A DNA stretch of 35,416 nt, taken from positions 1-35,416 of the IMG/VR virus record IMGVR_UViG_3300048586_000227. One strand, written 5' to 3'. This DNA is from a virus. The notes under the pieces were generated by a model. The model was not told the origin of the DNA, made no database searches, and saw only the letters and a list, made by a program, of their open reading frames with translations. A program made the translations under genes and the position numbers. Positions 1 through 35,416 of this stretch are shown here, in pieces. How positions within the stretch are numbered: position 1 is the stretch's first letter; each line of letters opens with the position of its first letter.

Positions 1-73
1 AATCGGTAGACGCAGCGGATTCAAAATCCGCCGATGAATAATCGTGTCGGTTCGAGTCCGACCCCGGGCACCA
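1..73 (+). tRNA. tRNA-Leu(CAA), 3' part (5' end outside window)
   Basis: The anticodon loop TTCAAAA is flanked by a GCGGA/TCCGC-type stem and reads anticodon CAA (leucine, UUG codons). A long variable arm follows, as in class II tRNAs. The T arm is GTCGG / TTCGAGT / CCGAC (46-62), followed by the acceptor 3' strand CCCGGGC, discriminator A and an encoded CCA ending at 73. The first ~20 bases of the gene lie upstream of the window. From base 20 on, the sequence is supplied by the prophage att core, which keeps the tRNA intact after integration. Confidence 0.95.
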
Positions 74-116
74 TTTAGAATTCAATGACTTAAGGCCACC
101 CAAGCGGGTGGCCTTA
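20..116 (+). repeat. attL: attL core: direct repeat with attR
   Basis: These 97 bp are identical to 34476-34572. The match starts in the anticodon stem-loop, covers the 3' half of the tRNA and most of the downstream terminator, and breaks at 19 and 117. Integrases of this type commonly use the anticodon-loop region of a tRNA gene. The repeat and the integrase gene next to the other copy define the prophage boundaries. The exact crossover point inside the repeat cannot be read from sequence. Confidence 0.93.
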
Positions 117-123
117 AGTTTTT
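89..123 (+). terminator. Rho-independent terminator of tRNA-Leu
   Basis: A 13-bp stem (89-101 with 106-118) closes on the loop AAGC and is followed by a run of five Ts. It lies 15 bases after the tRNA CCA end. It is part of the att core, so the same hairpin recurs at 34545-34579 with one mismatch near the base. Confidence 0.85.
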
Positions 124-144
124 CTGGACCCTCAACATGGTGAT

Positions 145-198
145 GTGTCCACATCGTGTCCACCTAGGTTTAGGTGATCGGGTTGTTGTCGTGTCCAC
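145..198 (+). promoter_or_regulatory. Candidate integrase arm-type sites (GTGTCCAC x3)
   Basis: GTGTCCAC occurs at 145-152, 156-163 and 191-198; the first two are 11 bp apart. A near copy, GTGTCCAT, lies at 34363-34370 at the opposite prophage end, inside the 3' end of the integrase gene. Repeated short sites flanking the att core on the phage side are typical of tyrosine integrase or excisionase arm binding sites. The equivalent bases after attR (34573-34653) lack them. Function is inferred from position. Confidence 0.4.
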
Positions 199-220
199 TT
201 CCACTAGGTCAGGACCAAGC

Positions 221-718
221 GTGACCGGACACACTTCACAGAAAACCTATTTTCCGTGGGGCAGGCCAGCCAGCGCCCCCAAGCTGCCGCGGCCTTTCAA
301 AATTTCAGTTATCAGATCAGCCCTTACCACACCTAACCAGTTGAAAAAAAACGCCTTCTCGTTATACCCCCGCAGCAAACGAGATCCTTCCCGATCATTC
401 AAATTCCCACGGAAAGTACGACCATCCCAATACATTCAACGAGTTACGCTTTCACCTTCGTTATCCAGAGCCCCGCCAAACTGTAAAACCCTGCAATTTC
501 TTTCGATCCTTTCAGATCCTCAATGGGCCGCAGATCCTTTATCTGGCGCGGTCTGGGCCTATGGTTTTGCGGTAATCCACTTTTGCAAAAAATTTTATTG
601 GTGCGGCGCGCAGGCGGGAGCGGAAGAGCGCGGTTTCCGTGGCGCAGACGCGGCGGTGGGCGTCGCTGCCGTGTGCTCGGAGGCTGTGTGCGTGCTCAGG
701 CTTCACGTATGATGCAGC
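221..718. repeat. Left copy of a diverged ~500-bp non-coding direct repeat
   Basis: This block matches 34654-35132 in the same orientation, by eye at roughly 80% identity with small indels. I see no convincing gene: the open frames here lack ribosome binding sites and are not conserved between copies. Both copies keep a perfect 10-bp inverted repeat (here TTTCCGTGGG at 251-260 and its complement at 406-415) and several uninterrupted conserved blocks. In HP1-type phages the virion ends (cos) lie near attP, so cos may be in this stretch; I cannot identify it directly. Confidence 0.75.
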
Positions 719-785
719 CCTGCCCGATGGTGCCTCTTCATGCGGCGCCATTCCCTGGCCATGCTCAGGCGCTGTCAGGCAGATA

Positions 786-816
786 GAAGAAGGCCCCACG
801 GTGTGGGGCCTTCTTC
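786..816 (-). terminator. Terminator of the minus-strand late operon
   Basis: A perfect 14-bp stem (786-799 with 803-816) has a 3-base loop and lies 11 bases beyond the stop codon of the last late gene. The arm GAAGAAGGCCCCAC gives a pyrimidine-rich 3' side on either strand, so it could also block transcription entering from the tRNA side. Confidence 0.88.
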
Positions 817-826
817 GCTTGGTGGG

Positions 827-2437
827 TTACTCGATGATGGGGGAGAGGGTGCTTGCCAGTTGGCCGGCCTGCTGGCTCTGGCCGATGAATGTCTCGGCAC
901 TGGTTGGCGGTGGGCCGCCGTGGTTATGGCTGGCGGCGGTGGCGGCCAGTTGCTCCACCACGTTCATCAGCTGGTTGAGCAGGCGGAAGATGTTCACCCC
1001 ATCGCTACCCATCCACGACTTTGGCGATTCGAAGTGCTGCAGCTCGCCGGCCAGTGCCCGACGAACCAGGGCGATATCTTCATCCAGGTTGCCGCCGGCT
1101 GTCTGGCTCATGTTACCGGCGCTGCCCAGGATCATGTCTTCGGCGGTCAGCAGCTCGATGTCTCCGAGCGCCTCGATGCGCTTCATGCCCCCGATCTCTT
1201 CCACGCTACTGGCCAAGACGCTCATCTGGTGCTGACCGAACTCGCCCAGGTACTCGTCCGCCTCGCGGATCATCTGCATGGCCTTGTCGTGCTGGCGGCG
1301 GTCAGTATGGCGTGACTGGTTGCCCACGGTATCGGTACGGCTGAACACCTCGGCCCGTTGCTGCTGTAGCTGCTCGCCCGGGGCGATATCCGGCAGAGGC
1401 CAGCCAGTGCCCAGGATGGTGCGGACGAACGGGCGATCGGCACGACCAAAGGCAAACCCCAGCTCGACCATGGTCCCCTCGATGGGGAACTGCATCAGCC
1501 CCTGCTCAGGCCCGCCGAACATCACCGGCAGCGGTACAGATCGATAGAGCGGTGTCCCTTCATCTGGCTCGCCATTCTCGCCATACAGCTGGACATCTAC
1601 CGCATAGCGAGGACGAAACGGGTCATTGAGCTGACCGGCGGCGGCCTGGTCGCTGATGGCCTCGACCCTGCCGAACTTGGGCAGGTGCATTTTGTCGGCC
1701 AGCTCGGGGAACTCCCCCTCCATCTTGCGCCGCTCTGGCGACTTCACCGGTTTACCTGGTGTGGCCGTGGTCAGGGTCATTTCGTCACCCTTGAGCCGTA
1801 CCCGCTCCACCCGCTTGCCGTTGACGATGGCCCCCGGGCGCATGGCCGGGATCGGGGACAGGGTAATGGTGTTGCCCGCTTGGCGGGCCGAGAAGGCCGA
1901 GTCCAGCTCCACCGCCTTATCTGCCCAGCGGCTATGGGCATGACTGCCCACGAAGATGGCGCCATCCGGTTGTTGATGCCAGATAAAATCCGGCACCGAG
2001 AAGGCGCGGCCCGCATTATCGAGCAGCTGATAGCCGGTGCCGGCGCTGGTGAAGTTTGGGATCGGGGTGTCGGTGTAGTCTGCCCCGTCCGGCAGCAAGA
2101 AGGTGAGTTGGGTCTGGTCGGTCAGCCAGGCCAGCAGGCTGCGCAGGGTGGCATGCTGGATACTGACAGGGAACTTGCTGCCCAGGATCCCTGCCAGCTC
2201 ACGGCATAGCAGCTTGCTGGCACCGTTGGCGGCGTGTTGGACGTCATAGACATAACCGGTGAACCAGCGGCGCAGTTCACCGTTGTAGCCGGTATCCAGG
2301 GTCAGGGTCTGCCCCTTGGTCGCAGTCCCGTCGATGGTCAGGGAGGCGCGGCCACCGGCAGAGAGGTCGAGCACGATATCATGGTCAACCAGGTGGGCTG
2401 GTTTACCCCCTAAGGTCAGATTGGTCGATAGTTTCAC
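827..2437 (-). CDS. VgrG-like baseplate hub/spike protein (gpD-gpV type fusion)
   Basis: The 536-residue product combines parts that are separate in P2. Residues 1 to ~240 look like a gpD/gp27-type hub. Residues ~250-350 (FGRVEAISD to ILGTGWPLP) resemble the OB-fold of gpV/gp5 spikes. The end carries an HNHGGPPPTS segment typical of baseplate V proteins. This matches the VgrG/Pvc8 layout of contractile tails, so it likely forms the hub and central spike. It starts with GTG in a GTGA overlap with the upstream gene and is the last gene before the late terminator. Domain boundaries are estimates by eye. Confidence 0.72.
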   Translation of the reverse strand: MKLSTNLTLGGKPAHLVDHDIVLDLSAGGRASLTIDGTATKGQTLTLDTGYNGELRRWFTGYVYDVQHAANGASKLLCRELAGILGSKFPVSIQHATLRSLLAWLTDQTQLTFLLPDGADYTDTPIPNFTSAGTGYQLLDNAGRAFSVPDFIWHQQPDGAIFVGSHAHSRWADKAVELDSAFSARQAGNTITLSPIPAMRPGAIVNGKRVERVRLKGDEMTLTTATPGKPVKSPERRKMEGEFPELADKMHLPKFGRVEAISDQAAAGQLNDPFRPRYAVDVQLYGENGEPDEGTPLYRSVPLPVMFGGPEQGLMQFPIEGTMVELGFAFGRADRPFVRTILGTGWPLPDIAPGEQLQQQRAEVFSRTDTVGNQSRHTDRRQHDKAMQMIREADEYLGEFGQHQMSVLASSVEEIGGMKRIEALGDIELLTAEDMILGSAGNMSQTAGGNLDEDIALVRRALAGELQHFESPKSWMGSDGVNIFRLLNQLMNVVEQLAATAASHNHGGPPPTSAETFIGQSQQAGQLASTLSPIIE

Positions 2438-2994
2438 GCCATTACGTCTCCCAGCTTGTCATCCAGCCCCTTCATCACCCTCTCCCACGAACTGAGCTGT
2501 TCCTGCTCAGGCGCTGCCGTGCTGCTGTCCGTTTTCGCCGGAGTGGCATTGGCGGTGCCTTGCCCCACAGTGGCAGCAGCCTTGGGGAGGCGCTGCTCGC
2601 GCTTCTCCGGTACCGAGTTATGCTCGCGCAGGGTGAACTGCACCTGCCATGCCAGCAGGCCTTCTTGCTCGCTGGCGGTGATGCGGCCGGCAAACTTGGC
2701 CTGGCGCACTTTCACTGACTTGGCGAGCAGCGAGCCGACCCGGTAGATATGGCGCTTGCCGCCGTCACCTTTGGCATCAGCCAACTCAAACAGGCGGCTC
2801 AGGGTCTTCTCATCTTTGAACGGTACCAGCCCTGACACATCCAGCTCCTTGGCCTTCTCCCCCTGTTCCGAGCTGCTGGTGCTGCTGGTCTGGCCGCTGT
2901 TGTCTTTGTCCTGAAACTGCATCGATGCGGAGATCCGCATCGACTTCATCACAATGGGCTCACCGTCCAGGGTGAGCATGGCCGTTCTACTCAT
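2434..2994 (-). CDS. Small baseplate/tail hub adaptor protein (U-like position)
   Basis: The product is 186 residues, soluble and charged, with a Gly/Ser/Thr/Gln-rich stretch near residues 30-50 and an Ala/Thr-rich linker near 135-165. The N-terminus (MSRTAMLTLDGEP) resembles small tail proteins that join tube and hub. It lies where P2-type phages encode gpU, just before the D gene, and overlaps both neighbours by ATGA/GTGA. I do not recognise a definite family; the role is inferred from position. Confidence 0.6.
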   Translation of the reverse strand: MSRTAMLTLDGEPIVMKSMRISASMQFQDKDNSGQTSSTSSSEQGEKAKELDVSGLVPFKDEKTLSRLFELADAKGDGGKRHIYRVGSLLAKSVKVRQAKFAGRITASEQEGLLAWQVQFTLREHNSVPEKREQRLPKAAATVGQGTANATPAKTDSSTAAPEQEQLSSWERVMKGLDDKLGDVMA

Positions 2995-3662
2995 TGGGTT
3001 AACTCCTGCCAGAAGGTGAGGGGGGAGGCGGAGAGCAGTAGGGCGCCAACGGTCATGCTGTGACTGTGGTCAGGGTGCTCACTGTCGAGCAGCTGTGCGG
3101 CGAGGCTGGCCGGCTCGCCATAGCCGTGCCAGCTCCACAGCATTCCGGCAAGGCTGGGCTTGTTGGCCAGTGCCTCATCCAGCTCGGCCACCCTGGCGGC
3201 CCGCTTGGCGGCCAGCACGGCCAGCTTGGCGCGGGTGGTCGCCGGTGCCGGCGAGTTCCCCTCGCTTTCCTGCAAGGCATCATTGGCCGCTGTCAGCACC
3301 AAGCGGCGGCGCAGCGGATCCCAGATCAGCTGCTCACCGGCCTTCCAGCGCGGTATCATGGCCGCCGTTGGCTGGGCCATGGTGTCGTTGTTAGCCGTCA
3401 GGCGGCGCAGTGTGGCGCACCATTCCGGCAGCGGCAGCACGGCGCATACCTGCGCCAGCTTGGTGGCCAGTTCCTGCTCACTGGTACCGGTAACCAGCCA
3501 GACCACCGCATGGAGCGGGCCGACAGGAAGATGGGGATCTGCCCCATCCTGCAGCTTGGCGGCCATGGCTTTGATGGCGTTGGGGGCGGATAGAGTGTTC
3601 TGGTCACCCTGCTGCTGACCGATGCTGTGTTGATGTGGGGTTACAGTGAGGCAATTACCCAT
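2991..3662 (-). CDS. Hypothetical tail-region protein
   Basis: The ATG at 3662 overlaps the tail fibre stop codon (TGATG) and is preceded by GGAGG, so it is preferred over a TTG one codon upstream. The 223-residue product is Ala/Leu-rich and helical (for example a run around residues 155-180 rich in Ala, Arg and Lys), with no signal peptide. It occupies the slot where many P2-like phages encode a tail fibre chaperone, but it does not resemble gpG-type chaperones, and the fibre upstream carries its own chaperone domain. Function unknown, probably tail-related from the operon. Confidence 0.65.
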   Translation of the reverse strand: MGNCLTVTPHQHSIGQQQGDQNTLSAPNAIKAMAAKLQDGADPHLPVGPLHAVVWLVTGTSEQELATKLAQVCAVLPLPEWCATLRRLTANNDTMAQPTAAMIPRWKAGEQLIWDPLRRRLVLTAANDALQESEGNSPAPATTRAKLAVLAAKRAARVAELDEALANKPSLAGMLWSWHGYGEPASLAAQLLDSEHPDHSHSMTVGALLLSASPLTFWQELTQ

Positions 3663-6600
3663 CAACTAGCCTCCAGCTCAGCGATGCGGGTTAGTAGGTG
3701 TTGGTAATTCCTGCGTTGCAGGGCTGCCTCCAGAGCTAATGCCTCCTCATAACGGATGCTATACAACTCACCCGCTTGCAGTTCTGGCTTAACCACTTCT
3801 GTCCATGCCTCTTGGATACACTCGCCATCGTCATTAAATTCGGCAGGATGATCCTGGGTAATGGCGTGCTGGTATTCCCATTTGTCAAAGCAGAAGAATG
3901 CGTAATCGTGAGCGTTAAGACCGTGTCTGGCGAATGCCTCCTTCACCCGTTGTGCGATCACCCCTACGTGCCATCGAGCCTTGTCGTCACCCTTCTCTAT
4001 GATGCGGCTGATAATCTGATAGCTTACCCAGTCCACCTCTCCCCACGCATCCAACATCGCCTCAGTTATGACGAATGGGCGGGTTTTAGTAATCTCATCA
4101 GAGGTAATGGTCATGGCCGTTTGCATTGCGCCATTGGCCCACGGTGTAGACACCGTACCAAGCGATCCGTTGTTGGCCGTTGACGGGGAGGCATTTCCAC
4201 CAAAGGATGCGTTTTTTGAGGCTGCGAAAATAGTGAACGCAGCGACACCAGCCAGATCCTTGAAGGCATGGTTTGCACCAAGGTAGTCGTTGCCACCATC
4301 CCCAAATGCCCTGAAACGCTGGATATCTTGCTTATCTCGCAAATCCAGGCGGTTATTTACTTCATCGAGATGCAAGCCCTTGGCACCGTTAAACCATTTA
4401 ATGGAGATCGGAGTCTCACGCCAGTTCTTTATGATGAAAGACCCATCGGTGAATCTGGTGGGGAACTGCCGATAATCGTTGAACATGTCTCGCGGAGTGA
4501 AGCTCGTCAGATCACATGTGTCCTGCAGATCTGAACAGGAATATCGGATATTACCGGTATAGCCTTGCGTCTCTGTCAGGTCGTAGGCGATAACTACGCC
4601 ATTCTCATGCTCACAGCCAATCAGCTTAACATCTCGGCAATCCCCCCAGATTCCATTCAGTCTGTCAAACACCGTCTGAAACTTCGTGTTGATGAACTTT
4701 AAGTTCCGCATCGGATAACCATCTATTTCGAAGGCGCCCGCTTCACCTATTCCAAGATCGGCAGACTTGGTGCCACTGGTGTGGTCCAAAGCGCAGAACA
4801 CACAATCAGTAAAGACGGAGCCACTGAAGTTGTTCCCCTGATTGGGTGCACGAATCACTCCAAGTTCGGCTGGCAATGTGGGTGTCACCCCCGTCAGGGT
4901 GATCTCGTTACCGGCCACACTGTACCCAGTGAAGGTGTACTTGCTTGAGCTGCCAGAGATGGTGAATTGGTTCTGTGCCGTCAGGGTCCACGATGAGTTG
5001 TATTTGCAGGTAACTGTTGTGGTGGTGTTTGATACGACATCAATTTGCGGGGAGTTGCGCTGAATAATTCCACGGCGCCCCTGCCCCAGCAGCTTGTGGA
5101 ACTTGGTCCGTTCCGGGTTTCCCTTGAGCGTGTATGAGCCATCGTTCTCTGTCACTAGCCAGCCGGCCATCCTCCAGTACCCCACCGACTGTACGTTATC
5201 GACCACTGCATCACTGGAGTCATAAACCCAAACCCCCACATCCCAGTCATCGCCGAGCGTCAGACTGGCAGCGTCGTTGTAGCCGTCGATACCATTTTTG
5301 CTGACCATTACCCGCAAGTTTTTCAGTTGCGCACCGCGCTGAACAGTAACGGCAACGGAGAATGGCTTGGCCGTAGCGGGTGCGCCACCAACTGAGTCAT
5401 TGTTAGTAAAGTCGGTGAACGGGTAAGGCACTCCGCCCACGGTCTTGGTAGGACGGGCATTGTGCAAATTGAGACAGGTCTTGTTCTTGGTACCGGTGCC
5501 TGTGAATACCAGATGGGTGCCCTTGTCCCAGGCCTTCAGCAGCCGCTCTGGATCTGGCCGGTAGGCGTCCCAGTAGTCTATACCATCGCCAAGCAGCGTA
5601 ATTCCCGGCGGAATTATGAAGTCTTTGGTCATTTTGTAGCGCCCAGCGCGTAGCCATACCACTGACGCTCCATTGTCTAACGCCCACTGGATAGCATTAA
5701 TAACCGCATCGGAGCTATCAGTGGTAAAGGTCGGATCCGCGTTGAATGGAGCGTCGTTCGCACAAACTATGTATTGCAGTCGTTTTCCTGCGGATCCAGT
5801 CTTGTAGGTTTCTGTGTAAGAGAAACCTACAAGACCTGCGCCCGACCACATGCCAATGGCATGTCGCAATAGGTCCCCACTTCTGGCGACCCAGCCCGGT
5901 GTCGATGGGTCTTCGTTAATCTCAACAGCCTTCGGTAACTCACCAAGCCATGCATAAACTTTGGTGCCGTCTTTGTTCAGCAATACCTGATCGGTTGTCT
6001 CTATGTTGTTGGCAGTGCCGAACTGGCCGATCAGGTCATAGCCCGCCTCGGCCATCGAGCGCTTCCAGAGCGCGAAGGTGTCAGGGATGACGCCTGAACC
6101 GCCGCTGCCACCCTGCCCACGGCCATCAATAACAGTGCTGTCAGCCTGCACAGTGGCCAGCTTGGCCACGTAGTGCGGATAGCCGCTTTCGTCCACATGG
6201 TCGGTCAGATCCGCCACGCTGGTGATGATGGTGAAGTGGTTCTGATGCTCAGAGAGCAGCGAACCGGACCGGTGCACATCTACCCAGACGCCGATCGGCT
6301 TGGTGCCCGGGTGAATGACCTCCGGCTGTTTCAGCTCGATGCGCAGGCCTCCAACAATGGCCACGCCCTGGGTGACCTGATGGCCGCCATCCTGCTGCAC
6401 GACCTTGAAACCATCACCGATGAAGGTGTGATGGCCATAGAGCTGGCTGGCCAGCTGGCGCAGATCTTCATCCTGCCCGCGCAGGCGGGCGGCATAGTCA
6501 ATCTGCCAAGTGCCGGCATCCACGTTGGTGAGGGTCGCCTCGGCTGCCTGGTCGTAACCCATCAGCATGGACTTGACCAGGGAGTTACCGGTCTGGCCGG

Positions 6601-6949
6601 TGGTCTGGTCGGTCTTTAGCTTGGTCTCGCGCCCCTTGTAGACAATCATCCCGATCACGCCGTTCTGCTTGTTGCACAGGTACATGGCATTGAACGAGAA
6701 GTCGCCGACCGTGGTATCCATCACGATGGTGTAGGCCACCGCGTTGTTGTTGATGCGGCCGCGCTGGTCAACGTTCTGGCGGTGCACGATCTGACTCTCC
6801 GGCGGCAGGCCGGTGGCCGGGTCAATGGGGGAGGTGATATCCAGATTCGGGATATCAGCCAGGATGAATTCATCCAGTACGACCGGTTGTTCTGCGGCCA
6901 GGCTGGACTGCCAATATTGTTCGAATGCGTTGGTAATGACCTGGCTCAT
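3662..6949 (-). CDS. Tail fibre/tailspike with P2 gpH-like N-terminus and S74 chaperone C-terminus
   Basis: The protein has 1095 residues. Residues 1 to ~280 match the P2 gpH-type baseplate-attachment domain. Residues ~370-850 look like a right-handed beta-helix of the pectate-lyase-like tailspike kind (DSSDAVINAIQWALDNGASVV marks its start), suggesting surface-polysaccharide binding or cleavage. The last ~150 residues are an intramolecular chaperone autoprotease (peptidase S74). Ser950 and Lys955 in SDEITK have the S-x4-K spacing of the catalytic dyad, so self-cleavage after trimerisation is likely. The ATG at 6949 has AAGGAG upstream. The central part is visibly more AT-rich than its neighbours, which suggests a swapped receptor-binding module. 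Confidence 0.88.
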   Translation of the reverse strand: MSQVITNAFEQYWQSSLAAEQPVVLDEFILADIPNLDITSPIDPATGLPPESQIVHRQNVDQRGRINNNAVAYTIVMDTTVGDFSFNAMYLCNKQNGVIGMIVYKGRETKLKTDQTTGQTGNSLVKSMLMGYDQAAEATLTNVDAGTWQIDYAARLRGQDEDLRQLASQLYGHHTFIGDGFKVVQQDGGHQVTQGVAIVGGLRIELKQPEVIHPGTKPIGVWVDVHRSGSLLSEHQNHFTIITSVADLTDHVDESGYPHYVAKLATVQADSTVIDGRGQGGSGGSGVIPDTFALWKRSMAEAGYDLIGQFGTANNIETTDQVLLNKDGTKVYAWLGELPKAVEINEDPSTPGWVARSGDLLRHAIGMWSGAGLVGFSYTETYKTGSAGKRLQYIVCANDAPFNADPTFTTDSSDAVINAIQWALDNGASVVWLRAGRYKMTKDFIIPPGITLLGDGIDYWDAYRPDPERLLKAWDKGTHLVFTGTGTKNKTCLNLHNARPTKTVGGVPYPFTDFTNNDSVGGAPATAKPFSVAVTVQRGAQLKNLRVMVSKNGIDGYNDAASLTLGDDWDVGVWVYDSSDAVVDNVQSVGYWRMAGWLVTENDGSYTLKGNPERTKFHKLLGQGRRGIIQRNSPQIDVVSNTTTTVTCKYNSSWTLTAQNQFTISGSSSKYTFTGYSVAGNEITLTGVTPTLPAELGVIRAPNQGNNFSGSVFTDCVFCALDHTSGTKSADLGIGEAGAFEIDGYPMRNLKFINTKFQTVFDRLNGIWGDCRDVKLIGCEHENGVVIAYDLTETQGYTGNIRYSCSDLQDTCDLTSFTPRDMFNDYRQFPTRFTDGSFIIKNWRETPISIKWFNGAKGLHLDEVNNRLDLRDKQDIQRFRAFGDGGNDYLGANHAFKDLAGVAAFTIFAASKNASFGGNASPSTANNGSLGTVSTPWANGAMQTAMTITSDEITKTRPFVITEAMLDAWGEVDWVSYQIISRIIEKGDDKARWHVGVIAQRVKEAFARHGLNAHDYAFFCFDKWEYQHAITQDHPAEFNDDGECIQEAWTEVVKPELQAGELYSIRYEEALALEAALQRRNYQHLLTRIAELEAS

Positions 6950-7629
6950 CAGGACTCCTTGCGGGGCAGGCTTGCCCCGTAAACGTGTTGAATGAAATGG
7001 ATTTGACCGGCGCGCAAGTACCCCTTGCAGGCGGGTTTATTGAGGGTTGCGGCAAATACTTGGTGACCCATGTCAATGCGGCCAGCATGCAGGTAGCCCA
7101 CGGCGGGATAGAGCACCTGGAAGCGGTAACGGCGGCAGGTACGGCCGTAGTGCTGGATCAGGGTTTCCATCAGTTGCTGATTGGCGGCCAAGGCGCTGTC
7201 AGCCACCTCGATGGTGATGACGTCCCAGGGGGTAGCGTCTTGGCGTTCATGAAGCTCACACCAGCCGATCCCCAGTCGCTCAAAGATGCGCTTGAAACCG
7301 GCCACTTCGCCGGAGTCCTGGGCGTTGATGAAGGCGTACTTCACCCGCTTGCGGAACAGGTCAAGCGGCTCCCCCTTGAAGCGGGTGATGTCCCGCTCCC
7401 AGGCGATCAGCGCCAGCATGGCTTCCGAGCAGATCATCGGGTCTTGCTGGGTCAGCGGTTGCAGCAGCCAGCCGCGCAGACGGCGCCAGAAGGCCATGAT
7501 GCCTTTGGCCAGGAATGCAGGCTCTTGCACTCCCTCGGCAATGGTCTTTCCGTCTTCCCACCAGGGGGCCGTGCTGTCTGGCAGTTGCGGGGCCTTGTCC
7601 TGGTGGTTTAGCTCGGTGGTCTTAGTCAT
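6949..7629 (-). CDS. Baseplate/tail protein I
   Basis: The 226-residue product lies between baseplate J and the tail fibre, the P2 order J-I-H, and its W/Y/F-rich core fits the P2 gpI tail protein family that bridges baseplate wedge and fibre. The ATG at 7629 is preceded by GGAGG nine bases upstream and overlaps the end of J by 8 bases; an upstream in-frame start at 7650 lacks such a site. It ends in a TGATG overlap with the fibre gene. Confidence 0.72.
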   Translation of the reverse strand: MTKTTELNHQDKAPQLPDSTAPWWEDGKTIAEGVQEPAFLAKGIMAFWRRLRGWLLQPLTQQDPMICSEAMLALIAWERDITRFKGEPLDLFRKRVKYAFINAQDSGEVAGFKRIFERLGIGWCELHERQDATPWDVITIEVADSALAANQQLMETLIQHYGRTCRRYRFQVLYPAVGYLHAGRIDMGHQVFAATLNKPACKGYLRAGQIHFIQHVYGASLPRKES

Positions 7630-8809
7630 GGAGGAACACCTCCAGCGCACTCAGGCGCGGGATGACGAGGCCAGAGACGATATCCAGCTCGGTGAAGTGC
7701 AGGCTCTTTATCTCGCTGAATGCCTGATGAAGCTCGCGGCCAAGCTGGCTCAGTGAAAAGCGGGACTGCGGCCACGCCCGGGTCACTGACGGATAGTCAG
7801 CTGACTGGCGAAAGGCCGCCTTCACCATCAGCTCCACCTCACGTTTGAGTGTCAGCCGCTGTTCGGTGGTCATGTTCTCGGCCGGCCACAGCTCCAGGTG
7901 CAGTGAGTGCTCGGTTTCTGGCATCGCCATCACCTGCAGGTCATCACCGTGGCCGTGGTTACCCTGGGTGCTCACGTAGTCGTTGAGCTTGTCGATCAAG
8001 CTGGCCGGCGTGGTGCCCACCTCCAGCAGGATGAAGGCATTGGCGGTACCCGGGCCCCTCGGTGCGTCATGCTCGAAGAAGATGTGATCGGCACGGATCC
8101 CCGCCACGCTGGCGAGCATGGAGCGATAGATAGCGTCGATGTGATAGCGACCCACCGCCGAGAACTGGTTCTGAATGCGCAGGCCCAAGGCATCATTGCT
8201 CTCGGCATCGGCCCCCTGTGTGGTGACCCAATCGCGGTCGGTGTTGCGTGCTGACAGGATACCGGTCACCGGTTTACTCAGCAGGTTGTAATAACCGGGG
8301 GCCAGATTCCAGGCGCTGCCGGCGAACTCAGCCTCACAGACCACCTTGGCTACGGCCTCACCGGTAGGGCTCACCATTTCCTGCAGTGGGCGCAGGCGAT
8401 AGATGGTGCCGTTGATGCGCTCGGTGGTGATCCAGACATCGGCCGGGATGGTGACGGCCTCGCTCTGGTTGACCTTGATGAAGTTGACTAGGCCCCGGGT
8501 TTTCTGGGCGGCCTTGCGGGTTAGGTCCACATCCCAGGCCTTGAGGTCGAGATAGGTATCGGTGGCGGTCGCGGCAAAGCTGGCTGGCAGCACATGGCCC
8601 GCCAGCAGGGTGCGGATCAGCCAGAGCGCCGGGGTGATGACCACGCCGCGCACCAGGCGCCAGAATGGGGACACATCGCTGTCGTTGGTGATGAGTGACC
8701 CGGCGGCCTCCACCTCTTTCTTGAGCTCGGCCTCCATGGCTGCCTCGGTTGTCGGCACCCCGCTTTTTGCCAGCAGGGCCATAAAATCCACGGTGGGGCG
8801 CAGGTTCAC
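7622..8809 (-). CDS. Baseplate assembly protein J
   Basis: The 395-residue product resembles the Baseplate_J wedge family (P2 gpJ). The N-terminal third ends in the segment VSPFWRLVRGVVITPALWLI, the middle carries a beta-rich region (AVTIPADVWITTERINGTIYRL), and the C-terminus is the mixed domain that joins wedges. It overlaps the upstream W-like gene by ATGA and the downstream I gene by 8 bases, so these wedge proteins are probably made in fixed ratios. Confidence 0.82.
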   Translation of the reverse strand: MNLRPTVDFMALLAKSGVPTTEAAMEAELKKEVEAAGSLITNDSDVSPFWRLVRGVVITPALWLIRTLLAGHVLPASFAATATDTYLDLKAWDVDLTRKAAQKTRGLVNFIKVNQSEAVTIPADVWITTERINGTIYRLRPLQEMVSPTGEAVAKVVCEAEFAGSAWNLAPGYYNLLSKPVTGILSARNTDRDWVTTQGADAESNDALGLRIQNQFSAVGRYHIDAIYRSMLASVAGIRADHIFFEHDAPRGPGTANAFILLEVGTTPASLIDKLNDYVSTQGNHGHGDDLQVMAMPETEHSLHLELWPAENMTTEQRLTLKREVELMVKAAFRQSADYPSVTRAWPQSRFSLSQLGRELHQAFSEIKSLHFTELDIVSGLVIPRLSALEVFLHD

Positions 8810-9126
8810 AGGGTTACCTCCAGATCGCCGAATTCATAGGTGCGGGCCGTGACCAGGATGCGTTCCGGCGATTCTTCGCTGATCAGGATGGTGCCCGGGA
8901 TCAGGCGCACGTCGTTCTCGACCAGCAGCTCAATCTCGGTCATCACATCGGCGCGCAGGGTAGGGCTGCGCTCGCCGATGAGCTTGCGGGCCAGCCCCGA
9001 CTCCATGATGCGGTGCTTGATGTCCTGGCCGATGCTGTGGCGATCCTGGGTGAGGCGCGGCTGGCCGCCGGCATCGAGCTGCCATGCACCGTCTATCACC
9101 AGGATGTCGATGTATTTGGGTTCGCT
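8806..9126 (-). CDS. Small baseplate protein, W/gp25-like position (DUF2590-type)
   Basis: The 106-residue product starts MSEPKYIDILVIDG and contains SIGQDIKHRIMESGLA, as in small phage baseplate proteins with a gp25/W-like role. The ATG at 9126 has GGAG at a good distance and lies two bases after the tape-measure stop; the upstream in-frame ATG at 9147 would overlap that gene by 19 bases. The DUF2590 assignment is from memory and tentative. Confidence 0.65.
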   Translation of the reverse strand, partial: SEPKYIDILVIDGAWQLDAGGQPRLTQDRHSIGQDIKHRIMESGLARKLIGERSPTLRADVMTEIELLVENDVRLIPGTILISEESPERILVTARTYEFGDLEVTL

Positions 9127-9128
9127 CA

Positions 9129-11012
9129 TCACCGCGTCTCCAACCATGCGTTCTCGGCCATCTGCTCCGGCGTCATCGGGCTCTGGCTGGTCATGTGCAC
9201 TTCGCCGATGTGAATGGCCTTGGTCGGCTTCTGGTTGGCGGTTGTTGCAGCCGCATTGGCCTGGATCAGCTGCTGGCCAATGCCACCGGAGGGAATGCTG
9301 CTCTGGCCGCCCTGGCGATAACGGGCGAGCGGGGCATTGATGTTCTCGGGGTTTGGCAGGTTGAGGTCAGGCATTGCAGAGCTGATATCCAGGTCAACCC
9401 CTGGCAATACATTGAGTTTTTCCAGTACCCATTGGATGGCTTTACCCACGGCCCAGATAGGCGATAGCAACAGCTTGAAGACTGTTCCTAGAATGGTTCC
9501 AGCTGCCTCCCCGAGTGCGATCATGTTGGTGAAGGCGCCTGAGGCTTCATTGGTTGTTCCAAGCCACTGGGCGATGATGCCGATCAGACTGGATACGCCA
9601 TCCCAGATCACCGGCAAAATGGCGGCCCAAGGCTCGAATACGGTTGATATAGCTGGGGCCATGGCAGAGATGAGACCGCTGAAAAATGCTTTGATGGGTT
9701 CCCACCACATCACAAGAGCTGCAATGGCAGCGACTACTGCCAGAATGGGCCACGCTAGAGCCCCGAATACGATACCCAGACCCACGACGGCCAACTGAGC
9801 CATTCCGACGAGCAGCAACCAAGCGCCGGTAACCACTCCCAGACCGATAAAAGCCAGAGCGGCATAGCTGATCACCTTGGTGAGGTTCGGGAAGAGGTGA
9901 GTCCAGCGCAGCACATCATTGGCGCCATCAGCAAAGGCGCCGACCACGGCATTGATGGCGGGCAGCACCACGCCAAAGGCGGCGGCACGGATGGCGAACC
10001 AGCCTTGTTCCACCCGCTGCCACTGGTCTGTCATGGAAGCGGCCATCTGTTCGGCCTTACCCATGCCATGGGTGTTGGCCAGCGCGTTGATGTTGGTGGA
10101 GAGGGCCTTGGTGTTGGTCATCAGCAGCTTGATCATGGCCACTGCTTCATCCGAACCGAACGCCTTCTTGAGCTCGTCCCCCTCGGCCACGCTCAGGGTC
10201 TCGCCATAGCGCAACTTGAGTTTGTCCAGCACGGTCAGCACCGGCAGCATGTTGCCTGCCGAGTCGGTGAACTGCATGCCGAGCGCCTTCTGGGCGCCAC
10301 CGACACCAGCCAGGAACGACTTGAACTTGGTACCGGCCTCGCCCCCGCTCATGGTGGCTTGCAGTTGGCCGAGTACGGCGAACTGCTCATCCATCGAGAT
10401 GCCGGCGGCAGTGGCGTTGGCACCAATCGCCCCGAAAGCATCAGCCATACCCTGGCCGGTGGTCTTGAACATCTGAACTGCAGTGGCGGTTTTACCTGCC
10501 AAATCTTCCACCCAATTGGCCTTGCCCATCATCTTGGCCTGCTGCTCGAAGATGCCGTACATGGTGCCCATGTAGTTAGTGATGGTGGCGGTGTCTGCTT
10601 TGGTGGCCTTGGCCAAGGTGGTCGAGGCGCGGGTGAAGGCTGGCAACTCGTTCCCCTCCAGCCCGGCGATCGCAGACTGGATATCGTAGGAGGAGCGGAC
10701 TATCTCTGTGGCTGACTCGCCATACTTGACCGAGAGCGCGAGCGCCTCGCGCCCCAGTGCCCCGAGTACATCCTTTTGCACATCGAGGGAGGCGACTTCT
10801 CCGAGCGCCCTGTCCATCTCGATGGCAGGGCCAAGGGCTGACTGGATAGCCATGCCGCCGGCGGCCAAGGTGGTTGCGCCCATGGCCATGTTGCTCCAGC
10901 CCTGACGACCGGCCTTGCTGACCTTGTCGATCTGGCTGTTGATGCCCTGCAGGGGCTTGGTGACCTGATCCACCAGGGCCACTTGCATCATCAATTTTTC
11001 CATCCAGGCCAT
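9129..11012 (-). CDS. Tail tape measure protein T
   Basis: The 627-residue protein has the TP901-type tape-measure core (residues ~60-320) after a short N-terminal helix (LVDQVTKPLQGINSQIDKVSKAG). It also has a long hydrophobic block near residues 380-450, able to form two or three membrane segments. Tape measures set tail length and may pass into the host envelope at DNA injection. It directly follows the frameshifted chaperone genes: the E+E' stop lies seven bases before this ATG. Confidence 0.88.
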   Translation of the reverse strand: MAWMEKLMMQVALVDQVTKPLQGINSQIDKVSKAGRQGWSNMAMGATTLAAGGMAIQSALGPAIEMDRALGEVASLDVQKDVLGALGREALALSVKYGESATEIVRSSYDIQSAIAGLEGNELPAFTRASTTLAKATKADTATITNYMGTMYGIFEQQAKMMGKANWVEDLAGKTATAVQMFKTTGQGMADAFGAIGANATAAGISMDEQFAVLGQLQATMSGGEAGTKFKSFLAGVGGAQKALGMQFTDSAGNMLPVLTVLDKLKLRYGETLSVAEGDELKKAFGSDEAVAMIKLLMTNTKALSTNINALANTHGMGKAEQMAASMTDQWQRVEQGWFAIRAAAFGVVLPAINAVVGAFADGANDVLRWTHLFPNLTKVISYAALAFIGLGVVTGAWLLLVGMAQLAVVGLGIVFGALAWPILAVVAAIAALVMWWEPIKAFFSGLISAMAPAISTVFEPWAAILPVIWDGVSSLIGIIAQWLGTTNEASGAFTNMIALGEAAGTILGTVFKLLLSPIWAVGKAIQWVLEKLNVLPGVDLDISSAMPDLNLPNPENINAPLARYRQGGQSSIPSGGIGQQLIQANAAATTANQKPTKAIHIGEVHMTSQSPMTPEQMAENAWLETR

Positions 11013-11018
11013 CAGTCG

Positions 11019-11467
11019 TTATCCGTTCAGTGCTTTGGCAATGCCCTCGGCCACAGCGGCGGCGTTGGACTCTTGGTTGTGTTTGTCTAACCAGATGGCG
11101 CGAGCCAGGCTGTCGAGGTCGTCATCCTCATGGGGCAAGTAGTGGCGCCTCAGTGCCAGTACTTGCTCCAGTTGGTTGCGCTCGATGGCCTCGGCGCGCG
11201 CCGTCAGTTTTTTACGGTGATTTCCAGCTCGGGCGCGAACTCCTTGTTGATGGCGCCCGCCAGCTGCAGGGCGGCGCTGGGGCGCTTGAGCAGCTCATCG
11301 AGCGCCTCTTTGCTTTCCTGGCAGACGATTTTTTTCAGGTAGTTGTGAGCCGGTGCCACCTTGTCGTTTGGCATCATGTCGTTGATAAAGCCGTTGTAGG
11401 CCACCATGGTGGGGGCGAATTTCAGCTCTTTGCCGGCGACGTCCAGGGTGATGATCGGTGTTGCCAT
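11019..11467 (-). CDS. Tail assembly chaperone E+E', produced by -1 ribosomal frameshift
   Basis: The frame of gene E meets an ideal slippery heptamer A-AAA-AAC (plus-strand 11207-11213) one codon before its stop. Slipping back one base continues for 62 codons (LTARAEAIERNQLEQ to GIAKALNG) and stops at 11019, giving a 149-residue fusion. P2 makes E and E+E' in the same way, and lambda makes G and GT. The extension has no start codon of its own and fills the gap between E and T exactly. The frameshift is inferred from sequence. Confidence 0.8.
11204..11467 (-). CDS. Tail assembly chaperone E
   Basis: The 87-residue soluble protein (MATPIITLDVAGKELKF) sits between the spanin genes and the tape measure, the place of P2 gpE. 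Such proteins coat the tape measure before tube polymerisation. It starts in a TAATG overlap with the outer spanin gene and ends just after the slippery heptamer, so most ribosomes should give this short form and a minority the E+E' fusion. Confidence 0.8.
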   Translation of the reverse strand: MATPIITLDVAGKELKFAPTMVAYNGFINDMMPNDKVAPAHNYLKKIVCQESKEALDELLKRPSAALQLAGAINKEFAPELEITVKN

Positions 11468-11763
11468 TAGTTGTTTTCCTCTTGTTCAATCCAGTTGTTC
11501 AGGGTGTTGATTTGGGTTTGGCAGCGGCGAATTGTCGTCTGCAGGGTGGGGATAAACCGCACGGCATCGCCGTAGGTGGTCCCCGTAAAGTCAGGCTCCG
11601 GGCAGTTGGGCACCAGCCCCGGCGGTGGTAGCCGCTTCACTACCTGGGTTTTCACCACTGTGGTGGGCTGGCTGGAGCAGGCGCAGAGCGCCAACAGGCA
11701 GAGGCTCACGAGCGCAATCCGGGCGGCCTGCCGGTGGCGTGGCCAAGGCTTGTTGCAGTTCAT
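11467..11763 (-). CDS. Outer-membrane spanin lipoprotein (Rz1/LysC-like), nested
   Basis: The 98-residue product has a basic N-terminus, a hydrophobic segment (IALVSLCLLALCAC) and a lipobox-like LCAC with the lipidated cysteine around residue 29, followed by a Pro-rich part (RLPPPGLVPNCPEP). Its first ~170 bases lie inside the inner spanin gene in another frame, the classic nested Rz/Rz1 arrangement of P2 lysB/lysC. It pairs with the inner spanin to fuse inner and outer membranes at lysis. Confidence 0.82.
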   Translation of the reverse strand: MNCNKPWPRHRQAARIALVSLCLLALCACSSQPTTVVKTQVVKRLPPPGLVPNCPEPDFTGTTYGDAVRFIPTLQTTIRRCQTQINTLNNWIEQEENN

Positions 11764-12022
11764 CGGCGGTTTTCCTGTTCTGGTTGTCGAGCTCGGCCAA
11801 GGCGGCGTTCTGGTCGTTAAGCAGCAGGCGCAAGCCCTTCGTTATCAACTGCTGTTCCTGTAGCTCAGTGGCCTGCTGGCTGTTGACCGTCTGCAGATTG
11901 GTGATCGTGGTTTGCTGCTCGGTCATGGTGCGCTGCATGTCCACCGTGCGGCGGTGGGTGACATAGAGCGCCAGCACCAGGAGCAGTCCCACTATCCCCA
12001 TGACCTTGCTGAGGGCGCTCAT
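11591..12022 (-). CDS. Inner-membrane spanin (Rz/LysB-like)
   Basis: The 143-residue product starts with a single membrane segment (VMGIVGLLLVLALYV) and continues as a coiled coil rich in Gln, Thr and Leu (residues ~30-90), the usual i-spanin design. The gene starts in an ATGA overlap with the endolysin gene, and the outer spanin is encoded inside its 3' part in another frame. The Gly/Ala-rich tail is shaped by that dual coding. Confidence 0.78.
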   Translation of the reverse strand: MSALSKVMGIVGLLLVLALYVTHRRTVDMQRTMTEQQTTITNLQTVNSQQATELQEQQLITKGLRLLLNDQNAALAELDNQNRKTADELQQALATPPAGRPDCAREPLPVGALRLLQPAHHSGENPGSEAATTAGAGAQLPGA

Positions 12023-12480
12023 GCCAGCACCCCGCCGAATTCGGTGAACTTGGCCAGCAGGTCAGCCAGCTTGTGCTCACGCTGGCCATAACCTGCGCCC
12101 GGCAGGCTGGCCCAGATGTTGGCGCACTTGGCGATCGCCTGGGGGATGCGACCATCGATCACATCGGCCAGCGCTTTGCGCTCGCGGATCAACTGGATTG
12201 CCCAGGCATCTTGTGACTCAGGGCCAAAGTCCGGCAGGCCGAGCTGGTCACGGTAGTGGGGCCAGTGTTTCGACAGGTGCTGATAGCGGCCGGCAGCCGT
12301 GCTGACCAGGCGTGGGTTCACCTGCACCTTGACGTTGGGGTGGGTGCGGTAGTCGGTGAACAAACCCGCCGGGTTGACCAGCTTGTTGTAACCGTCATCG
12401 CCGAGCCCTTTGGTACCCTCGGAAAAGGCGAGCGTGTCGAGAAAGGCGGCCACTTGCGGGTGGCATTTACTGCGCGGCAT
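12019..12480 (-). CDS. Endolysin: lambda R-type lytic transglycosylase (GH104)
   Basis: The 153-residue protein follows the lambda R pattern along its length: FLDTLAFSEGTKG near the N-terminus (catalytic Glu in SEGT, residue ~17), LFTDYRTHP, STAAGRYQHLSKHW, FGPESQDAWA and IWASLPGAGYGQ. It cleaves the glycan strand of peptidoglycan, forming anhydromuramic ends. No signal sequence is present, so export depends on the holin encoded just upstream, whose gene it overlaps by 14 bases. Classic P2 uses a different lysozyme family, so the cassette is modular. Confidence 0.9.
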   Translation of the reverse strand: MPRSKCHPQVAAFLDTLAFSEGTKGLGDDGYNKLVNPAGLFTDYRTHPNVKVQVNPRLVSTAAGRYQHLSKHWPHYRDQLGLPDFGPESQDAWAIQLIRERKALADVIDGRIPQAIAKCANIWASLPGAGYGQREHKLADLLAKFTEFGGVLA

Positions 12481-12802
12481 TGCTGTCCTCCTTCTTACGA
12501 AGTATCAGAGCCGCACGGTCGCGGATGATGTCGATCCCAAGTAGTCCCACCATGCCACCCAGTAACGGGGTGGCCTCCTGGGGGATCCCGAGCAAGTGGG
12601 TCCCGGTGGCGGCCGCCAGGGTGATGAGGCCACACAACAGGGATTCGATCAGCCGGCGGCGACCCCGCCCACCGGCATAGGTGATGCGCAGGAAGGCGAT
12701 GGCAAGTGCCAGCAGTGCCCCATAGACAGCAGGCCAGTTGTCCATCAGCCAGGCCAGCAGGGCGGCCCAGAGGGTGGGGTCTTTGTTTGGCATAGGGTTC
12801 AT
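12467..12802 (-). CDS. Holin
   Basis: The 111-residue protein starts MNPMPNKDPTLW and has three predicted membrane segments (around WPAVYGALLALAIAFLRI, LIESLLCGLITLAAATGTHLL and PLLGGMVGLLGIDI) and a charged C-terminus, fitting class I phage holins. It precedes the endolysin and spanins, forming the lysis cassette. The ATG at 12802 is chosen because it gives a normal holin N-terminus; a longer open frame exists upstream but overlaps the zinc-finger gene. A second ATG lies three codons downstream, so a dual start is possible. Confidence 0.75.
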   Translation of the reverse strand: MNPMPNKDPTLWAALLAWLMDNWPAVYGALLALAIAFLRITYAGGRGRRRLIESLLCGLITLAAATGTHLLGIPQEATPLLGGMVGLLGIDIIRDRAALILRKKEDSNAAQ

Positions 12803-12818
12803 ATCCCGTTCTCGATGC

Positions 12819-13028
12819 TTATTGGCCGCGACGCTCTGCGCGGCTCTGGCAGGGCACACACTTGCGTACCCCTGGTACTCGCTGGCGGCGTTCCTCCGGG
12901 ATCGGGTCATCGCACGCTTCACAAAGGTGCAAGCTCTCGCCCTGGTAGTGGCTGCGGCCAAGCTGGTTATCCAACTGGGCCGCCAGCATCCGCTCGGCGT
13001 GTTGGGTGGCGCGGTCGATCAGATCCAT
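12819..13028 (-). CDS. DksA/TraR-family zinc finger protein
   Basis: The 69-residue protein has a helical N-terminal half and a four-cysteine zinc finger (Cys36, Cys39, Cys57, Cys60, CEAC-x17-CVPC), typical of short TraR-like proteins in P2-like phages. Such proteins bind the RNA polymerase secondary channel and change promoter selectivity. It lies between tube and holin genes, so it would be made late. Confidence 0.85.
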   Translation of the reverse strand: MDLIDRATQHAERMLAAQLDNQLGRSHYQGESLHLCEACDDPIPEERRQRVPGVRKCVPCQSRAERRGQ

Positions 13029-13031
13029 CCG

Positions 13032-13487
13032 TTAGCCCTTGAGGTGACGGGTATCGTCATCCGACAGGTACGGCACGCCGTTGATGTGCACGAAGTCGGG
13101 GGAGGTGACGAACCCCTTGACCTTGTGCACCCCCTTGCTGCCGCCCTTGGGATCGACATCGAGCAGGTCGGAGAGCAGCAGCTTCACGCCGAAGGCTTCC
13201 ACCTTCATGGTCTCGTCGCCGGTGTCGGCGTAGAACAGCACATCGTCCGGCTTCATACCGCGCCAGCTACCGGCCCGCTTGGCCGCATCGCCCAGCAGGG
13301 TGAAGTTCTTGGCGTCGAGCTCGAACTCCAGCTCTGCGGCCACATCCCCATCGACATAGCCATCAGGGATGCCACGGGTTTGCGCCACGGCGCTGTTGTC
13401 GGTGATGGAGAGGCTGGCCTTCTCGATGTGCACCATGGTGCCCATCAGGGTGGTGTCGAAGGACTGGCCTGAAATACGGCGGGTCAT
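13032..13487 (-). CDS. Tail tube protein (DUF2597-type)
   Basis: The 151-residue protein follows the sheath gene by three bases, as P2 FII follows FI. Features such as GTMVHIEKASLSITDNSAVAQ and the beta-rich body fit the tube proteins of the HP1/K139 branch, which differ in sequence from P2 FII. It should polymerise around the tape measure. The family name is from memory. Confidence 0.75.
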   Translation of the reverse strand: MTRRISGQSFDTTLMGTMVHIEKASLSITDNSAVAQTRGIPDGYVDGDVAAELEFELDAKNFTLLGDAAKRAGSWRGMKPDDVLFYADTGDETMKVEAFGVKLLLSDLLDVDPKGGSKGVHKVKGFVTSPDFVHINGVPYLSDDDTRHLKG

Positions 13488-13490
13488 GGG

Positions 13491-14615
13491 TTAGCCCTCC
13501 CCGTTGTTGAGGCTCAAATCGAGCATGATGTTGACGGTGATCCCCTTTGGACAATCCACAGTGCGCACCACCACATAGATGGAGACCAGGTTCTTGGCGG
13601 TCCACTTGATGGTGATGTCGCCATCCTTGGGGGAGGCGATGTCGCCCGGGAACGGCTGGCCGTTGATGGTGGTAGCGCTTGCCATCTGACGCAGGTCCTT
13701 GCCGAAGAACATGACGGCGGCGGCGGTGCTGCCCGGGGTGGAGTTGAACGAGCGGTCACCGATGCGGGCGATGGCGCGCAGGCGCATCCGGCGGGCGACC
13801 TTGTAGGCTACTCGCAGGTTTTCGATCACCTGGTAGTCGCCGCCCTCGGCGTCCAGGGTGCGGCCATCGGCCCAATAGGTGCCGTCAAAGTCCGGGTACC
13901 ACATCGGCACCGAGTAGCGGCTTTGCTCCAGGGTCTGCAGGGTGGCCAGCGGCAGTTCGGTGCCGTCCTTGTCCTTGGGGATAGCGCCAAGGCCGACCAC
14001 GGCGCCGGTTTTCACCCGGCAAGGGCTATCAGCGATGCTCACTGCGCGGTTGCACAGGCGGCCGGCGTAAGCCCCGATGAGGTTGGGCCACAGCTGCGGG
14101 ATCAGGGAGACCGATTCAGCCGCGATGCCATCCTGCAGGGCGGCCAGTTCTGCCTCGTATTCGCTCCAGTCCTGACCGCCCTCGGTGGTGGAGACAATGC
14201 CCGGCACCGCCAGCAGCATGGCTTGCCAGCGACCCCACTTGGCGATCAGCTCCTGGTTGAGGGCGTGGGCGGCGTTGATTTTGGTCGCATCCCACTCCTG
14301 CCCCAGCACCACGACTGCTTCGAATGACTGGGTTTTCTGGGCGGTGCGAACGGCATCCTTCCAATCCATGTCGGTCGGCAGCACGAAGGCGGCGGCCGTC
14401 CAGTTCTGGCCGGCGTTGTCGCGGGCGGCCAGCAGGTTGGTTTTCAGTTCGCTGTCAGCCTCGCCCAGCAGCGTGTCAAAGTCAGACTGGGTATTGAGCG
14501 AGAGCAGCTTGTTGGTGTTGGTCGGCGCACTGCCGATGAACAGCAGGTGACGCTCGACTTCCGTCACGGGCCCCTGCATCTGGTTCAAGTTGTTGATCTG
14601 TACATAAGGCCACAT
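13491..14615 (-). CDS. Contractile tail sheath protein (DUF2586-type)
   Basis: The 374-residue protein (MWPYVQINNLNQMQGPVTEVERHLLF) resembles sheath proteins of HP1-like phages, with a C-terminal strand region (DGDITIKWTAKNLVSIYVVVRTV) that would link neighbouring subunits. It precedes the tube gene. A contractile sheath fits the J/I/W baseplate and VgrG-like spike downstream and confirms a myovirus morphology. Confidence 0.8.
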   Translation of the reverse strand: MWPYVQINNLNQMQGPVTEVERHLLFIGSAPTNTNKLLSLNTQSDFDTLLGEADSELKTNLLAARDNAGQNWTAAAFVLPTDMDWKDAVRTAQKTQSFEAVVVLGQEWDATKINAAHALNQELIAKWGRWQAMLLAVPGIVSTTEGGQDWSEYEAELAALQDGIAAESVSLIPQLWPNLIGAYAGRLCNRAVSIADSPCRVKTGAVVGLGAIPKDKDGTELPLATLQTLEQSRYSVPMWYPDFDGTYWADGRTLDAEGGDYQVIENLRVAYKVARRMRLRAIARIGDRSFNSTPGSTAAAVMFFGKDLRQMASATTINGQPFPGDIASPKDGDITIKWTAKNLVSIYVVVRTVDCPKGITVNIMLDLSLNNGEG

Positions 14616-14619
14616 GGCG

Positions 14620-15306
14620 TTATTTCCCCTTCATGCCTTGCTTGTTGACGTCCCAGCCGTAGTTGATGCTCTGCAGCGCACGGGCAAAGGCCTGTTCGCG
14701 TTGCTTGGTGTTGGCGCCCAGGAACGGGCGGGCTGGCAGCTGGATCTCCCAGCTCTCTTTGACCGGTTCATCCTTGAGCTTCTTGATCAGCAACCCTGCC
14801 TGGGCGTAGTTGAGGTTGCCCGTTATCCAGCCCAGCGAGGCCGAGCGGTATGCCCGTTTGCGTTTGCCTGGGCGCTTGAACCCCAGCTCGCGCAGCTTGC
14901 GGGCTTGTGCCTTGCTGGCCTGCTTGTTCTTGCCGCCATCGCTGGGGGCAATACGGCGCCGGCTGATTGCCGTCACCTTGTAGGTGTGCCCCTTCTGGTG
15001 GGTATTGGCGATGACTCCGGCGTGGGCGCTCATGGTGCCCTTGGTGAAGCCCAGTTCAGCCACGTCCTGGCGTGGCTCTCGGATCAGCAACAGCTTGGGC
15101 AGGCCACGCAACATCTTGCGTTTGCCCCGCTTGCGCGGCGCCCACGGCTGGCCGTTGGGGTCTTGTTGCTGGCGCACGTTACGGGCTGCCAGCTTCTTCA
15201 TCTCATTGGCCGCTCGCCATACCAGGCGCTTGCGCTTCTTGGGCGGCAGGGCCAGCAGGTTGAGCTGGTCTTTGCCACGACGGGTATCCAGCGTGATGCT
15301 GATCAT
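14620..15306 (-). CDS. Tail completion/virion morphogenesis protein S-like
   Basis: The 228-residue protein is very basic and contains NGQPWAPRKRGKRKM, a hallmark of the phage virion morphogenesis family that includes P2 gpS. It overlaps the preceding gene (ATGA), giving the P2 order R-S. It probably helps terminate tails and join them to heads. It is longer than P2 gpS (about 150 residues); the extra length seems to be the Lys/Arg-rich insertion near residues 115-165. Confidence 0.78.
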   Translation of the reverse strand: MISITLDTRRGKDQLNLLALPPKKRKRLVWRAANEMKKLAARNVRQQQDPNGQPWAPRKRGKRKMLRGLPKLLLIREPRQDVAELGFTKGTMSAHAGVIANTHQKGHTYKVTAISRRRIAPSDGGKNKQASKAQARKLRELGFKRPGKRKRAYRSASLGWITGNLNYAQAGLLIKKLKDEPVKESWEIQLPARPFLGANTKQREQAFARALQSINYGWDVNKQGMKGK

Positions 15307-15827
15307 GACGGGTCACCGATCTGGTGATGGCCGGTATCACCCACGTTCAGGTCGATATGGTCGGCCACCCAGATTTCATACGGACCCACTTTCCAGCGTT
15401 TGCCCATCCAGTTGATCGGGCCTTGCGGATGCTCGATAAGTCGAAGCGGTTCGGTAAAGGCGAGCTGGATCTCGAGATCGGCTGTCTTCTCATCGTTCGG
15501 GGTGACGGCGTACTCGGGATCGCCCAGGTCGAATTTCTCGCGGAATGGGTCGTTCTCCTGCACCCAAGAGGCGACAGCGGCCAGCACAATGCTCGGATCC
15601 AGTTCGCGAAACGGCAGCTGCTCGATGGTGAACACCGCCTGATAGGTGAGCCATGCCACATCCACTCCGGTGGGGCCCATGTTTTTGGGCTCCAGCCGAA
15701 TGGTGCCGTTCTCCATCCAGCTATCGAGCGTCTTGTGAGACTTGGCCGGCAACACCCGCAACAGCTCGGCGTGGAGCGCCTGCAGGAAGTAGCCCTGGGC
15801 CTGTTGCTCGTTCATGTCGTTACTCAT
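15303..15827 (-). CDS. Tail completion protein R-like
   Basis: The 174-residue acidic protein contains DVAWLTYQAVFTIEQLPFRELDP and a tail ending in DIDLNVGDTGHHQIGDP, consistent with the P2 gpR tail family. It overlaps both the head completion gene and the S-like gene by ATGA. Role inferred from family resemblance and position. Confidence 0.75.
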   Translation of the reverse strand: MSNDMNEQQAQGYFLQALHAELLRVLPAKSHKTLDSWMENGTIRLEPKNMGPTGVDVAWLTYQAVFTIEQLPFRELDPSIVLAAVASWVQENDPFREKFDLGDPEYAVTPNDEKTADLEIQLAFTEPLRLIEHPQGPINWMGKRWKVGPYEIWVADHIDLNVGDTGHHQIGDPS

Positions 15828-16285
15828 ATCAGCGAGACCCCGGCACGGCGCTTGCCCTTGATACTGCGTACCAACTGCTGACTCTCTGCCAGCAGTTGGG
15901 CGCGTTGGTCTGGCGATCGCTCTACCTGGTTGTTGGCGGTCGCCCGCTCGGTGACGCTGGCGAACTCGGGTAGCAGCGCAGACTTGGCACGGGCAAAGAC
16001 GGCGGCCAGGTACTGCTCGGTCAGGGCATTGGTGCCGCCTTCCAGGCTGGGCCCGGGTACCTCGGCGGCGGTGGTGTAGCCCTTGCCCAGCAGCGTGGCC
16101 TGATGGCTCGCCAGCTGCAGGTTGATTTCAGAGACGGCGGCCAGCAGGGCTGCGCCGGTGGTCTGGGTATCCAGATCGGCAGGCGTGGCGCGGCGGCGCT
16201 CAAAATCGGCGACGGCCACATCTGGCCAGAACCCGTCATTGCGGATAGTGGCGGTGCTGTAGTCGATGTCCTTGCCTGCAAACAT
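15824..16285 (-). CDS. Head completion/stabilisation protein L
   Basis: The 153-residue product (MFAGKDIDYSTATIRNDGFWPDVAVADFERRR) fits the P2 gpL family, which closes the filled head. The ATG at 16285 has AGGGG seven bases upstream; a GTG at 16336 in the same frame has no such site. It starts 170 bases after the small terminase stop, the largest gap in this operon. Confidence 0.8.
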   Translation of the reverse strand: MFAGKDIDYSTATIRNDGFWPDVAVADFERRRATPADLDTQTTGAALLAAVSEINLQLASHQATLLGKGYTTAAEVPGPSLEGGTNALTEQYLAAVFARAKSALLPEFASVTERATANNQVERSPDQRAQLLAESQQLVRSIKGKRRAGVSLI

Positions 16286-16455
16286 GTCTGGACCCCTGTT
16301 GATGCTTGCCAATGTGAACACCACTTCCCCGATCACTCAGGTCGCCGATGACGCGGCGAGAAAAGGTGCACCCCTGAAGCCACGGATCACAGGATTCGGC
16401 GGTTGCCTTGCGGCTTGCCTATCCTCCCCGCCGGGGTGCGGTGGCGCGGAGAGTC

Positions 16456-17184
16456 TTATTGCTCCGGATTCAGCGCCCGCAGGCGCATGGCAATCTTTTG
16501 GCGCAAGGTGCCGACGCCCACCTTGCCGTGCAGCTTGTCGGCCTGGGCCAGCCAGTGATCGGCTTGCTCCAGGGTGGCGCTGTCACCCACGGCGCTCGGG
16601 CGGGGCTGACCGTCGTGGTCACGTAGCAGCAGGCAACCGGCGGCCTTGAACCACTTGGCGGTCAACCGCTCGTTGAGGCGCCAGTCATTGCGCACCTTGT
16701 CGAACACCCGGGAGAACCAGGGCTCGACGGCATGACCTTCGGCGGCTTGTTTCTCGGCCCACTCCAGCACGGTGTCGGCCACAAAGTGGGCCCAGTCGCG
16801 CTTGATGTTGTTCGGGGTGCGCTGGCCCTGCGTGATGGCGAGCTCTGCCCAGGCAATGCCTGCGTCGAAATCGCCAACGTCAAAGGCCCAGATGATGAGG
16901 CGCTGAAACAGCTCGTTCTGGTAGGGCTGGCCCGACTCAGCGACAGCAGCCAGATAGCGCTCCACATAGGGGCGGTACTTGGGCATCAGCTCATCGCGTT
17001 TCATGTTCACCCGGTCACCGATGCGAGCCAGTTTGCGCAGCCGGACAATGTCCTGTTCCAGGGCAACCAGTTGCAGGTGCAGGCTGTCAGCCACTGCACC
17101 GGTGGCCATGCCAGAGCAGGCGGCCTGCTCGGCCCCCTGCATGGCTTGAACGCGCTGCTTGTGACGTTGACCGGGTGAGCTCAT
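16456..17184 (-). CDS. Terminase small subunit M
   Basis: The 242-residue protein is close to the length of P2 gpM (~247) and carries its pattern: an N-terminal basic helix (RHKQRVQAMQ), a central helical body (YRPYVERYLAA, LIIWAFDVGDFDAGIAWAELAI) and a Leu-rich end. It binds cos DNA and works with the large subunit P to start packaging. It begins four bases after the capsid gene. Confidence 0.85.
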   Translation of the reverse strand: MSSPGQRHKQRVQAMQGAEQAACSGMATGAVADSLHLQLVALEQDIVRLRKLARIGDRVNMKRDELMPKYRPYVERYLAAVAESGQPYQNELFQRLIIWAFDVGDFDAGIAWAELAITQGQRTPNNIKRDWAHFVADTVLEWAEKQAAEGHAVEPWFSRVFDKVRNDWRLNERLTAKWFKAAGCLLLRDHDGQPRPSAVGDSATLEQADHWLAQADKLHGKVGVGTLRQKIAMRLRALNPEQ

Positions 17185-17187
17185 GAA

Positions 17188-18237
17188 TTAACCGCCGACT
17201 TCTTCTGGCTTGGCACCGATGACGATGTCGGCCTCTTCAAAGCCGCCATAGGCCTTGTGTTCGCCCAGGGCGTAGCCTTCCATACGCCAGTACTGGTTAT
17301 CGAAGCTCTTGCTGTCCTGGTTATCGTCGGCCTTGCGCTTGCGGGTGCCGCGCTGGGTGTAGCAGTGCAGGTTGTCCAGGGTGGTGACCACCATCCGCTT
17401 GCCCGGGAAGAAGGGCGGGATGTAGGACTTGCGACCGGCGATGGTCTTCTCCAGCTGCTGAGCGGCGATCTGCTCGCTCGGCTTGGTGGCTTCGCTGTAG
17501 AGCTTGGCTTGGGAAGCGGAGACTAGGTCGGTACCGACCAGCACAACCAAGCGAGGGTCCTGGCGGAACAGGGGATCGATGGTGCTGTTGATGAGGTCGG
17601 AGGCCATCTCATCCAAGGTTTTGTAATCGCCCTTGCCGTCCGGGTCGAAGTAGATCTTCTTGCCAGCCTCAGCCTTGATGATCTGGCTGCCCCCTTTCCA
17701 CTCGCGGGCAATCTGATGCCAACCCTTGTTGACGTCTTCACCCAGCGGTTTCTCGGTCGGATCGGTGGTTTCTGCGGCTTCTACGCCGTTCCAGCCGACT
17801 CGCATCATATCGAGGGCGAATGCCGTGTTGACGAACTCGCCAACCAAACGGATGAACTCGCCCTCGCTGCCTGCGTTCGCCCAGGTGCAGAGAGTGGCCC
17901 ATGACAGGGAGGCGCAGGAGTCGGTTTCTTTCAGAACGTAGTTATTTCCATCTACACCCACTTCACCCTTGAAGCGACCGCCTTTCTTGCGGCCGGTGTA
18001 GAGCTGGCCCACGCCCACTTGCACCACTTGCCCAGTAATCTGGTCTACGTCCAGACAGGTAATCATGCCCAGGAACTCGACGGAGGCGAGCAGAGCAGAG
18101 CGCAAGGTCGTTTCTACCGGACCAGTGACACTGAATTGTTTGGGCAGCTTGGTAATGTCGATGCCGTAGGCCTTTGCCAGAGCATCGCAGTACTTGCTCA
18201 GGCGCTGTTCGGCCTGAACGGTCAGGGTTTGGCTCAC
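17188..18237 (-). CDS. Major capsid protein N
   Basis: The start is GTG at 18237, preceded by AAGGAG at six bases, giving 349 residues (P2 gpN has 357); a longer frame from 18303 lacks a ribosome site and overlaps the scaffold gene. The sequence follows the P2 capsid pattern, with QFSVTGPVETTLRSALLASVEFLGMI near the N-terminus and a C-terminal GYALGEHKAYGGFEEADI. The N-terminal ~30 residues are probably trimmed by the O protease during maturation, as in P2. Confidence 0.88.
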   Translation of the reverse strand: MSQTLTVQAEQRLSKYCDALAKAYGIDITKLPKQFSVTGPVETTLRSALLASVEFLGMITCLDVDQITGQVVQVGVGQLYTGRKKGGRFKGEVGVDGNNYVLKETDSCASLSWATLCTWANAGSEGEFIRLVGEFVNTAFALDMMRVGWNGVEAAETTDPTEKPLGEDVNKGWHQIAREWKGGSQIIKAEAGKKIYFDPDGKGDYKTLDEMASDLINSTIDPLFRQDPRLVVLVGTDLVSASQAKLYSEATKPSEQIAAQQLEKTIAGRKSYIPPFFPGKRMVVTTLDNLHCYTQRGTRKRKADDNQDSKSFDNQYWRMEGYALGEHKAYGGFEEADIVIGAKPEEVGG

Positions 18238-18247
18238 TGAATGCTCC

Positions 18248-19117
18248 TTAGCAAATTTGATAGGTGGTGTCGTCACCGCCCAGTGGACTCGGGCGCTGGC
18301 CATCCACTTCAGCGGAGAACTTGTCGATCTGGCCTTTCAGCTCGCCGACGGTGGCTGCCAGACCGGTGATGGTCTCGTTCAGCTTGTTGAACTGGTCGTC
18401 AGTGCCGTTGGTCTTGTCGCCTTCGGTTTTCACTTCAGGAGCCGGATCAGGCTTGGCGTCCGGTTTGGCATCCAGCTTGGCGCTGATGCTTGCGAACTGT
18501 TCACTAAGACTGGTCAGAGTCCCGTTCAGCAGTTCGAACTGTTCTTTGTTCATTTCCTCATCCTCGGTGGGGCTGGGCGTGGGTTGTTTGGCTGGTTCGC
18601 CATGGCTGGCCATCAGGCCGAAAAGCTTGGCCATAAAGCCATCCGGCTTTTCGTGCTTTGGCAGCTTGAGCATGGAGAGATCCAGCGGTTCGCTGGTGCC
18701 GACAGCCTGCCCCTTGCTGCTCTTGCTGAACTTGAGGTAGGTGGTGCCGGTGCTGGCTGGCTGGTCGGTAACGCCCAGCCCAATCAGGTAGGTGCGACCC
18801 AGATCGGCGAATTGCTCGAACGGCTCGATGGAGCAGAACTGATACTGGCCGCTCTGGTTCCAGTAGATGAGATCCCGATTAGGGCAGAGGATGGCGAACA
18901 GCTTGAACTTGCCGTCTACCTCTTCGGTCTTGAGTGCTTGCACCGTGCCATAGCTTGACCAGCGATCGTGATCAGGCCAAATGACTGCGGTGTAATAGGT
19001 CGGGTCGTAGGTCTCGGCCATGTCGGTGAGCCATTCGCGGGAGATATCCCGCCCGTCCACCGCTTTTCCTTCGGTGGCGATACAGACCCAGCCAGTTCTC
19101 AAGGTTGATTCGTTCAT
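18248..19117 (-). CDS. Capsid scaffolding protein/serine protease O
   Basis: The 289-residue protein has an N-terminal protease domain and a C-terminal scaffold helix. Asp21 (VDGRD), His50 (WPDHDRW) and Ser96 (QFCSIEP) fit the catalytic triad positions of P2 gpO. The start at 19117 has GGGAG upstream; an in-frame ATG at 19171 lies next to the divergent dyad without a ribosome site. A repetitive linker rich in Lys-Pro-Asp-Ala (residues ~215-230) separates the domains. It is the first gene of the minus-strand late operon. Confidence 0.87.
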   Translation of the reverse strand: MNESTLRTGWVCIATEGKAVDGRDISREWLTDMAETYDPTYYTAVIWPDHDRWSSYGTVQALKTEEVDGKFKLFAILCPNRDLIYWNQSGQYQFCSIEPFEQFADLGRTYLIGLGVTDQPASTGTTYLKFSKSSKGQAVGTSEPLDLSMLKLPKHEKPDGFMAKLFGLMASHGEPAKQPTPSPTEDEEMNKEQFELLNGTLTSLSEQFASISAKLDAKPDAKPDPAPEVKTEGDKTNGTDDQFNKLNETITGLAATVGELKGQIDKFSAEVDGQRPSPLGGDDTTYQIC

Positions 19118-19141
19118 GCCTGCTCCCAATTGATACGGGCT

Positions 19142-19263
19142 CAGGCTATCGGGTCGGGAAGGGGTATTCATCCGGTTGTGTTCTGGGGGATTCGGATCCA
19201 GCGGGATATCCGAATTGCTCAGAACATCAGTGGGATAAGTGGGGATAGTGGGCTGGCTATGAT
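19142..19263. promoter_or_regulatory. Divergent late promoter region with 48-bp symmetric dyad
   Basis: Between the start codons of O and P lies a nested inverted repeat: TGTTCT (19179-19184), five bases, ATTCGGAT (19190-19197), ten bases, ATCCGAAT (19208-19215), five bases, AGAACA (19221-19226). The two arms are exact complements at identical spacing. A -10-like TATGAT (19258-19263) on the plus side places the right arm near -53 of the likely start. P2-like Ogr/Delta activators bind dyads near -55 of late promoters that lack a -35. A weaker GATAGC on the minus strand (19150-19145) is the mirrored candidate. Confidence 0.65.
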
Positions 19264-19293
19264 GGCGCCATCATTCATATCGATGGAGGCGCC

Positions 19294-21114
19294 GTGGCGT
19301 ATCCCGAAGAGATCCGCAATGCTGCGCGGGGACTCTACCTTAAGCGATGGACCCCCCAGGAGATCAAGGACGAACTGGGGCTGAACTCCTGCCGCATCGT
19401 CTACTACTGGGCCGAAAAGCTCGGCTGGCGGGATCTGCTTACCGATGAAGCGGTGGAGGATGCCATTGCCCGCCGCCTGCACTCCTTGTTGTGTCGTGAG
19501 AAGAAAACCAGCGCCGAGATGGATGAGATCGACAGGCTGGTCGGCCACCATGTCAGCCTGAAAGAGAAAGCCCTCAAGTGGGCCGAGCGCCAGCAGGCGC
19601 TCACCACCCGCCGCGAAAGTGGTGATGAACCAGCAGCCGACCGGCCGCGCCGTGGCCGAGGCGGCCAGGATAGTGGTAGCAGCAAAGGTAAGGGCGGCAA
19701 GAAGGCCAAGAACGAGGTCGGCCACCTGACAGCCGATGACTTTGCCGAGTGGCTGGGTACCTTGTTTGGCTACCAGCTGCGCTGCCGTGAGGCGAAGAAC
19801 GACCCGGCCTTGCCGCGTACCCGCAACATCTTGAAGTCGCGTCAGGTCGGCATTACCTACTACTTCGCCGGCGAGGCGCTGGAAGATGCGGTGCTGACAG
19901 GTGGCAACCAGATTTTCCTTTCCGCCACCCGCGCCCAGGCGGAGGTGTTCCGCTCCTATATCTGCAAGATTGCCCAGACCTTCCTTGGCGTCACCCTGAC
20001 CGGTAACCCTATTGTGCTGTCGAACGGGGCCGAGCTGCACTTCTGCTCTACCAACTCCAACAGCGCCCAGTCTCGTTCCGGCAACGTTTACATCGACGAG
20101 TACTTCTGGATCCCCAACTTCGAGAAGCTGTCGGACGTGGCCAGCGCCATGGCGACCCAGAGCCGCTGGCGCAAAACCTACTTCTCGACCCCATCGAGCA
20201 AGGTTCACGAAGCGTACCGGTTCTGGACCGGGGATCGCTGGAAGGGTCAGCGCCCGAGCCGTGTGGCCATCGACTTCCCTGGTGAAGATGAGATGCGCGA
20301 TGGCGGTCGGGTCTGCCCCGATCGCCAGTGGCGCTACGTCATCACCATCGAGGATGCCCTACGCCTTGGCTGCAACCTCATAGACATCGAGGAGCTCAAG
20401 GACGAGTACCCGGAGGAGGTGTTCGATCGCCTCTACATGTGCCGGTTTATCGACGATGCCCTGTCGGTGTTCAAGTTCCAGGATATGGAGCGGGCAGGGG
20501 TGGACCCGACCAGGTGGGAGGACTACAAGCCCGGGCGGCCAGACCCATTCGGTCGGCGAGAGGTATGGATGGGCTACGACCCGAGCCGCACTCGCGACAA
20601 CGCCACCCTGGTGGTGGTTGCCCCGCCCACGGTCGCCGGCGAGCGGTTCCGGGTGCTGGAAAAGCACTACTGGCGCGGGCTCAACTTCCAGTATCAGGCG
20701 CAGGAGATCGAGCGGATCGCCAAGAAGTTTCGGGTCACGTATCTGGGGGTCGATGTGTCCGGCATTGGCTCAGGGGTCTATGACCTGCTTAAGCCGGTAT
20801 TCAAAGGGGTGTGCCACCCCATCAACTACAGCATCGAGAGCAAGTCGCGGCTGGTACTCAAGATGATCGACGTAGTGGAGGCCAACCGCATCGAGTGGGA
20901 CAGCTCGGATCGGGATATTCCGCTGGCGTTCCTTGCCATCAAGCGCAGCACCACCGGCGGCGGCCAGATGACGTTCAGGGCTGCCCGAGACAACGTGACC
21001 GGACACGCGGACGTATTTTTTGCCATCGCCCACGCCGTGGCCAATGAGCCGCTCGATACCAACCGCAAACGTAAATCCACCTGGACAACCAGCGAAGTTA
21101 AGAAGGCAGCATGA
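19294..21114 (+). CDS. Terminase large subunit P (ATPase and nuclease)
   Basis: The 606-residue protein starts at GTG with GGAGG upstream. Residues 1-50 are the helix-turn-helix typical of P2 gpP. After a basic, low-complexity linker (~105-142), the ATPase domain shows a Walker A variant KSRQVGIT (181-188) and Walker B VYIDE (265-269). The C-terminal RNase H-like nuclease has acidic residues in GYDPS, GVDVSGIG and GHADVF. It powers DNA packaging and cuts cos with M. It overlaps the next gene by ATGA. Confidence 0.93.
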   Translation: MAYPEEIRNAARGLYLKRWTPQEIKDELGLNSCRIVYYWAEKLGWRDLLTDEAVEDAIARRLHSLLCREKKTSAEMDEIDRLVGHHVSLKEKALKWAERQQALTTRRESGDEPAADRPRRGRGGQDSGSSKGKGGKKAKNEVGHLTADDFAEWLGTLFGYQLRCREAKNDPALPRTRNILKSRQVGITYYFAGEALEDAVLTGGNQIFLSATRAQAEVFRSYICKIAQTFLGVTLTGNPIVLSNGAELHFCSTNSNSAQSRSGNVYIDEYFWIPNFEKLSDVASAMATQSRWRKTYFSTPSSKVHEAYRFWTGDRWKGQRPSRVAIDFPGEDEMRDGGRVCPDRQWRYVITIEDALRLGCNLIDIEELKDEYPEEVFDRLYMCRFIDDALSVFKFQDMERAGVDPTRWEDYKPGRPDPFGRREVWMGYDPSRTRDNATLVVVAPPTVAGERFRVLEKHYWRGLNFQYQAQEIERIAKKFRVTYLGVDVSGIGSGVYDLLKPVFKGVCHPINYSIESKSRLVLKMIDVVEANRIEWDSSDRDIPLAFLAIKRSTTGGGQMTFRAARDNVTGHADVFFAIAHAVANEPLDTNRKRKSTWTTSEVKKAA

Positions 21115-21884
21115 AGAACGATATCAGTCAGTTGACCGAGGAACACTTTCACGAATGGATCAGCACCCTGTTTGGCTACCAGCTGCGCTGCCGTGAGGTC
21201 AAGCTAGACCCGTCACTCGCGCCCATCCGCAACGTTTTGAAGGCTCATCAGGTCGGCATGTCTTATTACTTCGCCGGAGAGGCTTTTGAAGATGCCGTAT
21301 TGACTGGCGACAATCAGATTTTCTTGGCAGAAACCCCAGAGATGGCCGATGTCTACCGGACCTATGTCTGCTTGATAGCAAAGAGGTTCCTCGGCGTTAC
21401 CCTTACCTGCAGCCCCATCGTCCTGTCGAACGGCGCGGAGATCCATTTTCTTTCTCTTGATGACCTGACCTTTGCTGGAAAAGCTGGCCACGTATACGTC
21501 GATGAGTATTTCTGGATTCCTGATTTCGGAAAAGCGCTGCACTTGGCCGGCGCTATGGCTATGCACAAGCGCTGGCGCAAGACCTACTGTTCAACGCTCT
21601 CTGAGCGCCGCGGTATGGCGCGTAACTTCTGGAGCGGGGATCACTGGAAGAACCTGTACCCAGGCCGAGATGCGATCACTTTCCCTAGCGAATCATCGTT
21701 GCGCGATGGCGGCCAGCTTTGTCCCGATCGGCAGTGGCGCTATGTCATCACCATTGAGGATGCCGTTCGACTCGGTTGCAACCTCATGGACATTGATGAG
21801 CTCAAAGACGAGTACTCGCAGGAGGCGTTCAATTTCCTCTTCATGTGCCAATTCAAAGACTCCCAGGAGAGTTCTCTCGCATGA
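21111..21884 (+). CDS. Stand-alone terminase ATPase-domain paralogue (P')
   Basis: The 257-residue product aligns along its whole length with residues ~140-390 of the large terminase just upstream, by eye about 60% identical. It lacks the N-terminal helix-turn-helix and the C-terminal nuclease. Its Walker A is KAHQVGMS instead of KSRQVGIT (the Arg is lost and Thr becomes Ser), while the Walker B VYVDEYFW and the PDRQWRYVITIEDA segment are kept. It begins in an ATGA overlap with P and ends in an ATGA overlap with the portal gene, so it is translationally coupled and not debris. Its function is unknown: packaging regulator, inhibitor or inactive motor subunit are possibilities. Confidence 0.85.
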   Translation: MKNDISQLTEEHFHEWISTLFGYQLRCREVKLDPSLAPIRNVLKAHQVGMSYYFAGEAFEDAVLTGDNQIFLAETPEMADVYRTYVCLIAKRFLGVTLTCSPIVLSNGAEIHFLSLDDLTFAGKAGHVYVDEYFWIPDFGKALHLAGAMAMHKRWRKTYCSTLSERRGMARNFWSGDHWKNLYPGRDAITFPSESSLRDGGQLCPDRQWRYVITIEDAVRLGCNLMDIDELKDEYSQEAFNFLFMCQFKDSQESSLA

Positions 21885-22891
21885 CCAAACAACAGCAACC
21901 GGCCGAGGTGGCCACTCCAACCAAGCCCGGAACGGTAGCGTTCAGCATGCCGGAGGCCATCGACCCCACGGCATGGATGACCGATTACACCGGGGTGTTC
22001 TACAACCCCTATGGCGAGTATTACCAGCCGCCCATCGACCGCAAGGGGCTGGCAAAGGTGGCGCGGGCCAACGCTCACCACGGGGCCATTCTGATGGCGC
22101 GGCGCAATATGGTGGCAGGCCGCTTTACCAATCAGCGCAGCACAGTCACCGCCTTTGCTCACAACTACCTGCAGTTCGGGGATGCGGGCCTGCTCAAGCT
22201 GCGCAACGCCTTCGGCCAGGTGGTCGGGCTGCACCCGCTCTCGAGCGTTTATCTGCGCCGGCGCGAGGATGGCTGCTTTGTTTACCTGCAGCTGGGCAAG
22301 CCGAACCTGATTTACCGGCCGGAGGATGTGATCTGGCTGGCCCAGTACGACCCGGAGCAGCAGGTCTATGGCATGCCTGATTACCTGGGGGGCTTGCAGT
22401 CTGCCCTGCTCAACCAGGACGCCACCCTGTTCCGCCGCAAATACTTCCTCAATGGCGCCCACATGGGGTTCATCTTCTATGCTACCGACCCGAACATGGA
22501 CGATGACACTGAAAAAGAGATGAAGGAGATGATCGCCAACAGTAAGGGGGTAGGTAACTTCCGTTCCATGTTCGTCAATATTCCGGAAGGCAAGCCCGAT
22601 GGCATCAAGCTGATCCCGGTGGGGGATATTGCGACCAAGGACGAGTTCGCAGCCATCAAGGGGATTACCGCCCAGGATGTACTGACCAGCCACCGCTTTC
22701 CTGCTGCGCTGGCCGGCATCATCCCGACCAATGGCGGCGGAGGCCTGGGGGACCCCGAGAAGTACGATGCCACCTACGCCCGCAATGAGGTGCTGCCGCT
22801 GTGTGAGCTGCTGCGGGATTCCATCAATGGGGCTGGTTTACCACGGGCTTTGTGGGTCGATTTTCGGGAAACGATAGGTTCTGCTGTATAA
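21881..22891 (+). CDS. Portal protein Q
   Basis: The 336-residue protein fits the P2 gpQ portal family: an N-terminal PTAWMTDYTGVFYNPYGEYYQPPID, a central LHPLSSVYLRRR, then YGMPDYLGGLQSALLNQDATLFRRKYFLNG and a C-terminal FPAALAGIIPTNGGGGLGDPEKY. The ATG at 21881 has AGGAGA upstream and overlaps the previous stop; an in-frame ATG 36 bases earlier would lie inside the paralogue. It forms the dodecameric vertex through which DNA is packaged. Confidence 0.92.
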   Translation: MTKQQQPAEVATPTKPGTVAFSMPEAIDPTAWMTDYTGVFYNPYGEYYQPPIDRKGLAKVARANAHHGAILMARRNMVAGRFTNQRSTVTAFAHNYLQFGDAGLLKLRNAFGQVVGLHPLSSVYLRRREDGCFVYLQLGKPNLIYRPEDVIWLAQYDPEQQVYGMPDYLGGLQSALLNQDATLFRRKYFLNGAHMGFIFYATDPNMDDDTEKEMKEMIANSKGVGNFRSMFVNIPEGKPDGIKLIPVGDIATKDEFAAIKGITAQDVLTSHRFPAALAGIIPTNGGGGLGDPEKYDATYARNEVLPLCELLRDSINGAGLPRALWVDFRETIGSAV

Positions 22892-22956
22892 AAAAACAGT
22901 CCTTTTGAGGTAAGATGCAATCTATTGGTTTAACCTTAGACTTGTCGGGAGGGGGG

Positions 22957-23208
22957 ATGCGGGTTTATTGCAAAGTGTGTGGCCAGCGGGGCCGCATTAC
23001 CAAGACCAATCGGCTGAGCGATGATGTATCAGATCTCTATTGCCAGTGTACTGATGCAGAGTGTGGCCATTCCTGGGTGGCCTGTCTGTCGTTTGCTCAT
23101 ACCCTGAGCCCCTCAGCCAAGACGACAAATCAGCTGGTGCTCAGCTTGATGGGGTCGCTGACGCCAGAGGGGCGGCAGTTGGTACTGGAAGGACTGGGGG
23201 CGCAATAG
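22957..23208 (+). CDS. Ogr/Delta-family late transcription activator
   Basis: The 83-residue protein has the Ogr zinc motif exactly: Cys5-x2-Cys8-x22-Cys31-x4-Cys36. Ogr proteins bind a dyad near -55 of late promoters and contact the alpha subunit of RNA polymerase. The ATG at 22957 puts the first cysteine at residue 5, as in P2 Ogr; an upstream ATG at 22915 with GAGG would add 14 residues. It follows portal in the late operon, so it would amplify its own expression. Confidence 0.88.
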   Translation: MRVYCKVCGQRGRITKTNRLSDDVSDLYCQCTDAECGHSWVACLSFAHTLSPSAKTTNQLVLSLMGSLTPEGRQLVLEGLGAQ

Positions 23209-23223
23209 CGCCCCTTAGTTTTT
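23197..23223 (+). terminator. Terminator of the P-P'-Q-ogr operon
   Basis: A perfect 7-bp GC stem GGGGCGC / GCGCCCC (23197-23203 with 23208-23214) with loop AATA overlaps the ogr stop codon and is followed by TTAGTTTTT. Confidence 0.8.
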
Positions 23224-23242
23224 AGGGGTTTGCCAGCGGTGG

Positions 23243-23674
23243 TTAGTATTGTGACAAGGCTTTTTCTGCCTCGATGTCCTGATCGGCGCATGCCTTGACC
23301 ATGTTCCAACCGAACTTACCCACCCGATTGGCGCAGGAGTTCAGTATCTTCTCGTGCTTCAGGTATTTTTCTGGATTACTTACTATGGCTTGTCGCGCCT
23401 CTATATTTTGGTCTGAGCAGGCTTTAACCATATTCCAGCCAAATTGTTTTGTTGTTTTGATGCAAGACTTGACGATCTTTTCATGTGGCCGATAGTTGGC
23501 TTGTAGCTGTTCATATGCCTCCATATCCTGATCCACACAGGCTTTCACCATAGTGGCTCCGTATTGGTTCATCTGACCTTTACAGCGTTCAATGACGGCG
23601 GCCTTTTCTGTATCACTGATTGCCATTACCGATGAGGTCAGCAACATCATACTGACCGCGACAACTCGCTTCAT
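23243..23674 (-). CDS. Secreted protein with three cysteine-pair repeats (probable moron)
   Basis: The 143-residue product has a clear signal peptide (MKRVVAVSMMLLTSSVMA, predicted cut after residue 18) and a mature part made of three ~40-residue repeats. Each has two cysteines 14 residues apart (31/46, 71/86, 114/129) and the core (F/Y)G-x-x-MVKAC-x-DQ(D/N)(I/M)EA. A disulphide within each repeat is likely in the periplasm. It is transcribed against the late operon beside it, and its base composition is more AT-rich than the structural genes. This is typical of lysogenic conversion cargo. Function unknown. Confidence 0.78.
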   Translation of the reverse strand: MKRVVAVSMMLLTSSVMAISDTEKAAVIERCKGQMNQYGATMVKACVDQDMEAYEQLQANYRPHEKIVKSCIKTTKQFGWNMVKACSDQNIEARQAIVSNPEKYLKHEKILNSCANRVGKFGWNMVKACADQDIEAEKALSQY

Positions 23675-23718
23675 ATCATTGTTCTCGTTTGGGATTGAAG
23701 CGGTATGCTACCAAATCA

Positions 23719-23746
23719 GCGCCTTCCTTGGCGCGTGACCGGTCAC
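23719..23746. promoter_or_regulatory. Tandem hairpin and palindrome between two minus-strand small genes
   Basis: An inverted repeat GCGCC-N6-GGCGC (23719-23734) is followed directly by the perfect 12-bp palindrome GTGACCGGTCAC (23735-23746). They lie just upstream of the secreted repeat protein gene and after the 54-codon gene. The palindrome could be an operator; the hairpin lacks a T run, so it is a poor terminator. A one-base variant, GTGACCGGACAC, occurs at 221-232, 20995-21006 and 34654-34665. Confidence 0.4.
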
Positions 23747-23749
23747 TAT

Positions 23750-23914
23750 TCAGTTAACAGGCTTTTTCTCTTGTTCTTCTAAGCGAATTCCCAATTCGCA
23801 TAGTGTGGCGATAGCACGGCACATTCCTTCTCGATCCTCGATTTTCAGATCGGGAGTGACCCGAGCTATATCCCTGATTGAACTGTAAATCTCTGTTTGA
23901 ATCCCCGTCTGCAC
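23750..23914 (-). CDS. Small hypothetical protein, 54 residues
   Basis: An open frame from GTG at 23914, preceded by a perfect AGGAGG four bases upstream, encodes 54 residues (MQTGIQTEIYSSIRDIARV to LGIRLEEQEKKPVN). The product is charged, probably all-helical, with two cysteines and no signal or membrane segment. It lies 75 bases upstream of the secreted repeat protein on the same strand and may share its transcript. I do not recognise it. The strong ribosome site is the main support. Confidence 0.55.
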   Translation of the reverse strand: MQTGIQTEIYSSIRDIARVTPDLKIEDREGMCRAIATLCELGIRLEEQEKKPVN

Positions 23915-23964
23915 ACTGCCTCCTACTACTGGTTAGACCTGATGATTTTATCTATAACCGGATT

Positions 23965-24030
23965 GCATATCTCGACGATCGCCGACTAGATTTTTCATAT
24001 GTATGCATAAACACCTGTCAGATCTGACAG
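23965..24030 (+). promoter_or_regulatory. Candidate promoter with 16-bp palindromic operator
   Basis: A perfect palindrome CTGTCAGATCTGACAG lies at 24015-24030, about 40 bases before the HTH gene at 24072. Upstream there are weak promoter-like elements (TTGCAT near 23965, TAGATT about 18 bases later, TATGCAT near 24003). A palindrome directly after a promoter and before a DNA-binding protein gene suggests autoregulation. Confidence 0.45.
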
Positions 24031-24071
24031 TCACCATGACCCCGAGCACGGGCACCTGCCGGAGGCGCCCC

Positions 24072-24434
24072 ATGAAAAGAAAAACAAATCCTGCCCGGTC
24101 CGCCCGGGCCTATGTGGTTCGCGCAAAAAGCACCACCAAAGCCGTGCTGAAAAGGCATGGCCTCACGAACAGTGCCACAGGCAAGATCATTGATGTGGCG
24201 CCGGCTACTGTTGGCCGCTGGCTGGATGACCAGACCCGCGCCTTTTTCGATCTTGAGCACGCTGCCGCTATCTGTATCCATCTCGGGATCCCTGTCTCTC
24301 ACCTGCTCCCCCCTGGTGACTGGCTGATTGGACACCACCAGAGCCCGCAGCGGGATCAATTGATGGCCCTGAGCGAGGATGAGATTGATTGGTTGCTCGC
24401 CGTTCGGGCCGGTGCCATGGCCTGTTATCGCTGA
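24072..24434 (+). CDS. Helix-turn-helix regulator (Cro/CI-like)
   Basis: The 120-residue product has a basic N-terminus (MKRKTNPARSARAYVVRAK) and a helix-turn-helix around residues 30-60 (LKRHGLTNSATGKIIDVAPATVGRWLDD), followed by a helical C-terminus (LEHAAAICIHLGIPVSHLL). The ATG at 24072 has GGAG at a good distance; earlier in-frame starts have none. It stands alone on the plus strand, facing the end of the early operon. The role is probably control of the neighbouring accessory genes or of itself through the 16-bp palindrome upstream. Confidence 0.65.
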   Translation: MKRKTNPARSARAYVVRAKSTTKAVLKRHGLTNSATGKIIDVAPATVGRWLDDQTRAFFDLEHAAAICIHLGIPVSHLLPPGDWLIGHHQSPQRDQLMALSEDEIDWLLAVRAGAMACYR

Positions 24435-24512
24435 TGTCATCGGTGTTCCTGGTTGCCTGGTGGTTAAGTCACTGACCAAGCCTGTCACATAGGCCGCCAG
24501 TAATTTGGTAAT

Positions 24513-24545
24513 AAAATCCCCTCCAGCATGGCTGGATTTTTGTTT
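24513..24545 (+). terminator. Terminator after the HTH gene
   Basis: TCCAGC / GCTGGA (24525-24540 region) closes on ATG and is flanked by an A/T-rich base and followed by TTTTTGTTT. It lies about 90 bases after the HTH stop codon. Confidence 0.65.
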
Positions 24546-24704
24546 GAGGCTCTAGGTTTTACCGCATAATAATCAGGTTGTTTATTGCAAGTCAAACATC
24601 CCAATCACACATCATGACTAATAACACTTATCTGTTATTTTTTGACGTTATAAGCAAATGAAAGGCAGCTATCCCGAACCACAAAATAAGTCGACGCGAC
24701 AAAC

Positions 24705-24732
24705 CAATTCACCTAATCACGCTGGTGAATTG
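24705..24732. repeat. 9-bp inverted repeat in the non-coding stretch
   Basis: CAATTCACC (24705-24713) and GGTGAATTG (24724-24732) are separated by ten bases. It lies in the 644-bp gene-free stretch 24435-25078. The sequence around it is AT-rich with several stop codons in all frames; only very short open frames such as one of 29 codons at 24658-24747 exist, without a good ribosome site. Confidence 0.5.
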
Positions 24733-24803
24733 ATCACTAGACGCTAGACGATTGAGCAAAAGCCGCATAAACGCTGGCCTTGCTCGCTTTCTGCTCATCA
24801 AAT

Positions 24804-24833
24804 CTTTAAACGGCCTTTAAACCACCTTTAAAC
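24804..24833. repeat. Three phased 11-bp repeats (CTTTAAAC)
   Basis: CTTTAAAC starts at 24804, 24815 and 24826, an exact 11-bp period, which puts each copy on the same face of the helix. The surroundings are AT-rich. It precedes the 20-bp tandem array by about 50 bases, and the two may act together as a protein-binding array. Confidence 0.7.
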
Positions 24834-24886
24834 ACTATTTACAGATTTAAAACCTTGAAAATATTTCAGGCCAGACCATGAATATT

Positions 24887-24966
24887 TTGATAGTGGAGCA
24901 GTTATCTTGATAGTGGTGCAGTTATTTAAGAGTGGGGGCTGTTATTTTAGGGTTGGTACGGTTACC
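24887..24966. repeat. Four tandem 20-bp repeats (iteron-like)
   Basis: Four contiguous 20-bp units run from 24887, 24907, 24927 and 24947. The first two differ at two positions (TTGATAGTGGAGCAGTTATC and TTGATAGTGGTGCAGTTATT); the third and fourth are more diverged but keep AGTGG/GTTGG and GTTA at fixed places. There are no unique spacers, so this is not CRISPR. Direct repeats of about two helical turns in AT-rich DNA are typical of iterons and multi-copy operator arrays. It lies between the convergent HTH gene and early operon terminator. Confidence 0.75.
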
Positions 24967-25016
24967 TGTTTTAGTATTCTGGATATACAAAGTATATAAA
25001 ATATATATACAAATAA

Positions 25017-25044
25017 TATTAAAAAGCCCCTCAGTGAGGGGCTT
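25017..25044 (-). terminator. Terminator of the early operon
   Basis: A 9-bp stem (25024-25032 with 25036-25044; AAGCCCCTC / GAGGGGCTT) on the minus strand is followed by TTTTTAATATT. It lies about 35 bases after the last early gene. On the plus strand it is followed by GATGCTTTTTC, so it may work both ways. Confidence 0.85.
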
Positions 25045-25078
25045 GATGCTTTTTCTTGGTGTCGCACCGTTCATGACG

Positions 25079-25411
25079 TCACAGCGCCATGGCCTTGTCG
25101 CCCTGGGTGTGCCAGCACTCCGCCTCTCCCTTGAAGGTTCCGCCGCATCCTTCCGGCAATGCACAGTCGCAGTTTTGGCAGGACTGCTTTTTCAGCTCGG
25201 CTTCCTGTTCCAGCCAGCGTTCCCAGTCTCGCCGGATCAGGGTGCTGATGTACTCGTCGGCGGAGTAGGGCTCACCGCTGCCAGCTCGAGCGATGCGCAG
25301 GTGGTCCAGCTGCTGTCGCTCCCGTTCGGAGAGCGCCACCTCCACCCGCTTGATGCCGAGAGCCGCCCGTCTGGCCCGCTGGGCCTGCTTGCGTTTGGTG
25401 GCTTGGTTCAT
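25079..25411 (-). CDS. Hypothetical protein with basic N-terminus and Cys-rich C-terminus
   Basis: The 110-residue product has a very basic first part (KRKQAQRARRAALGIKRVEVALSER) that resembles the strand and first helix of a ribbon-helix-helix fold. A Trp/Glu-rich helix follows, and a C-terminal cluster of five cysteines (78, 81, 83, 89, 99) plus His101 could bind zinc. It is the last gene of the early operon and overlaps the previous one by ATGA. Function unknown; nucleic acid binding is an inference. Confidence 0.62.
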   Translation of the reverse strand: MNQATKRKQAQRARRAALGIKRVEVALSERERQQLDHLRIARAGSGEPYSADEYISTLIRRDWERWLEQEAELKKQSCQNCDCALPEGCGGTFKGEAECWHTQGDKAMAL

Positions 25412-25899
25412 ATTGCCTCCTTGCGGTGGTCAGCCACTACCTGGTGCAGTGCTGGCCGGTATGTTGGATTGAGCTGTTCGGCGGCGCCCGGGTTGGTGCG
25501 ATCGGTAGGGCTGCCCGGTGCGATAAAGAGGGTGCGGCCGGTGACGGCGCACCGGATGGTGCCGCTCTGGTCGATGGCCACAGGGGTGAGCCCGTCTACG
25601 ATATGGCGGCGGCCAACAGATCGGCCATCTGCGGTCAGCACCGGCACGGTGGCGCGGTTGGCTCTGGCCTGAAACGGGTTCGGTACCTCGGCGGCGATGG
25701 CCGGCAGGGCCAGCGATGTTGGACGAGGGTGCCGGCGGCGCAGGATGGCGCAGGCCACTGCCTGCTGTTTGCCCTGTAGCATCCCCACCCACTGGCTGAT
25801 TTCCTTGGCTGGCCAGCGTTGCTGCAGGATGCAGGTCACTCTATTGTCCAGGCTGCGGTACTCTTCGCGGCTTACGGTCTGTTTGCTGTTCATGTTCAT
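25408..25899 (-). CDS. Hypothetical early protein next to gene A
   Basis: The 163-residue product starts at ATG 25899 in an overlap with the gene A stop, with GAGGAG upstream; the frame continues further upstream but inside gene A. It contains QRWPAKEISQWVGMLQGKQQAVACAILRRRHP, probably two helices, then a Thr/Arg-rich part. I do not recognise the family. Coupling to A suggests a role in replication or its control. Confidence 0.6.
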   Translation of the reverse strand: MNMNSKQTVSREEYRSLDNRVTCILQQRWPAKEISQWVGMLQGKQQAVACAILRRRHPRPTSLALPAIAAEVPNPFQARANRATVPVLTADGRSVGRRHIVDGLTPVAIDQSGTIRCAVTGRTLFIAPGSPTDRTNPGAAEQLNPTYRPALHQVVADHRKEAI

Positions 25900-28226
25900 G
25901 CCCACTCCTCGCTGTAGTCGTTCTCTTCTTGCATCCACTCCGGCACATCCAGCCCCTCCAGTACCCGCCACATCTCTGACTGATAGGGCTCCGGCAGCAT
26001 CTCTATCCAGCTGCGGGTACCGGTATGGCCCTGTGCCTGGTAGACCTTGCCGCAAAGCTCAACCAGCATCGGCCAGTCCTGATCTCCTTCCGGTACCGCG
26101 TACTCATCCGGCTGGTTAGGCTCGGCTGGCGACTGGCCCTCAGGCACCCAGTCAGGCTCGCTTGGTACCGCTCGGCGCGATTGCACCTGGCCGTTCTCAA
26201 GCCAGAGGCTGAAACCGTCCACGCTGACGCTAGATCCAGAGCGCAAACGGCTGATAGAGAAGGGAGATAAACCCCATTGCTCTGCCATTAACTGATCCGC
26301 GAACGCCTCAGGATCCGGCTGCGTACAGTTATTGTCAGAGCTCCAAGGAGCCGGGCTGTCGCCCGACTGAACACCCACACCCCAACCCGAACCCCCGGCG
26401 GCCTTGGCGGCCTCATAGGTGCCTGCTGGTACCACTTCCCACCCTTGCAGGCGGGTCTTGATACCCAGGCGAGCGGTGTGCAGCCCCATCAGGCGCTTGA
26501 TGTCCTCGCCGTAGCTGTTGGCTTGTTCTTCGATGAGGTGGGCCAGCTTGATGGGGTGATCGGCACGGGTAGAGAGGGCCCCGCCCATAGCGTGTAGGTA
26601 GCAGCGGAATATGCCGTTATCGGCGGCATAGCGGGCGGCCTCAAAACGTGGGTCTTGCAGTAGCGGCTTGGGCGGACCGACCAGATCGCCGTTCTTCTTG
26701 GCGTTGCTGATACGGCGCAGCTCGCGCCAGATGCCTACAGGGGCGCCGCCGATCTGCTGAAAGGTACGGATCCCCCACCAACTGGCCCAGGCGCAGGCGT
26801 GCTGGGCGCCCTGGTCAGCCTGGGTGCCCGCTTCGTCATCGCCATCTACGTGCTCGCCATCGATGTTTTTGGCGATGTATGCCGCGATGTAACCAGTGGC
26901 ATCCCCCTTGGACGGGTCGATCTCTTTCCAGTCGAAGCGCGGCGTAAAGTCAGTAAAGGGGGTGCCCTGATTGCTGCGCTCCAGCTCCTGCCGATCATCT
27001 GTCAGGGCATAACGCTGCAGAGTGTCGATCACCCCATTCCGGTCGCGTTTTCGCATAAACAGCAGCATGTGCCAGTGCGGCGTGCCATCGTGGTGTGGTT
27101 CGCAAACCCGGAAGCCATAGATAGGCATGCCCCAGCGTTTCAGGTATGAACGGGCCCGGCTCCACAGCTGTCCCAGATAGGCGCAGGTGTCACGTGGGGT
27201 GGCGCCCTGGTACTTGTCGTTTTCGATGGTCTTGCCGTTGCGGCCAGTCTTCCAGGCGTGGAAGCGGCTCGGGGCTGTCCAGGTAAAGAAGACCCCCACA
27301 TGGCCCTGCTCCTCGGCATAGTCCTCGAACCCCCGCATGCGAGTCATCATCTCATTGCGGCGGTTGACCGGGTTGGAGACGCTGGCCTCCCAGCAATCTT
27401 TCATCGAGATCACAAGGTCATGTTGGTCGTTCATCACTTCCGACTCGGCTAGCCAGCGCATCATGGCCCGCTTGCGCTCGCGCACCACTTTCATGGTGGC
27501 GTTCGAGACGTAGGCGGAGACGCCCTTACGCACCTTGCCCAGCAGGATAGCAATGTGCTCTTGTAGCCTGTCCCAGCAGCGGTTGATGCGCCTCTCCCAC
27601 CACTTGGCAGATAGCAGACGCACCATTACGCTCAGGATCCAGTTATCCCGCGCCTCTTTGGTTTTGAAGTCCGGCATCTTGCCGATGAATCCCCACTGGT
27701 CTGCGGGCTGTTTGATTACCTCCCATGTTTCCATCAGATCCAGCTCACCGGCGTGGGTGTTCTGCTCGATGTTCTTCCAGATGGCGGCGGTCTGGTTGGC
27801 GAACTGGTTGGCGACCCGCTTGCGGCCGTCATCATCGCGCAGGTGCTGGGCATCGACCGGCAATGCCATTACCAGAGAGCGAACCCACTTCACCCGTTCC
27901 CGTAGCCATATGTTGGCGCTGCGGCAGTTGCGGGCGGTGCCATCTTTGCGGCGGCGCACGTACTGCTTGAACAGCACCTGTGTGAACTGCGGGGAGAGGC
28001 CATCAAGCAGCTGCACCGCCCAGACCAGATCTGATTCACCAGGCGCCCCCATAAAGGCGGCCTCCAACTTGGTACCCGGCATGGAGTTGGCGAGGGTATC
28101 GATGCGCGACCGTAAGGCCTTTTTAGACAGCGGCAGCTGGTTGCGCTTTGGCGTTGGCAGGCGGGAGATGGCAAAACCAAGTTGGCCAGCCTCGGCGGCT
28201 GGCCCTTTGTTGTTCTGGTTGGTCAT
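25896..28226 (-). CDS. Replication initiation endonuclease A (HUH, rolling circle)
   Basis: The 776-residue protein fits the phage replication gene A family (P2 gpA, 761 residues). The HUH metal site is PHWHMLLF (His384, His386). The active tyrosines lie in GYIAAYIAKN (Tyr446 and Tyr450), the two-tyrosine arrangement of P2 gpA, which nicks the origin and stays bound to the 5' end. In P2 the origin is within A itself; I could not locate it here. The N-terminal 300 residues are helical and basic; the last 150 are acidic and Pro/Ser-rich. Confidence 0.92.
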   Translation of the reverse strand: MTNQNNKGPAAEAGQLGFAISRLPTPKRNQLPLSKKALRSRIDTLANSMPGTKLEAAFMGAPGESDLVWAVQLLDGLSPQFTQVLFKQYVRRRKDGTARNCRSANIWLRERVKWVRSLVMALPVDAQHLRDDDGRKRVANQFANQTAAIWKNIEQNTHAGELDLMETWEVIKQPADQWGFIGKMPDFKTKEARDNWILSVMVRLLSAKWWERRINRCWDRLQEHIAILLGKVRKGVSAYVSNATMKVVRERKRAMMRWLAESEVMNDQHDLVISMKDCWEASVSNPVNRRNEMMTRMRGFEDYAEEQGHVGVFFTWTAPSRFHAWKTGRNGKTIENDKYQGATPRDTCAYLGQLWSRARSYLKRWGMPIYGFRVCEPHHDGTPHWHMLLFMRKRDRNGVIDTLQRYALTDDRQELERSNQGTPFTDFTPRFDWKEIDPSKGDATGYIAAYIAKNIDGEHVDGDDEAGTQADQGAQHACAWASWWGIRTFQQIGGAPVGIWRELRRISNAKKNGDLVGPPKPLLQDPRFEAARYAADNGIFRCYLHAMGGALSTRADHPIKLAHLIEEQANSYGEDIKRLMGLHTARLGIKTRLQGWEVVPAGTYEAAKAAGGSGWGVGVQSGDSPAPWSSDNNCTQPDPEAFADQLMAEQWGLSPFSISRLRSGSSVSVDGFSLWLENGQVQSRRAVPSEPDWVPEGQSPAEPNQPDEYAVPEGDQDWPMLVELCGKVYQAQGHTGTRSWIEMLPEPYQSEMWRVLEGLDVPEWMQEENDYSEEWA

Positions 28227-28263
28227 TGGAGATTGTTACCCAGTGTCTTGATGGTGTTTCTTG

Positions 28264-29838
28264 TCATGCAGCCACCTCCTGTGCATCGGCGCACATCTCT
28301 GGCAGGTTGGCGCGCACCAAGGCGGCAGCCAGTGGCGGGCACACGGCATTGCCGCAGCGGGCGACTTGCGCAGTCTTTGTGAACTTCTTGCCGTTGGCAT
28401 CGTGGGCGATCACGTAGTCAGCCGGGAAACCCTGAGCCGCGAACAGCTCATGAGGTTCGAGCATCCGCATGCCGATATCGACGATCTGATAATCCTCGCC
28501 GCGCACTGTGACCAGACCGAACCGATCCCGAGTCGTCACGGTATGCAGGGGCTCGGAGCAGGGGATGGTTGAGTCGGTGCCGTAATACTTGAGCAGAAAG
28601 GCCCTCACCTCGCCGATATGCAGCCCGCCAGCGGTGACGGTGGGCATGGGCTCGGTCACCGGTTGGCCGTGCTGGCAGGTACCGCGCAGCTTAATCAGGT
28701 GGCTGGTCACCAGTGCGTTGTGGTCAACGGTGGTCACGGTCGGCAGCGGCTTGGTCAGCTCTGCGCCCACGACGCCGGTGTAATGCTTGGCCAGAAAGGC
28801 GGTTACCAGCTGACTCTTGTCAGCCTTGGCCATGACTGTGCCCAGTGGCTCCTCAACGGATTGACCAACAGATCGGCCAAACTGTCGAGCGATGACCGGT
28901 GACACCAGCGCGAAGTGGCCACCCTTTACCTGGGCGCAGATAGTGCGCAGGGGCTCATTGGCCGGCATGTTGCGCTGATGGCTGGCGTTGGCATGCTCAG
29001 TGATGAAGGGGGCAAGTGCTGAATCCCGGTCAACTGGCACGATGAAAGGCTCGGCGGCATTGATGACGAACCGTTCCAGCCCCTTGGCTATCCGGCGCAA
29101 TGTGTTCTCAGCCAGTGGCCGCTTGCGCTCGAAAATGGAGGGGCACGGGATCGACCAGTCGATGATGTCTGCGGCGGTTTGCCACGGCAGCAGCTTGCCA
29201 GCCTTCACCTCGGCACTGTCTGGCGCGCCATGGGTTGGCTTGGGCCACACGATGGCGGCGCCATCCCGGCGGGCAATCAGGAACAGGCGCTTGCGGATAG
29301 TGGGGGTGCCATAGTCACAGGCGCGCAGCTCGCGCCACTCCACCTTGTATCCCTGGCGGCGCAGCGCATTGATGAAACTGTTGAAGGTGCGGCCCTTCTT
29401 GGCGGGGTCTGGGCGGGCGTTACCTTCTGAGTCAATCAGCAAGGGCCCCCAGGTCTGAAACTCCTCGACGTTCTCCAGCATGATCACCCGGGGGCGAACC
29501 TGGGCCGCCCAGCGCAGGGCAACCCATGCCAAGCCCCGGATCTTCTTGCTGACAGGGGTTGAACCCTTGGCCTTGGAGAAGTGCTTGCAGTCAGGCGACA
29601 GCCAGACCAGCCCGACTTGGCGACCAGCTACCACGTCACGCGGCACGATGTCCCACACCGATTCGCAATAGTGCTCAGTGCTGGGGTGGTTGACGGTGTG
29701 CATGGCGATCGCATCCGGGTCGTGGTTGATGGCGATTTCAGGGCTACGGCCCAATGCCATTTCGATCCCGGTAGAGGCACCGCCGCCACCGGCGAAGTTG
29801 TCGACCACGATCTCGCTGAACAAGTTGAAGTTACTCAT
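28264..29838 (-). CDS. C5 cytosine DNA methyltransferase with internal ~33-residue repeats
   Basis: The 524-residue protein has the C5-methylase motifs: I DNFAGGGGAST (13-23), IV SPDCKHFS with catalytic Cys84, VI ENV (122-124), VIII IRKRLFLIARRDG (~181-193), IX EPHELFAAQGFP and X GNAVCPPLA. Between VIII and IX, where target recognition lies, five copies of (E/K)P(L/M)-x-T(V/I) start with Pro at 296, 331, 364, 397 and 430. No restriction endonuclease is nearby, so self-protection against host restriction is likely. The ATG at 29838 overlaps the upstream gene by 8 bases. Confidence 0.9.
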   Translation of the reverse strand: MSNFNLFSEIVVDNFAGGGGASTGIEMALGRSPEIAINHDPDAIAMHTVNHPSTEHYCESVWDIVPRDVVAGRQVGLVWLSPDCKHFSKAKGSTPVSKKIRGLAWVALRWAAQVRPRVIMLENVEEFQTWGPLLIDSEGNARPDPAKKGRTFNSFINALRRQGYKVEWRELRACDYGTPTIRKRLFLIARRDGAAIVWPKPTHGAPDSAEVKAGKLLPWQTAADIIDWSIPCPSIFERKRPLAENTLRRIAKGLERFVINAAEPFIVPVDRDSALAPFITEHANASHQRNMPANEPLRTICAQVKGGHFALVSPVIARQFGRSVGQSVEEPLGTVMAKADKSQLVTAFLAKHYTGVVGAELTKPLPTVTTVDHNALVTSHLIKLRGTCQHGQPVTEPMPTVTAGGLHIGEVRAFLLKYYGTDSTIPCSEPLHTVTTRDRFGLVTVRGEDYQIVDIGMRMLEPHELFAAQGFPADYVIAHDANGKKFTKTAQVARCGNAVCPPLAAALVRANLPEMCADAQEVAA

Positions 29839-30082
29839 GCGCCGATAGCTCCCTGATGTTGTTCCGGCAGGTGGCCAACGCATGGCGGGCATGCCTCGCC
29901 ATCTTTCTGGCTGCGACACACTGGCGCAGGGTCAGGGAGACCGTGCAGCGTGGGCGAGGGGATAGCCGACGCATTGCCAGTAGGTCGCGCTGATACGAGC
30001 GCAGGCGGGCCTCGTCGCCCATCATGGTGTCGAACCATCTATCCACACGGGTTTGCAGGTCGGAGATCAGGCGGAGGCTCAT
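29831..30082 (-). CDS. Hypothetical small basic early protein
   Basis: The 83-residue protein (MSLRLISDLQTRVDRWFDTMM) is rich in Arg and probably all-helical, with Cys48, Cys57 and Cys73 spread along it. The ATG at 30082 overlaps the upstream stop (ATGA) and GGAGG lies before it as AGGCGGAGG-like sequence on the other strand only, so coupling is the main argument for this start. No family recognised. Confidence 0.55.
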   Translation of the reverse strand: MSLRLISDLQTRVDRWFDTMMGDEARLRSYQRDLLAMRRLSPRPRCTVSLTLRQCVAARKMARHARHALATCRNNIRELSAHE

Positions 30083-30390
30083 TTGATGGTCTCCCCCAGT
30101 CCGTGAATCGGTGCGCAGTCTGCCCACCACTCGGCTATTTCTCTCGCCAGCGCGACTTCACCGCTACCCAGCGCCAGCCAGTACACTGCGCGGATGGCGC
30201 CCAGCGCCAACAGCTCAGACACATCGAGATCAGCCCACAAAACCCGAGCCTGATCGTATTCAGCGCGGGCCGCTTCCCAGTGCTTGGTCAGCTGGCTGAC
30301 CGGCGTGGGCGGCTGCATATGGGCGGGGCCTGCTTCTGCGCCGCCCTGTTCATCGACTGGTGCTTCCAGTTCAAACAGGTCATCAGTCAT
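30079..30390 (-). CDS. Hypothetical acidic early protein
   Basis: The 103-residue product is acidic at the N-terminus (MTDDLFELEAPVDEQGGAEAG) and helical after residue 30 (LTKHWEAARAEYDQARVLWADLDVSELLALG). It overlaps both neighbours by ATGA. No known motif. Small acidic early proteins are sometimes host-factor inhibitors or DNA mimics, but nothing here proves that. Confidence 0.6.
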   Translation of the reverse strand: MTDDLFELEAPVDEQGGAEAGPAHMQPPTPVSQLTKHWEAARAEYDQARVLWADLDVSELLALGAIRAVYWLALGSGEVALAREIAEWWADCAPIHGLGETIK

Positions 30391-30596
30391 TCCTCATCCC
30401 CCATCACTGAGTCGTCATCCATCAGGTCTTCCTGCTTGCTGGTCACAACCAGTTGCACCTGGATGTACTCATCCCCGGAATACAACTCGCCCAGGGCGAT
30501 GCGGTTTTCCTGCTCGCCAGTGGCCAGCAGTTCGGTCAGCAGCGGTAACACGGCGCGTTCTGCCCGCTTGGCGATATGAATGGCATCGATACTCAT
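30387..30596 (-). CDS. Hypothetical small early protein
   Basis: The 69-residue protein (MSIDAIHIAKRAERAVLPLLTELLATG) is helical at the N-terminus and ends in a strongly acidic tail (KQEDLMDDDSVMGDEE). The ATG at 30596 overlaps the upstream stop; the frame extends upstream to 30638 but without a ribosome site. No family recognised. Confidence 0.58.
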   Translation of the reverse strand: MSIDAIHIAKRAERAVLPLLTELLATGEQENRIALGELYSGDEYIQVQLVVTSKQEDLMDDDSVMGDEE

Positions 30597-30784
30597 GCGC
30601 CAACCCTCCCGTTCATTGAGCGGAACACCTTGAGCCAACGCAGTTGCTGGCGGGCTTGTTCACGCAGATTGCGGCCCTCGGGGCCGCGCTTGGTGGTGTA
30701 GGTCTTGGCCTTGATGCGGTGCGGCAGCTCGGCCAAATCGGCCAGGGCTTCCTGCCTGGTGATGGGGTGGAACAACTTTTTCAT
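30593..30784 (-). CDS. Hypothetical small basic early protein
   Basis: The 63-residue product (MKKLFHPITRQEALADLAELPHRIKAKTYTTKRGPEGRN) is basic and helical and might bind nucleic acid. It overlaps both neighbours by ATGA in the chain of tightly coupled small early genes. No family recognised. Confidence 0.58.
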   Translation of the reverse strand: MKKLFHPITRQEALADLAELPHRIKAKTYTTKRGPEGRNLREQARQQLRWLKVFRSMNGRVGA

Positions 30785-30954
30785 GCGACCCCCTCAACAA
30801 TCCTGATTGAGCCTGAGACAAGGCGCTCCATGCGGGCGTATCCGTTCTGGCCTTTCAGCCAGGTGGTGCCGCAGTTGATGTAACCGCGGCTAACCAGATA
30901 GGCACTGGCGGCCTTGATAGTGGGTTCAGTGTGGCGAGTGATAACGGCTGCCAT
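30781..30954 (-). CDS. Hypothetical small early protein
   Basis: The ATG at 30954 has a GGGGAG site upstream and gives 57 residues (MAAVITRHTEPTIKAASAYLVSRGYINCG). The pattern helix-turn-strand with WLKGQNGYARMERL resembles a small winged or ribbon domain, but I do not recognise it. A longer frame from 31002 would overlap the next small gene. It starts two bases after that gene's stop. Confidence 0.58.
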   Translation of the reverse strand: MAAVITRHTEPTIKAASAYLVSRGYINCGTTWLKGQNGYARMERLVSGSIRIVEGVA

Positions 30955-30956
30955 GA

Positions 30957-31133
30957 TCAGATCTCCCCTCGGCAGTTGACGCATGACCATACAGCTCGCC
31001 AAGCCATGGCGGCTGGACGCTCCAGAGAATGGATCAGGTCAGGATTGCTGCTGTAACGCTGGCCGCGATAGGCCAGCTTGCGGTTTTGAAGGCGCAGGTT
31101 GCGCAATTGGTCACGAATGGCTAAAGTTGGCAT
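30957..31133 (-). CDS. Hypothetical small early protein, 58 residues
   Basis: An open frame from ATG 31133 to TGA 30957 encodes 58 basic residues (MPTLAIRDQLRNLRLQNRKLAYRG) ending in a CxxC motif (SCVNCRGEI). It fills the space between two other early genes, and its stop lies two bases before the next start, matching the packing of the operon. The ribosome site (AGG eight bases before) is weak. Confidence 0.5.
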   Translation of the reverse strand: MPTLAIRDQLRNLRLQNRKLAYRGQRYSSNPDLIHSLERPAAMAWRAVWSCVNCRGEI

Positions 31134-31152
31134 GTCGATTTACCTAGTTGAC

Positions 31153-31196
31153 GAATGAAAGCCCCGCGGTGTTCCACCACCTTTGCGGGGTTTTTT
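31153..31196 (+). terminator. Hairpin with T-run, oriented against the early operon
   Basis: CCCCGC (31162-31167) pairs with GCGGGG (31185-31190), with an inner GGTG/CACC pairing. TTTTTT follows on the plus strand. On the minus strand, the direction of the operon, the tail is only CTTTCATT. It lies between the 152-residue protein gene and the downstream small genes. It would best stop antisense transcripts, or act as a weak attenuator for the operon. Confidence 0.55.
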
Positions 31197-31653
31197 ATTG
31201 CCCGATTGCTCTCGGTCCTTGCTGAACCATTTCGCTGGCGGCCATAACGGCCTGTTTCATTTGCAGCCTCTTTGTTCTCTCCTTCTTCAATCTTTCGATA
31301 TCCCCTATAGGCCTGGTGACCGGGGCTGGATGCCATGCTCTGGTGTCACATCCGCAACGGAATTCGCCCTGGTAGTCCAGCGCGAGGACGGCCAGACGGA
31401 TCGCTTCTCGTTGCTGGTGAGGCAAGGCTGACAGGGTTGCGCTCATCAGCTGGCCGCGTGGCTGGCGGGCGATGCCGCAAATCGCTACCTTCTTGGCCTG
31501 GCTGATAGCCAGCCAGTCTGTGTCCAGGCTGGAGCGGGTCTTGCCGAACAGTTCGCGCAGCAGCAGGCAGCCCGCTGTGTTCATGGCCACCTGTTCTGTG
31601 GGCGTCAGGCCCGCCAGATTGCGTTCGTCGTGGTTGATTTGTTGCTGTTGCAT
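31195..31653 (-). CDS. Hypothetical early protein
   Basis: The 152-residue protein has a Gln/Asn-rich start (MQQQQINHDERN), a helical body and two cysteines in the segment EFRCGCDTRAWHPAP. A strongly basic stretch follows (RLKKERTKRLQMKQ). It lies just downstream of the CII-like regulator. Family not recognised; the gene's position matches early genes of unknown function in phiO18P-like phages. Confidence 0.6.
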   Translation of the reverse strand: MQQQQINHDERNLAGLTPTEQVAMNTAGCLLLRELFGKTRSSLDTDWLAISQAKKVAICGIARQPRGQLMSATLSALPHQQREAIRLAVLALDYQGEFRCGCDTRAWHPAPVTRPIGDIERLKKERTKRLQMKQAVMAASEMVQQGPRAIGQ

Positions 31654-31663
31654 GGGTTCCCCC

Positions 31664-32173
31664 TTACATGGTCATGGTTTGCATCAGGATGTCTGATGCG
31701 CAGGCGACGGTCGGCACGGCCTGAAAGCGGGCCTCGATGTCGTGGATGAGCAGTGCCAACGACCCCATTGCCGAGGTGGCCACACTGACGATGGTGTTGC
31801 GTTCGGTGCGGGATACACGCCCCCGCTCGGCCAGTTCCAGTGCCCGTTGGCCGATGCTGGCCACCTTGGCATTGAGGTCGATCGCTTGATGGGGAAGGGA
31901 TGGTGCGCGTTCAGCGTTTGGAATGGCGATGGCGGTGAGCTTGCATTCCATCAGCATGCCGTCGAACAGGGTTTCGTCCCCTTCGGTGGCGTGATACAGC
32001 ACGATGAGATCGGCCACGGTTAGCTGGTGCGGCTGGTCAGGGTTGAGTTTGTTTCTCAGTACCTGAGCATCAATGCCAGCCTCCTTGGCGACCGTGCTGA
32101 TCACGTAGGCGGAAGCAAATCTGCTGCATGCAGATTCGAAGTGTGGATGTTTGCAGTTGCCATCGATAAACAT
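31664..32173 (-). CDS. Phage regulatory protein CII-like
   Basis: The 169-residue protein resembles the regulatory CII family of K139/HP1-type phages: MFIDGNCKHPHFESACSRFASAY, a helix-turn-helix-like AKEAGIDAQVLRNKLNPDQPHQLTVADLIVLYHATEGD, and a helical C-terminus. The ATG at 32173 has GGAG before it; an ATG at 32197 has none. Such proteins adjust the lysis/lysogeny decision after infection. It follows the Cox-like gene. Confidence 0.72.
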   Translation of the reverse strand: MFIDGNCKHPHFESACSRFASAYVISTVAKEAGIDAQVLRNKLNPDQPHQLTVADLIVLYHATEGDETLFDGMLMECKLTAIAIPNAERAPSLPHQAIDLNAKVASIGQRALELAERGRVSRTERNTIVSVATSAMGSLALLIHDIEARFQAVPTVACASDILMQTMTM

Positions 32174-32199
32174 GGTTCTCGCTCCATTGAGTGCCATAG

Positions 32200-32418
32200 T
32201 TACCGGGAGGTTGCGGGCGCATATGATGCTGCGGCGGCCTGTTGGTAGAGCGCGACCATATTGATCAGAACCCTGTGCTTAGGCCCTGCCTTCGGCATGA
32301 TCTGCAGTTCACCGCTGGCGACCATCTTTCTCACTGTGCCAACAGGGATGCCGGTATCTGCGCTATAGCGCTCGATGGTTTTAACCGGTGTGTCGATCTT
32401 GAGTGCAATCTCTGACAT
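32200..32418 (-). CDS. Cox/Apl-like excisionase and lytic repressor
   Basis: The 72-residue protein (MSEIALKIDTPVKTIERYSADTGIPVGTVRKMVASGEL) carries a MerR/excisionase-like helix-turn-helix around residues 14-40. It is the first gene of the early operon, divergent from the CI-type repressor, exactly the place of P2 cox. Cox proteins bend attachment-site DNA for excision and repress the repressor promoter. The ATG at 32418 has AAAGGA eight bases upstream. Confidence 0.78.
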   Translation of the reverse strand: MSEIALKIDTPVKTIERYSADTGIPVGTVRKMVASGELQIMPKAGPKHRVLINMVALYQQAAAASYAPATSR

Positions 32419-32450
32419 GATTGGAATCCTTTGATTGAGTATCAATATGC

Positions 32451-32472
32451 GGCTATATGGGTAGATATAGCC
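32451..32472. promoter_or_regulatory. Operator: inverted repeat in the lysogeny switch
   Basis: GGCTATAT (32451-32458) and ATATAGCC (32465-32472) form a perfect inverted repeat with a six-base centre. It covers the -10 and part of the spacer of the proximal early promoter. Parts recur toward the repressor gene: GCTATATG at 32452-32459 and 32556-32563, and ATATGGGT (32455) against ACCCATAT (32534-32541). This fits repressor binding at more than one site. Confidence 0.65.
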
Positions 32473-32480
32473 TCAGTCAA
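32452..32480 (-). promoter_or_regulatory. Early promoter (proximal)
   Basis: On the minus strand TTGACT (32480-32475), 17 bases, TATAGC (32457-32452). It starts transcription about 30 bases before the Cox-like ATG and overlaps the 22-bp operator. Confidence 0.6.
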
Positions 32481-32488
32481 CACGGTTA

Positions 32489-32517
32489 ACTCTACTGGTG
32501 GCATCATTTGGTGTCAA
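32489..32517 (-). promoter_or_regulatory. Early promoter (distal candidate)
   Basis: On the minus strand a perfect -35 TTGACA (32517-32512), 17 bases, then TAGAGT (32494-32489; four of six consensus bases). It points to the Cox-like gene, in tandem with the proximal promoter. Confidence 0.45.
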
Positions 32518-32538
32518 TGATCAGTTTGGGTTGACCCA

Positions 32539-32544
32539 TATGAT
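32539..32544 (+). promoter_or_regulatory. Candidate -10 of the repressor promoter
   Basis: TATGAT lies about 17 bases before the repressor ATG, with no good -35 at 16-18 bases. Start of transcription near 32551 would leave only a short leader containing AGGGG. A weak promoter needing activation would suit a maintenance promoter; this is tentative. Confidence 0.3.
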
Positions 32545-32560
32545 TTTGTAGGGGTGCTAT

Positions 32561-33274
32561 ATGTCTTTTGATTCAAATCAAAAGAGTTGCTTCGATAGGG
32601 AGGCTTTTGTTTTGAGACTTGAGAAGCTCATAGGAAAAGAATCCATGAGATCTTTTGCTCGCAGGGCTGATATGAGTGACACAGGTCTTAAGCGGTACCT
32701 TTTTGATGGCACAATCCCACCTATAGATAGGGCGCTCAAGCTAGCGATTGCGGGAGGTACAACTTTCGATTGGCTGGTGTTTGGCGTTGGAGATGGTGTT
32801 AACCATCAGAAGTCACACGATGCAGTATCAGACGTTCGAGGCGCTTACGCTTACCAGCCTGATGAGTTCACTACTATTCCGGCCTATCAAGTAGAGGCAA
32901 GCGCAGGACACGGTTCACAGATTACTGACGAACCGCTGGCCGAACCGATGGCGTTTCGCACCGACTGGCTGCGCCGTGAGGGGTTCGACCCGGCCAAGAT
33001 GGCGGTAATCCGCGCCAAAGGTGACTCCATGGAGCCGACTATCAATGACGGTGACGTCATACTTGTAAGGCTCACCAATGGCGAATCTCCCCGTGATGGA
33101 CTCTATGTGTTGCGCCTCGATGGCGGCCTTTTTGTAAAGCGGCTGCAGTTCGATCTGCGAGGTGTTCGCATTATTTCTGATAACTCTCTCTATCAATCTC
33201 TTGAACTGAGCAAGGCTGAAATGGCTGAGATGGACCTGGTTGGCCGTGTGGTGTGGGCTGGCAAGAAGTTCTGA
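32561..33274 (+). CDS. CI-type repressor with S24 autocleavage domain
   Basis: The 237-residue protein has an N-terminal helix-turn-helix (SFARRADMSDTGLKRYLFDG, ~31-50) and a LexA/CI S24 domain. The catalytic pair is Ser156 (GDSMEPT) and Lys193 (FVKRLQ), and the probable cleavage site is Ala115-Gly116 (EASAGHG). It maintains lysogeny and should be inactivated through RecA in the SOS response, unlike the non-inducible P2 C protein. The ATG has AGGGG upstream. Its first half is AT-richer than the second, hinting at a recombined DNA-binding module. Confidence 0.9.
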   Translation: MSFDSNQKSCFDREAFVLRLEKLIGKESMRSFARRADMSDTGLKRYLFDGTIPPIDRALKLAIAGGTTFDWLVFGVGDGVNHQKSHDAVSDVRGAYAYQPDEFTTIPAYQVEASAGHGSQITDEPLAEPMAFRTDWLRREGFDPAKMAVIRAKGDSMEPTINDGDVILVRLTNGESPRDGLYVLRLDGGLFVKRLQFDLRGVRIISDNSLYQSLELSKAEMAEMDLVGRVVWAGKKF

Positions 33275-33283
33275 GGAGTAAAT

Positions 33284-33355
33284 ATGCTTTTAATCATGGC
33301 TGCCTTGGTAGTTGCATCCAACAAACAAGCGCTGACGGTGTGTTGTGGTCGTTAA
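33284..33355 (+). CDS. 23-codon ORF overlapping the integrase start
   Basis: After the repressor stop, GAGGAG precedes an ATG encoding a hydrophobic 23-residue peptide (MLLIMAALVVASNKQALTV, then CCGR). Its stop at 33353 lies 11 bases inside the integrase gene, whose GTG start at 33345 has no ribosome site of its own. This looks like translational coupling that would keep integrase expression low and tied to the repressor transcript. The peptide itself may have no function. Confidence 0.45.
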   Translation: MLLIMAALVVASNKQALTVCCGR

Positions 33356-34403
33356 AAAAGTTGATGGCAAGGCCAAGCCTTGGCGTGCTGACGTTCGCCC
33401 CGATGGGGTGACTGGCCCACGCTTGCGCAAGAGCTTCATGACTAAAGGAGAGGCGCTGGCATGGGAACGGCATCAACTGACCAACAAGCCCTGGCTGAAA
33501 GAGGCTGAGCCCGAGAGCGGACCGCAGGAACAACGCCGTTTGCTGGATCTGGTGCAACTCTGGTTCGGCCGCCATGGTCAAACTCTGGCTGATGGTGACC
33601 GCCGGCGGGATAAGTTGGTGTGGTTGTGCGAGGCCCTGGATAACCCCATCGCCAGCGAGTTCACCTCCGAGCACTTCTCGGCTTATCGTGAACGGCGGCT
33701 GGCAGGTGAGCTCTATGTACCAGGGCAGCGCAAGCAGGTGACGCCGACCACCATCAACCGCGAGCAGCTCTATCTGCAGGCGGTGTTCAACGAGCTGGCC
33801 CGTCTTGGGGTGTGGAGCGGCGGCAACCCGCTGGCCGACCTGCGCCAGTACAAGGTGCAGGAGAGCGAGCTGGCCTATCTCTCCCAAGATGAGATCGAGC
33901 AGTTGCTCGATGCCTGCAAGGAGCAGCGGGATCTGTGGCTGGTCGTGATGCTTTGCCTTTCGACTGGCGCTCGCTGGTCTGAGATTGAGAAGGTCAGCAG
34001 GTCACAGATCGGCATGGGGCGGATCACTTTCACCAAGACCAAGGGCAAACGAAACCGGACTGTCCCTGTCGCCCCCTGGTTGCTGGCCATGCTGCCCAAG
34101 CGCACCGGCCGCCTGTTCGATGATTGTTATAGCGAGTTCGAGAAGGCGATCAGGCGAGCAGGCATCAAGCTGCCAGCTGGCCAGAGCACTCACGTTCTAC
34201 GCCATACCTTTGCCAGCCACTTCATGATGAACGGGGGCAACATTCTGGTGCTGCAGCGTATCCTCGGCCACACGGATATCAAGATGACGATGCGGTATTC
34301 CCATTTTGCCCCCGATCACCTGGAGGATGCTGTGCGTTTAAATCCCATCACGGCCCTGAAAAGTGTCCATAAACAGTCCATCGAGCGGCCCTATATTGGC
34401 TAA
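33345..34403 (+). CDS. int: Tyrosine integrase
   Basis: The 352-residue protein is of the HP1/P2 integrase type. The catalytic residues are Arg210 (STGARWSE), Lys in KTKGKRNRT, His283 and Arg286 (HVLRHTF), His309 (LGHT) and Tyr318 (MRYSHF). An N-terminal arm-binding domain (1-60) and a core-binding helical domain (65-165) precede it. The start is taken as GTG 33345 because a stop codon lies upstream in frame and the next ATG would remove much of the arm domain. It lies next to attR and would recombine the tRNA-Leu core. Confidence 0.92.
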   Translation: MVVKKVDGKAKPWRADVRPDGVTGPRLRKSFMTKGEALAWERHQLTNKPWLKEAEPESGPQEQRRLLDLVQLWFGRHGQTLADGDRRRDKLVWLCEALDNPIASEFTSEHFSAYRERRLAGELYVPGQRKQVTPTTINREQLYLQAVFNELARLGVWSGGNPLADLRQYKVQESELAYLSQDEIEQLLDACKEQRDLWLVVMLCLSTGARWSEIEKVSRSQIGMGRITFTKTKGKRNRTVPVAPWLLAMLPKRTGRLFDDCYSEFEKAIRRAGIKLPAGQSTHVLRHTFASHFMMNGGNILVLQRILGHTDIKMTMRYSHFAPDHLEDAVRLNPITALKSVHKQSIERPYIG

Positions 34404-34404
34404 C

Positions 34405-34428
34405 AAAGCTCAACGATGAGCTTTTGCG
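34405..34428 (+). terminator. Terminator of the repressor-integrase transcript
   Basis: AAAGCTCA / TGAGCTTT (34405-34412 with 34417-34424), loop ACGA, followed by T and a TTTT run further on. It lies two bases after the integrase stop. Confidence 0.7.
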
Positions 34429-34475
34429 GCCTTTTAAAATCAGTAACTTATTGATTTATAAAGGTGCCAAACGGT

Positions 34476-34572
34476 TTCAAAATCCGCCGATGAATAATCG
34501 TGTCGGTTCGAGTCCGACCCCGGGCACCATTTAGAATTCAATGACTTAAGGCCACCCAAGCGGGTGGCCTTA
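34476..34572 (+). repeat. attR: attR core with tRNA-Leu 3' fragment
   Basis: This is the exact 97-bp duplicate of 20-116. It carries the 3' half of tRNA-Leu without the 5' half, so it cannot be a functional tRNA. The upstream base at 34475 and the base at 34573 differ from the left copy. It marks the prophage's right end. Confidence 0.93.
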
Positions 34573-34653
34573 CGTTTTTCTGTGACCAAGTGGCGACAGA
34601 GATTTCGGTGATCGATTCGGTCTCTACTTAAATGCTGGTTGTTGGCCCACGGT

Positions 34654-35132
34654 GTGACCGGACACATTTCATAGAAAACCTATTTTCCGTGGGGCAGGCC
34701 AGCCAGTGCACCCAGGCCGCAGCGCCCTTTCAAAATTTCAGTTATCAAATCAGCCCTCATTGGACCTAACCGGCTGAAACAAAAAGCCTTCTAGCTGTTC
34801 CCTCGCGGCAAACCGGATCCTTCCCGATAGTTCAAATTCCCACGGAAAGTACGCTCCTCCCAATACATTCAACGACTTACGCTTTCGACGCCGCTAGTCA
34901 GCCCCCTTTCAAACTGTAAAACCCTGCAATTGCTTTCGATCCTTTCAGATCCTCGCCAAGCCGCAGATCCTTTATCTGGCGCGGTCTGGGCCTATGGAGT
35001 TGCGGTAATCCACTTTTGCAAAAAATTTTATTGGTGTGGTGCGCAGGCGGGAGCGGAAGAGCGCGGATTCCGTGACGCAGCGGTGGGCGCCGGGAGGCTG
35101 TGAGCGTGCTCAGGCTTCACGTATGATGCAGC
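34654..35132. repeat. Right copy of the ~500-bp diverged direct repeat
   Basis: This is the counterpart of 221-718, at about the same distance from the att core. It keeps the 10-bp inverted repeat pair (34684-34693 and 34839-34848), the AT-rich TTGCAAAAAATTTTATTGG block and the GCGCAGGCGGGAGCGGAAGA block. It contains no gene I can support. It ends abruptly at GTATGATGCAGC, where IS-derived sequence begins within about ten bases. It is either host DNA or the left end of a second related element. Confidence 0.75.
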
Positions 35133-35140
35133 ACCTGATG

Positions 35141-35416
35141 GGGCTTGATGCGCACTCTGAGCGTCAGGTTGTTACGCTCGATACGTTGTGTGAATATTTC
35201 CCCGGTCAGGTCTATCTCGTGCGGGACTTCCCTGGCATAGCCTCTCCACTCATTACTGGTGATAACGCCAGGCAGGGGGCAAGCAGGTTCAGCAATCGAC
35301 GGCATGTTTCATCGTTGCGCGGACCTAAGGTGTAGGTAACAACTCGTTTTCTTTTAGTATCAAAGACATAAAAAAATGTCGATTATTTTGGTTGCCAACA
35401 TAGACCCATAGCTCAT
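35141..35416 (-). pseudogene. IS1-family transposase remnant (InsB C-terminal part), frameshifted
   Basis: The minus strand encodes in successive frames ELWVYVGNQNNRHFF, then YVFDTKRKRVVTYTLGPRNDETCRRLLNLLAP, then PGVITSNEWRGYAREVP to LTGEIFTQRIERNNLTLRVRIK. These join into the C-terminal DDE region of IS1-type transposases (FTQRIERNNLTLR is diagnostic). At least two frameshifts break it. The match stops near 35145, before the usual C-terminal end, so the element is truncated where it meets the repeat block. The N-terminal part lies beyond the window. Confidence 0.85.

Follow-up and report, generated by a model that had tools for sequence, protein, structure and literature searches.

Large terminase (TerL) motors are treated as homomeric rings, and P2 and HP1 carry a single terminase gene P, as the preliminary description of the locus studied here stated; coliphage 186, PSP3, SW9, EtG, Midge, BIS20 and Yersinia phages, however, have an analogous second gene. 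In 186 this gene, W (NC_001317 / U32222, annotated 'W protein, similar to Orf12'), encodes a stand-alone paralogue of the TerL ATPase domain between the P and Q homologues. Its relatives in the phages just named and in SI22 are 248-254 aa long and ATGA-coupled to Q, and the PSP3 record labels its own copy 'similar to 186 W'. Genes of 186 received their letters through conditional-lethal mutants, and W would accordingly be essential in that phage. In the NC_001317 record (L389:3501-5266), the W tag is attached to two ORFs of 186, that of the stand-alone ATPase and that of the portal, leaving the identity of the genetically defined W ambiguous there. Closer to the present locus is orf phiO18_21 (ABG73173.1) of the Aeromonas phage phiO18P, annotated 'truncated terminase ATPase subunit', for which we found no functional study in the literature searched.

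The window analyzed here, the whole 35,416-nucleotide stretch of IMG/VR record IMGVR_UViG_3300048586_000227, is an Aeromonas P2-like prophage in which a gene that we call P' (21111-21884, plus strand, 257 aa) lies between the genes for the terminase large subunit P (19294-21114, plus strand, 606 aa) and the portal protein Q (21881-22891, plus strand). The terminase small subunit M, the usual partner of P, is encoded at 16456-17184 on the minus strand. The P' frame is open throughout and overlaps both neighbors by ATGA, as had been described: its ATG at 21111 precedes the end of P at 21114, and its own end at 21884 follows the start of Q at 21881. An identity of about 60% to the ATPase domain of the adjoining TerL had been judged by eye, and BLASTP places it at 62% (154 of 249 residues), aligning residues 2-250 of P' to residues 139-387 of P without gaps (E = 2e-117). 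Pfam finds Terminase_5 (helix-turn-helix), Terminase_6N and Terminase_6C (the C-terminal RNaseH-like nuclease) in P; in P', Terminase_6N is the sole domain (2.8e-31; 109.3 bits against a cut-off of 22), bearing out the earlier remark that the protein has neither helix-turn-helix nor nuclease. BLASTP, Pfam and the predicted fold agree in identifying P' as a stand-alone paralogue of the terminase ATPase domain. Elsewhere in the window are a putative C5-cytosine DNA methylase (28264-29919, minus strand; Pfam DNA_methylase, 3.2e-26) and, between an ogr-like gene and a replication gene, a 143-aa protein with a signal-like N terminus (23243-23674, minus strand). The latter has no Pfam match and contains a unit of some 35-40 residues (..FGWNMVKACxDQ.IEA..) in about three repeats.

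A search for homologs at other P-P'-Q loci, which the preliminary description had proposed, returned phiO18P, a Vibrio locus, and W genes of a 186 type and a Yersinia type. The phiO18P protein is 91% identical to P'; its gene likewise lies between P and Q and overlaps each of them by ATGA, and the protein is an ortholog without material difference. The W proteins resemble P' in comprising the ATPase domain only, in their coupled frames, in their presence or absence among near-identical phages and in their purifying selection, but are about 30% identical to it and have a separate origin. The Vibrio PV94-like contig L107 (IMGVR_UViG_2597490196_000004) also carries an ATPase-domain-only copy at the P-Q junction, but one that differs in its separate origin, its Walker A motif (KLRICGLS) and its G+C content (0.386, versus 0.515 for P). 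A 28-bp direct repeat of the L107 P-Q junction, AACAAGGGCAGTTAGCAGCATGACAGAG, flanks P' at 7385-7412 and 8151-8178 and is a possible footprint of insertion; the L107 P' ends out of frame in the second repeat copy. Compared with gpP of P2/HP1-type phages (Peduoviridae), P' has the ATPase-domain sequence and predicted fold in common, but lacks the helix-turn-helix, linker and nuclease and is changed in the Walker-A arginine, the SAxxxQ and TNxxxxQ motifs and the C-motif proline.

In the phage collection, 332 records with a match hold 352 places; by our reckoning, phiO18P, two Yersinia phages and the W genes of Eganvirus make up the surplus of 20. In viral contigs, 186-type W genes occupy 33 loci and Yersinia-type W genes 19, and the 186-type W is found in 8 of 5,426 complete E. 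coli genomes. Already known, then, are the annotated gene of phiO18P and its counterpart W in 186. What is new is that such genes arose repeatedly and independently at one site, together with the common motif losses and the empty-site pairs described below; we found no report of these in a literature search that stopped short of most subscription journals.

From 52 aligned sequences of P', W and P, AlphaFold yields a P' model with a pLDDT of 92.3 and a pTM of 0.90. The best PDB matches of this model in Foldseek are the TerL ATPases of T4 (gp17), P74-26, HK97 and Sf6 (prob 1.00), and the complex of Avs3 bound to a phage terminase (8dgc) is also among its fold matches. By sequence, no solved structure is a convincing relative of P'; on the model, P' is confidently predicted to fold as a TerL ATPase.

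The motifs that are invariant among 242 P proteins are Walker A K, R, Q, G and T, Walker B DE, and the STPS C-motif. Walker A of P' (21240-21263, plus strand) reads KAHQVGMS for KSRQVGIT in the adjoining P, a change already noticed from the letters, where P proteins have KSRQxGxT: Arg46 is R in 242 of 242 P and H in 10 of 11 P', and the threonine is serine in all P' compared (n = 11). This arginine has been proposed as a toggle or sensor for ATP in other TerLs (PMC7617512). Walker B of P' (Asp131-Glu132; 21501-21506, plus strand) is kept, with Gln132 in a single copy, L222. The C-motif (21591-21602, plus strand) is STLS, since Pro163, present in 242 of 242 P, is lost in 11 of 11 P'.

Two further stretches depart from P: residues 73-78 (21327-21344, plus strand) replace the conserved motif SA(S/T)xxQ, and residues 116-122 (21456-21476, plus strand), just before Walker B, replace TNxxxxQ. 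Six residues that are each at least 98% conserved in P (S73, A74, Q78, T116, Q122 and Y171) are lost alike in Aeromonas P', Vibrio P' and W, with the common loss of T116 and Q122 less sure because the alignment is gapped in W around 116-122. Six common losses compare with 0.87 expected, and the associated p of about 1e-4 under independence of columns is a guide only, as columns differ in tolerance. The six fall mostly in two catalytic-edge loops: in the P' model, residues 73-78 follow the strand that comes after the P-loop helix, and residues 116-122 precede the Walker-B strand. Judging from known folds, loops at these positions are where ASCE motors couple ATP to substrate.

Among the groups of stand-alone copies, K44, G49 and E132 are kept in the consensus of all four, and the Walker-A Lys and Gly and the Walker-B DE are kept in 10 of 11 P'. 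Walker A is canonical in the 186 W protein (KSRQIGAT) and reads KSRQIGAD in Yersinia-type W, whose Walker B is GE, the aspartate having been lost. Because catalytic residues are kept by consensus and motor motifs are lost, ATP binding is probable for most P' and W copies; P', Vibrio P' and Yersinia-type W are unlikely to work as motors, and 186 W may still do so. The exceptional P' of L222 (same contig as L085; 5818-6588) carries both K44Q and E132Q in a frame that is still open, with an omega of 0.20 (CI 0.12-0.34) for its pairs. This suggests a function without ATP hydrolysis in that copy, and with the Walker-A Lys and catalytic Glu gone from L222, ATP may not matter in every copy. The best kept segment of Aeromonas P' is at residues ~200-235 (DGGxxCPDRQWRYVITIEDA).

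P' is present in 10 and absent from 48 of 58 distinct Aeromonas-type loci, defined as those with a P at least 85% identical to that of the window. A clean empty site is found in contig L169, which matches the window at 94.7% identity over the P stretch and at 94.3% from Q onward (99% for the P protein), and whose sole difference at the junction is exactly P'. The junction is empty in the same way in A051 and on a Serratia plasmid. PV94 is likewise an empty-site relative of L107 (backbones 95-96% identical), and the Salmonella phage SEN1 lacks W while being 97-99% identical to the W-bearing SW9. phiO18P (DQ674738, P' present) and A051 (OP484843, P' absent), both of the genus Bielevirus, form a natural pair for experiments.

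Every stand-alone copy is located at the P-Q junction. No insert other than P' was seen there among 244 distinct loci, with a junction estimate that was negative in part of the Pseudomonas loci, and we reject the idea that the junction is a general cargo hotspot. We also found no residue of P or Q fixed with the presence of P', and hence no fixed compensatory change in either protein; positions adjoining the junction are among those that differ most strongly in frequency. Patchy presence, empty-site relatives and the absence of fixed changes in P and Q together suggest that P' is optional, and the basic packaging reaction apparently does not strictly depend on it.

Maximum-likelihood analysis of the ATPase domain groups the Aeromonas P' proteins in a single clade next to Aeromonas-type P and puts the Vibrio P' among PV94-type P. 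A single clade of Aeromonas and Vibrio P' is rejected (AU p = 0.0009). When W is added, the 186-type and Yersinia-type proteins form a third clade; uniting all stand-alone copies in one clade is rejected (AU p = 0.008), in a tree with long branches, those of L107 and W in particular. These trees point firmly to two origins of the stand-alone ATPase gene and make a third likely (Aeromonas P', Vibrio PV94-like P' and enterobacterial W), the count of three being model-dependent because of the long branches. The AU tests reject the spread of one mobile P' cassette between Aeromonas and Vibrio phages. Judged by the trees, P' and 186 W are not orthologs and are alike in function at most; with independent origins, a common function is not required of them.

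The preliminary description had taken P' for a selected tandem duplication. Its first half stands: P' is a duplicate of the ATPase domain with a dN/dS of 0.17, and 10 of 10 distinct Aeromonas copies are intact. The tandem part holds only partly: in the tree, the Aeromonas P' is placed next to the entire clade of Aeromonas-type P, it resembles the P of its own phage no more than it resembles P from other phages, and its presence is patchy. On this evidence of tree and distribution, P' is an old duplicate whose present behavior is that of an accessory cassette. Ongoing gene conversion of P' by the local P is rejected as well, there being no excess similarity to the P of the same phage.

Codon comparisons indicate that P' and W are under purifying selection. 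Omega is 0.172 for Aeromonas P' (95% bootstrap CI 0.125-0.238), 0.157 for 186-type W (0.101-0.232) and 0.252 for Yersinia-type W (0.176-0.362), values 3-9 times higher than those of P in the corresponding phages (0.03-0.05). All sampled copies, W included, have intact ORFs, and the G+C content of P' and W is lower than that of their own P in all families compared. Decayed copies only, or a dN/dS near 1, had been named as the marks of duplication debris; we found neither, and the dN/dS between P' homologs is well below 1.

We favor, with a probability of about 0.45, a reading in which P' is an accessory terminase paralogue, ATP-binding but non-translocating, that is co-translated with P and Q and modulates the motor of its own phage. 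Derived from the ATPase domain of P, it would probably have retained ATP binding and would have lost residues that likely couple ATP hydrolysis to DNA translocation. Translational coupling in the P-P'-Q operon would have P' made alongside motor P and portal Q, and it may join or dock onto P, the portal or both as a non-translocating subunit. Mixed rings with P, a placeholder bound to the portal and interference with competing phages had been put forward as candidate functions in the preliminary description. Once docked, P' could modulate packaging by its own phage, affecting start, pausing, stability or selectivity. What favors a co-assembling accessory subunit is that the gene lies between P and Q, that its translation is coupled to theirs and that the fold has been retained. 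Given near-isogenic phages without P' or W and the lack of fixed residues in P and Q, a dedicated motor partner would nevertheless have to be optional. The canonical Walker A of 186 W and the losses in L222 also count against a uniform model of a non-translocating ATP-binder.

P' and W could instead be dominant-negative pieces of terminase that poison the motors of co-infecting phages or terminase-borrowing satellites and give their own phage an edge in mixed infections. The accessory pattern (10 of 58 Aeromonas-type loci), the empty-site relatives, the raised omega, the G+C content below that of P, and the loss of motor motifs with the fold kept would all suit such a role. We nonetheless consider it rather unlikely: P' sits inside the late operon, where expression in a quiet lysogen is not expected from what applies to late-gene control in P2 and 186; it is at least as similar to its own P as to the P of rivals, which brings a risk of self-poisoning; and it has no match among the known anti-phage defense proteins of PADLOC-DB.

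Another role, which we regard as unlikely, is that of a chaperone or placeholder, in which P' would bind the portal or the nuclease or ATPase of P, time motor docking or nuclease activation, and then leave. The coding position exactly between P and Q, the translational coupling and the well-kept segment at residues ~200-235 fit this role too, but sequence hardly separates it from the accessory-subunit model.

It is more doubtful that P' and W act as decoys, occupying bacterial receptors of the Avs/NLR type that recognize TerL and so protecting the phage. The Avs3-terminase complex among the fold matches of P' is in keeping with such a role, as is the accessory, fast-evolving and recurrent pattern of the gene. 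A TIR-NLR system protected against the P2-like phages of one panel (Fig. 6A: P2 and four new isolates), with no defense detected against 186cIts (PMC9122126); W is present in 186 and absent from P2. This contrast is, however, a correlation over a handful of phages, the link of TIR-NLR to terminase is presumed, and a TerL-like fold could trigger a receptor rather than block it. Finally, duplication debris that stays open by chance is very improbable and we reject it: constraint on P' is relaxed compared with P and L222 has lost its Walker-A Lys and catalytic Glu, but the omega interval excludes 1, a neutral copy would lack a stop with a chance of about 0.002 at a divergence of 0.34, every sampled copy is intact, and independent origins have the same boundaries and common motif losses.

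That an ATPase domain, probably dead as a motor, has been kept by selection repeatedly and convergently, exactly between the genes for motor and portal, points either to a genuine accessory subunit of the motor or to a weapon or shield directed at terminase. Coliphage 186 is tractable in the laboratory and its close relative SEN1 has an empty site, which makes the question directly testable. Some P2-like phages may, as a tentative extension, possess a heteromeric motor or a motor-directed switch, in which an ATP-binding but non-translocating paralogue, built in or docked, would tune the motor or shield the terminase from immune sensors.

Follow-up and report, generated by a model that had tools for sequence, protein, structure and literature searches.

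Two phased repeat arrays, with units of 11 and 20 bp, are found in the slot between an HTH gene and the GPA operon in a 35,416-nucleotide stretch of DNA (the window), an IMG/VR virus record that represents a phiO18P-like Aeromonas P2-type prophage with P2-like gene order. The two arrays stand in a 79–80 bp register, are conserved across phages, are replaced by unrelated blocks in other phages and are linked to the HTH gene. We suggest, with a probability of about 0.45, that the arrays form the core of a putative cis-acting, allele-specific element that binds protein at the DNA level, and that the block carrying them, T1, is one allele of an optional, largely non-coding cassette in this slot. 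A phased array of binding sites is in itself known; the setting, interchangeable half-kilobase blocks in one slot of P2-type phages, is unusual, and literature searches gave no account of arrays of this kind in P2-like phages.

The 11-bp array (positions 24804–24847) shows the unit CTTTAAAC exactly at 24804–24811, 24815–24822 and 24826–24833, followed by a fourth unit, ATTTACAGATT (24837–24847), which is degenerate in the window; several relatives have CTTTAAAGATT or ATTTAAAGATT in its place. Tandem Repeats Finder reports 2.7 copies of an 11-bp period and 2.2 copies of a 20-bp period. When the slot was shuffled 2000 times with its dinucleotides preserved, none of the shuffles contained a set of three identical 8-mers, whatever the spacing between 8 and 30. 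Thus the three exactly periodic 11-bp copies named in the original prediction are confirmed. The prediction also described four contiguous 20-bp units; these are present (24884–24963), but only units 1 and 2 (ATYTTGATAGTGGWGCAGTT) are close copies (90% alike), units 3 and 4 being decayed. The 20-bp periodicity, with 29 of 40 matches, is nonetheless greater than that of every shuffle at all lags from 8 to 40 (shuffle maximum 28). The DNA of the arrays is AT-rich, with 33–40% GC versus 57–69% in most neighbouring genes, and both arrays are situated between two convergent genes, the HTH gene (24072–24434, plus strand) and a gene for a 110 aa protein (25079–25411, minus strand). The description of the stretch as gene-free needs qualifying: a weakly supported small open reading frame (24709–24801, minus strand) abuts the 11-bp array.

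The arrays are part of a conserved block of approximately 535 bp (allele T1, 24510–25044) that is bounded by two terminator-like hairpins, one after the HTH gene at the left edge (24522–24536, plus strand) and a bidirectional one at the right edge (25024–25044). The most conserved sub-block, GTGAATTGATCACTAGACGCTAGACGATTGAGCA (24720–24758), contains an imperfect palindrome. Two further conserved sub-blocks are AATAACACTTATCTGTTATTTTTTGA (24620–24645) and a segment at 24562–24601 with a sigma70-like promoter match, TTGACT-18-TATTAT, on the minus strand from 24595 to 24566. This leftward promoter match is aimed antisense into the HTH gene. A motif, CATTTGCTTATA (24649–24660, minus strand), was first noticed by eye. 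The least stable 50-bp segment of the whole 35.4 kb (24975–25024) lies just past the right end of the 20-bp array; the next least stable one begins at 24816.

DNA comparison and pattern scans of viral contigs show the T1 block also in L007/L009, L039, L041 and L056, and it is present in 1 of 37 Aeromonas genomes (G443); L056, L039 and L041 correspond to G041, G030 and G032, respectively. The T1 sample consists of six copies, those of the window and five other phages, at least two of which come from metagenome contigs. DNA identity between the window and its relatives is 68–78% over the aligned length of the block, and the six-copy alignment contains several invariant sub-blocks. The 11-bp array is conserved in the six phages, and its start precedes that of the 20-bp array by 80 bp in five T1 copies and by 79 bp in one. 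Units 1 and 2 of the 20-bp array are kept in all six phages; units 3 and 4 vary and are partly lost in relatives. Conservation in relatives had been proposed as a check on the arrays, and five relatives retain the period, the consensus and the spacing; the iteron-like double array in a P2-type phage is real and conserved. This conservation is found between phages that are otherwise distant: the terminases of G041, G030, G032 and G443 share 39–42% identity with that of the window and the portal proteins 34–37%, and several structural genes of the window are not detected in these four. Outside of the named phages, no T1 block is found in 50,697 phage records, and all T1-type blocks known to date are from Aeromonas P2-type phages. 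A loose TTTAAAC pattern, when scanned against the whole collection, gives matches in unrelated AT-rich genomes. Three Aeromonas genomes gave repeated matches to GTGGAGTTGTTATTTAAAGAGTGG; these lie in coding DNA, apparently of an IS transposase as judged by eye, and a transposon end was rejected.

The equivalent slot of other Aeromonas P2-like phages contains unrelated AT-rich blocks, T2 to T5, the allele types having been sorted partly by eye. T2 (L021, L026, L030 and L047) combines an 11-bp array, whose core is GATATC, with a longer repeat pair 42 bp apart. T3, found in A051, L013, L035, L038 and, by similarity, LPM4, carries an 11-bp TTAATATC array; A051 has an additional 22-bp array, and in L038 TGTACA recurs every 11 bp. 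T4 and T5 have their left halves in common and are without a clear 11-bp array, T5 having a 21-bp pair; thus the shared layout is not universal. Both T1 and T3 are present in the phiO18P structural lineage as well as in a second structural lineage, and thus alleles move between lineages. Since approximately half of the relatives carry no such block in the slot, the block is dispensable. The phages phiO18P (Bielevirus), A051 and vB_AsaM_LPM4 all display the P2-type gene order of the window; A051 and vB_AsaM_LPM4 have allele T3 in the equivalent slot, whereas phiO18P itself has no such block. No annotated features lie under the T3 matches of A051 and LPM4, and none of the alleles T2 to T4 was found in the 37 Aeromonas genomes. 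Similar CRTTTGYNYATA words are present in blocks T1, T2, T3 and T4, and the word ACATCCTAAC is present in the otherwise unrelated T3, T4 and T5 blocks and in one T1 copy (L041); both words, found by eye or by exhaustive word counts, are leads only. In L019, the slot upstream of the 110 aa gene contains a 26-bp unit, TTAGCACCCTTTCGGGTTAGCTTTCA, head to tail approximately 8 times.

The HTH gene codes for a 120 aa XRE/lambda-repressor-like protein (phrog_18342) and is genetically linked to the block. Of 21 block carriers, 17 have it upstream, compared with 4 of the 28 other phages (Fisher p = 5e-6, uncorrected for relatedness). All T1, T3, T4 and T5 carriers have it; T2 keeps only a divergent 54 aa conserved open reading frame (phrog_26740, function unassigned; 23750–23914, minus strand, in the window), which occurs in T2 phages lacking the HTH gene. 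The linkage could be simple co-inheritance of the slot. The original prediction offered the arrays as binding sites for the HTH protein or the Cys-rich protein on either side; as specific readers, these two are unsupported. The window (T1), G002 (T3), and G001 and G003 (T4) share an HTH protein with 100% identity, and this protein was rejected as an allele-specific reader since identical proteins stand beside three unrelated alleles. The 110 aa protein (phrog_536) has, by sequence, a ribbon-helix-helix-like layout and a Cys-rich tail; the best fold matches of its modest-confidence model are the AtaR and ParD antitoxins, with non-significant E-values of 4–6. Its predicted DNA-contacting strand is unchanged across alleles, and it was likewise rejected as an allele-specific reader. 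GPA, the replication protein (91.6% identity between the window and Aeromonas phage phiO18P), is of two types that are independent of the allele. A two-way comparison of the proteins of the window and G041 gave no T1-specific phage gene except frames inside the block. As no phage gene follows the allele, the reader is outside the phage or recognises something these comparisons missed. That GPA, the HTH protein or the 110 aa protein alone acts as the specificity factor is improbable; the reader may be a host protein or a protein from another mobile element. In LPM4 (L248), the annotated hypothetical protein UGC97291 (3526–3969) is antisense to an unannotated HTH gene (3565–3930, plus strand); the annotated strand is probably the wrong one.

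The arrays could instead be an ordinary operator or promoter, that is, regulator sites upstream of a small leftward gene or leftward transcript, a reading that is possible but doubtful. The candidate gene at 24709–24801 (30 aa from TTG, 29 aa from ATG) begins beside the 11-bp array. It is stop-free in six of six sequences, the other five frames showing 6 to 25 stops, and it has the highest mean substitution score; the leftward promoter-like match at 24595–24566 is kept in form in relatives, and short open reading frames, noted by eye, follow the T3 array too. However, the score of 0.71 is hardly above those of two other frames (0.57 and 0.58), the length varies from 30 to 64 aa with a variable start codon, and there is no clear ribosome-binding site or family match. 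In addition, the array leaves no promoter space ahead of the start codon, and T2 and T4 appear by eye to be without a comparable open reading frame. The coding evidence is thus weak. Should the block instead be a non-coding RNA gene with the repeats acting in the transcript, the terminator-like hairpins that bound it and the promoter-like matches inside would have a ready explanation, but the covariation term is unfavourable, with changes on both sides in 4 of 100 predicted pairs, and no Rfam match is above gathering score. This makes the RNA reading very improbable, and a structured RNA gene with covarying helices or of a known RNA family was rejected. Even less credible is a packaging (cos) region with the repeats as terminase-binding sites. 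The cos site of P2 adjoins the portal gene, and a P2-type cos is located near the array slot in several relatives. However, L039 contains both a P2-type cos and the array, approximately 1.3 kb apart, and no P2-type cohesive-end sequence is found at the array slot of the window. The phiO18P-type cos is found in the window at 613–628 and 35046–35061, with one mismatch to the annotated cosL; the array region is therefore not cos, and a packaging-site identity for the arrays was rejected.

A secondary or conditional replication origin, at which an initiator from the host or a plasmid would use the iterons and an adjacent duplex-unwinding element, is unlikely. The T1 block resembles the iteron arrays of plasmid and phage origins in having tandem sites approximately 20 bp apart beside very AT-rich DNA, and the iteron-like 20-bp units adjoin the least stable, easily melted 50 bp of the window. 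The T1 block differs from iteron origins in that it is dispensable and has neither a recognised initiator nor a DnaA-box cluster: no iteron-type initiator is recognised among the phage proteins examined, no nearby Rep initiator co-varies with the array, and the slot has one DnaA-box match with one mismatch, compared with 22 across the window, and lacks an exact IHF site. The site scan led to rejection of an IHF or DnaA cluster. Many relatives, about half, lack the block, which weakens the secondary origin offered in the original prediction; no plasmid shares it, and the GPA type does not track the allele, so a GPA-linked origin was rejected as well. Partition sites offer another comparison. 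ParR/parC centromeres, as in R1 and pSK41, consist of 11-bp or 20-bp repeats bound by ribbon-helix-helix proteins. The slot shares with these phased direct repeats of 11 bp, a 20-bp array, several specificity classes and an adjoining candidate ribbon-helix-helix-like gene (110 aa), whose product has a fitting helix layout. It differs from them in that no ParM-like motor is seen among the proteins examined, the DNA-contacting strand of the neighbouring protein does not follow the allele, and prophages replicate with the chromosome. No actin-like or tubulin-like motor gene is found among the window proteins examined, a subset of the open reading frames. All five alleles give no match in 72,556 plasmids (PLSDB), and a plasmid-derived oriT, partition or incompatibility region was rejected. 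The arrays might also serve as incompatibility, decoy or self-immunity DNA, either by titrating a protein made by a competitor, whether phage, satellite or plasmid, or by guarding against a co-resident defence protein, although we consider this improbable. The allelic diversity at one site, the dispensability, the DNA-level character and the moron-like linkage to a regulator gene are consistent with such a role, for which the aba DNA of BstA prophages is a precedent. Aba is a 63-bp DNA with terminal direct repeats that overlaps the bstA start and is specific to each BstA homologue (PMC8585504). Like T1, it is a short DNA element with direct repeats, and it acts as DNA in a homologue-specific manner; T1 differs in its length of approximately 535 bp and in that no BstA-like gene is recognised among the proteins scanned. 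Against the role, no matching protein was found, no matching site occurs in the 72,556 plasmids or, beyond the named phages, in the 50,697 phage records, and there is no convincing defence-family match for the seven proteins tested, which are encoded near the array or in the early region. Self-immunity DNA of the aba kind is an attractive but speculative parallel.

Several observations concern the record itself. Its ends (16–722 and 34472–35137) are related copies, 81% identical, of a region that includes the phiO18P-type cos; the record thus covers more than one unit, as a tandem or a remnant prophage would. Between terminase and portal, at 21111–21884 of the window, the ATPase domain of the terminase is present a second time in truncated form; phiO18P has the same extra copy, annotated as a truncated terminase. 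The P2-type cos (CCCCGCCTCGCC) is present at position 4740 of L012 and in similar places in many Aeromonas P2-like phages, approximately 20 loci, and approximately 100 bp after it there are repeated GATCCTT words, possibly terminase-binding sites.

If the arrays are the core of an allele-specific protein-binding element, sites one turn (11 bp) and approximately two turns (20 bp) apart would allow cooperative binding on one face of the DNA, and the bound protein could form a nucleoprotein complex beside the easily melted segment at 24975–25024. Sequence classes with a partly shared layout may then represent different recognition specificities, as in immunity, incompatibility and partition sites. 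We infer both the outside reader and any biological output. Approximately half a kilobase of largely non-coding intergenic DNA is rarely kept by phages, and the T1 block is alike between phages with approximately 40% terminase identity and swapped for unrelated blocks elsewhere. A broader and rather speculative proposal, which we hold to be improbable as it stands, is that the slot in Aeromonas P2-type phages is a multi-allelic specificity locus of non-coding DNA, whose interchangeable phased-array blocks would be recognised by a diversifying protein, encoded by the host or by a competing mobile element, and would decide the coexistence of prophages, satellites and plasmids. Identification of a reader protein would reveal a system of allele-specific DNA recognition in P2-type phages and would provide a direct test of prophage competition through cis-acting sites rather than proteins.
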